A stretch of DNA of 64,000 bases from Planctomycetota bacterium. GTDB taxonomy: Bacteria > Planctomycetota > Planctomycetia > Pirellulales > Pirellulaceae. The notes beneath the pieces were generated by a model. That model was not told the origin of the DNA. It saw nothing but the letters and a program-made list of their open reading frames with translations, and ran no database searches. The translations under genes and the position numbers were made by a program. Positions 1 to 64,000 of this stretch are shown one piece after another. Each line of letters opens with the position of its first letter. Within the stretch, counting starts at the first letter, position 1. The stretch lies in NCBI GenBank assembly GCA_016872725.1, contig VGZC01000013.1:1-64000 (forward strand). Direction: 5' to 3'.

Positions 1-177
1 GGGCAGGCGGAACGGATGCGATCCGCCGGGCGTCCGCCGCATGATTTCGGCGACCGTCGGACGGGGCCACTCGGCGTCGAGGACCAGCACGCCCGCGCGG
101 CAGTGCGGGCATCGGAGTTCCGGCGCGCCGTTCGTGTTCCGGGCGCGATGCGGGATCGGCCGCGCGTGCGGGACGAT
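1..177 (-). other. Possible zinc-ribbon gene fragment running off the window
   Basis: Minus-strand frame that continues in the same phase directly after the stop codon of the MOSC gene and runs off the left edge. It contains a CPHC knuckle (about positions 100-120) followed by a plausible protein-like stretch (VLVLDAEWPRPT). No ATG, GTG or TTG lies between the preceding stop and the CPHC motif; the first possible start is a GTG just after it. It may be the start of a gene lying mostly outside the window, a read-through extension of the MOSC protein, or chance. Function unknown. Confidence 0.25.
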
Positions 178-732
178 TCACGGCGTGTTGGCCCCAAAGA
201 GCCGCTCGCTCGCATCGCCGACCTCGCCGCCTTCCGCGCGCCGAGCGAGTGTTCGCCGCCAGTTGGCGGACAGGAAGGGTGCGCCGGCGAGTTCGCGGGC
301 CAGTGCGGTATCGGGCGGGTTCGCGTACATGACCTGATTCGCGCGGGCCACCGACCAGTTCGCGTTCGGCCGGTCGACCAGCGTCATCATGTCGCCCGGT
401 GTCACGAAACCTACGGCGACGCCCCGGAAATACCAGCCTGTTCGGCCGGCGTTCCGCATGTCGATCGCCAAACGCGGGCGACGCCAGCGACGCGCCAGTT
501 TCCAGCAGGGCTGCCGCGGTTGGGATACCTGAACCTCCGCCTCGCCACCGATCAACCAGGTGTCGCCGACGTGAACGTCGTGCTCGGTAAGGCCCTCGAT
601 CGACAGATTCTCGCCGAACGCGCCGAACGGCATCGACGCGACTCCAAGTTCCGCGCACCACGAAATATGATGGTCGATCCCATCGGCTCCGATTCCGCGA
701 CGGCGGATTCGTGGCACGGACTTCCGGACCAT
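178..732 (-). CDS. MOSC domain protein (YiiM-like), amino end uncertain
   Basis: MOSC (molybdenum cofactor sulfurase C-terminal) domain protein of the YiiM type. Members of this family act in molybdenum-cofactor-linked sulfur transfer or reduction of N-hydroxylated compounds; the exact substrate cannot be read here. The GAFGENL motif, the VHVGDTW stretch and the Cys-containing VSQPRQPCWKLARRW segment all match the family core, and the carboxyl end (helical tail with ARELAG and WRR) is also present. The usual HGG-x-D-K-A motif that should precede the core by about 20 residues cannot be recognised. The chosen ATG at 732 gives 184 residues, against roughly 220 in relatives. The frame stays open upstream with weak similarity to the family amino end, but that would overlap the divergent kinase gene. 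Either the start lies further upstream or the first 50 residues are decaying. Confidence 0.7.
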   Translation of the reverse strand: MVRKSVPRIRRRGIGADGIDHHISWCAELGVASMPFGAFGENLSIEGLTEHDVHVGDTWLIGGEAEVQVSQPRQPCWKLARRWRRPRLAIDMRNAGRTGWYFRGVAVGFVTPGDMMTLVDRPNANWSVARANQVMYANPPDTALARELAGAPFLSANWRRTLARRAEGGEVGDASERLFGANTP

Positions 733-816
733 CGTATCCGCGTGTCCCGATGCGCCGCGAGATGATCGGATCGCGCCTTTGGGGGGCGGTTTGCGTTGAC
801 GGTTTGCGGAATAGGG

Positions 817-3800
817 ATGAAAATGGACTCCATGGGAAGCTCGACGGCGAAAACCGATTCCGAAGTGTTGCGGGGCGCGAACGCGGCCGAGCCGGGCCGC
901 GCCGACGATCGGCCGCTTACCGCGACGCAAACCGGCGCGCCGCCGATGCTCGCCGCTGGGCCGCATGAGGCGATTCCGTCCGACGATGTTCCCGAGAGCG
1001 ATCAGAAGACGGTCATCTCGAAACGGCCGCCGCCCTCCGACTGGGGGTTTTCTCCGGCGACCGCGCAGGATCTCGGACGCCTGTTGATCGGCGAACAGCT
1101 CGGCCATTTCGTGCTCGACGAATTCGTCGGAGGCGGCGGGATGGGTGCCGTCTTCCGAGCGACCGACACCGAGCTCGGTCGCCATGTCGCGGTGAAGATC
1201 CTCTCGGGAGCCGCGAACGACGAAGACACGTTGCGGCGGTTCAAGAATGAGGCCCAGAGCGCCGCGAGGCTCGATCACAAGAACATCGCCCGCGTGTACT
1301 ATGTCGGCGCCGACAAGGGCTGGCACTATATCGTATTCGAGTTCATCCAAGGAACGAATCTGCGAGACCTGGTCCGGCAACAAGGACCTCTCCCCGTTCA
1401 TGAGGCGATTCAATTCACGCTGCAGGTCGCCGAAGCGCTCGAACACGCCGCAAGCCGGAGTGTCGTGCATCGGGACATCAAGCCCTCGAATGTGCTCGTT
1501 CAGCACGACGGCACCGTGAAGCTCGTCGATATGGGCCTCGCGAGGCTGCACCAGGTCGACGCGACGCATGACTTGACGGCGAGTGGCGTGACGCTTGGGA
1601 CGTTCGACTACATTTCGCCCGAGCAGGCGCGCGAGCCTCGCGATGCCGATGCTCGCAGCGACATGTATTCGCTCGGTTGCACGCTCTTCTACATGTTGAC
1701 GGGGCACCCGCCCTTTCCCCAGGGAACCGTGCTGCAGAAGCTGCTCAGCCACAGTTCCGAACCGCCGCCCGATCCCCGCGACGCGCGCCCCGACTTGGGG
1801 GACGATGTGGCGGATGTCGTTCACCGGTTGTTGGAAAAGGATCCAAGCGACCGGTATCAGACGCCGACCGAACTCATCATCCACTTGTTGCGGATCGCCG
1901 AGAATCGAGGCCTGTCGTTCCCGTTCGCCGTTCCGCACCCCGCGCCGGATTCTCCTTCACCGCGGATCGCTCGACTCGCAAGGCACGTGCCGTGGTTGAT
2001 TCCGACCGCCGCGCTGCTCGCCATCGCCGGACTTGTCGACCGGTGGTCGGGCCCTCGCACCGTTCCGGTAAACCGACCCGTGCTGACGCCCGCCGCGAGT
2101 ACGGAACGGCCCTTGGGGCCGCGCGGCCCATCGTCGACGACGGGTGCCGCCGGCGGCGACGGCGAATCCGGGACGGATGCCGACGTGGCTCGGCCGACAA
2201 CGCCGCCGCCCGATCCCGAGGCATCGGTCGATTCGAAGGCGGGCTCATCGAAGGCGGGTCGGCCGAAAGGCGAGGACGGGGCGGAGGCCGTTCCGCGCGC
2301 GCAAGGAATGGGCGGAGCGGCGACCAAGCCGGAACCACGATCGAACTCGGCGCTCCCGCGCGGATCCGAAGAAACGACCACGTCGCCCTCGAGTCGTCCG
2401 GGCCATTCCGGGCTCTTGTTTGATCCCGAGATGGTCGACGGCGTTCCCGCGAAGACCGAGGCACCGAACGCGGAGGGACAACCGGCGGAACGGCGGCCCG
2501 CGCGCGGCGACGGCACCGATGGTGTGGAAACGTCCGGCCGAGTCCCGGTGGACGCCGCGCCCGGATCGGATCCGTCTTCGCCCGCATCCGATCCATCCAA
2601 GGAGAATGGCGTCGACGCATCGGCGACGGACGCGAACGCGCCGCGCGTCGACTCGGCCCATTCCGTCGCGGCATTGGAAGGCGCGGAGCGGACTGCGAAC
2701 GCCACCGCGGTGACCGAGCCTCGCCATGACGGCGCGGCGGATTCGGGCCGTGAAGGCAATTCGACCCGCATGCTGCCTCCCGCCCTCGACACGTCCATCG
2801 CCGGCGCCCCACCGATCGGTCCGTTGATCGGGGCGCCGCGCTCGGCGGTCGCGCGGATCGTGGTGACCTCGAAACCCGACGTTCCGGCCGATGCCGCGCA
2901 CGCTCCCTCGCTCACGGCCGCCCTCGCTCGCCTGGATTCGCTGCCCGAGATCCGCGCGATTGAACTCTGGTACGACGGGCCGATGGTCGAGGCGCCGCTC
3001 GTGGTTGGCGCGCCGCACGCGATCGAGATCCGCGCGGGGGCCGGGTACCGTCCGGGGATCGTCTTCCGCGCGCCCGAGGCATCGGCGGCGGGAAGTCGGC
3101 GCATGATCGAATTGGCGGGTGGAAAGTCGGTCTGGAAGGGCATCCACTTCGTCATGGATCTGCCCGAGACACCGTCCCGCGACTGGGCCCTATTCGGTCT
3201 GAGGAACGTCGAGACGGCCGAATTCCAGGACTGCACGTTCACGATCCGCAACACCGATCGGCGCGGTGTCGCTCGTCAGGATTCGGTGACGTTCCTCGAG
3301 ATCGTCACGCGGCGAAGGAACCGGCGCATCGACATGGACATGGAAATGGATATGGTCGCCGGCGCGGCGCCGAGGCAACCGGCGCCGACTCTTCCGCCGT
3401 TCGTGCACTTGGAGCGATGCGCAGCGCGAGGCGAGGCTTCATTGCTGGTCATGAATGAGTCCATCCCTTGCCATGTTGTTTGGGAACAGGGCCTGCTCAT
3501 TACCAGCCGATCCGTCTTCGAAATCCGCGGCGCGACCGACTTGCCGACGTGGGATTCGGAGTGGCGGGTTCGGCTGAGCCGCGTCACGGCGGCAGCCGAC
3601 CAGGGATTGCTCGTCGCGGAACTCGATCCGAACGCTCCGCTCCTTCTCGACGCGGATCTTGAGTTGATCGATTCCGTCATCGTCCTGCCCCAGCGCGTTC
3701 CGCTCGTGGAATACCGGGGCGTTTCCGATCCCGTGCGGGCCGAACGATCGCTGCACTACCGCGGCGAGCGCAACTTCTATCCCGTTTCGGAACCGGATTC

Positions 3801-4167
3801 CGAATTGGATCCGAGCGTGTCACGACGGATCCGATGGCGCGTGGCGACCCATGCGGGCGCGTCGCGGGAATTCGTTTTCGATGATGCGCGGCATGCCTGG
3901 TACTCGGAGACCGAGGCGCGGCAATCGGTGATCTGGCGCGAACCGCCAACGGAAACCGGACGCCGTCGTCCACATCACGAGAGGCCCGCCGCATTGTTCG
4001 AGATGGACGCGGGGGTCCGCAATCCGGCGCGCTCGGCCGGGTTCGATCCGCGGCTCGTGCCGAGTTTTCCCGATTGGTCCGCGGCGAACGCGGCGCCCCG
4101 GATATTGCCCGCCCCAGCGCCCGATGTGGGCGACCCGAGCGCGGGAACCAAGCCCGCCCGGCCTTGA
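817..4167 (+). CDS. Membrane-anchored serine/threonine protein kinase with beta-helix-like sensor region
   Basis: Hanks-type protein kinase of about 1116 residues. The kinase domain spans about residues 98-370: glycine loop GGGGMGAVF near 105-113, VAVK lysine near 127, catalytic HRD near 218-220, and a DMG triplet in place of DFG near 238, a variant I recall in planctomycete kinases. ISPEQ marks the activation segment end. A hydrophobic stretch (about 391-410, LIPTAALLAIAGL) is the likely single membrane segment. A 270-residue low-complexity linker rich in Pro, Ala, Ser and acidic residues follows. The last 450 residues form an unrecognised region with short turns reminiscent of a parallel beta-helix (for example NVETAEFQDCTF), probably extracytoplasmic. 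ATG 817 or 823 is favoured over an upstream TTG at 796 because AGGG lies just before 823. It is divergent from the MOSC gene. Ligand and substrate are unknown. Confidence 0.85.
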   Translation: MKMDSMGSSTAKTDSEVLRGANAAEPGRADDRPLTATQTGAPPMLAAGPHEAIPSDDVPESDQKTVISKRPPPSDWGFSPATAQDLGRLLIGEQLGHFVLDEFVGGGGMGAVFRATDTELGRHVAVKILSGAANDEDTLRRFKNEAQSAARLDHKNIARVYYVGADKGWHYIVFEFIQGTNLRDLVRQQGPLPVHEAIQFTLQVAEALEHAASRSVVHRDIKPSNVLVQHDGTVKLVDMGLARLHQVDATHDLTASGVTLGTFDYISPEQAREPRDADARSDMYSLGCTLFYMLTGHPPFPQGTVLQKLLSHSSEPPPDPRDARPDLGDDVADVVHRLLEKDPSDRYQTPTELIIHLLRIAENRGLSFPFAVPHPAPDSPSPRIARLARHVPWLIPTAALLAIAGLVDRWSGPRTVPVNRPVLTPAASTERPLGPRGPSSTTGAAGGDGESGTDADVARPTTPPPDPEASVDSKAGSSKAGRPKGEDGAEAVPRAQGMGGAATKPEPRSNSALPRGSEETTTSPSSRPGHSGLLFDPEMVDGVPAKTEAPNAEGQPAERRPARGDGTDGVETSGRVPVDAAPGSDPSSPASDPSKENGVDASATDANAPRVDSAHSVAALEGAERTANATAVTEPRHDGAADSGREGNSTRMLPPALDTSIAGAPPIGPLIGAPRSAVARIVVTSKPDVPADAAHAPSLTAALARLDSLPEIRAIELWYDGPMVEAPLVVGAPHAIEIRAGAGYRPGIVFRAPEASAAGSRRMIELAGGKSVWKGIHFVMDLPETPSRDWALFGLRNVETAEFQDCTFTIRNTDRRGVARQDSVTFLEIVTRRRNRRIDMDMEMDMVAGAAPRQPAPTLPPFVHLERCAARGEASLLVMNESIPCHVVWEQGLLITSRSVFEIRGATDLPTWDSEWRVRLSRVTAAADQGLLVAELDPNAPLLLDADLELIDSVIVLPQRVPLVEYRGVSDPVRAERSLHYRGERNFYPVSEPDSELDPSVSRRIRWRVATHAGASREFVFDDARHAWYSETEARQSVIWREPPTETGRRRPHHERPAALFEMDAGVRNPARSAGFDPRLVPSFPDWSAANAAPRILPAPAPDVGDPSAGTKPARP

Positions 4168-4282
4168 TCCCACACTCGACAGACCGTCCTCGTCGATGCC
4201 ATACTGCCGACGTTCCGCGCGCCCTGTCGCCGGTCGGTCGGCACCCCGGGGATCGGCGTGGGGCCTTGTCGAGGAGGAGCCG

Positions 4283-4840
4283 ATGGACCGCCGGGAGTTC
4301 TTGTGGTCGAGCGTCGCGGGCGCCGTCGCGACGAGCGGCCTGCGGGCCGTGTGGGCGAACCCGAGCGGGAAGCCGCGCCGCGTCGGCCTGATCGGGTGCG
4401 GATGGTACGGCAAGTCCGATTCGCTGCGCCTGATTCAGGTGGCGCCCGTCGACGTCGTGTCGCTCTGCGATGTGGATCGCCGCATGCTCGATGATGCGGT
4501 CGAACTCGTCGCATCAAGGCAAGCGTCACGCGCCAAGCCGCGCGCGTACGCCGACTACCGTCGAATGCTCGAGGAAAAGGACTTGGAAAAGCATGTCGCG
4601 CCCGCCATCCGAGGACACATGCTCGATTGGCTCGCCGCCGTCGACGCGCGCGGACGTCCGGTCGCCGACATCGAACAGGGCCATATCTCGACGACCAGTT
4701 GTATCCTCGCCAACATCGCCATGAAGGTCGGTCGCACCCTCGCGTGGGACCCGTCCGAACAACGCGTCAGGGACGACGAGCAGGCGAATACCCTGTTGCG
4801 GCGCGCCTATCGCGGTCCTTGGGTCCATCCCGAGCCCTAG
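4283..4840 (+). pseudogene. Gfo/Idh/MocA-type oxidoreductase with internal deletion
   Basis: Begins like a secreted, twin-arginine Gfo/Idh/MocA protein: MDRREFLWSS signal, then the Rossmann motif VGLIGCGWYGK and a conserved YADYRRMLEEKD segment. At residue about 97 the sequence jumps straight to the family's extreme carboxyl end (KHVAPAIRGHM, then DIEQGHIS, AMKVGRTLAWDP and a terminal WVHPEP). The whole catalytic middle, including the EKP lysine segment and the substrate domain, is missing. The product is 185 residues against roughly 430 in relatives as I recall them. A strong Shine-Dalgarno (gaggaggag, 4271-4279) precedes ATG 4283 and the frame is intact, so a short protein may still be made. 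It sits just before the pectate lyase and sulfatase genes. Not expected to be an active oxidoreductase. Confidence 0.8.
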
Positions 4841-4906
4841 GCGTCCGCCGCGAAGTTCGCGTTCGCGATTCGACCCGGCACGCAACGACGTCGGGAGGTT
4901 CGGCGC

Positions 4907-6397
4907 ATGAATGACAACCGCGCGGTCTCGGCCTGGATACGGTTCATTCTGGCCGCATCCGTCGTTCACGGAGGATGGTGCCCGGCTCGAGCGCAAGACG
5001 GCTTGCGCGATTCGGCCGTCGATGCCATGCGCCGCGCCGTCTCCTTCTATCATGGCCAAGTCGCGTCGCACGGAGGCTATGTCTATCGATACGGCGAGGA
5101 CCTTTTGAAGCGGGAAGGAGAAGGAAAGACCGAACCCGATACCGTGTGGGTCCAACCACCCGGCACGCCCGCCGTCGGGCTCGCCTTCGTCGAGGCGTAT
5201 GAACGCACGGGCGACGCGGCGGCGCTCGCCGCGGCGCGCGACGCCGGGGAATGTCTCGTGCGAGGCCAGCTTGTGAGCGGCGGATGGACGGATCGGATCG
5301 ACTTCGCCCCCGAGTCGAGGAATAAGACGGCGTACCGCGTCGATCCGCCGACCCGACGTTCGCGACGCAATTGGAGCACGCTCGACGACGACAAATCGCA
5401 ATCGGCGATCCGCATGCTCATGCGACTCGATCAGGTTCAGTCGTTCCGGGACGCGCGCATCCACGAGTCGGTTGTTTTCGCGCTCGAGTCGTTGCTGGGC
5501 GCGCAGTCCCGGGGAGGCGGCTGGCCGCAGGGATTTCAGGAACCGGCGGCGGACCGGCCCGTTGTCCGCGCCACGTACCCCGAATCGTGGCCGAGGACGC
5601 ATCCGGGCGGCGATTACCGGATCTTCCATACCTTCAACGACAACGCGATCGCCGACACCATCGAGACGCTCCTGCTCGCCGAGCGGATCTACGGCGAGCC
5701 CGGATACCGCGAGGCGGCGATCCGCGCGGGCGAGTTCATCCTGCTCGCGCAGATGCCCGAGCCGCAACCCGCGTGGGCCCAGCAATACGACTTCGACATG
5801 CATCCCGTGTGGGCGCGCAAATTCGAGCCGCCTGCCGTCTCGGGCGGCGAATCGCAGGGTATCCTCCGCGTCCTGATGCGACTCTACGAGGAGACGGGCG
5901 AGCGGCGATTCCTCGATCCGATCCCCAAGGCACTCGACTATCTCGAACGCAGCGCGCTCCCCGACGGGCGGCTCGCGCGATTCTACGAACTGAGCACGAA
6001 TCGCCCGCTCTACTTCACGCGCGACTATCGGCTGACCTACGAAGACACCGACCTGCCGACGCATTATGGATTCAAGGTGGAGAACGGCGCGCCCCGGTTG
6101 CGCCGCGATTGGGAACGGCTCGCCGCGATGACCGCCGAGGACCTCGAGCAACGCCGTGAACGCGATCGGCGGCCTTCGACGGACCGCCCATCCGACGCGA
6201 CCGTTCGAGCCGTGATCGCGGCGCTCGACGCGCGCGGCGCGTGGGTCGAGGACGGTCGGTTGCGGTACCACGGCGCCGAGGATGCGACACGCCGCGTGAT
6301 CGACAGCGCGACGTTCATTCGGAATCTTGATACGCTGAGCCGCTATCTGGCGAGCGAAGCGAAGACGAAGACGGGAACACGCACGAAGACGCCGTGA
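4907..6397 (+). CDS. Secreted pectate lyase, PL10-like (PelA type)
   Basis: Predicted exported pectic acid lyase that cleaves polygalacturonate by beta-elimination. The first 30 residues look like a signal peptide (hydrophobic FILAASVV, then PARAQ). The body has the alpha/alpha-toroid motifs of polysaccharide lyase family 10: LDDDKSQSAIRML, GGGWPQGF, FNDNAIADTI and QYDFDMHPVWARKFEPP, followed by SGGESQGIL. At 496 residues it is near or above the usual length; the final 100 residues are charged and less conserved. ATG 4907 is preceded by gggagg at a good distance. Its stop overlaps a possible GTG of the sulfatase gene, suggesting cotranscription in a polysaccharide-use cluster with the sulfatase and Gfo/Idh-type genes. 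Confidence 0.85.
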   Translation: MNDNRAVSAWIRFILAASVVHGGWCPARAQDGLRDSAVDAMRRAVSFYHGQVASHGGYVYRYGEDLLKREGEGKTEPDTVWVQPPGTPAVGLAFVEAYERTGDAAALAAARDAGECLVRGQLVSGGWTDRIDFAPESRNKTAYRVDPPTRRSRRNWSTLDDDKSQSAIRMLMRLDQVQSFRDARIHESVVFALESLLGAQSRGGGWPQGFQEPAADRPVVRATYPESWPRTHPGGDYRIFHTFNDNAIADTIETLLLAERIYGEPGYREAAIRAGEFILLAQMPEPQPAWAQQYDFDMHPVWARKFEPPAVSGGESQGILRVLMRLYEETGERRFLDPIPKALDYLERSALPDGRLARFYELSTNRPLYFTRDYRLTYEDTDLPTHYGFKVENGAPRLRRDWERLAAMTAEDLEQRRERDRRPSTDRPSDATVRAVIAALDARGAWVEDGRLRYHGAEDATRRVIDSATFIRNLDTLSRYLASEAKTKTGTRTKTP

Positions 6398-6420
6398 CAG
6401 GAGACGAGAGGAGAGTATCG

Positions 6421-7917
6421 ATGGATGTTCGAGCACCGGGGCGCACCGCCGCGCGGTTCATGATCCCAATCGGACTCGCCGCATGCGCGTGCGCGGGAAC
6501 CACCGACGCGATCGAACCGCTGAGCGCGCGACGGCCCAATATCGTGCTGATCATCACCGATGATCAGGGCTATGGGGATCTCGGATCCACGGGGAACCCG
6601 ATCATCCGGACTCCCCATCTGGACGCGCTCGCCGCCGAGAGCGTGCGATTCACCGATTTCCATGTCAGCCCCACCTGCGCTCCGACGCGCACCGCCGTCA
6701 TGACCGGACGACACGAATTCAAGTCGGGTGTCACGCACACGATCTTCGAGCGGGAGAGGATGAGCTTGCGTGTGACGACCCTGCCCCAGGCGCTGCGGGC
6801 GGGCGGTTATGCGACGGGCATTTTTGGGAAATGGCACCTCGGCGACGAGGATGCCTACCAGCCGACCGCGCGCGGGTTCGGTGAAGCGTTCATCCACGGC
6901 GCCGGAGGAATAGGCCAGACGTACGAGGGAAGCTGCGGCGACGCGCCCGGCAATCGCTATACCGATCCCGTGATCCGGCACAACGGGACGTTTGAGAAGA
7001 CGGAAGGCTACTGCGCCGATCTTTTCTTTGATCGCGCGACGCGCTGGATCGAACAGACGGTTGCGACCCGGCCGTTCTTCTGCTGCGTCACGCCCAACAC
7101 GCCCCACGCTCCGCTCGATTGTCCCCCCGAATACGAACGGACCTATTCGGGCAAGGTCCCTGATCCGGTGGCGAAATTCTACGGCATGATCGCGAACATC
7201 GACGACAACATCGGCCGTCTTCGCGACGCGCTCCGGCGGTTGGGAATCGAGAAGAACACGCTCGTCATCTTCATGACCGACAACGGGTCGGCGACCGGAT
7301 CGCCCGTCTACAACGCGGGAATGCGAGGTGCGAAGGGCACGCCCTATCGGGGAGGCACGCGCGTTCCGGCGTTCTGGTGCTGGCCGGGAACGCTCAGCCC
7401 GGCGGACGTCGCGCCGCTGACCTGCCACTGGGATCTGTTCCCGACGCTCGCGGGAATCGCGGGCGTTCCGCTCGACGACGTCGCTCGCGCGCAAATCGAG
7501 GGCCGTTCGCTCATTCCCCTTCTGCAAGACGCGAAGTCGCCGTGGGAGGACCGGTTCTTCTTCACGCACGTCGGACGGTGGCCGCACGAATTCGATCCCC
7601 GCGATTCACCCGAAACCCACAAGTTCGCCCAATGCGGCGTGCGATGGAATCGGTTTTCGTTGGTCTCGAACGTCGCGAGGGGATCCGCGCGGTGGGAACT
7701 CTACGATCTCGCGAACGATCCCGGCGAATCGAGGTCGGTCATCGATTCGCATCCGGATGTCGCCCGCGCGATGATCGAAGCCTACGACCAATGGTGGGCC
7801 GATGTCTTGCCTTGCCTGGAGAACGAGCGGGTCACGGGCCCGAAAGTGAATCCGTTCAAGGACGCCTATTGGCGGCAATACGGCGGGCCGGGTCCGAACC
7901 GAGTGCCTCCGCCTTAG
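6421..7917 (+). CDS. Secreted arylsulfatase (type I, formylglycine)
   Basis: Type I sulfatase that hydrolyses sulfate esters, probably on polysaccharides, in the periplasm or outside the cell. The metal-binding start PNIVLIITDDQGYGDLG is followed by the activation motif CAPTR in TCAPTRTAVMTGR, where the Cys would be oxidised to formylglycine. Further family blocks are GIFGKWHLG, the TPNTPHAPL segment and FMTDNG. An amino-terminal hydrophobic stretch (PIGLAACACAGTT) suggests a signal or lipoprotein-like peptide. ATG 6421 is chosen because gagaggagag sits just upstream; a GTG at 6394 would overlap the lyase stop. About 498 residues, normal for the family. Its 3' end overlaps that of the convergent Gfo/Idh gene by 62 bp. 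Confidence 0.92.
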   Translation: MDVRAPGRTAARFMIPIGLAACACAGTTDAIEPLSARRPNIVLIITDDQGYGDLGSTGNPIIRTPHLDALAAESVRFTDFHVSPTCAPTRTAVMTGRHEFKSGVTHTIFERERMSLRVTTLPQALRAGGYATGIFGKWHLGDEDAYQPTARGFGEAFIHGAGGIGQTYEGSCGDAPGNRYTDPVIRHNGTFEKTEGYCADLFFDRATRWIEQTVATRPFFCCVTPNTPHAPLDCPPEYERTYSGKVPDPVAKFYGMIANIDDNIGRLRDALRRLGIEKNTLVIFMTDNGSATGSPVYNAGMRGAKGTPYRGGTRVPAFWCWPGTLSPADVAPLTCHWDLFPTLAGIAGVPLDDVARAQIEGRSLIPLLQDAKSPWEDRFFFTHVGRWPHEFDPRDSPETHKFAQCGVRWNRFSLVSNVARGSARWELYDLANDPGESRSVIDSHPDVARAMIEAYDQWWADVLPCLENERVTGPKVNPFKDAYWRQYGGPGPNRVPPP

Positions 7918-8968
7918 CCGCGACGAGGTTGGCGAGCCGGTCCTTGGCGGACGCGCGCGCGGCTTCGAGCAGATCGTCGATCCGGACGGGCTGGCCCGTC
8001 CGCCGGCTCGCGTCGGCCGCCGTCATGAACGCATAGATTTCCAGCGTTTCCTCAGGACGCACGGGAACCTCCTTCGTCTTGAAGAACCGCACGATCTCGG
8101 CGACGAGCGGCTCGTATCCGCTGAACGGCCCGATCGGTTCGACCGCTTTCGTTCCGAACGCCGTGCCTCCGTAACCGGCCGCGTATCCGTTGTCCGCCGT
8201 CCGCCGACCGCGAAACGTGCCGATCCGGCCGTCGCGCCAAACGCCGACCGCCACGTCGGACGTGTCGGTGTGCACGCGCGACACCGATTCGCATCCGGTA
8301 CCCATCATGGTGAACAGAATCTCGACGCCGTGAATGCCGTACCAATAGAAATCGGGGTGCGACCGTTCGTAGGGGCACGGGCTGTAGGCGTCGCACGCCG
8401 TGATGTCGCCGAGCGAGCCGCCGCGAATGGCTTTCGCGCTGTCGGTGTAGCGCAGGGACGACGAGGAGAAAACGGGAGTTCCGAAATGCGCCGCGACCTC
8501 ATACAAGAGCACGGCGTCGTCGAGCGAACCGGCGACAGGCTTATCGATGAACGCGGGCTTTCCGGCTCGAAGGACGGGAACGGCTTGCGCGAGGTGCGGG
8601 TGCCCGGCGATCGACGTGATCAGCACGGCATCGACGCGTTGGAGCATCACGTCGATCGAAGGGACGATTTCGATTCCGAGCTCTTGTATTTCCTTCGTGA
8701 CCGCCGGCAGATACCGCACGCTGTCGGCGACTTCGGGGCTGTGCGCCGCGACGGCGGCCACGACGCGGCATCCGGCGAGTTCCGGCGCATGGTTCGGATC
8801 GTTCATCGCCCGCGAGAATGCCGTCGCATGCGACGTGTCCAATCCGATCAGGCCGACTCGAATCTCCGCGGGTTTGGTGTCCTGGGCCCGCGCGGCCGGA
8901 TGCGCCGCCGCGAGCACGCACACGACGCCAAGGAAACGCGCGCGTTCGAAGAAAATGCGTCCGATCAT
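7856..8968 (-). CDS. Secreted Gfo/Idh/MocA family oxidoreductase
   Basis: Putative NAD(P)-dependent oxidoreductase of the Gfo/Idh/MocA family, 370 residues. A signal peptide (hydrophobic FLGVVCVLAAAH, then PAARAQ) precedes a Rossmann start IRVGLIGLDTSH, in which the usual G-x-G-x-x-G is altered to GLIGLD. The lysine motif FIDKPVAG corresponds to the family EKP signature. A YWYGIHGVEILFTMMG block lies in the substrate domain. The ATG at 8968 has an excellent Shine-Dalgarno (aaaggag). Its start overlaps the stop of the acetate kinase gene by 4 bases (ATGA), so the two are probably translationally coupled. Substrate unknown; a sugar or polyol derivative is likely from the family and neighbourhood. 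Confidence 0.88.
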   Translation of the reverse strand: MIGRIFFERARFLGVVCVLAAAHPAARAQDTKPAEIRVGLIGLDTSHATAFSRAMNDPNHAPELAGCRVVAAVAAHSPEVADSVRYLPAVTKEIQELGIEIVPSIDVMLQRVDAVLITSIAGHPHLAQAVPVLRAGKPAFIDKPVAGSLDDAVLLYEVAAHFGTPVFSSSSLRYTDSAKAIRGGSLGDITACDAYSPCPYERSHPDFYWYGIHGVEILFTMMGTGCESVSRVHTDTSDVAVGVWRDGRIGTFRGRRTADNGYAAGYGGTAFGTKAVEPIGPFSGYEPLVAEIVRFFKTKEVPVRPEETLEIYAFMTAADASRRTGQPVRIDDLLEAARASAKDRLANLVAAKAEALGSDPARRIAANRRP

Positions 8969-10191
8969 GGATTCTCCTTTGCCTGCGTGATGAGTTCCAC
9001 GGTTTGCCTTGCGATCATCAAGTCCTCGCGCGTGTGGATCAACAGCGCGCGGGCGCGCGACACGCCGCTCGCCACATCGGCATCGGGCGACGCCGACGCG
9101 TTGCGGGTCTCGTCGAGCTCGATTCCCATCCACTCGAGCCCTTTGCAGACGTCCGCTCGAAGGCGCCGGGCGTTCTCCCCGATCCCACCGGTGAACACGA
9201 GCGCGTCGAGGCCGCCGAGCGTCGCGACATACGCGCCGATCCGCTCGCGCACGCGATGGGCATAGACGTCCATCGCGAGCCCCGCGCGGCGATCGCCCTC
9301 GGCCGCCGCCTGTTCGACCTCTCGAAAGTCCGACGAGATTCCGGACAGGCCCTTCAAACCGGAATCGTGGTGCAACGCGCGATCGAGCTCCTCGACCGTC
9401 ATTCCCTGTTCGCGCTGCACGTGCAGGAGGATCCCCGGATCGATCGATCCGCAGCGTGTTCCCATCATGAGGCCTTCCAAGGGCGTGAACCCCATCGAAT
9501 TGCCGATCGACTCGCCGCCTCGAACGGCCGTGATCGAAGCGCCTTGCCCGAGATGGCAAATTACGAGTCGGACGTCGGTCGGAGCGCGGTCGAGCATCTC
9601 GGCCGCGCGCGCCGCGCAGTAGGCGTGACTGATCCCGTGGTATCCGAACCGGCGGATCCCCCATCGTTCATACCACGCGTAGGGAAGCGGATAGAGATAG
9701 GCGGCGGGAGGCAGCGTCGCATGGAACGCCGTGTCGAATACGCCGGCCTGCGGCACGCCGGGAAGGGCGCTTTCGACCGCCTCGATCGCGTCAAGCCCGG
9801 GAGGAATGTGCAGCGGCGCGAGCTTCGCGAAACCGGCGATCGTCCGTTTCATGTCCGCATCGATGCGTACCGCTCGCCGTATCCGCTCGCCGCCGTGGAT
9901 GAGCCGATGGCCGATCGCCCACACCGTGGCCCCCTGCGCGCGCGCATCGACCGTTCCTCGCAATTCGAGCAAGCCGCCCGCGACGGCCGAACGGTAGTCG
10001 GGGGCGTCGAGCTCCCGTACGACCGGAGCATGGCCCACCCGGGTCCACGTGAACGACGCCGTGTCCGCCCGGCCCCGCCAATCGAGCAGGGCGCGACCGA
10101 TCAGCTCGAGCCCCTCGCGTCGGAACAACGAGAATTTGACGCTGCTTGAACCGGCGTTGACAATGAGGATACTCACGATGCGGCCGTCCAT
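8965..10191 (-). CDS. ackA: Acetate kinase
   Basis: Acetate kinase (acetate + ATP to acetyl phosphate), a cytoplasmic enzyme of overflow metabolism or acetate use. The ASKHA-fold signatures are clear: ILIVNAGSSSVKFS at the start, GHRLIHGG, VFDTAFHATLPPAAYLYPLP, RRFGYHGISHAY, LGQGASITAV, GFTPLEGLMMGTRCGSIDP and VFTGGIGENA. About 408 residues, normal length. ATG 10191 is used; GTG 10176 is a possible alternative. No phosphate acetyltransferase gene is adjacent. The following gene in the same direction is a secreted Gfo/Idh protein that overlaps by 4 bases. Confidence 0.96.
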   Translation of the reverse strand: MDGRIVSILIVNAGSSSVKFSLFRREGLELIGRALLDWRGRADTASFTWTRVGHAPVVRELDAPDYRSAVAGGLLELRGTVDARAQGATVWAIGHRLIHGGERIRRAVRIDADMKRTIAGFAKLAPLHIPPGLDAIEAVESALPGVPQAGVFDTAFHATLPPAAYLYPLPYAWYERWGIRRFGYHGISHAYCAARAAEMLDRAPTDVRLVICHLGQGASITAVRGGESIGNSMGFTPLEGLMMGTRCGSIDPGILLHVQREQGMTVEELDRALHHDSGLKGLSGISSDFREVEQAAAEGDRRAGLAMDVYAHRVRERIGAYVATLGGLDALVFTGGIGENARRLRADVCKGLEWMGIELDETRNASASPDADVASGVSRARALLIHTREDLMIARQTVELITQAKENP

Positions 10192-10209
10192 ACCCGCGGG
10201 GGTGTGCCG

Positions 10210-10237
10210 TTCAAAAGGGCGGGAAAACGCCTATAAT
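10210..10237 (+). promoter_or_regulatory. Putative sigma-70 type promoter for the URO-D-like gene
   Basis: A perfect TATAAT at 10232-10237 follows TTCAAA (10210-10215) with a 16-base spacer. It lies in the short divergent region between ackA and the URO-D-like gene, about 60 bases before the latter's start. The same CGCCTATAATG context occurs before recQ on the other strand. Confidence 0.45.
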
Positions 10238-10296
10238 GACGGCCCTTCGCACCGTTCGCAATTCGGGACACCAAGGAATCCGTGGAGAATCGAGAA

Positions 10297-11355
10297 ATGA
10301 ACTCGTTTGAACGCGTTGTCGCGGCGCTGGAACGCCGACAGCCGGATCGCGTGCCGCTCGTCGAATGGGTCGTCGACGAGCGTGTGATGGAAGCGATGCT
10401 CCCCGGATGCGACTATTTCGCGTTCAACGATTGGCTCGGCCTCGACAACGCCGGGTTGAACCGAAGTTCGTGGCGCCGCGACAATGTCGAGTACGTCGAT
10501 CGCGAGAAGGGCCTGTTCCGCGATCAATGGGGCGTTATCCGCGCGTTCGGTCCGGAGAGCAGCCCGTACCCGGTCGAGGGCCCGATCAAGACGGCCGAGG
10601 CGATCCGCGCGTACGAACCGCCCGACCCCGAGGCGCCCGGCGTGCTCGGCCAGTTGCCCGAAGTCGTCGCGCGCTTCAAGGGCAAGAAGGCGATCACCGC
10701 GATCTGCCGCGACTCGCTCTTCAACCCGAGCCATCTCCGGGGCGTGGAGAACTACCTCATGGATTTCATCGATCACCCGAAGCTCGTCCATGAGCTCATC
10801 GAGAAGACGCTGAGCTACGACTTGCGGGTAACCGAACGCATGGTTCAGGCGGGAGTCGACGTGGTCGTCTTCGGCGACGACTACGCCGACAAGAACGGAC
10901 CGATGATGTCCCCAAGACATTTCCGGGAGTTCGTTTTTCCCGGTCTGAAGCGGTCGGTCGAAAACGCCCATCGCGCGGGCGCGTATGTCGTCAAACACAC
11001 CGACGGAAACGTAATGCCGATCCTAGACATGATTATCGAAAGCGGAGTCGACGCGATCAACCCGCTCGAACCGGTCGCCGGAATGGACATCGCTCGGATC
11101 AAACGCGACTACGGCGACCGCGTGGCGCTCATCGGGAACATCGACTGCGGCGAACTGCTGTGCATGGCGTCGCCCGACGACGTGCGACGCGTGACGCGCG
11201 AGACGATCGAGGCCGCCGCTCCGGGCGGTGGTTTCTGCCTGTCCAGCTCCAACAGTATCCATTCGTCGGTCAAGCCCGAGAACTACATGGCCATGGTGGA
11301 AACGCTTCGGCAATACGGCCAGTATCCGCTCGCCGCTCGGGAGGTGCCCGTATGA
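10297..11355 (+). CDS. Uroporphyrinogen decarboxylase-like (URO-D / MtaA superfamily) protein
   Basis: Member of the URO-D superfamily, which includes uroporphyrinogen decarboxylase and corrinoid methyltransferases. It carries the FERVVAALERRQPDRVPL start typical of the non-haem branch, a DDYADKNGPMMSP segment, HTDGNVMPILD, and a terminal SSSNSIHSSVKPENY block. These look more like the methyltransferase-type or uncharacterised planctomycete paralogues than true HemE, which normally has a different amino end. About 352 residues. ATG 10297 follows ggag at about 11 bases; a GTG at 10282 is the longer option. It probably transfers or removes a one-carbon group on an unknown substrate. Confidence 0.85.
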   Translation: MNSFERVVAALERRQPDRVPLVEWVVDERVMEAMLPGCDYFAFNDWLGLDNAGLNRSSWRRDNVEYVDREKGLFRDQWGVIRAFGPESSPYPVEGPIKTAEAIRAYEPPDPEAPGVLGQLPEVVARFKGKKAITAICRDSLFNPSHLRGVENYLMDFIDHPKLVHELIEKTLSYDLRVTERMVQAGVDVVVFGDDYADKNGPMMSPRHFREFVFPGLKRSVENAHRAGAYVVKHTDGNVMPILDMIIESGVDAINPLEPVAGMDIARIKRDYGDRVALIGNIDCGELLCMASPDDVRRVTRETIEAAAPGGGFCLSSSNSIHSSVKPENYMAMVETLRQYGQYPLAAREVPV

Positions 11356-11432
11356 AGATCGCACAATTCCGGTACCGCGGTCCGAACCCGAGCTCCGACT
11401 TCGCGTCGTTCGCCGCCTCGTGGTGTGAGTGA
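11352..11432 (+). other. 26-codon ORF overlapping the URO-D-like stop
   Basis: ATG 11352 overlaps the preceding TGA (ATGA), the usual arrangement for a coupled downstream gene, but the frame ends after 26 codons (MKIAQFRYRGPN start, FASFAASWCE end). It may be the head of a gene whose remainder was lost, as for other remnants in this window, or chance. No function can be given. Confidence 0.25.
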
Positions 11433-11477
11433 TTCACGCTGCGTCGAACGACCTCGCCGGGCGCTCGGTCGGGAAGT

Positions 11478-11526
11478 GGGCGACGGGGACCGTCGCCCTA
11501 CGTGGAACGACCGTCCCCGGTCGTTC
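11478..11526. terminator. Two adjacent perfect hairpins between convergent genes
   Basis: First hairpin: GGGCGACGG, loop GGA, CCGTCGCCC (11478-11498). Second: GAACGACCG, loop TCCC, CGGTCGTTC (11505-11526). Both have 9-bp perfect stems and lie between the convergent URO-D-like and DUF3127-like genes, so they may end transcription in both directions. There is no T-run. They could also be a dispersed intergenic repeat. Confidence 0.5.
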
Positions 11527-11544
11527 GGCTGCGTGGCGAAGGCC

Positions 11545-11931
11545 TCAGAACGGAACGTCGTCGTCGGCCGGCGCTTCCGATTCATCGGGATACGAGCCGG
11601 TCGGTTCGGAGCTCCGGCCCGAGGCGGCGCGAGTCTTCGCGCCGACCAGGTCGAAACGAAGGGCTTCGATGCTGACGAAGTATTTGGCTTCGGAACCGGC
11701 GTCGCGCTGCCATTTGCGGCCGTTGATCCGAAAAGAGACTTCGATCTCGTCGCCCGGCTTGAGCTCGTCGACCGAATCGCACGCGTTCTTCAGGAACTCG
11801 ACCGGAATATGGTTCGTGAAACGCCCATTGTCTTGTTCGAGGACGACGAGCCGTTTTCGGAATCCGTTTTGTCCGTACGTCTTCGTGGGCTCCACCAGGT
11901 GGACCTTGCCCCGCATGCTCCAGTCGCTCAT
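11545..11931 (-). CDS. DUF3127-like OB-fold protein with SSB-like acidic tail
   Basis: A 128-residue protein resembling the DUF3127 family of single-strand-binding-like OB-fold proteins. It starts MSDWSMRGKVHLVEPTKTYG and has the central segment KRLVVLEQDNGRFTNHIPVEF and the GDEIEVSFRINGRKW strand. It ends with DDDVPF, closely resembling the acidic tip of bacterial SSB that recruits partner proteins. This suggests a nucleic-acid-binding protein using SSB-type protein contacts, but function is inferred only from fold and tail. The internal ATG at 11931 is preferred to 11964 because it matches the family start. Confidence 0.75.
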   Translation of the reverse strand: MSDWSMRGKVHLVEPTKTYGQNGFRKRLVVLEQDNGRFTNHIPVEFLKNACDSVDELKPGDEIEVSFRINGRKWQRDAGSEAKYFVSIEALRFDLVGAKTRAASGRSSEPTGSYPDESEAPADDDVPF

Positions 11932-12091
11932 GATCGCCGTTTCCTGACCGTGTCTCGAAACCAAGAGAAGACACCCGATAGACCCCGAGAACCGCGGTTC
12001 GTCCGCGGACTTGCCGTTGTTCTACCACGGCGCGGGGCGTCTTTCGAGAGGCCCGCCTCATTCGAGGGCGGATGCGAGGCTCATGGCGGCG

Positions 12092-12110
12092 AACCCGCGT
12101 CGCGGGGTTT
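12092..12110 (-). terminator. GC-rich hairpin downstream of fumarase
   Basis: Read on the minus strand, AACCCCGCG and CGGGTT form an imperfect short stem about 16 bases after the fumarase stop. There is no clear U-tract, so termination is only plausible. Confidence 0.3.
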
Positions 12111-12125
12111 AGCCGAAGTCGGCCG

Positions 12126-13757
12126 CTAATGCGCGCCGCACGCACCGACCTGGTCGAAGAAGTCGTTGCCCTTGTCGTCGATCAGAATGAACGCCGGAAA
12201 GTCCTCGACGTCGATCTTCCAAACCGCCTCCATGCCGAGCTCGGGATATTCGAGCACGTCGACGCGCCGGATGTTCTCGCGGGCGAGGATGGCGGCCGGA
12301 CCGCCGATGCTCCCGAGATAGAATCCCCCATGCTGATGACAGGATTCGGTCACTCCGCGCCCCCGGTTCCCCTTCGCGATCATGACGAGGCTCGCGCCGG
12401 CCCGCTGAAACGGCTCGACGTACGCGTCCATCCGACCCGCGGTCGTCGGCCCGAACGACCCGCTCGGCAGGCCTTCCGGTTTCTTCGCGGGACCCGCGTA
12501 GTAAACAGGATGGTTCTTGAAATAGTCGGGCAGTCCCTGTCCCGCGTCGAGCCGCTCCTTCAGCTTCGCGTGGGCGATGTCCCGGGCGACCACGATCGGG
12601 CCGCTGAGCAGCAACCGGGTCGTGACCGGGTATCGGGCGAGTTCGGCTCGGATCGCGGCCATGGGCCGGTTGAGGTCGATGCGGACGGCGCGGTGGTCCT
12701 TCTGGTCGCGGAGCCTCTCGGGGATGTATCGCAGCGGTTCGAATTCGAGCTGCTCCAGGAAGACGCCCTCCCGCGAGATGAACCCCTTCGCCTGCCGATC
12801 GGCGCTGCACGAAACGCCCATGCCGACCGGAAGCGAGGCGCCGTGGCGAGGCAGGCGGATGACTCGGACATCGAGCGCGAAATAGGTGCCGCCGAACTGC
12901 GCGCCGATGCCGCTCGCCCGCGCGGCGTCGAGCAGTTGCCGTTCGAGGTCCACATCGCGGAAAGCGCGTCCGAGCGGGTTGCCCGATGTCGGCAGGTGAT
13001 CGAGGTAACCGGTCGAGGCGAGCTTGACCATCTTGAGCGTCGATTCGGCCGACGTGCCTCCGATCACGAATACCAGATGGTACGGGGGGCAGGCGGCCGT
13101 GCCGAGCGTGCGCATTCTGTCGGACAGGAACGCCACCAGGGCCTTGGGGGCCAGGATCGCCCGCGTCTCCTGAAACAGGACCGACTTGTTCGCCGAGCCA
13201 CCGCCTTTGGCCACGAACAGGAACCGATACGTGTCGCCGTCGCAGGCCGCCAAGTCGATCTGCGCCGGCAGATTCGTCCGCGTGTTGACTTCATCCCACA
13301 TCGTGAGCGGCGCGTTCTGGGAATATCGCAGGTTGTTCTCGGCATACGCCTGATAAACGCCGAGCGCCAGCGCCGCCTCGTCTCCGCGCGACCAAACGGC
13401 GTGGCCTTTCCTACCGAGGATCGTCGCGGTCCCCGTGTCCTGGCAGAACGGCAAAACGCCCGCGCTCGAGACATGGGCGTTCCTCAGCAGCGTCAGCGCC
13501 ACCATGCGGTCGTTTTCCGACGCGGTCGGATCGTCGAGGATCGCGGCGACCTGGTTCAGGTGGGTCGGGCGCAGGAAGAAATTGATGTCGTGGAACGCCT
13601 GCGCGGCCAGAAGCGTCAGGGCCTCGGGCTCGATCGACAGAATCTCGCGCCCCGACCATGATTCGACTCGAACCAGGTCGCGCGTCAAAGGACGGTACGG
13701 CGACGTGTCGGCACCGAGTTCCAGGAGGGGCTGGAAGATGAATTCCGTGTTCGCCAT
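12126..13757 (-). CDS. fumA: Fumarate hydratase, class I (Fe-S)
   Basis: Class I, oxygen-sensitive 4Fe-4S fumarase interconverting fumarate and malate in the TCA cycle. The single chain of 543 residues carries both halves (alpha and beta), as in FumA/FumB. Signatures: [11 protein letters not shown] and [10 protein letters not shown] (amino half), [25 protein letters not shown], then in the beta half [43 protein letters not shown] and [11 protein letters not shown]. Putative cluster cysteines lie in PFCQDTG, AACPPYH and TESCHQHGG. An aggaacaggg lies upstream of ATG 13757. It follows the terC-like gene by 81 bp in the same direction. Confidence 0.95.
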
Positions 13758-13838
13758 GGTCCCTGTTCCTTATGCGTTCGCAGATCCGCCCGCGGCGGAC
13801 GGCATCGATGGCCGATCGGGCCGTCCCGGCGAGGATGT

Positions 13839-14873
13839 TCATGTCGTCGTTTGAACGGGTGCCTCGGCCTCCTCGGTTCGATCGGCGCGCGGCGGATCAC
13901 CGTCGGCATCGGGGTCCGCGCGCGGATTGCGCACGATCAGCGACGCGCCGACTCCGATCGCGAGGATCGTCGCGATGATCGCCAGCGATACCGGATTGGG
14001 AATCTCGACATGGTGCGTGAGCAGCATCTTGACGCCGATGAAGGCGAGGAGGACGACGAGGCTCGTCTTCAAATAATGGAACAAGTTCATCATTCCGGCG
14101 ACCGCGAAGTAAAGCGATCGCAGGCCCATGATCGCGAACACGTTCGACGTGAAGACAATGAACGGATCCTGCGTCACGGCGAAGACGGCCGGGATCGAGT
14201 CGACGGCGAACATCACATCGCTGCTTTCGACGACGAGCAGCGCGAGGAACAGGGGCGTCGCCGACAACGCGCCGCGTTCATCCCGCACGAAGAACCGTTC
14301 GCTCTCGATGCGCGTCGTCACGGGAATAAACCGCCGAGTGATCCGTGTCAGGATGTTCTTCTCCGGATCGATCGGCTCGTCCCCCAGCGAGAGCATTTTG
14401 TACGCCGAGTAGAGCAACATGACGCCGAACACGTACATGATCCACTCGAATCGGGCGATCAGCGCCGTTCCGAGCAGGATCATCGTGACGCGGAGCACGA
14501 CGGCGCCGAGGATCCCCCAGAACAGGACCCGATGTTGCAGGGCGATCGGTATCCGGAAGTAGGCGAAAATCACGGCGATCACGAAGATGTTGTCGACCGA
14601 CAGCGATTCCTCGACGAGATACCCGGTGAAAAACTCGATCGCGGCGGCCTTGCCCGCGCCCGCCGGATGCTCCTTTCCGGCGCCCATCAAGCCGTTCTCG
14701 TAGAGGAAATAGACGCCCACGTTGAACATCAGCGCGACGGTGACCCAAACGGCCGTCCAGCCCAATGCTTCGCGGATCCGAACGACGTGGGCCCGTCGAT
14801 GGAAAACGCCCAAGTCGAGCGCGACGAGGCTGCTCACGAGGAGGAGGAAGGCCATCCAAATCAGGAACGTCAT
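13839..14873 (-). CDS. TerC/Alx family integral membrane protein
   Basis: TerC-family membrane protein of 344 residues, related to Alx-type manganese exporters and tellurium-resistance proteins. Eight or nine hydrophobic segments are visible. Conserved blocks include EFFTGYLVEESLSVDNIFV with its intramembrane acidic residues, FWGILGAVVLR, SAYKML, and VVESSDVMFAVDSIPAVFA, which holds the second acidic motif. The charged carboxyl tail (about 25 residues) is cytoplasmic. A metal-ion export role, probably manganese, follows from the family. Encoded just upstream of fumarase on the same strand. Confidence 0.9.
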   Translation of the reverse strand: MTFLIWMAFLLLVSSLVALDLGVFHRRAHVVRIREALGWTAVWVTVALMFNVGVYFLYENGLMGAGKEHPAGAGKAAAIEFFTGYLVEESLSVDNIFVIAVIFAYFRIPIALQHRVLFWGILGAVVLRVTMILLGTALIARFEWIMYVFGVMLLYSAYKMLSLGDEPIDPEKNILTRITRRFIPVTTRIESERFFVRDERGALSATPLFLALLVVESSDVMFAVDSIPAVFAVTQDPFIVFTSNVFAIMGLRSLYFAVAGMMNLFHYLKTSLVVLLAFIGVKMLLTHHVEIPNPVSLAIIATILAIGVGASLIVRNPRADPDADGDPPRADRTEEAEAPVQTTT

Positions 14874-15005
14874 GGGGGGTCCTGTCGAGAGATCGCAATG
14901 CGGCGGGTGGGTTTCCTCGGCGGGCGTCTTGCGAAACAGCCGCTATCATTCCGTTGACCGCCGATTCGGGCAAGGCCGCTCATGCGAAAAGCAGGCCATT
15001 TGTCG

Positions 15006-15022
15006 CCGTTCGCGGCGAACGG
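15006..15022 (-). terminator. Hairpin downstream of the CNNM/CorC gene
   Basis: CCGTTCG, loop CGG, CGAACGG: a perfect 7-bp stem 10-26 bases after the stop of the minus-strand CNNM/CorC-like gene. There is no T-run. Confidence 0.35.
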
Positions 15023-15031
15023 GCGGCCGGC

Positions 15032-16363
15032 CTACGGCTCGTTCGTCGGCAGACGTTCCAAGAACGCTTCGAGAACCCGTTGCCGGCGCACCTTGCGGAC
15101 GACGGCGCGGACTCCCGAAGCCTCGACCGTTTCCCCGCCGCGCGGCGACACGCCGAGATGGTGGATGATCCAGCCGCTGATGTTGTGAACCGACTCGGGC
15201 AGCTCCTTTCGAGCCAAATCGATCGCCGACAGATCGCGGTACTTCGCGAGTCCCGCGCCCCCGCCCACAACCCACCCGTTTCCCGATCGGACGACATGGA
15301 TGGGGAGCAGATCGTATTCGTCCTGGATGTCGCCAAGCAGTTCCTCGACGATGTCTTCGAGCGTGATCAGGCCGGCAACGCGGCCCGACGCGTCGCGAAC
15401 GAGCGCGATATGCGTATGCTCGCGCAGGAGCCGTTCGAGGGCCGAGGAAATCGGCATGTCGTCCCGGAGGTCGGGGATGGCCCGGAGGATGCCGCTCAGC
15501 GACGGCTCATGCGGGCTGAACCGCAATACGGCGATGATGTCCTTGATCGTCACGTAACCGACGATCGATTGCGGATCGCCCTTGCGGCGCGCGACCGGGA
15601 ACCGCGTATGCATATCGAGATGCGCGGTGACGAGGCATGCGCTGAGCGGTTCGGTGAGTTCGAGCATGCTGATATGTTCGGCGGGGAGCATGATCTCGCC
15701 AAGTTGGCGGCTCGCGAGCCGCGCCGCGCCCACGATGATGCGCTCTTCGCGGTCCCCGATCAATCGGGACGCCCGCGCGAGACTCGCCATCGACCGCAGT
15801 TCCAGGATCTCCGCGGCCTCCGACCTGCCCGCCCAGTGCGATTGAGGCCTCCAGATCCGCTCGCTCAACGCCATCAGGCCCGATGCCGAGGACTCCAACA
15901 GCCAGACGATCGGCCAGGAGACGGCGGCGAACGACCGCATGAACGGCGAGAGTTCTAGGCAGACCCATTCCTTGTGCCGGATCGCGAACAACTTGGGGAC
16001 CAGTTCCCCGATGATGATCGTGATGATCGTCAACGGCACGACGACCCACGTGATGGCAAGCCCTTGAGCCGCGCCGGGACTGAATCCGATCGACTCGAAC
16101 AGCGGCGCGATGTCGCGTCCGGCGGTGGCGCCTCCCGTGGCCCCCGCGATCAGGCCGACGAGCGTGATGCCAAGCTGCACGACGGCCAGGCTCTTTTCCA
16201 TGCCGTCCTTCATGAGGAGCGCGGAGCGCGCGCCGGTGTGTCCCGACTCGACCAAACTCCTCAAACGGGCGGTCGACACCGAGGCCAGCGCGATCTCGTA
16301 CGCGGCGAAGATCGCGTTGACCAGGACCATGCAACCGACGACGAGCAGTTCGAATCGTTCCAT
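15032..16363 (-). CDS. CNNM/CorC (HlyC) family membrane protein with CBS pair
   Basis: 443-residue transporter-like protein of the CNNM/CorC family, whose members export or regulate magnesium and sometimes cobalt. An amino-terminal DUF21 membrane domain (about residues 1-190) has several hydrophobic helices and the segments LAVVQLGITLVGLIAG and IIIGELVPKLFAIRH. A CBS pair follows (about 205-340: ARRKGDPQSIVGYVTIKDI and DASGRVAGLITLEDIVEELLG). It ends in a CorC/HlyC domain (about 345-430: IQDEYD onward). ATG 16363 starts the DUF21 helix directly. Eight bases separate it from the upstream outer-membrane-like gene, so the two are likely cotranscribed. Confidence 0.92.
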   Translation of the reverse strand: MERFELLVVGCMVLVNAIFAAYEIALASVSTARLRSLVESGHTGARSALLMKDGMEKSLAVVQLGITLVGLIAGATGGATAGRDIAPLFESIGFSPGAAQGLAITWVVVPLTIITIIIGELVPKLFAIRHKEWVCLELSPFMRSFAAVSWPIVWLLESSASGLMALSERIWRPQSHWAGRSEAAEILELRSMASLARASRLIGDREERIIVGAARLASRQLGEIMLPAEHISMLELTEPLSACLVTAHLDMHTRFPVARRKGDPQSIVGYVTIKDIIAVLRFSPHEPSLSGILRAIPDLRDDMPISSALERLLREHTHIALVRDASGRVAGLITLEDIVEELLGDIQDEYDLLPIHVVRSGNGWVVGGGAGLAKYRDLSAIDLARKELPESVHNISGWIIHHLGVSPRGGETVEASGVRAVVRKVRRQRVLEAFLERLPTNEP

Positions 16364-16371
16364 TATGTCCG

Positions 16372-17643
16372 TCAGTAGCCGATTCCCGCTCGGAGCATGA
16401 TGGTGTCGCGGACCGTGAAATCGTCCTCGGGACGCCGTACGTAGATGGCCTCGCGTTCCGTCACCCATCCGACTTCGGCGAATCCAAGCCTGCGGCCCTC
16501 GCGAAACAGCTCCGGCGCTCCCCACTCGAGGCCAATCGTCAACCGGATGTCGTTCAGGTCGACGCGATCCGAACCGCCGTCGATGGCCCGTTCGATCGTC
16601 CACGAATCGCCGCCGTATTCGCCCGCGATGTACCACCAGACGTCCTGATTGCCCAGCGTCGTCAGGTAGTTGGCGAACTTCGGCTGCGGGAAAAAGAAAT
16701 CCCAGCGTGTTTGGGCGTTCGGTTCCCACAGCACGCCGCCGGCGGGAATCACCTTGATCTTCGCGCGGTCGACGTACATGACACCCGCCCGCACGGTCAA
16801 CGTCGGTGTGACTTTCAGGCGGCCCAGCCCCAATCCCTGGATACGGATGCTGTCGGTCGTGAACGTCTGGAAATCCGACCAGACTCCGACGCGCACGCCG
16901 ATATCCGCTCCGAAAAGGCGAGCGGGATCGGACCGCCAAAAGGTGTCGAGGAACGCGGAATACGCTTGCGCGGGCAAGTCGGCCCCGGGCGGAAACGTCG
17001 GCCCCTCGGGATTATCCCATAGATCGAGCCCGAACGACGGGGCGACATAGAGCGGCTGAGTCGAATAGAAGAAGTTCGGCCAGGTCAAGACGACCGAAAC
17101 GTCGGTCTCGTTGATGTCCAATTCCCGGCCGTCATCGCCGGCGAGCCATGCGTGTTTGAAACGCGGACCTTGCAGGAAACGCAGCGGCGTTCCCGAGATG
17201 GTCTGCCCCGACCCCCATGTTCCGCTCGAGCCGCCGATTCCGTTGGGGAAGAGCGACGGCGAGGAACTAGGCGTCGAACCCCAGGGAGCGGGTCCCCACG
17301 GTGCTGTGGCGGCGGGACCCGCCGTGCCCGGCGGCGGAAGGCCGCCGTACGCGGGCGGAGGCTGGGGCGGCGCCGAAGTTCCGCCAAAGATCGATCCAAA
17401 CGATGAACCCGGCGATGTCGTGGTGTACGGATCGAGACTGGGCTGCCCTAGACTCGCCCCGGCCGGCAGTCCGCCGAAAGGGACGGGCGCGAGCGAACTT
17501 CCCGAGTCGATCGGCGCCGCTCCGCCCCCGTCGGGCAACCGAACGCGGACCTGGCCCTCCACGGCGCGTGCGGCGCCGAACAGGGCCGTCCAAAGCCCGA
17601 GCATGCCGATCGAGATGCCGCCAAGACGTCGCACAACGATCAT
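16372..17643 (-). CDS. Planctomycete outer-membrane-like beta-barrel protein with proline-rich linker
   Basis: Predicted exported protein of about 423 residues. A signal peptide (MIVVRRLGG with hydrophobic GMLGLWTALFGAARA) is followed by roughly 120 residues rich in Pro, Gly, Ser and Ala. The second half has the alternating aromatic and polar strands of a beta-barrel (for example YVAPSFGLDLWD, VRVGVWSDFQTF, VWWYIAGEYGGDSWTIERA) and ends in a strand with a terminal aromatic residue (RAGIGY), as outer-membrane proteins do. It resembles the DUF6268-type proteins I associate with Planctomycetes. A longer GTG start at 17694 is possible. Function unknown. Confidence 0.75.
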   Translation of the reverse strand: MIVVRRLGGISIGMLGLWTALFGAARAVEGQVRVRLPDGGGAAPIDSGSSLAPVPFGGLPAGASLGQPSLDPYTTTSPGSSFGSIFGGTSAPPQPPPAYGGLPPPGTAGPAATAPWGPAPWGSTPSSSPSLFPNGIGGSSGTWGSGQTISGTPLRFLQGPRFKHAWLAGDDGRELDINETDVSVVLTWPNFFYSTQPLYVAPSFGLDLWDNPEGPTFPPGADLPAQAYSAFLDTFWRSDPARLFGADIGVRVGVWSDFQTFTTDSIRIQGLGLGRLKVTPTLTVRAGVMYVDRAKIKVIPAGGVLWEPNAQTRWDFFFPQPKFANYLTTLGNQDVWWYIAGEYGGDSWTIERAIDGGSDRVDLNDIRLTIGLEWGAPELFREGRRLGFAEVGWVTEREAIYVRRPEDDFTVRDTIMLRAGIGY

Positions 17644-17756
17644 CGCCGTTCGAAGAAACGGAGCCGCGCGGACCTTCCGCGCATCAGGTCGCACTCCGAG
17701 TCCGTTCCTACTACCAAACGGACGTGGATGAAGTCAAGACCGAAGCGGCAAGGGCC

Positions 17757-17777
17757 GAATCGCGAATCGCGAATCGC
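17757..17777. repeat. Tandem GAATCGC repeat, three units
   Basis: Three perfect 7-base units (GAATCGC) in the 107-bp gap between two minus-strand genes, followed by further GCCGAAT-type half copies to about 17800. Noncoding; possibly slippage-prone. Confidence 0.6.
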
Positions 17778-17801
17778 GGGTGCCGAATGCCGGACACCGA
17801 A

Positions 17802-19445
17802 TCACTCGTCAGCGGGAGTGCGCGTCGATTGCGTTGGTGCGGACGATTCGATCAGCGATCTCGCTTCGCGGGCGAGCACTCCCCAGCCGATGCGGATCCA
17901 CCAATGGGACGCGGTCGGTTCGCCGTTCGAGTATTTCCTGGTGGGAGCGGCCAGCCAGGACTCGGCTTTCGCCAGCCATTCCCGTGCCTCGTTCGCATGG
18001 CCCAATCGATGTTCGGCCATCGCCAGGAACAACCAGTCCTCGACCTGGCCGCCGATCGCCCGTTGTTCGATGGAATCCTCGAGCGTCGCGATGGCCTCTT
18101 CGAATCGTTCGGCGCGATAGAGCGCGGCGGCGCGCGTATTGACGTGGTTCCGCCGATCGGCTTCCGTGGCGGCCCCGGCGACCGCCTGTTCGGCGAGCGC
18201 GACGAGCCTCGCCGACTCGTGGCTCGGCACAGGAAACAGCATGCTGTACCAGATACGGCGATTGATCTCGCGCGCTCCGATCGAATCGTCGATGGTATCG
18301 ACCAGCTCCAGGCTGAAACGACGGAACTCGTCGGTATGGCCTTGGGCGAGTTTCGCGGACGCGGTGAAGACGGCGACGTTGTCACTCAGGCGGGCGGGGG
18401 GCGTGGCGGCGAAGTCCGCGAGCGCGTTCTCCCACTTGCCCAGTTCCGCCCAGCAATGCGCGCGGCGTCCGATCAGTCGCACATCGTCGGGCCGCGTTCG
18501 GATCAGGCGGCTGAGATGGAATTCGGCCGCCGCGAACTGCCGATCGGTTTCACGTCGTTTCGCCTCGCGATCGTGCCAAGCTCGATTGGCGTCCGCGAAT
18601 TCCCGCTCTAGTCGTGGATCGAGGAGGCGCGTCGCAGGGTCCGCGTTCCACAGTCGGACCCACGCGCCGCCCGCCACCGCCAGTTGGCGGCCGTCCGGAC
18701 TGAACGTCAAACCCGTCGCACCCCTCTTGTACAGGTGAAGGCTCAACGCTTCCTGCCCGCTCGCGACGTCCCAGAGGCGCACGGACCCGTCGAGCGTGCA
18801 ACAGGCGATTCGCCGACTTCCCTCGCCGAAACAGACGCCGGTAACCGGCCCGCCGCGCCCATTCCATTCATGGAGCATCTCGCCCGTCCGCGTACTCCAA
18901 AGCAGGACAATCCCATCCTCTCCGGCGGATGCCACCGTCTGTCCGTCATGGCTGAATGCCAGAGTTTGGACGCGCGCGGCGTGTCCGCGCAGGCAATGGA
19001 ATTCGGTGCCCGTGTCGCCGCTCCGAATCCGGACGGTCGCATCGTCGCCGGAGGACGCGATAAGCGACGCGGTTTCCGTGTTCGGACTGTAGGCGACAAA
19101 CGTTACCGAACCGTCGTGTCCCCGTAGTTCGCGCTGGAGGTCTCCCGTCGAGCCGTCCCAGATGCGCACGGCGCCGTCTTCGCCGGCCGTCGCGATTCGG
19201 GTCGCATCGACGTTGAATGCGACGCTCGTTACGGAACCTGAGTGTCCCTCGAGTCGCAGGATCTCCGCGCCGGATTCCGCGTTCCAGACGCGCGCGGTCT
19301 TGTCTTGGCTCGACGTCGCGAACCGACCGCCGTCGCGGCTGACGTCGGCGCCCGTCAACCAGTCGGTGTGCCCGCTGATCGCCGTTTCGATGCGCGCTTC
19401 CACGGTATCGAATACAAACAGCGACTTCTTGCTGCGTCTCGAGGC
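17802..19445 (-). CDS. WD40/TPR carboxyl part of a frameshifted sensor kinase
   Basis: Continues the kinase at 18946-21159 in another frame. About seven WD40 blades are visible, e.g. GHTDWLTGADVSRDGG...KTARVWNAESG, GHSGSVTSVAFN and SGDDATVRI, ending with SLHLYKRGATGLTFSPDG. After a charged linker, TPR-like helices follow (AEFHLSRLIRTRPDDV, AALYRAERFEEAIATLEDSI, AMAEHRLGHANEAREWLAKA). These would form a protein-interaction platform. No start codon or Shine-Dalgarno fits the first blade, and the kinase frame breaks down at the same point (about 19410-19450). This should therefore be the second half of one protein of about 1100 residues, split by a frameshift or a sequencing error. Confidence 0.75.
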   Translation of the reverse strand, partial: ASRRSKKSLFVFDTVEARIETAISGHTDWLTGADVSRDGGRFATSSQDKTARVWNAESGAEILRLEGHSGSVTSVAFNVDATRIATAGEDGAVRIWDGSTGDLQRELRGHDGSVTFVAYSPNTETASLIASSGDDATVRIRSGDTGTEFHCLRGHAARVQTLAFSHDGQTVASAGEDGIVLLWSTRTGEMLHEWNGRGGPVTGVCFGEGSRRIACCTLDGSVRLWDVASGQEALSLHLYKRGATGLTFSPDGRQLAVAGGAWVRLWNADPATRLLDPRLEREFADANRAWHDREAKRRETDRQFAAAEFHLSRLIRTRPDDVRLIGRRAHCWAELGKWENALADFAATPPARLSDNVAVFTASAKLAQGHTDEFRRFSLELVDTIDDSIGAREINRRIWYSMLFPVPSHESARLVALAEQAVAGAATEADRRNHVNTRAAALYRAERFEEAIATLEDSIEQRAIGGQVEDWLFLAMAEHRLGHANEAREWLAKAESWLAAPTRKYSNGEPTASHWWIRIGWGVLAREARSLIESSAPTQSTRTPADE

Positions 19446-21159
19446 GCGATTCAAACCGGATGGCAAGAGGAGCCGCCGGGCATTCGTCGAGCAGACGATC
19501 GGCGCGATCGATCTGATACGCGGCCCATGCGCCCTGCGCGGCGGCAATGCGTTGGAAGTAGAGGCTCCATTCGGCATCGCGGCGCGCCGTTTCCGCAACT
19601 TGCCGGGCCTCGTCGGCGGCTTTTCGGGAGTGTTCGGTCTTGATGCGTTCCGTATTCGCCTGCTCGCGGCGCCACTCCGCCTTCCGCCAAAGGCCAAACA
19701 CGACGACAAAGCCGATCGTCGTGACGGCCGCGAGCGTGACGGCGAGCGACGCGATGGCCGGATGTCGCCGCGCCCACTTGATCGCCCGCTCGGTTAAGCT
19801 GACCGTTCGAGCGAGGATCGGTTCGCCGCGCAGGAATCGGTCCAGGTCGTCGGCGAAATCCGCCGCCGACGCGTATCGCCGCGCCGCGTCCTTTTCGAGG
19901 CATTTCAGGCAGATCGTGCCCAGATCCCGAGGCAAGGCCGGTTGAAGACGCGTCGGAGATACGGGGTCCTCGGCCGCGACCTGCCGTAGCGTCTCGAACG
20001 GCGAATTGCCGAGAAACGGCGGCCTTCCCGTGATCGCCTCATACAAGATCGCGCCCAGCGAATAGACGTCGGACGCGGGGCCGACATGCGCCGATTGACC
20101 GCGGGCCTGTTCGGGCGACATGTAGCTGGGCGTGCCGACCACCGACCCGGTTCGCGTATGCGCCGCGGGTTCCCGCAACGCCGATGCCTCTTTCGCACCC
20201 GTCGCGCGCGCGGTCTCGTTCCAACTGGGTTCCCGACCCGCGAGGGAGACATCCGCGCCGTCCGATCGCTTTGCCAATCCAAAGTCGGCGATCTTGGGCT
20301 CGTAATACGCGGCACCTTCGCGCGGTCCCAGCGCGACGCCGCCGTCACGGTCGCTCGGAGCGAGCAAGACGTTGGCCGGTTTCAAGTCGCGGTGCACGAC
20401 GCCCCGCTGGTGCGCGTAATGGACGGCCCGCGCGAGCCGGACGACAAGCTCCGCCGCACTCGAAGCCGGAAGCGCCGCATGGAGGAGGAATTCGTCGAGC
20501 CTCCCGCCGGTCACAAGTTCCATCGTGAAGTAGGGGCGACCCTCGTGCGCGCCGACCTCGAAGATCTGCACGATGTTGACATGCTGCAGCCGGGCGGCCG
20601 ACTCGCCTTCCATTTGAAACCGGTGAAGCTCGCGCGCGCTCGCGAAATCCCCCGACAGGACCATCTTCAACGCGACGTGCCGGTTCAAGCCGACTTGCCG
20701 CGCCCGGTAGACGACTCCCATGCCGCCGCGGCCGATCTCCTCGATCAACTCGTAGTTGCCGATCCGCCGTCTCGATGGCAATTCCACGATCGCCGAGGGC
20801 GACTCTTCGCCGAGGCTCGGACGAGTCCGCTGTAGCTGTAAGTCAACGGTCGAGCCGCCGGACGCGTCGCCACATACTTGCTGGTGGACTTCAATGAGCT
20901 GCCGCAAGTCCTCGCGCCACTGAGGAAACCGCGTGAGCCAATCGTCACATGTGACGCCTTGGTTGAGCTCCGATCGCACGACGTACTCGGTGTAGATCAA
21001 CTCGATCGCCAAGTCCGGATGGGCTGCGATTTCCGGATATCGAGCCAGATACTCCTCGGCGGACGTCGTCTCTCCGGCTCGTATCCGGCGTCCCAAGTCG
21101 CTGCAGGCGGAGCGAACGACCTGCTCGAATTGCTCCGAAGCCGGTGGGCTTTTCGGCAT
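18946..21159 (-). CDS. Serine/threonine protein kinase (frameshifted before its WD40 part)
   Basis: Hanks-type kinase. Residues 30-92 hold two copies of a planctomycete kinase-associated motif (EEYLARYPE and DDWLTRFPQ). The kinase domain spans about 136-430: IGRGGMGVV loop 142-150, VALK lysine 165, HRD 256-258, DFG 292-294, MSPEQ. The activation segment is unusually long, with about 60 inserted residues between DFG and TGSVVGTPSY. A membrane segment lies near 466-490 (ASLAVTLAAVTTIGFVVVFGLW), followed by a coiled-coil-like stretch rich in Arg and Glu. From about residue 570 the frame stops making sense, while WD40 sequence starts in another frame, so the tail down to 18946 is probably not native. 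It is divergent from an ECF-type sigma gene 157 bp away, a common planctomycete pairing. Role: signalling, probably coupled to that sigma factor. Confidence 0.85.
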   Translation of the reverse strand: MPKSPPASEQFEQVVRSACSDLGRRIRAGETTSAEEYLARYPEIAAHPDLAIELIYTEYVVRSELNQGVTCDDWLTRFPQWREDLRQLIEVHQQVCGDASGGSTVDLQLQRTRPSLGEESPSAIVELPSRRRIGNYELIEEIGRGGMGVVYRARQVGLNRHVALKMVLSGDFASARELHRFQMEGESAARLQHVNIVQIFEVGAHEGRPYFTMELVTGGRLDEFLLHAALPASSAAELVVRLARAVHYAHQRGVVHRDLKPANVLLAPSDRDGGVALGPREGAAYYEPKIADFGLAKRSDGADVSLAGREPSWNETARATGAKEASALREPAAHTRTGSVVGTPSYMSPEQARGQSAHVGPASDVYSLGAILYEAITGRPPFLGNSPFETLRQVAAEDPVSPTRLQPALPRDLGTICLKCLEKDAARRYASAADFADDLDRFLRGEPILARTVSLTERAIKWARRHPAIASLAVTLAAVTTIGFVVVFGLWRKAEWRREQANTERIKTEHSRKAADEARQVAETARRDAEWSLYFQRIAAAQGAWAAYQIDRADRLLDECPAAPLAIRFESRLETQQEVAVCIRYRGSAHRNGDQRAHRLVDGRRRQPRRRSVRDVEPRQDRARLERGIRRGDPATRGTLRFRNERRIQRRCDPNRDGRRRRRRAHLGRLDGRPPARTTGTRRFGNVCRLQSEHGNRVAYRVLRRRCDRPDSERRHGHRIPLPARTRRARPNSGIQP

Positions 21160-21316
21160 GGCATGGCCCCATCTCTTCTCCGACGGTTGGAACCGAGTCG
21201 GAACATCGGGAATTCGAACGAATGCGCCGACAGGGACGCGCCTGGCGGATTCGCGATGAAGGAAGTGCCCCCTAAGTAATACCACAAGCGCGCCGAAGTG
21301 TTACACTGGATATCGT

Positions 21317-21904
21317 ATGTTGGACGAATTCTCCCAACTCCTGTCTCGGGCCCGCGGGGGCGATCCGGATGCGATGCGCCGCATCGCGGAGCAGTACGAA
21401 GCGAAGGTCCGGGTTGTCGCCCGCGTTCATCTCGGCCCGGCCCTGCGCCCCTATTTGGATTCGCAAGACCTGTTGCAGTCGGTTCACCGAAGCCTGATGG
21501 TGGGGCTTCGCGAGGACCGTTTCGATATCTCATCGCCCGACAAGTTGATTGCCCTGACGTTGACGATGGTCCGCCGCAAGATCGCCCGCCAATGGCGGCA
21601 CCTGAGGCGCCAGGATCGACTCAGCGGCGCCTCGCACGGCAGCTCCAACCTTGCCCTGCTGCTCACGTCGCTGAGCTCGCCGAGGCAGGATCCGGCCGCC
21701 GAGGCGCAATTCCGCGACACGGTTGAGCACCTGTGCGACAACCTGGACGACGTTGAACAGCGTATCGTGGACCTCCGACTTCAGGGCTATGCGGCTCCGG
21801 AAATCGGCGAACGGCTTGGATTGTCAGCGGTCAACGTCCGCGTGCGCATGACGCGCCTTCGACAACGCCTGGTTTCCGCGGGCGTCATGGATGACTGGCT
21901 CTAA
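21317..21904 (+). CDS. ECF-type RNA polymerase sigma factor, kinase-associated
   Basis: 195-residue sigma-70 family factor of the extracytoplasmic-function class. Region 2 is recognisable in LDSQDLLQSVHRSLMVGLRE and the following helix FDISSPDKLIALTLTMVRRKIARQWRHLRR. Region 4 helix-turn-helix lies in VDLRLQGYAAPEIGERLGLSAVNVRVRMTRLRQRL. No anti-sigma gene is adjacent. Instead it is divergent from a serine/threonine kinase, the typical planctomycete arrangement, which suggests control by phosphorylation. TACACT at about 21301-21306 could be a -10 element with a very short leader. Confidence 0.92.
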   Translation: MLDEFSQLLSRARGGDPDAMRRIAEQYEAKVRVVARVHLGPALRPYLDSQDLLQSVHRSLMVGLREDRFDISSPDKLIALTLTMVRRKIARQWRHLRRQDRLSGASHGSSNLALLLTSLSSPRQDPAAEAQFRDTVEHLCDNLDDVEQRIVDLRLQGYAAPEIGERLGLSAVNVRVRMTRLRQRLVSAGVMDDWL

Positions 21905-22131
21905 CGACGCCCGGTGCCCCAAACGACCTTCATCGAGAAGTCCAAATCCCCTTCAAGTCACCCACGATTTTCGGCGAAGACGCGTCAATCTCCGGCGCGA
22001 TGTAACAGATCGCCGTTCTTGCGGCATTCCCTCGTAGCGGCATGTGGGAGTGTCCCACATCGTACGGTTCGCACGACGCCGGCTCGAGTCGGCGCGCCGC
22101 GATGGGCCTTTCGCTTTGGGGGAAAGTCACT

Positions 22132-22899
22132 ATGGCAGGCTTGTTTCAGGATCTGTTCGCTCGGCGTCGCATTCGTAGTTCGGCTCGGCGTCGCCGCACC
22201 CGGCTCGCGATGGAGAGCCTCGAGAGCCGTCGATGCCTCGCGACCGTGAACTTCTTTCCCGAGCTGGGCATGCTGGCCATCGATGGCGACGGGGCCGCAA
22301 ACGATATCCGCATTCGATCGACAAGTGCGGACGATGTCCGCGTCGTCGCGGACGGGCGCGACTACGGCGCGTTCCGAGGGATTGAGACTTTGCGGATTCG
22401 AACGGCCGGCGGCCGCGACTTCGTGGATGTCAGCCTGGGCGCGACGTTCCCGTACCTGTCGGTCGCCCTCGGGCAAGGCGACGATCGGCTCAACGTGACC
22501 GTTGCCGATCCGGCCGGCGCCGACCCGGCGGTGGACCCGCCCGAGCCGGATCGGGTCGGTCGGATCCGGATTGACGCGGGCGCGGGTGACGACTTCGTGG
22601 ATGTGAACCTGGGCGCGACGTTCCCGTATCTGTCGGTCGCCCTCGGGCAAGGCGACGATCGGCTCAACGTGACCGTTGCCGATCCGGCCGGCGCCGATCC
22701 GGCGGTCGGCGACCCGGCGGTGGACCCGCCCGAGCCGGATCGGGTCGGTCGGATCCGGATTGACGCGGGCGCGGGTGACGACTTCGTGAAGGTCCGTCTT
22801 CCGCACGATCGATATTTCATGGATATCGATATGGGGTCGGGAGACGATGTGCTTCAAGTGATCGTGGGTGATCGCTCGAAGCTCGGCGGCGGTCGATGA
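22132..22899 (+). CDS. Secreted protein with LEPR-like start and duplicated Asp/Gly repeats
   Basis: 255 residues. The basic amino end with MESLESRRCLATVNFFPE resembles the LEPR-XLL-type start of large planctomycete surface proteins, thought to mark export; here Cys replaces one of the usual leucines. The rest has Asp/Gly-rich strands like calcium-binding beta-roll or haemolysin-type repeats (for example GGRDFVDVSLG, GQGDDRLNVTVADPAG, GAGDDFV, GSGDDVLQV). Two units are nearly identical. ATG 22132 is chosen because the basic export-like end begins there and ggggaaag precedes it. The protein is short for this class. Function unknown; surface-exposed and possibly calcium-binding by analogy. Confidence 0.7.
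   Translation: MAGLFQDLFARRRIRSSARRRRTRLAMESLESRRCLATVNFFPELGMLAIDGDGAANDIRIRSTSADDVRVVADGRDYGAFRGIETLRIRTAGGRDFVDVSLGATFPYLSVALGQGDDRLNVTVADPAGADPAVDPPEPDRVGRIRIDAGAGDDFVDVNLGATFPYLSVALGQGDDRLNVTVADPAGADPAVGDPAVDPPEPDRVGRIRIDAGAGDDFVKVRLPHDRYFMDIDMGSGDDVLQVIVGDRSKLGGGR
22417..22779 (+). repeat. In-gene tandem duplication (174- and 189-base units)
   Basis: The unit starting gacttcgtggatgt at 22417 recurs at 22591 with only a few base changes. The second copy carries one extra 15-base insertion (5 residues, itself a local duplication of GDPAV). A partial third start occurs at 22780. The near identity at DNA level implies a recent duplication or ongoing gene conversion. Confidence 0.85.
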
Positions 22900-22991
22900 T
22901 CCGACGGGTGAGGCGGTCCTGAGCGCCTGTGGATCCGTAGGCACGCTCGCCAGAGCGTGTGGAATCTCCGCGCGATTCGGCCACCGACCGT

Positions 22992-23153
22992 CTATTTCTC
23001 GTAACGAATCAACAGCGTTTCCTTGTTCGCGAAGTGGCGAGACCACTCCCGCGTTTTCGTCGCCAGCATCCGGTCGGTGCGAATCGCGTTCAGTCCGGCG
23101 AGCGCGGCGGCCGTTCGTTTCAGCGCGTCGCGGCGGTGGATTGCGTTCCTCAT
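22992..23153 (-). pseudogene. 53-residue twin-arginine gene remnant with strong start signal
   Basis: MRNAIHRRDALKRTAAALAG is a twin-arginine-type signal start as found in planctomycete secreted enzymes, but after about 25 residues the frame passes into a short tail (REWSRHFANKETLLIRYEK) and stops. The start has a strong Shine-Dalgarno (aaggaaat, 8 bases upstream of ATG). The most economical reading is a secreted enzyme that has lost all but its two ends, as at 4283-4840. The tail does not let me name the family. It could still make a micro-protein. Confidence 0.5.
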
Positions 23154-23297
23154 CGCGATTTCCTTGTTGGAGGTCGCGGGCGGGACGCCGATCATCCTTG
23201 TCGCGGGAATAGGCCGTTGTCCCCGGGGCATCCGAGGCCTCGTCCGAATGGAACGCGTTGAACGCGGCGATCGGCCTTTCGCGCGAAGAGACCGCGG

Positions 23298-26200
23298 CTA
23301 TCCCTGGCCGCGCGCCTCCCAGTATTGCTCGGCCAACGCCTTGATCCGCTTGAGGTCCAGTTTTCCCGAACCCAGGATGGGCAGCTCGTCGACCTGGAAG
23401 AAACTGTCATTCGCCGGGATAAAGATGTTCGGAAGGCCTCGGTCGGTGAGCCCCTTGCGGAGATCCTCGGGAGATCGCGAAATCGGAAGATGGAGAACGA
23501 TGAGTCGCTCCCCCTTGCGTTCGTCCGACACCGACGTCACCACAGCCCTCAATCCGCCTTCGTCGTCGGCGCCGAGCAACCGATTCAATTCCTCTTCGAC
23601 TTGGATATGGGGTACCATTTCGCCGCCGATCTTCGAGAACCGGCTTTCGCGGCCCGTGATGTGGATGAAGCCGTCCTCGTCGACATGCGCGATATCGCCC
23701 GTCACATACCATCCGTCCTGGATCACTTTGCGAGTCGCCTCGTCCTGCCCAAGGTAGCCCTTCATCACATTCGGGCCCTTGATCAACAACATTCCGTCCT
23801 GGTTCACGCCGAGCGGATCGCCCGTTTCGGGATGGACGATCTTGGCGCTGACGTCGGGCACGGGCCTGCCGACCGAACCTTCGCGCAGCGTTTCCTGGAA
23901 ATTGTCGGCCGATCGGCTCGGCGGCACGTTGACCGAAACGAGCGGCGAGAGTTCGGTCGTTCCGTAACCTTCAACGGGCCTCACGCCGAAACGCTGCTCG
24001 AACGCGTCGGACAGATCCTGAGGCAATTTTTCCGCTCCGGCCACGACCACATCGAGCGATGCGAAATCCTCCTTGTCGATGCGTCGCAGGAAGGACCGGA
24101 GAAACGTCGGCGTCGAGAGGAGGATCGTGCCGCGCTGCGTCCGGCAGAGTTTCCCGATCTGCTTCGCGTCAAGCGGGCTGAAGTGATAGGCGCCGCGGAC
24201 GTCCGTATTCAAGACGGTCCACATCGAAATCGTGTATCCGAACGAGTGGAAGAACGGCAGGATGCCGATCACCACATCGTTGTCGCGCAGCCGCACGACC
24301 TGATCGACGGCGTCGGTGTTCGTCGCGACGTTCGCGTGCGTGAGCATGACGCCCTTAGGCATTCCGGTGGATCCCGACGTGAAGATGACCGTCAGCACAT
24401 CGTCGGCCTTGATCGAGGAAAGGCCCAGCAGTTTCTCCAACACGGGTGCGGGAGTCGCGAAGGCGTGAAGGCCTCCGATGAGCTTGTCCGCCAGCGAAAC
24501 ACGGTCCTTGAAGTCCTCGAGGAAGACGAGTTCCGCGTCCAGTTGAAAATCGAATTTCTCCATGAACTTGCGGCTGGTGAGCACGTGGCGGATATTCGCC
24601 TGCCGGATGCAGGCGTTGATGACGTCGCTTGTCACCGTGTAGTTCAAGTTGCAGGCGACGCGCCGGTCGAGCGCGAGGGCCGCGTTGGCCACGACCGACG
24701 CGCAAGCGGGCGGAAGCAACAACCCGACATGCGTCTCGTCGTTGCGAAGGACGCCGCGGCGCAGCAGTCGCCTGAAAATCAGCGACCGCATCAGCAGCGC
24801 GCCGCCCGTCAACTCGGCACCGGTCGAATCGGCGACCTTGCCCCGGAACCGGTATTTCTTACAGCGCCGGATCATGTTGCGCGGTGGAGCAAGGGGCGGG
24901 TTCGAACGGCTCTGCACGGCTTGAGCTCCCAAAGCTTGGACGGCCTGCCGGATTTCGAACACATCCTTCGGGTCGTGAATCGGCGGGCCAAAGTGGATGG
25001 CAACAGGATACGGCATCTTGCGAGGCCATTTCCAGAAAAATCGGCCCCGTTCGAAACTGAAAATACTGCCCCAAAGGCCGTCGAGGTAAACGGGGACGAC
25101 CGGGACACGCGCGCCCTCGAGGATCTTCATGACGCCCGGCTTGAACCCTTGCACCTGTCCCGTCCGCGTGATGCCGCCCTCGGGAAAAATGCAGACGATC
25201 TCTCCTTGCCGGAGCGCTTCGCGCGCCTGCCGAATGGCGGAGGCGATCGCCTTGGGTTTGGAGGAAATGAGGATCGCGTCGGCGAGTTTTCCGAGCCACA
25301 GCAGGAATCGGTTATCGAAATTGCCCGCGTAGACGATGAATCGGATCGGCCGCGAGCTGGTGACGAGCAGCAGAATCCCATCGGCCCACGAAACGTGGTT
25401 CGCCGCCAGAAGGCACCCGCCTTGTCGCGGCAGATGTTCGGCGCCGTGCAGCCGGATGCGGTAGAGCGTATGGGTGGCGAACCAGACGATGAACCGGACC
25501 GACGCCTGGGGAAGGAGCCAAAGAACATAGACAAGCACGGGCCAGGTTCCGAGTCCGGCGAGCAGGAAAACGCCGCGCGCGGAGAGCAGCGGCCGTTTTC
25601 CCGCTTGGCCGAAAACGGCGCGAATCGCGTCCCGATCGTCGGGGAAGCGTTCATGATATTCGAGCTCGATGGACGCGTCGCGGCGTCGTCCACGCTCGGC
25701 GATCTCGACCCACAACAAGTGAACCAATGCCGAGGTCCTCGCTTCGGCCGGGACACGGGCCAGGAACGTCTCGACGCGAGGCGCATCGCCCGGCTCGTTC
25801 CATGCCTCGTGAAACGCGCGTTCGGCGTCCGCGACGGCGATCCGTGAGCGTTCGGTTGGCGGATCTCTCAGGTTCGCGTCGATCGCCTCGAAGGAACCCG
25901 GGAACGTCGGGAACCGCAGGACATAGAACAGAATCGAGAAGACGAGAACGCCCGAAAAGACAAGGAAGTTCGTGGCCGCGAGGATCGATCCGCGCGATTC
26001 GGGCGGACTGCGGTGTTGCACATAGCTTTCGAGCGGAACCGAAAAGAGCCCCGCGCTCGTTCCGAGCAGGAACAACAACGCGCACGCCGAAATGAGACCC
26101 GCCGACCAGGGCGAGACGAGCGTCGGATCGAACAGGTCGCCCCGAATCAGGAACAAGAACATGGAACTGATCGCGACGCCGCCCGCTCCGATCGGAAGGA

Positions 26201-27245
26201 GGCCAAGCTCGATCCGGCCGTGGCAGAGGGCGCCCGCCAGCGCACTCCCGGCGGCGACTCCGATCACGAGTCCGGCGAGCAGGGGCGTCTTGGCGAACTC
26301 GGTCGTCGCCCCCGCCTCGAATGCGAATTGGTCGATGTTCAACTGAGCGAACGCGCCAAGCGCCCAGAAGAAGACGAGCCCCAACGCGACTCGAAAGAGG
26401 GCTCGGATCGAATACAGCGTACGGAGATCCCTCGCCGTTTCGAGCGCCGCGTTCCAGGGAAATCGACGAGCCGCGTCGCCGTCCCGGCCCGCCCGGATCA
26501 ACAAGCTGAATCCCGTTCCGACCACGGCCACCGCGAGCACGGCCGATGCCGACATCCACCAATGCGTTTGGCCGAATCGGCCGGTCGCGTCCTTGAGCAC
26601 GCAGCCGATCGCCATGCCGACGATCGTCGCGGCAACCGTCGTGACGCCGAAGAACGCGTTCGCCGCCGGGATCTTGCTCGCCTTCAACAATTCGGGGATC
26701 GCGCCAAGCTTGGACGGCGCGAACAGCGCGCTCTGGGCGCCGCACGCCGCCACCACGGCGAAGAGCCCGAACATGCTCCCCCATACGATGGCGAGAATGC
26801 CCAGGGCGACGAGCACAATCTCGGCGACCTTGCAGGCGACAATGACGTCCCGCTTGCGAAATCGGTCGGCGAGGTAGCCGGCCGGAGCCGCGAACAGGAT
26901 GTAGGGCAAGACGAAGCACGCGGTTCCCGCCATCAGGATGCGGCCGTGCTCACCGCGAGGTACGTAGTCCTTCCCGATGCCAATCGCGAGCCAGCGGAAG
27001 ATATTATCGTTCACCGCCGTGAGGAACTGGGTCATCAAGAGCCCGACGAAACTCATCGACGTGAGCCCGCCGGCGTGGGGTTCGTCCACGTCGCTCGACG
27101 CCCCACCGGACCGGGAATCGCCTCCAAGCGCGCGGTGCGGGCGCGAGACGGCCGTCCCATCGGACGCATCGTCGGATTTCGAGTCATCCGCCGGATCGCG
27201 TTCCACTCCAAACCTCCTTCGTTCCGGCTCGGCGGGCCGGCGCAT
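23298..27245 (-). CDS. aas: LplT-PlsC-Aas type fusion: lysophospholipid transporter / acyltransferase / acyl-ACP synthetase
   Basis: 1315-residue three-part membrane enzyme that flips lysophospholipids inward and re-acylates them with activated fatty acid. An MFS transporter comes first (about residues 63-455: FLTAVNDNIFRWLAIGIG, ADRFRKRDVIVACK and about 12 hydrophobic segments). A PlsC-type acyltransferase follows (about 575-770), with H-x4-D in NHVSWAD and FPEGGITRTG. An AMP-binding acyl-ACP synthetase ends it (about 860-1300), with VIFTSGSTGMPKGVMLTH, EGYGTTELSPLV and GWYVTGDIAHVDEDG. Between MFS and PlsC (about 465-542) lies an extra segment with VEIAERGRRRDASIELEYHERFP, resembling the amino-terminal module of planctomycete kinases. 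The long hydrophilic amino end makes an internal ATG (27056, MSFVGLL) a plausible start. Confidence 0.92.
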   Translation of the reverse strand: MRRPAEPERRRFGVERDPADDSKSDDASDGTAVSRPHRALGGDSRSGGASSDVDEPHAGGLTSMSFVGLLMTQFLTAVNDNIFRWLAIGIGKDYVPRGEHGRILMAGTACFVLPYILFAAPAGYLADRFRKRDVIVACKVAEIVLVALGILAIVWGSMFGLFAVVAACGAQSALFAPSKLGAIPELLKASKIPAANAFFGVTTVAATIVGMAIGCVLKDATGRFGQTHWWMSASAVLAVAVVGTGFSLLIRAGRDGDAARRFPWNAALETARDLRTLYSIRALFRVALGLVFFWALGAFAQLNIDQFAFEAGATTEFAKTPLLAGLVIGVAAGSALAGALCHGRIELGLLPIGAGGVAISSMFLFLIRGDLFDPTLVSPWSAGLISACALLFLLGTSAGLFSVPLESYVQHRSPPESRGSILAATNFLVFSGVLVFSILFYVLRFPTFPGSFEAIDANLRDPPTERSRIAVADAERAFHEAWNEPGDAPRVETFLARVPAEARTSALVHLLWVEIAERGRRRDASIELEYHERFPDDRDAIRAVFGQAGKRPLLSARGVFLLAGLGTWPVLVYVLWLLPQASVRFIVWFATHTLYRIRLHGAEHLPRQGGCLLAANHVSWADGILLLVTSSRPIRFIVYAGNFDNRFLLWLGKLADAILISSKPKAIASAIRQAREALRQGEIVCIFPEGGITRTGQVQGFKPGVMKILEGARVPVVPVYLDGLWGSIFSFERGRFFWKWPRKMPYPVAIHFGPPIHDPKDVFEIRQAVQALGAQAVQSRSNPPLAPPRNMIRRCKKYRFRGKVADSTGAELTGGALLMRSLIFRRLLRRGVLRNDETHVGLLLPPACASVVANAALALDRRVACNLNYTVTSDVINACIRQANIRHVLTSRKFMEKFDFQLDAELVFLEDFKDRVSLADKLIGGLHAFATPAPVLEKLLGLSSIKADDVLTVIFTSGSTGMPKGVMLTHANVATNTDAVDQVVRLRDNDVVIGILPFFHSFGYTISMWTVLNTDVRGAYHFSPLDAKQIGKLCRTQRGTILLSTPTFLRSFLRRIDKEDFASLDVVVAGAEKLPQDLSDAFEQRFGVRPVEGYGTTELSPLVSVNVPPSRSADNFQETLREGSVGRPVPDVSAKIVHPETGDPLGVNQDGMLLIKGPNVMKGYLGQDEATRKVIQDGWYVTGDIAHVDEDGFIHITGRESRFSKIGGEMVPHIQVEEELNRLLGADDEGGLRAVVTSVSDERKGERLIVLHLPISRSPEDLRKGLTDRGLPNIFIPANDSFFQVDELPILGSGKLDLKRIKALAEQYWEARGQG

Positions 27246-27509
27246 TGTCGCGTATGACTTGAACGTTATCCAGGCGTCGGGATTCCGGTCGAGCGGACGA
27301 ATCGAGCGGGCTGGTGGTCCCGAATTCGACGTTCATCCGGGAGGATCGACGCGTCGCGTTCAATCGGCATGATCCACAACGACGGCCCTTCGTTCCCCGG
27401 ACGCAAGATCGCCTTTCCGCGGATCGATACCAGATAGGAAGCCGGTCGCCGCGCGCGGTCCGTGAACGCGAGCGCGGCGACGGCGCATCGCGTGGGGGGA
27501 GGCCGGGAC

Positions 27510-27803
27510 ATGGAATTCAATCGAAACCAGTATTTCCTCGCCGGGCTCGTGATCCTCCTCTTGGGATTGCAATTCCGAGCCGTCGAGACATTCACATTGA
27601 CGAAGGAAGCGTCCGTGTTTCTGGCCGAGCAATTCCCGCCTCCCAATCAAACGCCGTCCCAGGCGGCTTTCACGAGTTGGAAGGTATCGGCAAGTCCGCC
27701 TCCGTCGCGGACCATTCGGCCTCCCCGCTGGCTCGGCTACTCGTTGATCTCGGTGGGCTCGGTGCTCATACTGCATAGCCTCGCCCTCAAGAAACCGGGA
27801 TAG
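27510..27803 (+). CDS. Small conserved two-helix membrane protein
   Basis: 97 residues: a short polar amino end (MEFNRNQYF), membrane helix 1 (about 9-22, LAGLVILLLGLQF), a 50-residue loop with proline-rich stretches, and helix 2 (about 76-92, LGYSLISVGSVLILHSLAL), ending KKPG. gggggagg lies 8-15 bases before ATG 27510. The amino end reminds me of small conserved planctomycete membrane proteins, but no function is known to me. Convergent with the PH-like gene, 23 bp apart. Confidence 0.7.
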   Translation: MEFNRNQYFLAGLVILLLGLQFRAVETFTLTKEASVFLAEQFPPPNQTPSQAAFTSWKVSASPPPSRTIRPPRWLGYSLISVGSVLILHSLALKKPG

Positions 27804-27826
27804 CGCGCGCGTCGCCGCCGCACGTG

Positions 27827-28741
27827 TCACGTCGGCGCCTTCTTGATGTAGAGCCCCTTGCGCCCGATGTAGTACGTGACAAACGCGTCGACCGCGTGTC
27901 CGATCGCCAGTAGGACGACGACCCCTGTCACGGTGGGCGCCACACCGCCGCCCCCTTGCCGTACCCCGTCCAAGAGGACCATGACGATCACAAACCACGA
28001 GATCAGGTACCCCACAAGTTCGCACCACGCGGCCGACCGGTGCCGCATCAGGAAGTCGCCCCACGACGGAAACGCCAAGCTCCGCAGGGCGAGCTCCGTG
28101 GGCGTCCAAAACGTCGTACCGCATTTCGGGCACACGTATTCTCCCGCGGGCACCAGCGCCAGGCAGTGGCCGCACATGTTCTCCCGGGATTGGCTGACCG
28201 CCGGGTCGAATCCAAGTTCGCGATAGTCGGCGATCGCCTGCTGGAAGATGGCGGGCATGCGCGTTCGGTCGAGTTTCTCAAAACCGGCGAAGGAGAGCTT
28301 CTTGCCGTCGCGCAGTTTGAGGTGGATCATGCCGAGCCATGTCGACTTGAACGTATCGATTTGATTATAGAAGACGGTCCAATAGGTGTGTCCGGGAACG
28401 CCCTTGGTGTCGCTGTGGACCATGATGAGTCGCAGGTTCGTCAGGATGAACACGGTCTGATTGACGAGCTGTGCGAGCAGGGCTCCCATCAAATACTGTT
28501 CCAGAGCGCCTTGGTACACACCTTTCCCGATGATCAGCACCTCCTCGCCGTCGCGCAGCACGCGCCCAAGAAAGGGCTCGACGTTCCGGTGCAGTTTGTG
28601 CTTGCGCCGCAAATAGGCCGCGGCGCCCCAACCGTCGATCTTCGCGAAGAGCGTCTCGTAACGGTAGTTGATGTTCGGGTCCAGGACGAGCCCCAGTTGC
28701 GCGAGCTTCGCGTGGACCTGCTCCTCGGTGTGCGTCGTCAT
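27827..28741 (-). CDS. PH-like domain membrane protein with zinc ribbon
   Basis: 304-residue protein. A PH-like domain (about 60-170) contains GEEVLIIGKGVYQGALEQYLMG, FILTNLRLIMVHSD and FKSTWLGMIHLKLRDGKKLSF, the strand pattern of bacterial PH domains. A zinc ribbon follows (CGHC about 191-194 and CPKC about 204-207), then two membrane helices near the carboxyl end (LVGYLISWFVIVMVLL and VTGVVVLLAIGHAVDAF). It probably sits on the inner face of the membrane; partner and role unknown. It is the last gene of a minus-strand run that begins with chorismate mutase. Confidence 0.75.
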   Translation of the reverse strand: MTTHTEEQVHAKLAQLGLVLDPNINYRYETLFAKIDGWGAAAYLRRKHKLHRNVEPFLGRVLRDGEEVLIIGKGVYQGALEQYLMGALLAQLVNQTVFILTNLRLIMVHSDTKGVPGHTYWTVFYNQIDTFKSTWLGMIHLKLRDGKKLSFAGFEKLDRTRMPAIFQQAIADYRELGFDPAVSQSRENMCGHCLALVPAGEYVCPKCGTTFWTPTELALRSLAFPSWGDFLMRHRSAAWCELVGYLISWFVIVMVLLDGVRQGGGGVAPTVTGVVVLLAIGHAVDAFVTYYIGRKGLYIKKAPT

Positions 28742-28834
28742 TCCGGTTTCTCCAATCGAGTTTGGAATAGAGCCATCGCGACAGGAGCCGTGAGCCGGTC
28801 GCGACCGCGCGCGATGCTCGACGCATCCATGGGA

Positions 28835-30274
28835 TCAGTCCGCCCGCTGGACTTCGCGAACAAGCCGTCGAACACTGTCGACGATGCGGTCCTCGATGTC
28901 GCCCGCCCAGCGCAGAGCGGGTCGGCCGTATTCAAAAAGACTGGACCCTCCCTCGTATCCGCCCTCTTCCCATACCCGTCTCGATGGAATGTAGGCGATC
29001 ATATCATCCGCGTATCCGCAAACCCATGTTCCGCCACCGAATTCACCTTTGAACCGCAGCGCGTAGTCGACGACCGTCTCGGCCCCCATTCCGATCATCA
29101 GGGTGGTTCCGAGGCGCCACGCATGAACGGGGTAGGCGTACGACGCCGGGAACCGCTCGCCCGCGTCGAGTTTCTGGAGCATGCGGGCCGCCCATCGGGC
29201 GCGGATCGCATTGGTGTCCGCGAGAAACGCGTGGAGCTGTTCGCGCGACACGACTTCGAGATAGGGCAGTTCGACCGATTCGAACGCCGTTCGGAGCTCG
29301 GCGGGCACGGTCGGGAGGTCGCGTTCCAACACCCGCTCGACCGCGACGGCGAGTTGGTGCCCGTACGATCGGCACCGTTCGACGGTTCGGCGCGGCAACG
29401 GGTTCTGGTCGCCGCCGCACGTATTGACGAACATGGCCGCCGCGCCCGGATGACGCGCTTCGATCTCGAGCTGGGCGAAGCCGGGGTAGTCACCGCACCA
29501 CGTCGTGAAACTCAGCGTTGTCGGATGGCACGCGTAGCCGAATACGATGGCCGCCGGCGCGCCGTCAGGCCGTTCGACGGCGAGAACCGGAACGTCGTGG
29601 TCCACGGGACCTTCGAGCCGATTCTCCTGGATCAACCGGGGCACGTCGGCCTCGGGGTTGTTGCGGCGGTTGACCGCGAATGTCGCTCTTCCAACGCCCG
29701 TCCGCAACCGAGCGGGCGCGAGACGGTCGAGCGATCCGGCTACGACGTCGACCGCGCGCGCGACCATGCGTTCCGTGTACGCGTCCACGAGGTCGACCTG
29801 TTCCCGTTCGACGGGGTAGTAGTCGACAAGGTCGTCCCCGAGTCGAGGTCCGCAGTGGTTGTGGGAGAATGTGAAGAGGATCTGTCGCCGATCGAGGCCG
29901 CATCGCGCGCGCACCCGCTCGAATACCCGGTCGCTCATCGACTTCGGAACGCCTTGGAAGTCGCTCGTGACCAGCACGGCGCGTTGACCGCCGGGTGCCT
30001 CGAGCGCGAGGGCCTTCATCCAAAGATCGTGCAACTTGCCGTCGGGCGGCCTTCGGGTTCCGTATCCCGCGAGCCACACGGGCGTATCGGGCGTAATCGC
30101 CGCGCGGTCGACGCCGGCCTTCCAGGTCGTGCCGTCCTCCGCGTCGTCCGTGTCGTGCCGCGTCGCGGCGGTGACGAGGGAACCAAGGCCCGTCGGACGC
30201 GTAAAGGGAATCGCGGCGAGCCCCGCGCCGAACAGGTTGTGGAGGAGTCGTCGGCGAGTCAGTGCGTTGGCCAT
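28835..30274 (-). CDS. Neutral ceramidase-like hydrolase, twin-arginine secreted
   Basis: 479 residues. The amino end MANALTRRRLLHNLFGAGLAAIPF is a twin-arginine-type signal. The body matches the neutral/alkaline non-lysosomal ceramidase amino-terminal domain family: DRAAITPDTPVWLAGYG, ILFTFSHNHCGPRLG with zinc-ligand histidine candidates, FGYACHPTT, and MFVNTCGGDQNP. In planctomycetes this family is abundant and many members probably act on substrates other than ceramide. A hydrolase of an amide or similar bond in the cell envelope is inferred. It follows the SLC13 transporter gene by 12 bp in the same direction, so the transporter may take up a product. Confidence 0.85.
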   Translation of the reverse strand: MANALTRRRLLHNLFGAGLAAIPFTRPTGLGSLVTAATRHDTDDAEDGTTWKAGVDRAAITPDTPVWLAGYGTRRPPDGKLHDLWMKALALEAPGGQRAVLVTSDFQGVPKSMSDRVFERVRARCGLDRRQILFTFSHNHCGPRLGDDLVDYYPVEREQVDLVDAYTERMVARAVDVVAGSLDRLAPARLRTGVGRATFAVNRRNNPEADVPRLIQENRLEGPVDHDVPVLAVERPDGAPAAIVFGYACHPTTLSFTTWCGDYPGFAQLEIEARHPGAAAMFVNTCGGDQNPLPRRTVERCRSYGHQLAVAVERVLERDLPTVPAELRTAFESVELPYLEVVSREQLHAFLADTNAIRARWAARMLQKLDAGERFPASYAYPVHAWRLGTTLMIGMGAETVVDYALRFKGEFGGGTWVCGYADDMIAYIPSRRVWEEGGYEGGSSLFEYGRPALRWAGDIEDRIVDSVRRLVREVQRAD

Positions 30275-30286
30275 GGTCGGGAACCC

Positions 30287-31831
30287 TCAGCGCGCGGTGG
30301 AAAGAACCAGATTGCCGAACGAAAGGACAAAAGTCGGAATCAACAAGAGGCCGAGCAGATTCAGCCACATTCCCGCCCGGATCATGTCGCGCATCGCGAT
30401 GTGCCCGCTCCCGAAAACGATCGCGTTCGGAGGTGTCGCCACCGGAAGCATGAACGCGCAGCTTGCGGCGAGCGTCGCGGGGACGAGCAGCACCATCGGA
30501 GGAAAGCCCATGCCCTCGGCGACTCCGTGCAGAATCGGAAGGAACGCCGCCGCTGTCGGCGTGTTGCTTGTCAGTTCGGTCAGCATCAGGATCATGGCCG
30601 TCACGACGACCACGAGCGCCGCGACCGGAATCCCCTGGAATGCGGCGATTTGCGCACCGATCCAGTCGGCCAAGTGGCTCGATGCAATCGCCTCCGCGAG
30701 GCTGAATCCGCCTCCGAACAGGATGAGTACACCCCAGGGAAGACGCATCGCCGTTGCCCAGTCCATGGCGAATTGGCCGCGCCCTCGATCGACAGGTATG
30801 ACGAATAGGACGAGAGCGCCGGCCATCGCGATGACCGTGTCGTCAAGTCGCGCCAGCATGGTGAACCCGGTCGCCCCGGCAACGGGGCCGGCGAGGAGCG
30901 GACGAAACACCCAGCACAAGGCGACCAGACCGAACACGATCAAGACGGTCCACTCGCCGCGCGACACGCGTCCGAGCCGACTCAGCTCCGCCTGAATGAC
31001 CTCGTGTCCGCCCGGAAGCTCCGCGAGCCGAATCGGAAAGATCCAGTGCGTCAACAGCCACCATGCGGCCGCCAAGTACGTGAAGGCCAGCGGCATCGCG
31101 AACGCCATCCATTGGATGAACGAAATCGGACTTCCCTTGTTCTGCAGGAATCCCGCGAGGAAGAGGTTGGTCGGTGTTCCGACCAGCGTGCCCATTCCGC
31201 CGATGCTCGCCGCATACGCGATACAGAGCATCATACAGGCCGCGAACCGGCCGGTCTGCTGTTCCCGTTCGGCTTGTTCATCGGCACATTCCATCCGGAC
31301 CGACGCCCATCGTTCCTTTACGAGCGCCACGAGACTCATTCCGATCGGCAACATCATGGCCGTCGTCGCCGTATTGCTCATCCACATGCTGAGGGCGCCC
31401 GTCGCCAGCATGACACCGCCGACAAGTTGTCTTGGCCGAGTTCCGACGGCGAGCAATGTCAAGAGCGCGAACCGACGATGCAGGTTCCAGCGTTCGGCGG
31501 CTAGAGCGATGAGGAATCCGCCCATGAAGAGAAAGATGTTCTTGTCGGCGTACGGCGCGGCGGCCTTTTCGGTCGAGCCGATTCCCAGCAGGGGCACCGC
31601 GATCAGGGGAAGGAGGGAAGTGACGGGAAGCGGTACCGCCTCGGTCATCCACCAGACGGCCATCCAGGCGGCCATGGACGCGGCGGCGCGTCCCGACGGC
31701 TCAAGATCGGGCGCGCCCCGCCAAAGGGCCGCGTACACGAGCATACTCGCACACGGACCGCCGATCGCTCCGAGCCACGTCGGCCTGGAGGTTTCTCGAG
31801 GGGCTCGGGGTAATTCGTCGGTCTCGCGCAT
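30287..31831 (-). CDS. SLC13/DASS family anion transporter
   Basis: 514-residue membrane protein of the divalent anion:sodium symporter family, which takes up dicarboxylates, citrate or sulfate. Blocks seen: WWMTEAVPLPVTSLLPL, the SNT motif in LSMWMSNTATTAMMLPIG (first sodium site), GGMGTLVGTPTNL, and the second SNT motif in LTELTSNTPTAAAFLPIL. About 12 hydrophobic segments. ATG 31831 begins a hydrophilic amino end. It lies 20 bp after addA and 12 bp before the ceramidase-like gene. Substrate cannot be settled from sequence. Confidence 0.92.
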   Translation of the reverse strand: MRETDELPRAPRETSRPTWLGAIGGPCASMLVYAALWRGAPDLEPSGRAAASMAAWMAVWWMTEAVPLPVTSLLPLIAVPLLGIGSTEKAAAPYADKNIFLFMGGFLIALAAERWNLHRRFALLTLLAVGTRPRQLVGGVMLATGALSMWMSNTATTAMMLPIGMSLVALVKERWASVRMECADEQAEREQQTGRFAACMMLCIAYAASIGGMGTLVGTPTNLFLAGFLQNKGSPISFIQWMAFAMPLAFTYLAAAWWLLTHWIFPIRLAELPGGHEVIQAELSRLGRVSRGEWTVLIVFGLVALCWVFRPLLAGPVAGATGFTMLARLDDTVIAMAGALVLFVIPVDRGRGQFAMDWATAMRLPWGVLILFGGGFSLAEAIASSHLADWIGAQIAAFQGIPVAALVVVVTAMILMLTELTSNTPTAAAFLPILHGVAEGMGFPPMVLLVPATLAASCAFMLPVATPPNAIVFGSGHIAMRDMIRAGMWLNLLGLLLIPTFVLSFGNLVLSTAR

Positions 31832-31851
31832 CTTCCATCAACGGTTAGGGA

Positions 31852-34800
31852 TCAGACCGCATCGACCACCATACCCGATCGGACGAAGGCAAGCCGCGCG
31901 GCAACACGATCGGTTTCAAGTCGATAGATCTTCGCAACGGCCGATCGGTACGCCGATTGTTGAGGCCCGTAATGGAGAACGCGTTCGGCAAGCGGCGTTT
32001 CGTCGTTCCCTCGCACTTGATCGGTCTTGAAATCGATGATCTCGGCTGCGGTTACCCTGCCGTTTTCGCGAACGAGGACGAGTCGGTCGATCGCGCCGGT
32101 GAGCAGCCGATCGTCGAAAATCGTCACGATTCGCCGCTCATTCGCCACGGATAGGCTCGCCGAGGGGTACCGCGCCTCGTAGTCGGCTCGGCGGAACAGA
32201 TCGGCGATGCGAGGTTTGGCGATCATTTCGCGGAACTCGTCGAGTATCGCGTCGATGGAATCCAAGGCGACTCCCCCGCGACGCAGCGCAGCGCGGAGCA
32301 TCGCCGCGTCGGGCATCCCGTTCTCGATCCAGGTGACGCACTCGAACAGGGAATGGAACGCCGTGCCGAGCACCATCGCGGGCGTGCTCGCCGCCGAAAG
32401 CATCTGATTCGCGCGAACGCGGTCTCCGCCTTCGAGCGCGGACGGCGCCGTCAGCCGAAGCGGCTGGGGCGCGGTCTTCGCGAACCGGATGACCGGAAGC
32501 GGACGCGCCCGACGGCCGCCCGCGCGCGGTTCCGTCCCACTCGTCCACCATCGGGAATCACCCGACTCGAAGACGACCGATTCGCCGGAAAGGGGCCGGC
32601 CGTCCGTCAAGGCCGCGCGGAGAAGGCCGGCCATCGTCTTCGGCAGGCCGCGCTCCCTCTTCGATGACGGACCGATCACCATGTGTAGCGCGTGAACGGC
32701 TCGTGTCAGCGCGACGTACAGGACGCAAAGCGATTCCGTGACCGTCCTGCGTTCATGCCGGTCGAACATCTCTTGGATGTCGGCGGGCAACGTGGCTCGC
32801 GTCTTCTGGTTCCGATACCTGCAGACGCGTTGGATGGCCTCCGTGGGATCGGGCTGGTCGACGACATGCGACGGAGGTTGTCCCACAAGCCGCGCATCGA
32901 GCTGGGGAAGGACGACGATATCGAATTCAAGCCCTTTCGCCTGGTGGATCGTCATCACGCGGATGCGTTCTCCGCTCGGATCGGGAGCCCGGTTCTTCTC
33001 GACAAGCCGAACGAAATCGCTCGGCCGCAACGTGGCCTGGGTATCGAACGGATAGGCGAACTCGATCAACTGGCGCAGCCGGCCGCGGTCCCTCGATGTC
33101 GCATCGGTCTCAACACGTTCCACCCACTCGCGAATCGTCGGCCCGTATCCGTCGCGGACGAGCCGTTCGCGCAGATCGGCGGCGAACGATTCCATCGAGT
33201 TCGCATCGGACCAGTCGAGCCGTTCGAAGAGCTCGCCGACCGGCGAATGCGCGATATGATACCTCGCCGTCGTATCGCCCGGATGGTCCGCGAGATGCAG
33301 GAGCGCGAGGATCGCGGTGACCGGCGCCGAGTCGGTGAGCGGGTTGCCTCCCTCCTCGCTCGCGGAAACATGGAGTTTTCGGAGCTCGAACATCATTTCC
33401 GCGACGCCGTCGTTGTCGCGCATCAAGATGCCGATCGTTCGATCGGGCGCTTCGGACGCGATTCGCTCGACGCGCTGCGCGGCGTACGCGGCGGCGCCCG
33501 ATGCTCCTCGTTCGCCGTACTCATCGGCGTCGGCCGCGGCGTTCTCCTCGCCGCCAGCATCCGCGAACGTCTCCAGCGTCACATGGCCGGGCAACTCCGT
33601 CCGATGCGTCGTATGCCTCTCGAACCGCGCGCACCAGTCTCTCACCGCGCCCTCCAATCGTTCCAACCGAGGATGGTCCGCGATGCGCGTGAAAACCCGG
33701 TTCACGGCGTCGATGACGACGGGCGACGACCGGTAGCTGTGCGCGAGGGATGTCGTTTCGAGGCCTGGAAGGCGATGCGTGATAGCGTCGAGGATCGCGG
33801 CCTGGCCGCCGCGCCAGCCGTAGATCGCCTGCTTGCCGTCCCCCACACAGAAAAACGAACGGATCGCGTCCGCCGCGACGTCGGCCGGTTTGTGAGGCGT
33901 TTCGGAGGACGAGGGCGGCCGTGACGCGCGTTCGTCCAGGATGCGACGCGCGAACGGTTCGAGGGCCCGCCACTGCATCGACGATGTGTCCTGGAATTCG
34001 TCGAGCAGCAGGTGGCGGATCGGAGCGTCGAGCCGGAATTCGATCTGCGCGACGTCCAAGAGGGGGACGGCACGTGCGAGCGCGCGGGTGATGTCGTCGA
34101 ACCGCAGTCCGCGGGTCTCGCGTTTGAGTTCCCGCATCCGGTCGTCGAAACGCGACAACAGGGCATGCGTCGCCTGAGTCTGGTTGCGGAGCTTCTCGAC
34201 GGCGATACCGGCCGCGTGGCGTATGAGTCGGCGGCAGACGTCGATGCACGCATCGGAAAGCACTTTGCCGCAATAGTCCGCTCGGCCCTCGGCGATTCGC
34301 TGCATCATGCCCGCTTCCAGGAAACCGTCCCAGTCCCCATTCCGAGCCAGTTCGACGCATTTCGTGCGCGCGACCACGATCGTCGCGTGTGTGGGAATCG
34401 CGACGCGTGCGAGCTCGTCGACGAGTTCAGCCCGTTCGCGCTCGCCAAGCAACTGGGAGGCTGGGAATCGACTCCACGCCGATTCGTCGGTTTCCCGGAA
34501 GACGCCGTAGAGCCGATCGACGGTGCCCTGGAGAAGGTCGTTGACCGACCGGACCGATTCGCCTTGCGTCATGAGATGGATGAGGTGGGTGACTTCCAAG
34601 ACGCCCTCCCGCGAGAGGATCTCGCCGAGCGCTCGCGAGGCGATCGAGGCCTCCTCGACCGGATCCGCGATCCGCCAGGCCATCGGGAGGCCGATTTCCA
34701 TCGCGAAACTCCCCGCGATCTGGGCGAAGAAGGCGTCGAGCGTGCAAACCCGCACGCGATGCAATTGCCGCACGAGCGATTCCAGCAAGTCGTGGCATCG

Positions 34801-35082
34801 ATCGGCCGTCAAGGAAGGGTCGCCGATCGCCTCGGCGAGTTCTCCCCGCTTCCGCGCGTCGCGCGCGGCGTCGGCGAGCCGTTGCAGGACGCGCGCGAGG
34901 ATCTCGCCGGCCGCCTTCCGTGTGAATGTCGTCGCGAGAATCCGATCGGCCGGCACCCCGGCCGCGAGGAGCGCGAGATAGCGGCTCGTCAATTGATGCG
35001 TCTTGCCCGTTCCCGCCGACGCGCGGATCACGAGCGGCGGAAACGGATTGGGCCGAAAGGTCCCCATGCGCGACCCGTTCAT
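31852..35082 (-). CDS. addA: AddA-like UvrD/Rep helicase with RecB-type nuclease domain
   Basis: Helicase-nuclease subunit of an AddAB-type double-strand-break repair complex, 1076 residues. Walker A ASAGTGKT at about residues 20-27, LLLDEFQDTS (motif II) near 364, VGDGKQAIYGWRGGQ (motif III), MTIHQAKGLEFDIVVLPQL (motif V) and YVALTRAVH (motif VI). The PD-(D/E)xK nuclease lies at the carboxyl end with GAIDRL, EIIDFKTD and a QQSAYRSAV helix. It unwinds and resects DNA ends to load RecA. ATG 35082 overlaps the AddB-like stop (ATGA), so the pair is translationally coupled. Confidence 0.9.
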   Translation of the reverse strand: MNGSRMGTFRPNPFPPLVIRASAGTGKTHQLTSRYLALLAAGVPADRILATTFTRKAAGEILARVLQRLADAARDARKRGELAEAIGDPSLTADRCHDLLESLVRQLHRVRVCTLDAFFAQIAGSFAMEIGLPMAWRIADPVEEASIASRALGEILSREGVLEVTHLIHLMTQGESVRSVNDLLQGTVDRLYGVFRETDESAWSRFPASQLLGERERAELVDELARVAIPTHATIVVARTKCVELARNGDWDGFLEAGMMQRIAEGRADYCGKVLSDACIDVCRRLIRHAAGIAVEKLRNQTQATHALLSRFDDRMRELKRETRGLRFDDITRALARAVPLLDVAQIEFRLDAPIRHLLLDEFQDTSSMQWRALEPFARRILDERASRPPSSSETPHKPADVAADAIRSFFCVGDGKQAIYGWRGGQAAILDAITHRLPGLETTSLAHSYRSSPVVIDAVNRVFTRIADHPRLERLEGAVRDWCARFERHTTHRTELPGHVTLETFADAGGEENAAADADEYGERGASGAAAYAAQRVERIASEAPDRTIGILMRDNDGVAEMMFELRKLHVSASEEGGNPLTDSAPVTAILALLHLADHPGDTTARYHIAHSPVGELFERLDWSDANSMESFAADLRERLVRDGYGPTIREWVERVETDATSRDRGRLRQLIEFAYPFDTQATLRPSDFVRLVEKNRAPDPSGERIRVMTIHQAKGLEFDIVVLPQLDARLVGQPPSHVVDQPDPTEAIQRVCRYRNQKTRATLPADIQEMFDRHERRTVTESLCVLYVALTRAVHALHMVIGPSSKRERGLPKTMAGLLRAALTDGRPLSGESVVFESGDSRWWTSGTEPRAGGRRARPLPVIRFAKTAPQPLRLTAPSALEGGDRVRANQMLSAASTPAMVLGTAFHSLFECVTWIENGMPDAAMLRAALRRGGVALDSIDAILDEFREMIAKPRIADLFRRADYEARYPSASLSVANERRIVTIFDDRLLTGAIDRLVLVRENGRVTAAEIIDFKTDQVRGNDETPLAERVLHYGPQQSAYRSAVAKIYRLETDRVAARLAFVRSGMVVDAV

Positions 35083-38000
35083 GCGCGTTCCCCTCCCGCG
35101 CGCCGTCCGCGTCCCGGAGTTTCCGATTCGTCCGCCGACTGTCCCAGGCGGCGTTCCAGCGTCTGATCCTGGCAGACCCACGTCCATTCGTCCTCCCTCG
35201 GCGAGCCGCGCCGCGCGGGCGGCCAGAAGGACCTGGACAGAATCGCCTTGACCGTTTCCTCCAGCGTCCGATCGGCTTCCTCGAGTTCAGCGGACGTCCA
35301 ATGGGCAATCTGTTCGCGCGTCTGCGTGAGGTCCTTGGGGAGGTTGATATAGCCGAGACCGATCGGTTTCGTTGCATTGGACGAGGCGGGCGGTATGGGA
35401 ATCCCGAATTCGGCGGCCGCCATACGGCGGTATACGGGAAGCTGCAGATCGATCCAGCCTCGCTCGCGCACGCCCCGAATCTCGCGCATGCCCTGGTGCG
35501 CCTTTTCGGGCGTCCTGCCCTGATCCGATGATTTGTAGTCGAAGATCGTCCACTCATCGGGCCCGCGGGCGTCGATCCGATCGATGGTTCCGACGAGCGT
35601 GAGCGTTGCGCCGCCGTCCTTGGGATCCGAACCGTCCGTAATCACCACGTCGTTTGGGTCCCGGGCTGTCCAATTGCATTCCTGTTCCACATGAACGATG
35701 CGCCAGCCCTCGGACGCCCATCGCGCCTGCCATTGGGCGAATTCCCGGAGCCTCGCCCGCATCTGTCCGAGTTGAACACGGACCGCCGCGCGTGGATCGG
35801 GGCCGAACTGCGCCGCGGCAAGGGTATCGAGATCGAACTCCAAACGGCCTCGGATCGCGACGGCATCGGTGGAGTCGCGGGTCGTGCTCGAGCCGAACTT
35901 GCGCAGGACTCGGTGGAGGATGTCGCCAAACGTGAACGCGGACATCTCCTCGACGGCGTCGTCGATCGACCGCAATCTCCTCACATGACGCAAAAAGAAC
36001 CGATACGGGCAATCCAAATAGGTGCTCAGCGCGGTCACGCCGATACAGCGCGGCACGATGACGTCGCACGGCGGCGGCACAACGAATCGAGTCGGTTCCC
36101 GCTCGGCCGCCCGCGTGACGCGTCGCGGGACCGATGGCCGCGATTCGGTCGATCCATCGGCGCCGGACCGAGCATCGATAGGCCCTTCGTCATGCGCCAG
36201 GAATCGGGCGACACGACGGGCGGTCGTCGTTCGGTCGCCCATCAAGGCCAGGCGGCTTGGCATGCGCGGATCACCCAACGCGTCGCGACGCGCGATCAGG
36301 AAATCGACGTGGGGTCGCGACGCCACCAGCGCCTCAACCGCGTAGGCGTCACGCGCGAATCGACGGTGATTGTCGAGCAGTCCGAGGCGCCGGCGGAGCG
36401 CGTTCGGCAAGAATGGGTCGGCGTTGACCGAACCGGGGATCACCCCCTCGTTGAATGACGTGACGATCGCCGCGGGCCGGGGGTCGAGAACCAGTTCGAG
36501 CCAACCGAGCAATTCAATCGCGCCGCGGAACGCCGGCGGCGCGATCGACACCGACGCAAGCTCGCCGCAAATCAACCGCAGGAATGCCCACGCCGTGACG
36601 GAATGGTCCAGCGATTCCGGAATCCTCGACATCGAAGCCAGAACGTCTCGGAGAGCCTCGATCGCCTCGATGGAATCATGGTCTTGCTCGCCGCTCCGGG
36701 AAAACTCGCGCCCCTCCATCAGTGCGCCGAGGACCTGCAGGAGTCGCTCGGGCCATTCGCGGAGCGCGCATTCCGCGCCGCGCACCGGAGCGAGAACCGA
36801 TTGGCACGCTTCGTGCGACCTGCGAACCCGCCCGTCGTCGCCGACCGAGTCAAGCCACTCACCCAGTGCCGGTGGCAGGTGTGTTGAAAAGTAGGCGTCG
36901 CACGCCGAAACGGCCCGGTCGCATCCTGGTTGCCGCGCAAGCCAATGGTGCAGGTCGGGGTGCCGGATGAGCGCCGCGAATTCGGCGTAACGCGGAGACT
37001 CAAGGTAGTCCGCGATCGCGTCGAGCAGCCGGGCGAGCGACGTTTCGGGGAACGGCCGCCCGACGCCCCATCGCGCCGCCGCGCCCGCGCGTTCGAGCCG
37101 ACGCCGCACGATGGGCACCAACGTCGGGTCCGGAACGCCGATGACCATCTCGTGAGACCCAAGTCCCGCCGCCCGCTCGGCCACCCATTCCGCGACCCGC
37201 TCCGCCTGCTCCAAGGGCCCGTCCACTACGTGCCAGTGCGCATCGTCGACATGCAACTCGGCGCGCTGCCAGGCATCCGGATCGATGCACCCATGTTCGT
37301 CGAAACGGTCGGCGATCGAATCCGGAGCGAAGACCAACGCCGTGACACGGTCGACGACCTGATCGAGCATCGCGCGCTGAGCCACATTCAAGTCGGCGAC
37401 GCCGACAAGGACGATCTCGCGGGATGTGGCGCATTCGCGCCGCTCAATGGCGACGAGCCTCGCCGTTTGGGGATCCCAGAGTTGCTCGGCGTCGAGCAGC
37501 TCCAAATAGGCTTGTTCGATGCGCTCGATCGCGCGCCATCGCCGCCGCTCATTCGGAAGGCCCGCCCGCGCCGTTTCCTGGCCAGGGACGCGTTCGAGTT
37601 CATCGAGCACATCATCGACTTGGCGGAAGCTCAGGCACTCGGCCGCCAACTCGAAATGCAGCCGCTGTAAGATGCTCGCCAATTCGAGCGATTCCGGGAA
37701 GGGCAGCCTCGCGCGTCGGCCCGGCGCCGAGGATTCGATATGCGGGAAGAGCTCGCGGACGACGCCAGGGTCCGTTCGTTCGATCGCGCGCATCCAGGCG
37801 AGCCGCTGGACAAAGGCGGTCGCGAACGGACGTTTCGGCTCATAGAGTTGCTCAGGAAGGTGGCTGACCGTTTCGATGATCGGCGGGATCAAGGTCCATC
37901 CCCGATCATTCGCCTCGCGGGCAAGCTGCTCCGCCAAGATCCGGCCGATCCGCGCGCCCGGAACGACGACGATGACGTTTTCGAGGTCCCATTCACCGTC

Positions 38001-38090
38001 GACGCGGGGAGGGTGGCTGTCGACGAGGAACCGGCATGCACCGAGCATAGCGGGCTGTCCCCAGCCCAGGAACACGCGCCGGATCGGCAT
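35079..38090 (-). CDS. addB: AddB-like nuclease subunit
   Basis: Second subunit of the AddAB-like complex, about 1003 residues. The carboxyl third has the nuclease motifs: TYLDCPYRFFLRHVRRL, the TFGDILHRVLRKF helix, GTIDRIDA and WTIFDYKSSDQ, then a QLPVYRRMA helix. The amino end (RVFLGWGQPAMLGACRFLVD) sits where many AddB proteins carry a Walker A, but no GKT/S motif is visible, so this subunit probably does not hydrolyse ATP. The helicase-like middle has NEGVIPGS and DAYAVEALVAS segments. ATG 38090 is chosen over 38153 because MPIRRVFLGW begins the first strand. Confidence 0.87.
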   Translation of the reverse strand: MPIRRVFLGWGQPAMLGACRFLVDSHPPRVDGEWDLENVIVVVPGARIGRILAEQLAREANDRGWTLIPPIIETVSHLPEQLYEPKRPFATAFVQRLAWMRAIERTDPGVVRELFPHIESSAPGRRARLPFPESLELASILQRLHFELAAECLSFRQVDDVLDELERVPGQETARAGLPNERRRWRAIERIEQAYLELLDAEQLWDPQTARLVAIERRECATSREIVLVGVADLNVAQRAMLDQVVDRVTALVFAPDSIADRFDEHGCIDPDAWQRAELHVDDAHWHVVDGPLEQAERVAEWVAERAAGLGSHEMVIGVPDPTLVPIVRRRLERAGAAARWGVGRPFPETSLARLLDAIADYLESPRYAEFAALIRHPDLHHWLARQPGCDRAVSACDAYFSTHLPPALGEWLDSVGDDGRVRRSHEACQSVLAPVRGAECALREWPERLLQVLGALMEGREFSRSGEQDHDSIEAIEALRDVLASMSRIPESLDHSVTAWAFLRLICGELASVSIAPPAFRGAIELLGWLELVLDPRPAAIVTSFNEGVIPGSVNADPFLPNALRRRLGLLDNHRRFARDAYAVEALVASRPHVDFLIARRDALGDPRMPSRLALMGDRTTTARRVARFLAHDEGPIDARSGADGSTESRPSVPRRVTRAAEREPTRFVVPPPCDVIVPRCIGVTALSTYLDCPYRFFLRHVRRLRSIDDAVEEMSAFTFGDILHRVLRKFGSSTTRDSTDAVAIRGRLEFDLDTLAAAQFGPDPRAAVRVQLGQMRARLREFAQWQARWASEGWRIVHVEQECNWTARDPNDVVITDGSDPKDGGATLTLVGTIDRIDARGPDEWTIFDYKSSDQGRTPEKAHQGMREIRGVRERGWIDLQLPVYRRMAAAEFGIPIPPASSNATKPIGLGYINLPKDLTQTREQIAHWTSAELEEADRTLEETVKAILSRSFWPPARRGSPREDEWTWVCQDQTLERRLGQSADESETPGRGRRAGGERA

Positions 38091-38159
38091 GATCGGAGTT
38101 CTCCATGACGTTCGGTTCGAACCGCCCGCCAGCATGCCGACCGCGCGTGACACGTTAGG

Positions 38160-38588
38160 TCACCGACGAAGCGATTCCATTTGTTCGTCGATCCACCGTT
38201 CGAGTTCCTGGAAGTCGACCGGGGGAAGCGTGCAGAGGTCCGGACGCAGACGGGCGGCGTCCTTGATATAGACGTGCTGGATCTCGCGCTGCCCCTTGGT
38301 CGTGTTCCAATTGACAAGGATACGCACGCAGCGCGGAAGTGAATTGGGGACGCTGATTTCGTACGTGCACAAAAGGGGCACATCGATCCAGCCCAGTTGC
38401 CGCGCCGCAAGCGCCGGGAACTCCGCATTCAGGTCGGTCGTTACGGTGAAGATCGCGCAACCCACCTGATCGGCCTCGATGCCGTTGAGCCGGATCATGA
38501 GGGCAAGCAGTTGGCGCGTCGCGTGGAGGACGTCGTCGCGCGTGTTTGCGTCCACCGTCGTTGCGCCACGAACACCACGGACCATCAT
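38160..38588 (-). CDS. aroH: Chorismate mutase, AroH class
   Basis: Monofunctional chorismate mutase of the AroH (Bacillus) fold, converting chorismate to prephenate for phenylalanine and tyrosine synthesis. 142 residues, near the usual size. Signatures: [18 protein letters not shown] with the conserved arginine, [40 protein letters not shown] and the [12 protein letters not shown] end. A gaggag lies 9 bases before the ATG pair at 38588. It is the first gene of the minus-strand run that includes the AddAB genes. Confidence 0.93.
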
Positions 38589-38886
38589 GGCCGTCGGTCT
38601 CCTCGCCCCACGCGCGTTCCGAACCGAGTGCGCTGCACCGCACCAAGCACCTGGATCCAATCCACTCGCCTCGTCGCTCGCCTCACGGTCCAACCCCCTC
38701 CGGGCAGCGGGAATCCGGCCGCCGAGCCTTCGGAGTCTGAAGCATATCGCGTGCGCCGGCCCCCGCCCAGCCGCCAACGCCCCAGTTTTGACCTCGCCCC
38801 CGTTTCGGCCAGGCCGCCCGCGAAGGCAGCCTGGGCCGTCCGCGAAGAATCGCGACAATGCAGCAAATGCGAAGTTTACGAAAGCA
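38589..38886. other. 298-bp region upstream of aroH without a gene
   Basis: No frame here has protein-like character on either strand. It must hold the aroH promoter, but no convincing -35/-10 pair was found. It leads into the repeat array. Confidence 0.5.
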
Positions 38887-39280
38887 GAGATTTTGGCCAG
38901 GTCACTCGCGGGCGCAGATTGATGCGATCGCACAAAGCATGACGATTGGCGCGTTTGGCGAAAATGGAGAAACATGAACTTTGGCCTGAACTTTGGCCAT
39001 GCCTGAACTTTGGCCAGGTCACTCGCGGGCCTCGCGGGCGCAATTTGAGGCGACCGCACAGCGCAGGATGATTGGGACATGTGGCGAGAATGGGGAAACA
39101 ACGATTTTGGCCAGGTTACTTGCGGACGTGAACTTTGGCCTGAACTTTGGCCAGGTCACTTTGGCCAGGTCACTCGCGGGCGCAATTTGAGGCGACCGCA
39201 CAGCGCAGGATGATTGGGACATGTGGCGAGAATGGGGAAACAACGATTTTGGCCAGGCTACTCGCGGACGAGGTTACTTG
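38887..39280. repeat. Complex direct-repeat array
   Basis: Two identical 76-base copies lie at 39040-39115 and 39182-39257, with a third diverged copy around 38912-38974. They begin gcaatttgaggcg and end ttttggccagg. Each is preceded by a TTGGCCAGGTCACTCGCGGG-type segment. The 12-mer TGAACTTTGGCC occurs five times (38975, 38987, 39004, 39129, 39141). A variant TTGGCCAGG-TTACTTGCGGACG follows two of the units. No protein-like frame is seen; short open frames here have odd composition on both strands. It lies in the gap between the divergent aroH and DUF1349-like genes. It is not a CRISPR: spacing is irregular and spacer-like sequence is itself repeated. Possible roles: a dispersed repeat family, a noncoding RNA set, or a recombination scar. 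Confidence 0.85.
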
Positions 39281-39476
39281 CGGGCGAAGCTCGGGTGGTC
39301 TGCGGCGATTGGCGGCTTTGGGCGGCATGGGATAAGTGAGGCGGGTCTTGTTTGAGGCCGTCGAGCCGGAAACCGTCGACATCCGGTAGCGACGGCATGG
39401 GGCGTCGGGTACCGTGACTCCAAGGGTTGCGTCCGGTGAACGGCTCGGTTTTCGGTTGCGAAGAGGGTTGCCGATC

Positions 39477-40124
39477 ATGCAACGACGTTTTCAAGCCCGA
39501 CGGTGGCTCGCTCCGTTGATCGCCGCAGTGGCGTTCGTCCATGTCAGTCAGGCCGAGGAGCCCAAGATCCTCTTTCAGGACCCGCTCGCCGATCAGCTTG
39601 GCGGCGGTTGGACGTGGATCCGCGAGAACGGCGGCGCATGGCGTTTCCGCGATCACGCGCTCGAAATCCAGGTCGAGCCGGGGGACGCCAATACGGTCCG
39701 CAATGCATTGGTGCGTGCGTCTCCCGATCGCGGGCAGTCGCCGTTCGCCGTTGAAGTGACCGTAGCGTTCTCCCGGGTACCGACCCAACAATACGAACAG
39801 GCGGGCATCACGTGGTACCACGACGATAAGCCGGTCTTCAAACTTGTCCACGAGCGCGTTGACGGCGAATTCCTGATCGTACCTGGGCGAAAGGCGTGCG
39901 CGGAGCTGGCCGTTCGGTTGCGCCTGGTGGTCGACGGTCGCCGCTGGACGGCCCAATACCGAACGCTCGACGCGCACCGGTTTGAGACGGTCGCCGAGGG
40001 TGACTTGCCGCCTCCGGGGCGAGACCAGATCAGCCTGCAGGCCTATCACGGGCCAAGCGACTTGGGCCAGTGGATGCGTTTCGCGGATTTCCGAATCCTA
40101 GGGCTGCATTCGGATGGGCGTTGA
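39477..40124 (+). CDS. Secreted DUF1349-like concanavalin-fold protein
   Basis: 215 residues with a signal peptide (RRFQARRWLAPLIAAVAFVHVSQAEE). The mature part resembles DUF1349/LamG-like concanavalin folds: ILFQDPLADQLGGGWTWIRE, VTVAFSRVPTQQYEQAGITWYHDD and a terminal MRFADFRILG strand. Such proteins are often carbohydrate-binding or related to sugar-acting enzymes in planctomycetes. ATG 39477 follows aagaggg at 8-12 bases. Role not established. Confidence 0.75.
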   Translation: MQRRFQARRWLAPLIAAVAFVHVSQAEEPKILFQDPLADQLGGGWTWIRENGGAWRFRDHALEIQVEPGDANTVRNALVRASPDRGQSPFAVEVTVAFSRVPTQQYEQAGITWYHDDKPVFKLVHERVDGEFLIVPGRKACAELAVRLRLVVDGRRWTAQYRTLDAHRFETVAEGDLPPPGRDQISLQAYHGPSDLGQWMRFADFRILGLHSDGR

Positions 40125-40179
40125 CGGCGCCGATCGTCGCCGGCTCTATCTCTTCATCGGGGACGGACAATCGACGCCG

Positions 40180-40620
40180 TCATCGGAGACGAACGCGACC
40201 CGATTGAACGGCGATCAGGAAGTCCACGTTATTCGCAATCAACCCGGGCAGCGCGAGAATCTCGTCGATGGTGAGCCAATGGCATTCGGATACTTCATCC
40301 GGAGCCGGGCGAGGTTCCGCGCCGGCGTCGCGAAGGTTGGCTGTCCACCATGCGAGATCGACGTTGGTCGGCGTGACGCATTCCCAAACACGGCGGCCGA
40401 CGATGACATCCAGCTCGAGCTCCTCGATCAGTTCACGCCGCAGGGCGACCGGTTCCGACTCCCCATCCTCGACGCCCCCACCCGGAAAGCAATAGGCTCC
40501 CGGCGCCAACCGGACGCGTTCGGACCGGCGGATGATCAGGAGCTTGGCGTCATGCGGGCGGGTGATCACGGCCACGACGCCTCGCCGCGGAATATCTGTG
40601 GATGCGGATGGGTCGCGCAT
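40180..40620 (-). CDS. Nudix hydrolase
   Basis: 146-residue Nudix family pyrophosphohydrolase. The Nudix box reads GGVEDGESEPVALRREL followed by IEELEL, with all catalytic glutamates and the Arg present; only the glycine near the end of the box is replaced. The protein acts on a nucleoside diphosphate linked to another group, substrate unknown. It has a GVVAVITRP start strand and a basic LLIIRRSERVRLAPG strand before the box. It lies 24 bp downstream of recQ on the same strand, probably the same transcript. Confidence 0.88.
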   Translation of the reverse strand: MRDPSASTDIPRRGVVAVITRPHDAKLLIIRRSERVRLAPGAYCFPGGGVEDGESEPVALRRELIEELELDVIVGRRVWECVTPTNVDLAWWTANLRDAGAEPRPAPDEVSECHWLTIDEILALPGLIANNVDFLIAVQSGRVRLR

Positions 40621-40644
40621 GCGAACGTGGCCTTTCGCCCGGGG

Positions 40645-42819
40645 CTATCGTGGGGCGTGCGGCGCGGCGCGGGGTTGGACACGGATGGCGACGCGGGCGA
40701 GCCGTGTCGCGAGGGGCTCACCGAGGTCCAACCGGGACGGCGGCGCGGATCGCCCCGTCATCACCTCGGAACCCTCGGGCGTCAGCCGAACCACGGGCCG
40801 CTGCGTCTCGACCTGTTCCGACCGGATCAAGCCATGGCTCTGGAGTTGGTCGAGGAGTTCACGGACCTGCAATTGGGTGAGACCGGAGAGCAGTCCGAAC
40901 GTGCTGAGTTGATCGAGTCGGAACCGGGCCATCTTGGTCGACCGGGAACCGGCGAGCATCTGCGCGATGACGCTCTTCCCGAACCGGCCCCCGCCCCTCG
41001 CAACGCCGCTGAGCGCGATGCGGACGCCTCGAACCACGCCTTCGGCGTGCTCGGCGGGCGCCCCCGACGCAGCGTCTCGCGCGACGGACGCCGGCCGCCC
41101 GCTCGGAATCCCGCCGCAGTTGTCGCAGGCGCCGCAGCGATATCCGGTCGTTTCGCCGAAATACGCGAGGATCTCGGCTTGCCGGCAACGCCTTGAACGC
41201 GCGTAGGTGATGACGCGATCGAGTTTGTCGAACTCGGCGGCCTTGCGTCGTTCGAGTTCCGCGAAATCGATCTGCAATTGTTCGAATCGGCGGGACCGGT
41301 CGATGACGTGGATCGCGCGTCCGCGGAACGGAGGCACGTACACGAATTCCCTGATCTTGGCAAGTTCACGAAGGACGCGCGACACCGAGTCGCGATCGGT
41401 CTCGAGGATCTCGGCGAGCCGCCCGAGGGGAACGGTGACTCGCTCGAATCGCCGATCGCCCACGAACCGCTCGACCGCCGCAAGCACGCGCCGCTGTTTC
41501 CGTGCGTCGCGCGGAAGCAGGTCGACGAGTGTCGGCAGTTTGCTGTCGATCCAGACCGACGCGTGGTTCTGCTGCGTGTCGAGCCGTTTGATGGCGCGGC
41601 ACTTGTCAAGGATCCGTTCGCTCGCCGAAATCCCCTCGGTTCCGATCGACAATCGAAGCCGGTCCTTCAGATCCTGCATGGTGATCTCGATCGGATCATC
41701 GTGCTGCGCCCTCAGGAAGTCATAGACGTCGCGAACAACATCGCGTTGGGGGTAGGTGTTCTCAATGAAGTATTCGGGAACGTAACGGTCGGCGAGGTTG
41801 AACAGCAACAGGCAGTGGGCGGGAAGCCCATCGCGGCCGGCTCGCCCGGCCTCCTGGTAATAGGCTTCCAGACTGCCGGGAATCGTGTAGTGCACGACAA
41901 ACCGCAGGTCCTTCTTGTTGACTCCCATTCCGAACGCGTTCGTGGCGACCATGACGTCGATCTCGCCGGCCATGAACCGATTCTGCACGTCGTCGCGTTC
42001 GTGGGGTTCGAGCCCCGCATGGTACAAGCCGACTCGGTGCCGCTTGCCATCGCGCAGGAAACCGGCGACCTCCTCGCACTTCTTGCGCGTCGAGGCGTAG
42101 ATGAGTCCCGGTCCATGGACCGCTTGGAGGAACCGGTCGAGCCGATCGAGTTTGTCGCGATTGCCCCGGACGTGGGCGACCTCGAAATGGAGATTGGGGC
42201 GCGCGAATCCGCTGATGAAGACACGCGGTTCGGCGAGGCACAATTGGCGCACGACATCCTCGCGGACCCTCGGCGTCGCGGTCGCGGTCAGCGCGATGGT
42301 ACGGGGCGTGCCGAGCTCTTCGCGGAACCGGCCCAGCCGCGCGTAGTCGGGCCGAAAATCGTGCCCCCATTCGCTGATGCAATGGGCCTCATCGATCGCG
42401 AGCAACTGGATCCGCGTCTTGCGTACGGCGTCGAGGAACATGGCGTTTCGAAGCCGCTCGGGCGCGATGTAGACGAGCGAATAGCGGCCTTCGGCCATCG
42501 CCACCAACCGATCGCGCTGTTCCCCGAGCGACAACGTGCTGTTCACCAGGGTCGCCGGAATCCCCAGCGCGTTCATCGCGTCGACCTGGTCCTTCATCAA
42601 GGCGATGAGTGGAGAAACAACGAGCGTGATGCCGGACCTCGCGATCGCGGGAAGCTGAAAGCAGAGACTCTTGCCTCCGCCGGTCGGCATGATGCACAGG
42701 CAATCGCGGCCTTCCAGGACCGCTCGGATGACTTCCTCCTGCCCGGCGCGGAACGAGGCGAGTCCGAAGCGGCCGAGGAACCGGGACGGGTCGACGATCG
42801 ATTCGCTGGCATCGCCCAT
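40645..42819 (-). CDS. recQ: ATP-dependent DNA helicase RecQ
   Basis: RecQ-type superfamily 2 helicase for recombination repair and fork restart, 724 residues. Helicase motifs: FRAGQEEVI (motif 0), MPTGGGKSLCFQLPA (I), DEAHCISEWGHDFRPDY (II with the RecQ aromatic loop), LTATATP (III), FGMGVNKKDLRFV (V) and QEAGRAGRDG (VI). The zinc-binding region shows C-x16-C-x2-C-x2-C type cysteines (RRCRQAEI then YRCGACDNCGG), followed by winged-helix-type RQC sequence. The region around 560-600 is a low-complexity linker and no clear HRDC domain is seen. The start at 42819 (MGDASESIVD) is preferred to the longer 42855 form because gaggg lies just before it. Confidence 0.95.
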   Translation of the reverse strand: MGDASESIVDPSRFLGRFGLASFRAGQEEVIRAVLEGRDCLCIMPTGGGKSLCFQLPAIARSGITLVVSPLIALMKDQVDAMNALGIPATLVNSTLSLGEQRDRLVAMAEGRYSLVYIAPERLRNAMFLDAVRKTRIQLLAIDEAHCISEWGHDFRPDYARLGRFREELGTPRTIALTATATPRVREDVVRQLCLAEPRVFISGFARPNLHFEVAHVRGNRDKLDRLDRFLQAVHGPGLIYASTRKKCEEVAGFLRDGKRHRVGLYHAGLEPHERDDVQNRFMAGEIDVMVATNAFGMGVNKKDLRFVVHYTIPGSLEAYYQEAGRAGRDGLPAHCLLLFNLADRYVPEYFIENTYPQRDVVRDVYDFLRAQHDDPIEITMQDLKDRLRLSIGTEGISASERILDKCRAIKRLDTQQNHASVWIDSKLPTLVDLLPRDARKQRRVLAAVERFVGDRRFERVTVPLGRLAEILETDRDSVSRVLRELAKIREFVYVPPFRGRAIHVIDRSRRFEQLQIDFAELERRKAAEFDKLDRVITYARSRRCRQAEILAYFGETTGYRCGACDNCGGIPSGRPASVARDAASGAPAEHAEGVVRGVRIALSGVARGGGRFGKSVIAQMLAGSRSTKMARFRLDQLSTFGLLSGLTQLQVRELLDQLQSHGLIRSEQVETQRPVVRLTPEGSEVMTGRSAPPSRLDLGEPLATRLARVAIRVQPRAAPHAPR

Positions 42820-42891
42820 CGCCCGCCCTCGCGCGCTCCGCGCGCCCCTCCACAAGAACTCCGAACGAACTCCTTCGGCGGTTTTCCGCCC

Positions 42892-42897
42892 CCATTA
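42892..42897 (-). promoter_or_regulatory. Putative -10 element of recQ
   Basis: Perfect TATAAT on the minus strand in the context GCGCCTATAATGGGG, 73 bases before the recQ start. No good -35 is visible. The same CGCCTATAATG context is found upstream of the URO-D-like gene. Confidence 0.4.
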
Positions 42898-43073
42898 TAG
42901 GCGCGATCGGCGCCCGTTGCGAGTCGTCGAACGGTTCGGCGACGAGTCGTCTCCGCCCATAGGCGCTCCCTGGGGAATTCGTAGTATATTGACAGCAGAC
43001 CGTCGCCGGCGCCCGGCGAGGAAGGCGCGCGCGGACGAGGACCCGCCGTTTCCAGGCAATGCAGGAACAACCG

Positions 43074-45083
43074 ATGGAGAAGCCGTCCCAGCCGGAACGA
43101 CGCCACGCCGAGGATCCGAACCGAGCCCAGGGTCGGCGCGGCATTCCCAATCTCTGGATCATCGGTCTTATCCTCGCGATTCTCGCCTATCTCCTTTTTC
43201 AAGGGTCGCGAAACCAACGGTCGACGATCCACTATTCGTTCTTCGTCGAACAGATCCGCGCCGGCAACGTCCAGTATGTCGACTTGGGCGAGGTCTACGC
43301 CGAGGGTGTGTTCGTGGACCCGCCGGAGAAACCGTACCGTTTCAACGCGGACGGCGAACGGGTCGCGCCCGAAAAGGACGCGTCCGGTCGACCGGCGAAG
43401 CTCCGCAAGCTCTTTCGCGTCATGCTCCCCCGCGCCAATGAAAAGGAATTGGGGGAATTGACCTCCCTGCTCGCCCAAAAAGGCGTGCCCTACGAAAACA
43501 CGCCGCCCGACAATTCGGTCCTCGTTTTCTACACGGTCCTCTTCCTCGTACCGCTCGCCTTGCTCCTCTTCTTTTGGCTCTCCTATCGCCGCACGCGCGA
43601 CCAGGTCATGGGTGGCGGGTTCTTGACGGGATTCAGCAAGAGCCCGGCGAAGCGATACGAGGCCGTTCAGCAGCCGATCACGTTCGCCGACGTCGCCGGA
43701 CTGCAGGCGGTGAAGGCCGACTTGATGGAGATCGTCGAGTACCTCCAGAGCCCCGAGAAATTCCAGCGGCTCGGCGGCCGCGTGCCCAAAGGCGTGCTGC
43801 TCAACGGCCCTCCGGGGACCGGCAAGACGCTCCTCGCGCGCGCCGTCGCGGGCGAGGCCGGCGTGCCGTTCTACTCGGTGAGCGGCAGCGAGTTCATCCA
43901 GATGTTCGTGGGTGTGGGCGCGAGCCGCGTGCGCGATCTGTTCCGGACCGCGAAGGAAACCGCGCCGGCGATCGTATTCATCGACGAGATCGACGCCGTC
44001 GGCCGCCAACGGGGCGCCGGACTGGGAGGCGGACACGACGAACGCGAACAAACGCTCAACCAGATCCTCTCCGAAATGGACGGGTTCACTCCGACCGATT
44101 CGGTCATCATTGTCGCGGCAACCAACCGCCCCGACGTCCTCGATCCGGCCCTGCTGCGGCCCGGCCGGTTCGACCGCCACATCACGGTCGGGCGGCCCAC
44201 TCAGAAAGGACGGCTCGAGATCTTCAAGGTCCACGTGCGCGATGTGCCGCTCGCCGATGACGTCGATCTGGAAATCCTGGCGTCGAGCACGATCGGGTTG
44301 ACCGGCGCGGATATTCGGAACATTGTGAACGAAGCCGCCCTCTGGGCCGCTCGCCGCAACAAGAATCGCGTCGATATGTCGGATTTCGACTACGCGCGGG
44401 ACAAGGTCCTGATGGGCGCGCTGCGCGAGGAAGTCCTGACGGAGAAGGAAAAGAAGAAGACGGCGTACCACGAAGCCGGACATACGCTCACCGCCTGGTT
44501 CCTTCCCGGCGCGCATCGGGTCCATAAGGTCACGATCATTCCCCGCGGCAGAAGCCTCGGCGCGACGCAGACGCTTCCCGCCGAGGACCGCCTTTCCATT
44601 TCCGAACGCGAACTCCTCGATCAACTCACCGTGCTGCTCGGCGGCCGCGCGGCCGAGAAGATCGTCTACGAAGAAACGACCGTCGGCGCGGAAAACGATC
44701 TGGAACGCGCGACGGGCCTCGCACGCCGCATGGTGACCCACTGGGGCATGAGCCGACGGCTCGGTCCGGTCAGCTACAAACTGTCCGAGGAAGACCCGTT
44801 CCTCGGCCGGGAAATCCACCAACAACGGCCGTTCAGCGAACATACGATGGAGGTCATTGACGCCGAGGTCGCCAAGACGCTGCACGAATCGGACGAGCGG
44901 GCCGTCAAACTGCTCATCGAACATCGCGATCTCCTCGACCGGCTGACCCTCGCGCTCGTGGAAAAAGAGGAACTGGACGAAAAAGAGATCGGCGAAATCC
45001 TCGGCCCCTCCATCCACACCCGAATCGCGGAAAGCAACGGCCATTCCAGCCGGAATTCCGCCCCGGATTCGGCTCGGACTTGA
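43074..45083 (+). CDS. ftsH: ATP-dependent zinc metalloprotease FtsH
   Basis: Membrane-bound AAA+ protease that degrades unassembled or damaged membrane proteins and short-lived regulators. Two amino-terminal membrane segments ([16 protein letters not shown] and [19 protein letters not shown]) flank an extracytoplasmic domain that holds an extra charged loop (about 90-120). AAA motifs: [22 protein letters not shown] (Walker A), [15 protein letters not shown] (Walker B), [20 protein letters not shown] (second region of homology). The protease site is HEAGH with a downstream ENDLERAT glutamate/aspartate segment. ATG 43074 is preferred (aggaac 7 bases upstream) over 43059. rsgA follows 11 bp later. 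Confidence 0.96.
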
Positions 45084-45094
45084 GCACGCGACCC

Positions 45095-46237
45095 ATGAGC
45101 GACAAGAAGCGGAAGGGCGCCGGGAAGATCCGAACGGAATTCCGCAAGCATTACGGAAGCCGGCCGAAGGCCGCCGATCCGACGCGCGAGTTCCTCGCGG
45201 CCGACCCCGCGGACGAAAACGACGGACCGGCGTCCGAGCGGGTTCGAGCAAAAGGGGATTCCTCCCGCAAACGGACGGTCATCGGCCGCCCCAGCGGCGC
45301 CCCCGAGTCGGGCGCGCCCATCGTACTCGATGTCGACGAGACGCAGTGCCTTCCCGGACGGGTCCTCCGCGTGCACGGCCTCACCAGTATCGTGGAATCC
45401 GAGCGCGGACCCGTTTTTCGCTGCGCGACTCGGCGTTTGCTCAAGACCATCGCGACCGATCAGCGCCATGTCGTCGCGGCGGGCGATCTCGTCCGATTCC
45501 GCCCTGAATCCGGGGACACCGGAGTCATCGAACGGATCGAGCCGCGTCGGGGTGTCCTGTGCCGGGAGAGCCGAGGCCGCCAGCATGTGCTCGTCGCCAA
45601 TGTCGATCAGGTCGTCATTGTCGCGAGCGCCGCGGAACCAGCGCTCAAACCCCACTTGATCGATCGATTCCTGGTGACCGCCGAACACGACGGACTGCGC
45701 CCGCTCATCTGCGTCAACAAAGTCGATCTTGTCGATCCCGCCGATCTGCAGCCGCTTGTCGGCGTCTACAGCCAACTCGGTTATCCCACGCTCCTCGTCT
45801 CGGCGACGCGCGGATGGGGACTCGATCGCCTGCGGCGCCGTCTGCTCGATAAGGCGTCGGCGATCGCGGGTCAGAGCGGCGTCGGCAAGTCCTCGCTGCT
45901 CAACGCCATCGACCCGCAATTGAATCTGCGCGTGCAGGCGGTCAGTGACGAGAACCAGAAAGGCAAGCATACCACGACCGCCGCGCAACTCGTTCCCCTC
46001 ACCGGCGGCGGCTACGTCGTGGACACGCCGGGGATCCGCCAGTTCCAGCTTTGGGACGTGAGCCCGGCGGAACTGGCCGCGTGCTTCCCGGAACTCCGCC
46101 CGTACGTCAGCCATTGCCGCTATCCCGACTGCACGCACCAGCACGAGGACTACTGCGCCGTCAAGGACGCGGTGGCCGACGGCCGGATCGACTTGCGGCG
46201 CTACGAGAGTTTTTGCCACCTGTTTTCGGGCGAGTGA
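45095..46237 (+). CDS. rsgA: Ribosome small-subunit GTPase RsgA
   Basis: Circularly permuted GTPase that checks late 30S maturation. Motif order is permuted as expected: CVNKVDLV (G4), SATRGWG (G5), AGQSGVGKSSL (G1), GKHTTTA (G2), VDTPGIRQF (G3). The carboxyl zinc site has Cys-x4-Cys-x-His type ligands in CRYPDCTHQHEDYC. An OB-like domain with RGVLCRESRGRQHVLVANVD precedes it. The amino end is extended by about 80 basic, low-complexity residues compared with the usual family start. ATG 45095 avoids overlap with ftsH and is probably coupled to it. About 380 residues. Confidence 0.95.
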   Translation: MSDKKRKGAGKIRTEFRKHYGSRPKAADPTREFLAADPADENDGPASERVRAKGDSSRKRTVIGRPSGAPESGAPIVLDVDETQCLPGRVLRVHGLTSIVESERGPVFRCATRRLLKTIATDQRHVVAAGDLVRFRPESGDTGVIERIEPRRGVLCRESRGRQHVLVANVDQVVIVASAAEPALKPHLIDRFLVTAEHDGLRPLICVNKVDLVDPADLQPLVGVYSQLGYPTLLVSATRGWGLDRLRRRLLDKASAIAGQSGVGKSSLLNAIDPQLNLRVQAVSDENQKGKHTTTAAQLVPLTGGGYVVDTPGIRQFQLWDVSPAELAACFPELRPYVSHCRYPDCTHQHEDYCAVKDAVADGRIDLRRYESFCHLFSGE

Positions 46238-46238
46238 A

Positions 46239-47003
46239 TCAGAGTTCGAGAACCTCGCTCGCCTCGTGCCGCGACGCGACCATCAGCCGCACGCCGTCGC
46301 CAAGCCGTTTCCGATGCGCGCGGAGCGCGAGCGTCGCCGAGTTGTTGTCCTGGGACAGGTGGCCGAGGCAGGCCCATCGCAGACGGTTCGACGCGGACGA
46401 GCGGAGCAATTCGGCCGACTCGTCGTTCGACAAGTGCCCGCCCGGACCCCGGATCCGTTGCTTGAGCCAATCGGGATACGAACCTCGCTCAAGACGCGCG
46501 GGATCGTAGTTGCTTTCGATGAACACGCCGTCCAGCGAGGCCACGATCGTCGCGAGGTCGGCGAAGACGTGGCCGAGATCGGTGAGGATCCCCATGCGGT
46601 GTCTGCCGTCGTCGATGACGAAGACCACGCCGTCCGCGCCGTCGTGCGGCGTCCGAATCGTCTCGATCACCACCGTGCCGATCCGGATCGATTCGCCCGC
46701 CGTGAACGAACGCAGGTCGCCGAGCCGCCCCGGTCGAAACCGCTGCGACGCCTCGTGCGTCGCCGCCGTCATGAAGACCGGCACCCCGAAACGCCGATGG
46801 TAGATCCCTAGGTTGCGGGCATGGTCGGCGTGGTCGTGCGAGATCAAGAGGCCGTCGACCTTCTTCGCGTCGCATCCATGCCGAGCCAGCCGCGATTCCG
46901 CTTCGATTCCGCTGATACCCGCGTCGATCAGCAGGCGAACGCCCCGCGCTTCGACGTAGATGCAATTGCCGTTGCTTCCGGATTGGAGTGAAAGCACCTT
47001 CAT
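46239..47003 (-). CDS. YycJ/WalJ-like MBL-fold metallohydrolase
   Basis: 254-residue metallo-beta-lactamase-fold hydrolase of the YycJ type, whose members act in cell-wall coordination or as nucleases. It starts MKVLSLQSGSNGNCIYVE. The metal motif HDHADH lies in LLISHDHADHARNLG. Later ligands are probably in TPHDGADG and the TDLGHV segment, and LGHLSQDNNS near the end is characteristic of the group. Its end lies one base from the end of the convergent rsgA. ATG 47003 lacks a Shine-Dalgarno; a TACAAT box sits 7-12 bases upstream, so the transcript may be leaderless. Confidence 0.85.
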   Translation of the reverse strand: MKVLSLQSGSNGNCIYVEARGVRLLIDAGISGIEAESRLARHGCDAKKVDGLLISHDHADHARNLGIYHRRFGVPVFMTAATHEASQRFRPGRLGDLRSFTAGESIRIGTVVIETIRTPHDGADGVVFVIDDGRHRMGILTDLGHVFADLATIVASLDGVFIESNYDPARLERGSYPDWLKQRIRGPGGHLSNDESAELLRSSASNRLRWACLGHLSQDNNSATLALRAHRKRLGDGVRLMVASRHEASEVLEL

Positions 47004-47009
47004 GCGGCC

Positions 47010-47015
47010 ATTGTA
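47010..47015 (-). promoter_or_regulatory. Putative -10 (TACAAT) implying a leaderless start
   Basis: On the minus strand TACAAT ends 7 bases before the ATG of the MBL-fold gene, so the predicted transcription start coincides with the ATG or nearly so. No ribosome-binding sequence is visible. Confidence 0.4.
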
Positions 47016-47085
47016 GCCGGATCGCGGGACGGCCTCCATCGATGCGAACCGCGGGCGGGCGATTGCGGCGTTCGCGCATCCTCGA

Positions 47086-49893
47086 TCAGGGATTTCGCCG
47101 CGATAGGGCCTGCAGGATCGCGTCGAGCACGGCATCGAGCCGCGCGCCGACATCGCGGGCCAGGAATCGAAGCACGATGTGGCCGAATTGCTGCAACAGG
47201 AAGTCCTTTCGCCGATCGCGCCGATAGGCTTCCACATCGGCCAGGTGTTGATCGCCGTCGATTTCCACCGCGATGCGGGCGTCGCGACACAAGAAGTCCA
47301 CCTCCATTCGCCCCCATCCGTCGAATGGAATCGGCAATGTCGCGTTCAATTCAAAACGTCCAGCCGTTTCCCGAAGCGTCTCGAGTCGGCGGAAGAGAAA
47401 CGCCTCGCTCGCGCTCCGCGCCCGAGCGACCCCGCCGGCCCCGGGAGGCGGTTCGCGGACCGCGGCGGCGAACAGGTTCGCCAGGGGAGCGTCCACACCG
47501 TCGCGCACCAGCCGCCGAACGGTCGACGCGTATTCTTGTTTCCACCGGGGATCGACGGGGAGTGGAACATCCGCGGGCCAACCCGGGACCGCGCCGGCCG
47601 GCAACAAGACCGCGTATCCGATCGCCTCGTATCCGCGGCAACGGCGGTCGAACATCCGCGACAACATGGGCACGTTCAAATCCGCGTAGTCGAATACGCG
47701 GACTTCCCGCTTTCCATCGCTGAGGCGGTGCAAGCGGCCCACATACTGGGCGATCGTCCCTCGCCATGAAACGGGAAGCGTCAGGAACAGCGTATCCAGC
47801 CGCGCGTCATCAAACCCCTCCCCGATGTAGCGCCCGGTGGCGAGCACGACCCGGTCCTCGTTCGCGGGAATCGCGGCCAACCGCGCGGCGACGGCCCGCG
47901 CTTCCCGGCTCCCCGTTCCACCGCGAAGGACGACGCAGTGAGCCACACGCGGCGACAAATCGGAGGCGAGTCGATCGAGATGATCGTTGCGTTCGGTCAG
48001 GACGAGCGGCGAACGACCTTCGCGAACGGCCTCGAGAACGTCGTCGCGGATCATCCGATTCCGCTCGTCGTCCTCGACCAATTCCCGGTACACCCGCTGG
48101 AACCGAACACGCATGTCCGGATACGTTTCCCCGACGGAATGGAACGACGTCGGACGCACGTGGACCGAGTGCGAAAACGGCCTCGCCGCCGCCTGCGCCT
48201 TCGCGTCGACACGATGGCGCACGGGGCCGCATTGCATGAAGATGATCGGATGATGGCCGTCCTTGCGGGCGACCGTGGCGGAGAGGCCCGTGACGAAACG
48301 CGATTTGGCTCGGCGAACAACCCGCTCGAAGCTCCGAGCCGACAGATGATGGCACTCGTCGACGACAAGGTGTCCGTATTCGCCCACGCAGTCGTCGACC
48401 ACGCCCTTGTGAATCATGCTTTGAATCACGGCGACATCCAAGGAGCCGGTGCGTTTCATGCGTCCGCCCCCCACGCGGCCGATCCCGCGCGCGGGTACGC
48501 CGAGGAACGCGGACAACCGTTCCACCCATTGTTCCTGCAACTGGCGGCGATGCACGAGGATCAATGTGTTGACGCGCCGCTGGGCGATGAGCCACGCGGC
48601 GACAACCGTCTTGCCGAACGCCGTCGTGGCGGCCAGCACGCCGATTTCATGTTCCAGCATGCGCCGCGCGGCCGTCCGCTGCTCGGCGCGCAGTTCGCCT
48701 TGGAATACGACGTCGAGCGGCGCCCCCGCGCATCGTTCGTCGCGAACGACGAGGGCGATCCCCAAGTCGGCGCAGAGCTTGCCGACATCTTCAAGGCACC
48801 CGCGGGGCAGCCCGATGTGATGCGCGTGCATCTCGGCGCAACCGATGATCCGCGGCTTCGCGTGCGTCGGAAGGCGCATCGCCTGCGCTTTGTGGAATTC
48901 GGGGTTCTGAAACGCGGCGAGGCGCACCAGCCGGTTTTCCAGGGCGGGCGTCAGGGACGCTTTCGCGATGTAGATCTGATCGGCGAGGAGCATGTCGAGG
49001 CTCTTGGGCCGCGGGCCGGCGATCGGCCGCTCCCTCGGACGCCCCGACGCCGGCGCGGCCCAAGGCTCGGCGTCGTCCTCGTCGGTCGGAATCGTGCGCA
49101 CGCCGACAATCCGGCCCCGCCGTTCCCCATCCCGGACGATCGCCTCGGCCGCGGACCGCTCCAATCTCGCGATCGCCGCCAGGAAGGCCCACTGATCGGC
49201 GCGGACCAGCCCCCGCTCATCGAGAAATACGCTGTTGCCCCGTTCCCGCGGGCCCTTCTGCAAGGGGAGCGCGATCAGATTGCCGAACCCGCCTTGAGGC
49301 AATGTGTCCTGGTTGGGGAAGAACCGATCGTACGAGTCCAGCCCGACATCGGGCCGCGTTTCCATGGTCTCGGTGAGGATGTGCGTTCCGAGTCGGCGCG
49401 CGAGCCCGGCCGGAACGGGCTCGTCGAAGAAAATCCACACGTGGCCGCCGTTACCCGATCGGGAACGCTCCAACGCGGCCGGAACATCCAGTCGCCGACA
49501 CGATTCCAAATACGCGATCGCGTCTTCACGCCAATGGTCCTTATCAAAATCGACCGCGAGGAAACGGCAACTCTCGTCGCGCAGCATGGGGTATACGCCC
49601 ATGACAAAATCACGCCCGGCGCCGTCGCGACCCAAAAGGTGTTGCCGGATGACTTCGTCCGTCACGGGAAGGAACTCGCGATGCGCGCAGTGGGCACACC
49701 GGATCTTGGGCTTGCCGCAGATGCCCGGCGCCCATTCGCGGGCGCATGCCGGTTGGTATCCCGATTGGCCCGTTCGACGGCTTTCGAACCGCCGCGGATA
49801 GACGTCGTCGCGCCCTTGGAAAAGCGACCGAAACAGGGCGATCTTGGATTCGGGCGACGAAAGGCCGTTCACGGACTCGTGGATGGCACGCAT
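47086..49893 (-). CDS. TOTE-type conflict effector: primase-like, SF2 helicase and DUF559-like nuclease fusion
   Basis: 935-residue multidomain protein matching, from memory, the TOTE conflict-system AEP-primase/helicase family. Residues 1-240: SLFQGRDDVYPRRFES start, putative zinc cysteines 50, 59, 66 and 69, archaeo-eukaryotic-primase motif AVDFDKD (115-117 acidic) and SGNGGHVW (146-153). Residues about 400-735: superfamily 2 helicase with LAATTAFGKT (Walker A, about 417), VVDECHHL (about 512), LSATVARKDGH, and motif V/VI in GEGFDDARLDTLF and QYVGRLHR. Residues about 820-935: DUF559/Vsr-like nuclease, MEVDFLCRDARIAVEIDGDQH, then RRKDFLLQQFGHIVLRF. The last domain would give a cutting activity to a DNA-tracking, primer-sensing enzyme. 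Usual partners of such systems are not seen next to it. Likely anti-phage or anti-plasmid defence, by inference. Confidence 0.88.
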   Translation of the reverse strand: MRAIHESVNGLSSPESKIALFRSLFQGRDDVYPRRFESRRTGQSGYQPACAREWAPGICGKPKIRCAHCAHREFLPVTDEVIRQHLLGRDGAGRDFVMGVYPMLRDESCRFLAVDFDKDHWREDAIAYLESCRRLDVPAALERSRSGNGGHVWIFFDEPVPAGLARRLGTHILTETMETRPDVGLDSYDRFFPNQDTLPQGGFGNLIALPLQKGPRERGNSVFLDERGLVRADQWAFLAAIARLERSAAEAIVRDGERRGRIVGVRTIPTDEDDAEPWAAPASGRPRERPIAGPRPKSLDMLLADQIYIAKASLTPALENRLVRLAAFQNPEFHKAQAMRLPTHAKPRIIGCAEMHAHHIGLPRGCLEDVGKLCADLGIALVVRDERCAGAPLDVVFQGELRAEQRTAARRMLEHEIGVLAATTAFGKTVVAAWLIAQRRVNTLILVHRRQLQEQWVERLSAFLGVPARGIGRVGGGRMKRTGSLDVAVIQSMIHKGVVDDCVGEYGHLVVDECHHLSARSFERVVRRAKSRFVTGLSATVARKDGHHPIIFMQCGPVRHRVDAKAQAAARPFSHSVHVRPTSFHSVGETYPDMRVRFQRVYRELVEDDERNRMIRDDVLEAVREGRSPLVLTERNDHLDRLASDLSPRVAHCVVLRGGTGSREARAVAARLAAIPANEDRVVLATGRYIGEGFDDARLDTLFLTLPVSWRGTIAQYVGRLHRLSDGKREVRVFDYADLNVPMLSRMFDRRCRGYEAIGYAVLLPAGAVPGWPADVPLPVDPRWKQEYASTVRRLVRDGVDAPLANLFAAAVREPPPGAGGVARARSASEAFLFRRLETLRETAGRFELNATLPIPFDGWGRMEVDFLCRDARIAVEIDGDQHLADVEAYRRDRRKDFLLQQFGHIVLRFLARDVGARLDAVLDAILQALSRRNP

Positions 49894-50095
49894 CGCAAAA
49901 ACGCCGCGGGATTCGCGGAATAGGAACCAGTCGAGTCCGAAACGAGCTCGACCCCCTCTCGGGACCCCAGCCGTATCTTAGTCGGAAAGACCCGCCGCGA
50001 CGATACGGAGCGCTTTCCGCAATGTCCAGTGCTTGGCATTCGAATTCTCGACGCGGGCAAAGAGCGGAGAGGCGGAAGATCATCCGGCACGTTGC

Positions 50096-50408
50096 TCACA
50101 GATTGCTCGCCAAGACGCTCACATCAACCTTGAAGTGGTCGGCCAGCTTGCGAATCACCTGGCGGTTGAACGGTTTCTTTCCGGCCAGAACCTCCGAGAT
50201 CGTGGACTTGGCGATGCCCGCCGCCTGACTCAGTTGCGCCTGCGTGACGCCCTTGGCTTCGAGCAGATGACGAAGCATATCAGCGTCCGATGCCGGCTCA
50301 ATGGCATGATGCTCGTCCTCGTAAACGGCGACGAGATCACTGAGCCCGTCGAGGTGCGTCTCCTCGCCGTCATTAGGCTTCTAAGCCGAATTGGGTCTTG
50401 GTCGCCAT
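50096..50408 (-). pseudogene. higA: HigA-type antitoxin, internally deleted
   Basis: An XRE-type helix-turn-helix antitoxin end is well preserved: LDGLSDLVAVYEDEHHAIEPASDADMLRHLLEAKG (given here in short: DGLSDLVAVYEDEH, ADMLRHLLEAKG), GIAKSTISEVLAGKK and DHFKVDVSVLASNL. The normal family start MATKTQ appears at ATG 50408, inside the end of the toxin frame, but runs only 11 codons (MATKTQFGLEA) before a stop. The remainder then resumes in another frame, so about 35 residues and the phase are lost. The HTH part could still be made from the ATG at 50278 as a 60-residue DNA-binding peptide. Confidence 0.75.
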
Positions 50409-50706
50409 CTTCTGTCTCCGCTTACGTTTGGGAGGCCCGATCGTTCCGGGTTTGGGTCGCTTGGCTGTGGGCTTCCGCGGTGGTGGCTCGTAGCACCCCC
50501 GCTCTTCCTTCCACTTGTCCTCGTCGTATTCTCCGTGGGTCATCACCTTGAGAACGAGGACCTTCTGGCTGGGGTTCAGAATGCGAGTGACCAGACGGCA
50601 CTTGTTCCCACCGATGTTGAACACGACGCAGTTGCCGACGATGCTGGCACTGGCGAAGTCGGCCTTCACGTCGGCCCAGGAATGCCACGAAACGGTCTTG
50701 CTGTTG
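50373..50706 (-). pseudogene. higB: HigB-type mRNA interferase, amino end missing
   Basis: The frame holds the HigB core: SWHSWADVKADFASAS, IVGNCVVFNIGGNKCRLV and VLVLKVMTHGEYDEDKW with the catalytic-end histidine region. The first 30-35 residues of HigB, including the amino-terminal helix, are not found in the expected frame; unrelated sequence ([11 protein letters not shown]) replaces them. The carboxyl end is extended by a basic tail (PPKRKRRQK) that overlaps the HigA start. A GTG at 50669 would give a 98-residue product. The toxin is probably dead. Confidence 0.75.
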
Positions 50707-50909
50707 ATGTGCGGTGCCCAAAAAGGGTGCCGAACGCACCGCGTCGCAAACGCTACGGGTCGCGTCAGATTGCACCGACGACGCCGACGAGCGCAACGAA
50801 AACGGCGACCCGAGGATCGCCGTAAACCCCAACGTCGCTAGGACGTTTCGCACCGAGCGTGGCCGCCCTGCATCGCGTTGCACCGGCGAACAAGGCGGAA
50901 GGATGAAAG

Positions 50910-50983
50910 TATCCCCGACAGGATTCGAACCTGTAACCTTCGGCTCCGGAGGCCGACGCTCTATCCAATTGAGCTACGGGGAC
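50910..50983 (-). tRNA. tRNA-Arg (anticodon CCG)
   Basis: 74-base cloverleaf read on the minus strand. Acceptor GTCCCCG with CGGGGAT (first pair G-U), D arm GCTCAATTGGATAGAGC, anticodon stem TCGGC/GCCGA with loop CTCCGGA (anticodon CCG, codon CGG), T arm ACAGG-TTCGAAT-CCTGT, discriminator A. CCA is not encoded. CGG is a common arginine codon in this GC-rich genome. Confidence 0.93.
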
Positions 50984-51435
50984 GCGATCACTTAACAGTG
51001 TTTATGGCGAATTGAGTCGTCGATGGCAACCGGGAAGACGCGCAAAGCGTCGGCTCTGAAGCCGAATGTCTCGTCGTCGAAACCAGACTATACCGAATCT
51101 TGATGGTCGGGAGCACTACATTTCTTTCTATTCCCGCACTACTTTTCGTCGAATGCTCCGGTAACCCCACTCACGGCTAAAAGCGCGGAGTCAGAATGGT
51201 CCTGCGGCTCAGTCAGCCAGCGGGCGACGGCAACTGCGTCATTCCACGAGACGATTGCGGGCGGGCGCTCGTCCGTCTGCGGAAAGCCGAAGTCACCAAT
51301 TCAGAAGTCCTGCTGCGATTGGCTCACTCTCCATCGACGGTGCCGCCACCGCCCCAGGCACCTCACTCGACCGCCAAGATGTAACGAGTGTCGTCCACAA
51401 ACAGTCAATACTGGCCGCGCGTGATCTTGTAGCGG
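50984..51435. other. 452-bp region without recognisable genes
   Basis: Only short frames of non-native composition are seen on both strands. It lies between the 5' end of tRNA-Arg and the broken FGE modules, so it should hold the tRNA promoter; no clear -35/-10 pair was found. Confidence 0.5.
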
Positions 51436-51993
51436 CTAAGCCCAATCGTATTGGTGACCCTTATTGTTCCCATGCATGTCGAAGAGTCCAAAGGCATTGG
51501 GCGTCTTCTCTGCAACGGCGTGAGTCCTCTCATTCGAGTTCTGGCCGAACCGGGCGTGATCGGCAAGCTGGACCTCATCGTCGCCGCAGCACCAGCGGGT
51601 CGTCGTGCAAGCGCGACACGCAAATTCCCATTCGGCCTCAGTCGGAAGCCGATAGACGCGCCCGGCGCTTCGTTCCACAGCCGTCGCAGAGAGCCTGAGA
51701 CAGAACTCGACGGCCTGGTCACTGTTGTCTCCATCGGCTCGCCAAGGTGGGTGGCCCACGCCTGCTGGTAATTGCGCGCCGCAACGGCATCGAACGGCGC
51801 GGCCGCCGGCGGGGGTTCACTCCCTGGCGGCAGACCCGTCGGCAGTGCCCGAGCCGTTGGCGGCGCTTCAGTGTCCCGCGCAGTGGCCGCCAGTTGCGCA
51901 GAGGACATTTGTCTTGCGGCAGCGGACGCGAGCCGTATCGACGACTCCTCGATCTGCAGGATAACGCGAAAGCCAATCGCCACGCTGCCTTGG
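51436..51993 (-). pseudogene. Broken tandem FGE-like (SUMF1) modules
   Basis: Downstream of the intact FGE-type gene lie pieces of further sulfatase-modifying-factor modules in several frames. The tail of one module (QGSVAIGFRVILQ) is followed by a linker (LPPGSEPPPAAAPFDA then YQQAWATHLG), then a jump to the middle of another module (SDQAVEFCLRLS, RVYRLPTEAEWEFACRA, AFGLFDMHGN). It stops abruptly where GNVWEW should follow. Each junction removes the bulk of a domain. The linker closely matches one in the upstream gene (LPPGSPLPALAPFDA, YQQAWASHL), showing a former tandem array. Not expected to be functional. Confidence 0.75.
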
Positions 51994-54555
51994 TCAGGCA
52001 CCGTGTCCCAACGGTATGCCGACCTGCATTCCGACCGAATTGGTAAACTCGATCGGAACCGCCAGATGGCTGGCCCAGGCCTGCTGATACTGCTTCACCT
52101 GCCGGGCATCGAACGGCGCGAGGGCCGGCAGGGGCGAGCCCGGAGGCAGTCTCCACGCTGGCAAGACGGGGCCCCGTGCCGCCGCCGCAGCGCCGCCAGT
52201 CGCCTCCCCCGTGTTTTCCGCCGACGCGACCGTCGTGCCGCGTTCGTTCGGTTCGGTCCGCGCGATTCTGAATCCGTGGATCGCATGCCGACTCCCCGGC
52301 GGAGCGGACTGCCGCGAAGCACAGCGAACGAATCGGGAAAGGTTCAAGAACGAACCGCCCCGCAGGACGCGGCCTGAGCCGTCCGCGATCGCCGCGTTGT
52401 CCGCGAGGGTTTCGTTTGAGCGGCCGGCGATGTTCGTGCGGTATCCGTCGTGGCACCATTCCGCGACGTTCCCGTGCATGTCGAACAATCCCCAGCGGTT
52501 CGGCTTCAACATTCCGACGAGCTGCACGCGCAAGCCGCTGTTTTGCTTGAACCAGCCATAGTTCGGTAACCAATCCGTGCCGTGACCGAAGCTGAAAGCC
52601 GTATCCGTCGCCGCCCGGCAGGCATATTCCCATTCGACCTCCGTCGGCAGCCGATAACCGCGCCGCCGCTGGAAGCCTGGCGCCACCTTCATTCCGTCAT
52701 CGAACTGGCCCGAATCGTTGGGCTGGTAGCACCATTGATTCTCGGGGATGCCTTCCTGGCGGCTCAGCCAGTTGCAGAATGCGGCCGCCGCGTACCAGCT
52801 GACGCCCGTTTGCGCTGCGGACTTGTCGGATTCATTCGATGGCGCGAACTGCGGGCGAAACGCCGGTTGATCCTGCAGGAATCGCTCGAACTGGCCCACG
52901 GTCACCTCATTGGCCGAAAGGGAAAACGGCGTCTCGACCCGAAGCCGTTGGACACTTTCGTCGTCCTGTCGTCCCTCTTCGGTGACCGGCGAGCCACATA
53001 GGCATTCCGCCGGACTGGGTAACACGACCATCGTCACGCCTTGTCCGTTGACGTACCATTGCCGCCCCTCGGGCCTGCCGGCGGCGGCTAACTCCGCATC
53101 GACGGCGTCCAACCGATCTCGTCGGCCCCATTGTCCTAGCAGCCAGCGAACCGAACCATGTACCTCGCGGTCCGGATCACCGCGGTAGAGATCCAGCAAT
53201 CCGGGCACCAGCGCCTCGCGGCGCGGCGCGGGAAGCTGTTCGATCGAGAACTCGCCCAGAAGCTGAACGATTGCGGCTCGAATGGCCGGATCCGATTCGG
53301 AACCCAGACGGTCGATCCAGGAATCGGGAGACGGTCCGAGGCGCGCGGCGAAGTGGATCAACCCGCTCCGCAAGTCGGGATCCGACCGGCCGCGCAGCGC
53401 GTCATTCCGTCGGTCCACATCGGTTGAGGGCGATTCCGACAGGGCGAGCATCACGGCCTCGCGGCCCGCCCACGATCGAACTTCCTGCTCGGCCGCGCGG
53501 GGCCGATACCAGGCCGACACGCCCCGCATGGCCTCGTCGACATCGGATGACGCGACGGACAGCGATAGGGGACGAAAACCCTGTTCGGCCAATCGCTGGC
53601 AAGCGCCGAGATGTTCCTCGGGCGTGCCCCCTTCCGCCATCGCCGTTTCCCAATCGTCACGTACGATCGATGCGAACGGAAAACACCAGCGCCAGTGCAG
53701 TCGGTCCAGGCCGTCGTGAAAGTTCGGATGGCTGCGAATCGGGTCCAGGTCGGGATCGGAGTCGATGTTTCTGAAGTCGCGAAATCCCGTGGCCAGTGAT
53801 TGGTCCAGCAGCGTTACGGCCCGATCGGCATACTTCCGCGCCCGGTCGGGGTCCGTGCTTGCCACATGCCCAGCCAGCAGTGAGTACGCGCAGCTCGCGT
53901 TGTAGAGCAGGCCTTCGTCCGCGGATTCCAGGGCCGACTCCAGGTCGGCCAGGGCCGCGGATTCCTGCCCCAGGTAAGCCGTCGCCAGCGCCGTGTAGTA
54001 CGCGACTGTGGCGATATCATTCGTCGATCGTTGCCGCAACGATTCGAGATCGGCCTGTGCCTCGGCGGATTTTCCCAGGCGGGCCAGCACCACGGCGCGC
54101 AGTCCGGCATCCTCCGCCACCGACCACAACCGGTCTGTTACGTCGCCCCGGGGAGCCGAAAGGACCGCCGCGTAATGGACCAATTGAGCGGAGGAACAAT
54201 TCAGCAGCCGGTCGATGAAGTCGGCAACGTCCTCCTGCAACCGATACCGCGCAAGGTCGATGCTCAATTGTCGCCGTGCGGTGTTGCCCTCGCGGTCTCG
54301 AATCGTTTCGAGCAGCGGCGCGGTCCATTCCCAGTGCTGCTCGATCGCCTGAATCGCACCAGGCAACTCTTCGGGCGGCGCCTCCAGCAGCATCCGCACT
54401 GCGCGCTCCGCCTGTTCCAACTGGCGCCGCGCCGCCACGCGCCGGGCGGTCTCGATCCCCGCACAGATGACGACTGCCAAGACCAAGACGACCGATCCCG
54501 CGCGAAGCACGCGCTCCAGGGTTCGTGATTCCGGTTTCGACGTTCGAGCTTCCAT
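51994..54555 (-). CDS. Membrane-anchored TPR/FGE-domain protein
   Basis: 853 residues. One membrane helix near the amino end (about 17-34, SVVLVLAVVICAG), a basic coiled stretch, then TPR-like helical repeats (about 100-260: LARLGKSAEAQADLESLRQ, TAYLGQESAALADLESAL, SCAYSLLAGH). A HEAT-like stretch and a formylglycine-generating-enzyme-type domain (about 505-770) follow: VSWYAAAAFCNWLSRQEG, YRLPTEVEWEYACRAATD, GLFDMHGNVAEWCHDGY, RVLRGGSF and GFRIAR. FGE-type folds in such proteins often lack oxidase activity. The carboxyl linker ends with TNSVGMQ, where a second FGE module should start, then stops. ATG 54555 lies 3 bases after the kinase stop, so both are one operon. Confidence 0.82.
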   Translation of the reverse strand: MEARTSKPESRTLERVLRAGSVVLVLAVVICAGIETARRVAARRQLEQAERAVRMLLEAPPEELPGAIQAIEQHWEWTAPLLETIRDREGNTARRQLSIDLARYRLQEDVADFIDRLLNCSSAQLVHYAAVLSAPRGDVTDRLWSVAEDAGLRAVVLARLGKSAEAQADLESLRQRSTNDIATVAYYTALATAYLGQESAALADLESALESADEGLLYNASCAYSLLAGHVASTDPDRARKYADRAVTLLDQSLATGFRDFRNIDSDPDLDPIRSHPNFHDGLDRLHWRWCFPFASIVRDDWETAMAEGGTPEEHLGACQRLAEQGFRPLSLSVASSDVDEAMRGVSAWYRPRAAEQEVRSWAGREAVMLALSESPSTDVDRRNDALRGRSDPDLRSGLIHFAARLGPSPDSWIDRLGSESDPAIRAAIVQLLGEFSIEQLPAPRREALVPGLLDLYRGDPDREVHGSVRWLLGQWGRRDRLDAVDAELAAAGRPEGRQWYVNGQGVTMVVLPSPAECLCGSPVTEEGRQDDESVQRLRVETPFSLSANEVTVGQFERFLQDQPAFRPQFAPSNESDKSAAQTGVSWYAAAAFCNWLSRQEGIPENQWCYQPNDSGQFDDGMKVAPGFQRRRGYRLPTEVEWEYACRAATDTAFSFGHGTDWLPNYGWFKQNSGLRVQLVGMLKPNRWGLFDMHGNVAEWCHDGYRTNIAGRSNETLADNAAIADGSGRVLRGGSFLNLSRFVRCASRQSAPPGSRHAIHGFRIARTEPNERGTTVASAENTGEATGGAAAAARGPVLPAWRLPPGSPLPALAPFDARQVKQYQQAWASHLAVPIEFTNSVGMQVGIPLGHGA

Positions 54556-54558
54556 CCG

Positions 54559-56319
54559 TTACTCGTAAATCCGCACTCGCTGCGTTTGGAGGAACTCCGC
54601 CACCGACGACATGCCCATGCCGCCCGCCGAATCCTTGGTGAGGATGTTGCCAGGCGAGTGCCGTCGCGGCTCCAGCGCACCGATTCGACATACAGCCCCG
54701 CTTGATGTCCCTCCATGGTCTTGAGCAATCGGCCTTCGCGATCCCAGAGACGCACCGTGCCATCGCTGTGACTCGACGCGAATCCCGTTCCGTCGGGTCG
54801 CCAATGCAAACCGCCGGTCCGGCCGTAGCGATGCGCAGCGTTGATATTGAGGTACATCCGCGCCGGAAGACGCGAGCAGCTTGCCGTCGGGCGACCAGGC
54901 GATGTCCGTGACCGCCTGCTCATGCCCGGTCAGTGTGGCGCCCCGTGCGAAGTCCGCGTTCCAGAACCGAATGGACGCGGCGCCGCTCTCGATCGTGGCG
55001 ATGAGCTGATTATTGGGATGCACGGCGATGGCCATGATGGCCTGGGAAGCGAGCGGGAAGATCCCCAGCAGTTTCAGATTGCCGACATCGTAGACCCAAA
55101 GCTGTCCTACGAGCGTTCCGTAATACAGGCGTGTCCCGTTGTGGCTCCACGCCATCGACGTTATCTGCGTGCGCGGCTGACGGGTCTCCAGTTGCCAGGT
55201 CGTCCCACCTGGCAAATTGGGCGGATAGGCGATCAGGCCTCGAATCGGCTGTTTCTTTTCGGGGTGAGGTTGCCAGTCCAGGGACGACCAGGCGGCCGGC
55301 GTGCTTTCCGGCGACGGAAGCGTGGCGACATCGATCCTGATCTTCGCCGGATCAGGCGGCGGCACGACCCGTCCTTGCGCCAGGGCCACTGCGAACAGAA
55401 GAGCGCAGCCCGCAAGGCTCATCAGCGCTGCCGTCACCGCATGCCGCGCGCGGGCTTGGGCCCGGACGATCGACTGCGCCAGACGGTCGAAGGCGGCGAC
55501 CAGTTCGGCCATCGTCGCGAATCGATCGCCCGGCTTCTTGGCAAGCATGCGGCGATAAATGGCCTCCAATCCTCGGCGCAATCGCCGCGCGCCTTGCGCT
55601 TCCAACAAAGGAATAGGAGCCTCGCTGTGCGCCAGGAGCGTCTCCACGGCCGTTTCGCCGCGAAACGGCGGCACGCCATGGATCAGGAAGTACAGCGTGC
55701 AGCCCAGGCTGTAAATATCGGCGCGGCCGTCCACCGATTTGCTGTCGAACGCCTGCTCCGGCGCCATGAAATCCACGGTTCCCAGCACCGCGCCGGACTG
55801 AGTCAGTTCCGTCAACGTGCTGGCTTCCACGGAAGTGGACTGCGCCATCCGGGCGATTCCAAAATCAAGCACGCGAACGCGGCCATCCGGTCCGACCACA
55901 AGATTCGACGGTTTGACATCGCGATGCACCACGCCCCGCTCGTGCGCGTGCCCCAGCCCCAACGCCGCTTGACGGACCATTTCAACGGCCGCTTCCGCTG
56001 GCAGCGTCCCGTCGCGCTCGACCCGGTCCTGAAGGTTCACACCCTCGGCGTATTCCATGACCAGCACGGGACCCTGCGGTGTGTCTTCGATGGCGAACGT
56101 CCGCACGATGTTGACGTGTTCGAGTTCGCTCGCGGCCCGCAACTCCCGCCGCAACCGGCCAAGCGTCTGCGGATCATTTCGCAGGGCCGCCGGCAAGGTC
56201 TTGATCGCCACGATCTCGCCGGTTGTCTGACGCCGCGCCCGATAGACCGCCCCCATGCCGCCGCGACCGAGGCAGTCGAGCAGGGTGAAATCGCCCAGTT
56301 GGTCAATTGGTGACGACAC
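54559..56319 (-). CDS. Serine/threonine protein kinase with WD40 blades
   Basis: 586 residues. Kinase domain 10-280: LGRGGMGAVYRA loop 18-29, VAIK lysine 40, HRD 132-134, DFG 152-154, FMAPEQ. A membrane segment spans about 293-314 (AVTAALMSLAGCALLFAVALA). The outer part starts WD40-like blades (TSMAWSHNGTRLYYG, MAIAVHPNNQLIAT, TDIAWSPDGKLLASSG). From about 54860 to 54660 the blade sequence continues in another frame (LHWRPDGTGFASSHSDGTVRLWD, VESVRWSRDGTRLAT), then the original frame resumes as AEFLQTQRVRIYE. Two compensating frameshifts therefore garble about 65 residues. GTG 56319 is chosen for its aaggag; ATG 56367 would overlap the LRR gene. Stop and next ATG are 3 bases apart. Confidence 0.85.
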   Translation of the reverse strand: MSSPIDQLGDFTLLDCLGRGGMGAVYRARRQTTGEIVAIKTLPAALRNDPQTLGRLRRELRAASELEHVNIVRTFAIEDTPQGPVLVMEYAEGVNLQDRVERDGTLPAEAAVEMVRQAALGLGHAHERGVVHRDVKPSNLVVGPDGRVRVLDFGIARMAQSTSVEASTLTELTQSGAVLGTVDFMAPEQAFDSKSVDGRADIYSLGCTLYFLIHGVPPFRGETAVETLLAHSEAPIPLLEAQGARRLRRGLEAIYRRMLAKKPGDRFATMAELVAAFDRLAQSIVRAQARARHAVTAALMSLAGCALLFAVALAQGRVVPPPDPAKIRIDVATLPSPESTPAAWSSLDWQPHPEKKQPIRGLIAYPPNLPGGTTWQLETRQPRTQITSMAWSHNGTRLYYGTLVGQLWVYDVGNLKLLGIFPLASQAIMAIAVHPNNQLIATIESGAASIRFWNADFARGATLTGHEQAVTDIAWSPDGKLLASSGADVPQYQRCASLRPDRRFALATRRNGIRVESQRWHGASLGSRRPIAQDHGGTSSGAVCRIGALEPRRHSPGNILTKDSAGGMGMSSVAEFLQTQRVRIYE

Positions 56320-56323
56320 GTGT

Positions 56324-56995
56324 TCACTCCTTGACCCGTGGTTCGGCAACCTTCGGCGAAGCACCATCGGCCAGTGGCGGCGTGACTTGGACCTTGCACT
56401 TGGGCAGTGCTTGCGTCAGACGCTGGACGCCAGCGGAGTCGATATCGGTGTCGTGCAGCTCAAGTTGCTCGAGCCGCGTCAGACGGGCGAGCGCGGCCAG
56501 ATGCTCGGGGCTGAGTTTCGTGCGGTAGATCGTGAGGCTGCGCAGCTTGTCGAGCGATTGCAGCGAAGCCAGGCCGGTCCCGGTCGCAGCTGCGTTGAGA
56601 TCGAAAAGGGAAAGGCTATCGATCTGACTCAGGCGCCCGATTTCCGCGAGATGCGAGTCGCTCGCGCCTCCGATTCCCAGGAATCGCAGCGCCGGGAAAC
56701 CGGCCAGCTTGCTGAAGTGCTCGGCCGGTACGTAATCGTGATAGGCACCCAGCCAGAGGTGCGTGAGCTTCGGCAGCGCGGCCAACTCCTCGAGCCGCGA
56801 ACCGGAGAATCCCTTGATGCCCAGATTGAGCGTCTCGACGTTCACAAGCACCTTGAGCGTGACCACGGCGGCAACCGGCCATCGTGTCCACCTCGCCGCC
56901 CGGAAAACAATCGGCCGACGGGGGCGCTCAGCGGTTCGGTGCTGTCCGCGTTTTCGGAGAATCAGAGCGGCACCCAAGGGCCTGGCGGCGACCAT
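56324..56995 (-). CDS. Leucine-rich-repeat protein, probably amino-terminally truncated
   Basis: About 223 residues, the last 165 being LRR units of about 24 residues (ELAALPKLTHLWLGA, LAGFPALRFLGIGG, LASLQSLDKLRSLTIYRT, LARLTRLEQLELHDTDI). The final unit IDSAGVQRLTQALPKCKVQV resembles the ends of planctomycete LRR proteins. The first 50 residues are arginine-rich and look non-native, so the original start is probably lost. The stop is 4 bases before the kinase start. It may be the surviving end of a larger sensor protein; it could bind a protein partner. Confidence 0.6.
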   Translation of the reverse strand: MVAARPLGAALILRKRGQHRTAERPRRPIVFRAARWTRWPVAAVVTLKVLVNVETLNLGIKGFSGSRLEELAALPKLTHLWLGAYHDYVPAEHFSKLAGFPALRFLGIGGASDSHLAEIGRLSQIDSLSLFDLNAAATGTGLASLQSLDKLRSLTIYRTKLSPEHLAALARLTRLEQLELHDTDIDSAGVQRLTQALPKCKVQVTPPLADGASPKVAEPRVKE

Positions 56996-57673
56996 CGTGG
57001 GGGAAAATGACGGTTGTCGCGGGCCGCCTCGGAAGGCGGAAGCAAGAAGCCGCGGATGTCAGCAATTGCCCCGGAGAAGTCCACAGCTGGAGCCGCCAGC
57101 TTGGGTTTCCGGAGAAATGCACTCCACTGGACGGTCCTTTGTGGATGGCTGCTGAACGATTCGGAAAACGCGACGGGTGGAAGGTCGAGGGGTGTTTTTC
57201 GACGCGAGAACGTCTTGACGATCGCTGTTGCAAGAGTGACGCCAGAGAACTCGTACTGGCGAGAAAGGAGTAGTATGTCGAAGAAGTCCTTCATCCGGCT
57301 ATTCAACTGACCAAGTTTCACCATGACCTCGAATTTCTCGGCGATGACGGTTTCACGAGGGTATCCGTAGAGGCGCGGGCGGGAGAAGTCGAGGATTGTG
57401 GGATAATCCGATTGACTCTGCCGAATTGTTCATACGGGCAAGGAAATCGATGTCCTTGGTCGGACGGCTCGCCGGGGCGTGCCACGCGACGAACATGAGT
57501 GCGCCCTTGAGTATGAAGTTCTCGACATGGGGCGATTCGGAGAGGCGGTAGAGAAACCGTTCCATCGCGAAATACTGGAGTACCTCCTGAAACGGCCGGC
57601 CGGTTTTCTTGGCATTGTTCTGGAGGCGGTGGCGAACCGAGGCGGCAAGATCTGAAATGCGGTGTTTCTTCAT
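56962..57673 (-). pseudogene. abiEii: AbiEii nucleotidyltransferase toxin, internally deleted
   Basis: Two pieces of an AbiEii/AbiGii-type toxin in different frames. The amino piece (57353-57673) starts at an ATG overlapping the AbiEi stop by 4 bases. It contains EVLQYFAMERFLYRL, FILKGALMFVAW and the nucleotidyltransferase acidic motif KDIDFLARMNN. The carboxyl piece (56962 to about 57405) resumes as YPTILDFSRPRLYGYPRET, VIAEKFEVMVKLGQLN and RMKDFFDILLLSRQYEF. About 80 residues between them, and the reading phase, are missing at about 57405. Intact relatives run about 300 residues as one chain. The toxin is probably inactive. Confidence 0.82.
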
Positions 57674-58290
57674 AGCACCGCCTCCAAGTAGGGACGAATC
57701 ACATTGGCGACGCGGCAGACCTTGGCGAAGTTGATCAGCGCGTCAATCTTCACCCGCCGTCGCTCCTTGTAGAACCGGAGGGCTTCCAAGGCCGTATCGA
57801 GGCCGAGCTTGTTGCGGTACTTGAAGCAATCGACTAGTGTTTTCTCGGGGCTGTAGATTCGTACGCGGTTTCTGTCGAGTTGGTGGACCTCGATGCCCGC
57901 TTCAAATGCCTTGCGCGTGAACCAGAACGTGCGAACAGGGGGATGCTCGATTCGCGGCGGCTCGGCGCCGCGAGGGAGTGCAAGCTGAATCTCATGGGGA
58001 ACCTGCGTGGTGAGTTCGTGAAAGGCCAGCGCGGAAATGAGGCACACGACGCCTTGCGGGACGCGAAGGGCCACCGTCACCAGATCAGGATTGGAAAGGG
58101 GTGGCGCATCCGCGAAACGGTAAAGGCCGCGGCTTAGCTGCTCAAGGACGCCAGCATCTCGCAGCTCGTAAAGCGTCCGCGGATGTATCCCAGCTTCGAG
58201 GGCTTGGCCTGTGCGCAGCACCCCTCCGTGCTCACGAAGGAGCCTGGCGATTTCCCCGGGGAGGCGGGGCTGGGGGCGCTTCCTGATCAT
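57670..58290 (-). CDS. abiEi: AbiEi family antitoxin / transcriptional repressor
   Basis: 206-residue type IV antitoxin-like protein. A winged-helix start (about 10-60: LLREHGGVLRTGQALEAGIHPRTLYELRDAGVLEQLSRGLYRF) is followed by the AbiEi core LISALAFHELTTQVPHEIQLALPR, the RIYSPEKTLVDCFKYRNKLGLDTALEAL block and a short end. In the family it represses its own promoter and counteracts the AbiEii nucleotidyltransferase. It looks complete while its toxin is broken. An inverted repeat lies directly upstream. Base composition is less GC-rich than the flanking housekeeping genes, consistent with transfer. Confidence 0.87.
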   Translation of the reverse strand: MIRKRPQPRLPGEIARLLREHGGVLRTGQALEAGIHPRTLYELRDAGVLEQLSRGLYRFADAPPLSNPDLVTVALRVPQGVVCLISALAFHELTTQVPHEIQLALPRGAEPPRIEHPPVRTFWFTRKAFEAGIEVHQLDRNRVRIYSPEKTLVDCFKYRNKLGLDTALEALRFYKERRRVKIDALINFAKVCRVANVIRPYLEAVL

Positions 58291-58294
58291 GGAT

Positions 58295-58330
58295 AATTAC
58301 ACCAGCAATTTTAATGTTGTGCTGGTAATT
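58295..58330. promoter_or_regulatory. Inverted repeat upstream of abiEi, probable operator
   Basis: AATTACACCAGCA (58295-58307) faces TGCTGGTAATT (58320-58330), complementary apart from two extra bases, within a strikingly AT-rich 45 bases. It starts about 5 bases upstream of the abiEi ATG. AbiEi proteins are known to bind inverted repeats in their own promoters, so this is a likely autoregulation site. Confidence 0.55.
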
Positions 58331-58419
58331 TTATCCAGGTCCGTAAGCGACGGTCAACCGCAGATCAACACCTACGCGGGGTAGCCGGGCAGTCGGAAAA
58401 TGATGCGACAGGAAAACGC

Positions 58420-58691
58420 CATCCTGAAAAGGCCAAGGCGACCCACCGGAAGATGCGGGCGAAAGACCGGCCGCTTGAGAACGACTTCGTTTCGGACGAA
58501 GCGTTCGACCAATTGCTGCATGCTTGGTTTGGCAACCTGGCCCGCGTGCTCCAGCCCGGTCGCGCTTTCTACATCTGGGCGGGTATGCCAACTGCGCCAA
58601 CTACCCGCCCGTGCTGAAGGTGACTGGGCTTTACTTCTCGCAGGCGATCATCTGGGTCAAAGAGCACCCCGTTCTCACGCGGAAGGACAGG
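58420..58691 (+). pseudogene. DNA methyltransferase, left fragment
   Basis: Central piece of an N-6/N-4 DNA methylase of the type often fused to ParB-like domains. KMRAKDRPLENDFVSDEAF, LHAWFGNLARVLQPGRAFYIWAG, then after a frameshift near 58590 GGYANCANYPP, VTGLYFSQAIIWVKEHPVLTRKD. The start and the catalytic DPPY-type region upstream are missing. It stops at the left inverted repeat of the 58.7-62.3 kb segment, and the next residues of the same domain reappear at 62269. Confidence 0.75.
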
Positions 58692-58772
58692 ATGGGTAGC
58701 CGTGTGGAGAAGATAGAGTTCACGTGGGAACGGGGAAAGGTGCATTGCCCCAAAAGCTAAAGCGAAACTACA

Positions 58773-59132
58773 TCAATCCTCTCCGTTGCGCGGCCAGCGT
58801 ACCAACCACTTGTCGATACACGGGCAATTGGAACCGCAAAGCATTGGGCAGGGCGAATCAGGCAACCAATCTTCCCACTGCTCCAGTCCACATTGCGGGC
58901 AAACCCAATGCAACTTGATGCGTGGGGGCCCCGGCTCTCCCGCGTTCCAGTCAACCAGTTCGCCTGTGATGACACCAACCAGTTCGTCACGCTGGGTTAC
59001 CGTGATGCCCTCTGAGTCCGGCCCGATCTCGAGGTTCCTGTAAAGACTTTCACGATCGACATCAAAGCCAAGGGGACGCCGGCCGCACGCAGCACTAAGA
59101 ACTGTGATAGTGGTCGTTGAAATAGCCGTCAT
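58773..59132 (-). CDS. Small Cys-rich protein, possible immunity protein
   Basis: 119 residues. After an uncertain first 20 residues, an acidic stretch (DVDRESLYRNLEIGPDSEG, ELVGVITGELVDW) leads to a probable zinc site, CPQCG then CPMLCGSNCPC. It starts 9 bases after the stop of the RHS-tip gene and is the last gene of that operon, the position in which polymorphic-toxin cassettes encode immunity. I do not recognise the family. The composition (small, acidic, metal-binding) is compatible with immunity but does not prove it. The end is 65 bp from the left inverted repeat. Confidence 0.55.
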   Translation of the reverse strand: MTAISTTTITVLSAACGRRPLGFDVDRESLYRNLEIGPDSEGITVTQRDELVGVITGELVDWNAGEPGPPRIKLHWVCPQCGLEQWEDWLPDSPCPMLCGSNCPCIDKWLVRWPRNGED

Positions 59133-59141
59133 ACTTGGTGT

Positions 59142-59927
59142 TTATCTGGCTACTGCTTCCTGTTCTCGGCGCAACCGTCGTTGATATGCTTCCTCCAGCC
59201 ACCTCTGATGCTCTTCAGACAGCGTGCCCTCCAGGGAATCCGACAGCTCCAGCAATTCTTCGTCAGTCAAGCCAAGCGCCTCCAGATCAATATCTTGGCG
59301 AATAGGACGTGGAATTTCGGCGGCTTGGCACGTATTTTCAAGCGAAAACCACGTCATGATGGTTGCGAAAGCCATACCTAGGCCAAATCGACCCGCGTTG
59401 CCGGCAGCACGTCCAAGCCCCAGCCGACCTCCTGTTTTCGCTGGGTCGGCAAGGCGCGTGATTACCCATGTACCTCCAATCCGCTGAGCATTCTTCGTCA
59501 TCTCGGTAATCAACTTGGGCATGATTTTCTTGAGCGTTGACTGGGCTACGCCAGGCAACACCTTCTTGGCGTGTGTCTCGACGACATTGCATGTGAGTTC
59601 ACCGGTTGTGGGATTGAGCACCCATTTCGCGATTGCGAGTTCAGCACCTTTCTTCGTAAGAATCTTGATCTCGCCTGTATTTCGATTGGGGAGCCACTCG
59701 ATGAAGAACTTGATCCCCTTAATTCCTGTTTCCACAGTTTTCTGACCATCGAGTCCAGTTGGATCGATCATGTTGGTCGGTGAATTGCCAACGTACCGGT
59801 AGACATTGGCGTCACCGGCCTCGAAGCCCAACGGATCGTCAGCGCGATCGAAGAGCGACGAGAACTGGACAACTCGATTTCGGGGACGATATTTCGGAAA
59901 GCGGTTTACTGGGGCGGTAGTAGTCAT
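59142..59927 (-). CDS. RHS core end with toxin-like tip (orphan RHS tip)
   Basis: 261 residues. Residues 28-58 are the last RHS repeat: RADDPLGFEAGDANVYRYVG then NSPTNMIDPTGL, the sequence that in full RHS proteins ends the shell and precedes the toxic tip. Here an ATG precedes it by only 27 residues and the remaining shell is absent. The tip (59-261) starts GQKTVETGIKGIKFFIEWLPN, has lysine-rich helices (STLKKIMPKLITEMTKNAQR), a hydrophobic glycine-rich segment (FGLGMAFATIMTWF) and an acidic helical end. No known nuclease or deaminase motif is recognised. It overlaps the upstream transglutaminase-like gene by 4 bases. Either a displaced tip cassette or a stand-alone toxin. Confidence 0.72.
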   Translation of the reverse strand: MTTTAPVNRFPKYRPRNRVVQFSSLFDRADDPLGFEAGDANVYRYVGNSPTNMIDPTGLDGQKTVETGIKGIKFFIEWLPNRNTGEIKILTKKGAELAIAKWVLNPTTGELTCNVVETHAKKVLPGVAQSTLKKIMPKLITEMTKNAQRIGGTWVITRLADPAKTGGRLGLGRAAGNAGRFGLGMAFATIMTWFSLENTCQAAEIPRPIRQDIDLEALGLTDEELLELSDSLEGTLSEEHQRWLEEAYQRRLRREQEAVAR

Positions 59928-60961
59928 TGTCTGACCTCCAATATGTTGAACAGGTCGCCGATGGCTTGAGGCGACGGCTTGTGATTTTCACTCGCCGACC
60001 GTTCGTCGAAACGGCGGAAGCGGATTTCGTCCAAGCACGCCGCGTAAGTATTCGGATGGCCCGCCTCGTGCGGCTCGAAGAGCTCAGCGCCGCGCATGCT
60101 GGAAACGACCATCTGGTTCTTGTACAGCACGCGGTTCGCGGGAAAGAGTTGGCGCGCCAGGAGCCAATCCGTTTCCGACTCAAGAATCTTAGCGTCGTCG
60201 CCTTCGTGCTTTCCGACGTCTTGGATATGGCGACCACGCAGGCCGACGAAGGAACCGAGCACTTCATGCGGGCGGAGCGCCCGCAAATCGGAACCGCATT
60301 CGATGGCGATTGGCGGAAGCCTTCTCGTCTCGATCAGGTACTCGTCGGGATCAGACTTGAATCCGCCGTACCCTGACTGTGTCGCTTCGATGTTGTAGAT
60401 CGCCTCGCCGTCATCGAAACGCAGGATGTAATGAGAATTGACGCATGCGAGCGAGACTGGCCAACCCAAACGCCACCCGAAAGCGACTTGCAGCGCAGCC
60501 ATGTTGCCGCACGTGCCTTCACGGGTGTCGAGTACGCCGTTGAGAAACAGGTCAGAGGGGTTGGTATAGACGATGCCCTTTGCTTCTCGCTGGTCGCGGT
60601 TGTACTGGATGCCAACCTCCAGTTCGAGGTACTGGCAAACCATGCCCAACCGGAAGTAACGGATGTCGCTGGCGAAATCCTGCGGCGACTCGTGAAAGTA
60701 CGGTTCCCACTGCGGGAGGCAGCGTTGGCTGAAGTCCGCCACCCATCCGTTCACGATCTCTTGGTAACGGCGAATGTTGAGGTCGGCCAGCGAGGGGATG
60801 CCCTTGGCGACGATCAGGTTCATCGCCAGCGGGTCGACCGCAGCTAGCTCCTCAGGCGGCATGGCAACGAGTTGGCCGAGGGTTAGCGAGGAATAATCGC
60901 GGTGCCAGTCGATGCTGGAAGGGACCATCACCGGACACGCTAAACCCCGAGTAGGCTTCAT
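59924..60961 (-). CDS. Transglutaminase-like superfamily protein
   Basis: 345 residues. The transglutaminase-like papain-fold core has Cys151 in DTREGTCGNMAALQVAFG, His177 in NSHYILRFDDGEAIYN, and an acidic third residue about Glu192 in NIEATQSGYGG. A helical amino part with LAMNLIVAKGIPSLADLNI and FRLGMVCQYLELEVGIQYN resembles the SirB1-like branch. The enzyme could cleave, crosslink or deamidate a protein. It is the first gene of a three-gene operon with the RHS tip (ATGA overlap) and the Cys-rich gene. This makes maturation, release or activation of the RHS toxin a reasonable idea, not shown. Base composition is lower in GC than housekeeping genes. Confidence 0.75.
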   Translation of the reverse strand: MKPTRGLACPVMVPSSIDWHRDYSSLTLGQLVAMPPEELAAVDPLAMNLIVAKGIPSLADLNIRRYQEIVNGWVADFSQRCLPQWEPYFHESPQDFASDIRYFRLGMVCQYLELEVGIQYNRDQREAKGIVYTNPSDLFLNGVLDTREGTCGNMAALQVAFGWRLGWPVSLACVNSHYILRFDDGEAIYNIEATQSGYGGFKSDPDEYLIETRRLPPIAIECGSDLRALRPHEVLGSFVGLRGRHIQDVGKHEGDDAKILESETDWLLARQLFPANRVLYKNQMVVSSMRGAELFEPHEAGHPNTYAACLDEIRFRRFDERSASENHKPSPQAIGDLFNILEVRQ

Positions 60962-61161
60962 GTTCCAACCTCGGCAAAAAGAATCGATCCCTCAGTAGTC
61001 GGAGGAATTCTAGCCGGTCAGGAATCTCAGCACAATCATCTGTCAAGGGCGGGGAGAAAATTTTCTGGCCGTGTTTTTACGAATCTTCCCCGCCGCAGGA
61101 AATAAGGAGATAGACGGGCAAGGTGCCCACCAGCGGATTCACCTGAATAGGAGGAGAGAGC
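60962..61161. promoter_or_regulatory. Divergent intergenic region of the inserted segment
   Basis: About 200 bases between the divergent cargo operons, with an AT-rich core (AGAAAATTTTCT, 61052-61063, a perfect palindrome). The rightward leader ends with aggaggagag before ATG 61162, a strong ribosome-binding site. Confidence 0.4.
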
Positions 61162-61704
61162 ATGGGTACGGGATTGACCTTCGACGAGTACATTGAGCTG
61201 ACGGCCATGCCGTTGGCGGGCGCGGACCCTGTCTTCGTCCAGGTGGTCGAGGAGGAGCGGGAGCGGATGTTCCCGATGCCGTTGGTCGTCGCGGCCAACC
61301 ACCTGCGGTCGCGGGGCTACGACTGCCGGCCGGAGTCGCTCGAGTTGCTGATCCGCAACGCCATCGTGACGCCGGCCGACCCCGACGCCTGGTCGCGGGC
61401 GGACGTTGATGAGGCCGCGCAGCATTTCGAGGACTGCGAACTCTTCACGCCCTACGCCGCGATGTGCGTGGCGCTCGGCTGCCGGTACGCCGACTTCAAG
61501 CGCCCGCTACGCGAGGCGGCGGAGCGCGAGTCGCGGAAGTACGGCCGGCGCGTTCGGGACGACGACCAGTTGTTCGTCATGCATCGGTTTCCGCCGCGCG
61601 GCGTGACGGGCGACGATGGCAAGTTCGACATCAAGCCGGCCGTCATCACGTTCACGCTCTGCGACGACATTCAGGAACGGCTCGAACGCGGCGAGGAGGT
61701 TTGA
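61162..61704 (+). CDS. Conserved element-associated protein, function unknown
   Basis: 180 residues, start supported by a strong Shine-Dalgarno. It begins MGTGLTFDEYIELTAMPL and has ERMFPMPLVVAANHLRSRGYDCRPESLELLIRNAIVTPAD and a VDEAAQHFEDCELFTPYAAMCVALGCRYADF block, an alpha-helical make-up suggestive of a small DNA-associated or partner protein. No catalytic motif seen. The TGA is followed immediately by the ATG of the sigma-like gene, so both are cotranscribed. I associate such genes with recombinase-bearing elements only through this context. Confidence 0.6.
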   Translation: MGTGLTFDEYIELTAMPLAGADPVFVQVVEEERERMFPMPLVVAANHLRSRGYDCRPESLELLIRNAIVTPADPDAWSRADVDEAAQHFEDCELFTPYAAMCVALGCRYADFKRPLREAAERESRKYGRRVRDDDQLFVMHRFPPRGVTGDDGKFDIKPAVITFTLCDDIQERLERGEEV

Positions 61705-62373
61705 ATGGATGACTCCGAACCGCGCGAGCTCGAACTGACGCCCGAACTGATTGAGTACGCCAATTCGATAGCGCTTCACGAAGCCGAGAAGCGCTGTCCG
61801 AAGTACGTCGATTATGGGGACGTCGCCCAGGAAGTGCTGCTGCACCTGGTCAGCAAGCCGCCGAAGTACGATCCCGCGAAGGGGGCGTCGGCCAAAACGC
61901 TGATCCACACGATTGTCCAGCGCGGCGTGCTCAAGTACGTCGCCCGCCAGTGCCGGCACGCCGGCCGTTTCAAGCAGGTCGATGAGGCGAAGGCGGAAGC
62001 GCCCGACGATGACGACCAACTTCGTCCTCAGCGGGATGCCGCCGAGCGTCGCCCGGTTGACCGAGAAGGAACTGCGGACCTGGGCGCTCGAACAACTCGC
62101 CCACCTCGACGACCTGGCGACGCGAACGACGGTCGACCTGAAGGACCGCCAGTTGGTCGAGGCGTTCGTCGAACGCATCGAGATCAACCCCGAGGCCAAG
62201 ACGGGTGTCGTCTACGTCGCGGCCGACCTCGAAGGGGCGCTACTTCGCAGTTCCACACGGCTACCCATAGGGGATTTCATGGGCAACCACGAATGGTGCT
62301 TCTACGGCTGGCGCGAAGGGGCCGCGCACGTGTTCCTGGGACCGGGTGTAGTCTCTCTGGTGGTCGAGTTTAG
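61705..62373 (+). CDS. Sigma-70-like protein, native part ends near 62020
   Basis: The first about 105 residues resemble region 2 of a sigma-70 family factor: EYANSIALHEAEKRCPKYVDYGDVAQEVLLHL and GASAKTLIHTIVQRGVLKYVARQ. They are followed by AEAPDDDD. From about 62020 the frame becomes arginine-rich and non-native while recombinase-like sequence runs in another frame. The region 4 helix-turn-helix is missing. An ggaggtttga leads into ATG 61705. It is probably a truncated factor produced by a deletion that fused it, out of phase, to the recombinase tail. Confidence 0.6.
   Translation: MDDSEPRELELTPELIEYANSIALHEAEKRCPKYVDYGDVAQEVLLHLVSKPPKYDPAKGASAKTLIHTIVQRGVLKYVARQCRHAGRFKQVDEAKAEAPDDDDQLRPQRDAAERRPVDREGTADLGARTTRPPRRPGDANDGRPEGPPVGRGVRRTHRDQPRGQDGCRLRRGRPRRGATSQFHTATHRGFHGQPRMVLLRLARRGRARVPGTGCSLSGGRV
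62009..62268 (+). pseudogene. Serine-recombinase-like carboxyl tail
   Basis: A frame with LTEKELRTWALEQLAHLDDLA, LKDRQLVEAFVERIEINPEAKTG (in parts) and GALLRSSTRLPIGD resembles the extreme carboxyl end of large serine recombinases. The catalytic resolvase domain and zinc domain are absent. The last residues SSTRLPIGD are encoded by the right inverted repeat itself. The frame then continues into the methylase fragment. Confidence 0.6.
62269..62345 (+). pseudogene. DNA methyltransferase, right fragment
   Basis: DFMGNHEWCFYGWREGAAHVF then LGP continues the methylase domain that breaks off at 58691. The expected following motifs (DLW, NP-x-x-MVHLTEKP) are missing; after GP the sequence becomes non-native and runs into a strong stem-loop. 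It is in the same frame as the recombinase tail. Confidence 0.65.
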
Positions 62374-62399
62374 GCGGCATTTTCAAGGGAAAATGCCGC
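62374..62399. repeat. Strong stem-loop at the right edge of the accessory zone
   Basis: GCGGCATTTTC, loop AAGG, GAAAATGCCGC: a perfect 11-bp stem directly after the methylase remnant and before hemB. It could be a terminator, a REP-like unit or the end of another mobile element. Confidence 0.6.
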
Positions 62400-62412
62400 T
62401 TGGGGGACGTAA

Positions 62413-63537
<1,125 letters not shown>

Positions 63538-63581
63538 TCGCGGCGCGTGTGGCGTCCCCGATCGCTCGGCCGTCGACCGTG

Positions 63582-64000
63582 ATGGACGTGGACGTGATGG
63601 AGGAGAGCGAAGCGGTGGATTCGAGCCGTCCTGTCGCATGCGCGCGGTACCATGTGGCCGACATGGATTGCGCCGAGGAATGCGAGGCCCTTCGGCGGGT
63701 GTTGCATGCGAGGAAAGGCGTTGTCTCCATCGACTTCGACATCCTCCGCGCGCGGATGGACGTCATGTATCGGCCCGATCGCACCACGCCCCGCGAGATC
63801 CTCGGCGCGGCGTCGGCGACCGGTTACCGTATTCGGCCGTGGGAAGCCGGCGTCGAGTTCCGCGAGCTGTCCCGAGGCCGCGTCGCGGGGACCGCGCTGA
63901 GCGCGCTCGGTGTCGCGGCGGGGATCGGTTGGCACGCGGCGCGAAGCGGTCTCACCGTCGCGATCGGCGCCGCGGAGGGCTCCGCGCCCGATTGGACGGC
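63582..64000 (+). CDS. Heavy-metal P-type ATPase, amino end (runs off the window)
   Basis: Partial gene of 139 residues to the window edge. The amino-terminal heavy-metal-associated domain has YHVADMDCAEECEALRRVL, the MDCAEEC variant typical of Zn/Cd/Pb exporters of the ZntA/CadA group, and the end SATGYRIRPW. After a charged stretch the first hydrophobic segment begins (GTALSALGVAAGIGW). Efflux of zinc, cadmium or lead is likely. ATG 63582 and 63597 are both possible; no strong ribosome-binding site is seen. Confidence 0.8.
   Translation, partial: MDVDVMEESEAVDSSRPVACARYHVADMDCAEECEALRRVLHARKGVVSIDFDILRARMDVMYRPDRTTPREILGAASATGYRIRPWEAGVEFRELSRGRVAGTALSALGVAAGIGWHAARSGLTVAIGAAEGSAPDWT

What the first reader, a model, noticed from the sequence alone, without database searches (positions are those of the whole stretch)
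58773..60961. Transglutaminase-like / RHS tip / small Cys-rich protein operon
Three overlapping or nearly touching minus-strand genes: a papain-like transglutaminase-fold enzyme with Cys-His-acidic residues, an RHS core end with an unassigned 200-residue tip, and a small Cys-rich acidic protein. The order (enzyme, toxin tip, possible immunity) suggests a polymorphic-toxin module in which the transglutaminase-like enzyme processes, crosslinks or activates the toxin. I do not know such a three-gene system described as a unit.
Basis: inference. Interest (0 to 1): 0.8.

Follow-up and report, generated by a model that had tools for sequence, protein, structure and literature searches.

The report
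Papain-fold enzyme paired with Rhs tips
In planctomycete bacteria, a gene for a cysteine-enzyme-like protein usually sits just before a gene for a small, swappable, toxin-like protein that keeps only the end of the usual Rhs shell; the pairing is conserved but its purpose is not yet known.

Summary
The three genes are real and at the stated coordinates. Gene 1 is a Transglut_core2 protein with an intact Cys-His-Glu triad. Gene 2 carries only the end of the Rhs core (the double-DPxG "plug") plus a tip; there is no Rhs shell.

Of 83 family members of gene 1 from 62 genomes, 73 are followed on the same strand by such a shell-less plug-tip gene; five of the ten misses end at a contig edge. Other transglutaminases: 0 of 8. 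In 18 enzyme-carrying genomes, truncated Rhs cores lie next to gene 1 in 17 of 30 cases, full cores in 1 of 85. Tips are polymorphic: 66 tips form 56 groups, and at 60-90% gene-1 identity 0 of 23 pairs share a tip. A minority match known toxin families.

The third gene is not conserved; it is a plausible, unproven immunity gene.

I read this as a new variant of polymorphic toxin system: a papain-fold enzyme, menin-like in predicted fold, acting in trans on the constant plug of shell-less Rhs toxins. The linkage is shown; the catalytic step, toxicity and immunity are inferred.

The parts
59924..60961 (-). Gene 1: Transglut_core2 (papain-fold) protein, 345 aa, with TPR-like helices behind the core in the predicted model
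   Evidence: ORF; PF13369; family conserved, 83 loci; model pLDDT 82.5
60509..60511 (-). Codon of C151, presumed nucleophile
   Evidence: Cys in 83 of 83 family members
60431..60433 (-). Codon of H177, presumed catalytic His
   Evidence: His in 81 of 81 members with a residue there
60386..60388 (-). Codon of E192, presumed acidic third residue
   Evidence: Glu or Asp in 78 of 79 members with a residue there
59142..59927 (-). Gene 2: shell-less Rhs plug-tip protein, 261 aa, start overlapping the stop of gene 1 (ATGA)
   Evidence: ORF; TIGR03696 residues 30-59
59751..59840 (-). Rhs core end ('plug') with two DPxG motifs, DPLG-X20-DPTG
   Evidence: motif read from the sequence
59142..59750 (-). 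Variable tip, 202 aa (stop included in the coordinates), no known family
   Evidence: same tip at the end of a complete Rhs protein in G021
58773..59132 (-). Gene 3: Cys-rich acidic 119-aa protein, candidate immunity gene
   Evidence: ORF; decayed copy beside the tip end on contig C16, dN/dS about 0.12

Best explanation
A polymorphic-toxin cassette widespread in Planctomycetota. A constant papain-fold (transglutaminase-like) enzyme is followed by a short toxin gene that keeps only the C-terminal plug of the Rhs core (the double-DPxG segment) in front of a swappable tip, and then usually by a variable gene that may give immunity. SHOWN: gene order and linkage; absence of the Rhs shell; tip exchange at the end of the plug; intact catalytic residues; matching membrane targeting of both partners in a few loci. 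INFERRED: the constant enzyme recognises the constant plug in trans and processes it (cleavage or transamidation), and so matures or loads whichever tip follows; the tips are toxins used against other bacteria; gene 3 protects the producer. Shell and self-cleavage would thus be replaced, or assisted, by a separate enzyme.
For: 73 of 83 family enzymes are followed by a plug-tip gene, 0 of 8 other transglutaminases. Truncated Rhs cores lie beside the enzyme in 17 of 30 cases, full ones in 1 of 85. 66 tips form 56 groups; 0 of 23 enzyme pairs at 60-90% identity share a tip; in G597 two loci are 81% identical in DNA through enzyme and plug and diverge about 10 bp before the tip. Cys 83 of 83, His 81 of 81, Glu/Asp 78 of 79. 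Some tips match toxin families, e.g. CDI EC869-like endonuclease in L067 (E 1.2e-21). Signal-peptide plug genes go with membrane-anchored enzymes: 3 of 5 by threshold, 4 of 5 with one judged by eye, 0 of 68 others. One enzyme can precede two plug-tip genes (L060, L070, L186).
Against: No activity was tested. The triad is also kept in the 8 control transglutaminases, so it is a family trait and not special to this role. 60 of 73 plugs keep the first DP of the self-cleavage motif, so the enzyme may not be needed for cutting. The window's tip has no recognisable toxin domain and its model is poor (pLDDT 44.7). Five enzymes with room downstream lack a plug gene: L057 (broken enzyme), L065, L076, L082 (frameshifted), L177. 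How the tips leave the cell is unknown for the majority without a signal peptide.
Confidence: 0.5

Rival explanations
1. The enzyme-fold protein is a dedicated chaperone or scaffold and not an active enzyme: like menin it binds a short peptide (the plug), keeps the tip inactive or hands it to a secretion route.
For: Best solved fold is menin (VIA-align Z 16.2 over 257 residues, next family Z 8.4), called a scaffold protein whose human form probably is inactive (PMC10318531, passages). TPR models match behind the core in some members (TPR_2 in 6 of 26).
Against: Cys, His and Glu/Asp are kept almost without exception, which a pure scaffold would not need; human menin lacks the Cys.
Confidence: 0.27
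2. The plug-tip genes are silent orphan cassettes, a reservoir for recombination into complete rhs genes, and the enzyme gene only hitchhikes.
For: The window's tip occurs at the end of a complete 2137-aa Rhs protein in G021. The own genome holds other Rhs ends preceded by an in-frame TAG. Orphan Rhs tips are known elsewhere (PMC3967940, listing).
Against: Constant enzyme partner in 73 of 83 loci; start codon at a similar point of the core in 44 of 73 by a loose pattern; no Rhs shell upstream in 74 of 75 loci; purifying selection on the enzyme; matched targeting signals.
Confidence: 0.1
3. The enzyme is itself the antitoxin (immunity) of the tip gene, and gene 3 is unrelated.
For: The enzyme is encoded with the tip gene in most loci, while gene 3 is not conserved.
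Against: One constant protein would have to neutralise 56 unrelated tip groups. In L067 a possible CdiI gene follows the CDI-endonuclease tip (E 0.0083, below Pfam's cut-off).
Confidence: 0.06

Closest known systems
Rhs polymorphic toxins (shell, autocleaving plug, variable tip)
   Same: Double-DPxG plug directly before a variable tip; sharp exchange point; known toxin families among the tips; the window's own tip ends a complete Rhs protein in G021
   Different: No shell and no N-terminal trafficking domain in the plug-tip gene; separate papain-fold gene in front
Inactive N-terminal transglutaminase domains of RHS polymorphic toxins (PMC3482391, passages)
   Same: Transglutaminase fold associated with Rhs toxins
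   Different: There in the same protein, after a signal peptide or TM helix, before RHS repeats, with triad residues lost; here a separate gene, triad kept, no shell
Orphan rhs-CT cassettes
   Same: Core end plus tip without a shell
   Different: Own start codon, own upstream enzyme, no rhs shell upstream in 74 of 75 loci
Bacterial Transglut_core2 proteins (PF13369; E. coli SirB1 recalled as a member)
   Same: Same Pfam family, 26 of 26 members scanned
   Different: A subfamily tied to Rhs plug-tip genes; other transglutaminases that match the same profile over the core only are not (0 of 8)
Menin (PF05053)
   Same: Predicted fold over most of the length: VIA-align Z 16.2, 257 residues, rmsd 4.3
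   Different: No PF05053 match in the Pfam scan of the window protein; catalytic Cys kept, which human menin lacks (PMC10318531, passages)

Membership tests
Rhs polymorphic toxin | YD-repeat shell | tested here: not met
   Gene 2 is 261 aa with about 60 residues before the tip; no RHS_repeat match in Pfam; no shell upstream of the enzyme in 74 of 75 loci
Rhs polymorphic toxin | Core end with two DPxG motifs before the tip | tested here: met
   DPLG-X20-DPTG in gene 2; weak TIGR03696 match. Papers give X18 or X19 (PMC10684867, passages)
Rhs polymorphic toxin | Variable C-terminal tip exchanged at the core end | tested here: met
   56 groups among 66 tips; breakpoint about 10 bp before the tip in L156/L157
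Rhs polymorphic toxin | Toxic tip | not testable with these tools
   Known toxin domains in some relatives, none in the window's tip
Rhs polymorphic toxin | Cognate immunity gene downstream | tested here: inconclusive
   Downstream genes vary; weak CdiI match in L067; tip and gene 3 share the decayed C16 copy
Transglut_core2 (PF13369) | Profile match above the curated cut-off | tested here: met
   27.8 against 23.5 bits for the window protein; 26 of 26 members match at E 0.01 or better
Transglut_core2 (PF13369) | Cys-His-acidic triad | tested here: met
   83 of 83, 81 of 81, 78 of 79; geometry in the model not measured
Inactive transglutaminase domain of RHS toxins | In the same polypeptide as RHS repeats, triad residues lost | tested here: not met
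   Separate gene; triad kept
Menin | Same overall fold as solved menin | tested here: met
   VIA-align Z 16.2 on a predicted model; Foldseek best E only 5.6e-3
Menin | Sequence membership of PF05053 | tested here: not met
   Only PF13369 listed for the window protein at E up to 1 and no PF05053 among the families listed for the 26 members

The most novel reading that the evidence does not exclude
A bacterial protein with a menin-like fold and an active Cys-His-Glu site reads the conserved Rhs plug as a peptide tag and cleaves or joins it in trans. Shell-less plug-tip proteins would be matured, or mounted on a carrier (perhaps an Rhs shell made from another gene), at the protein level, so that tips could be switched without DNA rearrangement: a split Rhs system, and a first function for bacterial Transglut_core2 proteins.
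Probability: 0.3. Interest if true: 0.85.

Novelty: new variant of a known kind. Interest (0 to 1): 0.72.

Why it matters
In the Rhs toxins studied so far the shell encloses the tip and the plug at its end cuts it loose. Here is a set of Rhs-type genes that have no shell and keep only the plug, in most cases with a separate papain-fold gene in front. This gives a subfamily of Transglut_core2, whose bacterial role a 2023 review calls unknown (PMC10318531, passages), a concrete substrate to test. It ties a menin-like fold to a bacterial conflict system, and it offers 56 tip groups, the majority without a recognised domain, as candidate toxins.

Tried and rejected
Tip identity: no Pfam or NCBIfam match; the AF2 model from 3 sequences had pLDDT 44.7 and was not searched. 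A hit to the tip in G327 (E 9e-4, with a stop inside) lies opposite a 376-aa reading frame and is probably chance. Gene 3: no PADLOC match, none in 72,556 plasmid records at E 0.01; the weak hit in G022 (30%, E 2.8e-4) was not followed. The genome-contig scan used two peptide patterns from three near relatives and found 3 loci. Enzyme inserted into an rhs gene: rejected, a shell-like hit upstream in 1 of 75 loci only (L065). Ordinary transglutaminase with chance neighbours: rejected, 0 of 8 controls. One immunity family downstream: rejected.

Counting notes. The 83 enzymes are those of at least 125 bits among the loci fetched plus the window; three further fragments of at least 125 bits (G631:C121, G129:C143, G456:C255) were not fetched. 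The number of genomes (62) was counted by hand from the locus list. Near-duplicate enzymes: L158/L159 and L075/L078. Some enzymes are split by a stop or frameshift (L146, L151, L166, L178, L192, L193) and were counted by their best piece. The plug profile was built from 19 plugs of the same loci; 54 of the 73 positives were not in it. Positives had at least 15 bits; six are under 25 (L158, L159, L166, L168, L174, L188). The motif count is a simple pattern: of its 13 misses of the first DP, L188 is an artefact of a short hit, and L158/L159 keep an Asp without Pro; of the two misses of the second Asp, L181 is cut by the contig end. Tips under 40 aa were left out (66 of 73 used). Of 56 downstream genes 53 were scanned (L159, L176, L183 left out, top 25 of 89 families shown). 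In one search the table was [[68,2],[0,3]] (Fisher p 1.6e-4); L189's enzyme missed the threshold (1.52 against 1.6) and I added it by eye; L188's enzyme shows no helix. Enzymes L061 (contig end) and L065 (no plug gene) also have an N-terminal hydrophobic stretch (by eye) and are outside that table. The five signal-peptide cases come from four genomes and three families. The 18 genomes were chosen because they carry the enzyme, so 17 of 30 is not a rate for the phylum.

Literature: searches listed no paper on this gene pair; abstracts and passages only were seen. Two searches for menin mostly matched words such as 'meningitidis'; search 72 (whole word) led to PMC10318531.

Full report
WHAT IS THERE. 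The window lies on contig C13 of a 5.2-Mb genome. The named contigs nearest to gene 1 are planctomycete metagenome assemblies, two of them titled Pirellulales and Pirellulaceae. Three minus-strand genes are confirmed: gene 1 (60961-59924, 345 aa), gene 2 (59927-59142, 261 aa, ATGA overlap) and gene 3 (59132-58773, 119 aa). Gene 1 matches Pfam Transglut_core2 above its cut-off. Gene 2 matches the Rhs core end weakly, over 30 residues only. Gene 3 matches nothing significantly.

LINKAGE. Three close relatives of gene 1 (G003, G058, G401; 69, 62 and 67% identical) are each followed, with the same overlap, by a short gene that begins with a similar Rhs end and then a quite different tip. A fourth close relative (G162, 76% over residues 1-199) is broken and has no plug gene. 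I searched 396 genomes of the order, 397 of the class and 392 of the phylum (overlapping samples) with enzyme alignments and fetched the surroundings of hits by their enzyme score. Scores in the phylum are bimodal: a family matching over most of its length, and other transglutaminases, generally longer, that match over the core. Of 83 family loci of at least 125 bits (62 genomes), 73 have a plug gene on the same strand. Five of the other ten end at a contig edge within 126 bp (L061, L080, L081, L083, L191); L057, L065, L076, L082 and L177 have room but no plug gene. Of 8 other transglutaminases (102-121 bits) none has one. In the reverse direction, 18 genomes that carry the enzyme hold 115 Rhs-core hits; truncated cores (model start 26 or later) lie within 1.5 kb of the enzyme, on its strand, in 17 of 30 cases, and full or nearly full cores in 1 of 85. 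An Rhs-shell-like hit lies upstream of the enzyme in 1 of 75 loci with at least 1 kb there (L065), so the enzyme has not simply been inserted into rhs genes.

THE ENZYME. C151 is Cys in 83 of 83, H177 His in 81 of 81 with a residue there, E192 Glu or Asp in 78 of 79; the 8 control transglutaminases keep the same residues, so the triad is a trait of the wider family. All 26 aligned members match Transglut_core2; TPR models match behind it in some (TPR_2 in 6 of 26), not in the window protein itself. The AF2 model (pLDDT 82.5, pTM 0.82) has menin as its best solved fold: Foldseek E 5.6e-3, with nothing at 0.001 or better; VIA-align Z 16.2 over 257 residues, rmsd 4.3, next family (TglA) Z 8.4. 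A review says the roles of bacterial Transglut_core2 proteins are unknown, calls menin solely eukaryotic and a scaffold, and says the human protein lacks the catalytic Cys (PMC10318531, passages). Its reference list names a paper on one menin pocket that binds both MLL and JUND (title seen only). A shared fold shows no function; I use it as a lead, the Rhs plug being the obvious peptide for such a pocket.

THE PLUG AND THE TIPS. In complete Rhs toxins the plug is an aspartyl protease with two DPxG motifs, and changing either Asp of Tse5 blocks release of its tip (PMC10684867; for the second motif also PMC8636562; passages). By a simple pattern 60 of 73 short genes keep the first DP and 71 the second Asp (with the artefacts told under counting notes). 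In 44 of 73 the start codon lies at a similar point, in front of the YDPxxGRF-like segment; the window belongs to 24 where that segment is altered or the start lies elsewhere, and 5 have a signal-peptide-like start. Tips are highly variable: 66 tips fall into 56 groups. Of 23 enzyme pairs with 60-90% identity none share a tip; the two pairs above 90% do. Two loci of one genome (L156, L157) are 81% identical in DNA over 1182 bp of enzyme and plug, and the match ends about 10 bp before the tip. Tips match a CDI EC869-like endonuclease (L067, E 1.2e-21), a protein-glutamine glutamyltransferase family (2 tips, best E 1.5e-41), WHH, AHH and colicin-type nucleases, Tox-PL-2, phospholipase A2, lipase or hydrolase families and peptidase M76, several only weakly. 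Sixteen Pfam families were listed for 66 tips, each in one or two, so the majority have none.

TARGETING. Five plug genes begin with a signal-peptide-like stretch (L058, L060, L168, L188, L189). By my thresholds the enzyme has an N-terminal membrane helix in three of these and in none of the 68 others; by eye L189 makes four. This suggests that both proteins work in one compartment, although only a few independent events are involved. Three loci have two plug-tip genes behind one enzyme (L060, L070, L186).

THE WINDOW'S TIP AND GENE 3. In 346 genomes of the order the tip was found here, at the end of a 2137-aa complete Rhs protein of G021 (28% over 165 aa) and, probably by chance, in G327. The G021 protein has 14 RHS-repeat stretches, so this is a genuine Rhs tip that elsewhere is carried by a full shell. 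The next gene there codes for a 325-aa protein without a Pfam match. A second place in the own genome (C16) holds a decayed, colinear copy: a stretch found upstream of the module, the end of the tip, and gene 3, with enzyme and plug missing. Gene 3 differs there by 12 synonymous and 8 non-synonymous codons of 66. Tip and gene 3 therefore travelled together at least once, which fits toxin and immunity but does not prove it. Behind other tips lie LRR (5 of 53), WD40 (2 of 53), HEAT-like and small membrane proteins and others.

HOW IT MOST LIKELY WORKS. One constant enzyme serves many unrelated tips, so it should act on what they share, the plug. I think it most likely that it recognises the plug and modifies it, by cleavage or transamidation, in place of or in addition to the plug's own cleavage, to mature or load the tip. 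Loss of the first DP in about a dozen of 73 plugs would fit a take-over of cleavage by the enzyme; its presence in the other 60 shows that this is not general. The scaffold rival explains the linkage as well, but not why the triad is kept. The orphan-cassette rival does not explain the constant partner.

COMPARISON. [quoted passage not shown] The present genes differ in each of these points: separate gene, kept triad, no shell. My searches listed no paper on the pair, with the limit that most subscription papers are not held. I file it as a new variant of polymorphic toxin systems.

Noticed in passing
window 57353-58290 (-): AbiEi-like gene (PADLOC E 5.2e-75) followed by a short AbiEii-like gene that covers only about residues 5-88 of a 294-residue model, so probably a truncated type IV toxin-antitoxin pair.
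   Followed up: partly
window 61162-62370 (+): Divergent 180-aa unknown gene and a sigma-70-like gene; the same pair stands beside the enzyme in G003 (L014 2738-3859). The window copy matches only Sigma70_r2, while the G003 copy also has an HTH match, so the window gene's 3' end differs.
   Followed up: partly
window 62066-62274 and L004 (contig C16): A 209-bp stretch 85% identical between the two places and colinear with the tip end and gene 3. It looks to me like the end of a serine recombinase gene (recalled; Pfam finds nothing), which would make the module part of a mobile element.
   Followed up: partly
own genome C6, C56, C61 (L007, L011, L009): Three Rhs-core ends with an in-frame TAG just upstream, all near contig ends: possibly silent orphan tips.
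   Followed up: no
G067:C50 1598-11707: Six nearly complete Rhs-core hits in a row within about 10 kb, in frames of 112-590 aa: an apparent array of Rhs tips without the enzyme nearby in my hit lists.
   Followed up: no
L076 (G077:C60): Enzyme followed at 13 bp by a 297-aa protein without a plug and without a Pfam match: the partner may do without the plug here.
   Followed up: partly
L065 (G351:C82): Enzyme with an N-terminal hydrophobic stretch, no plug gene downstream, and an Rhs-shell-like hit 1.3-1.5 kb upstream.
   Followed up: no
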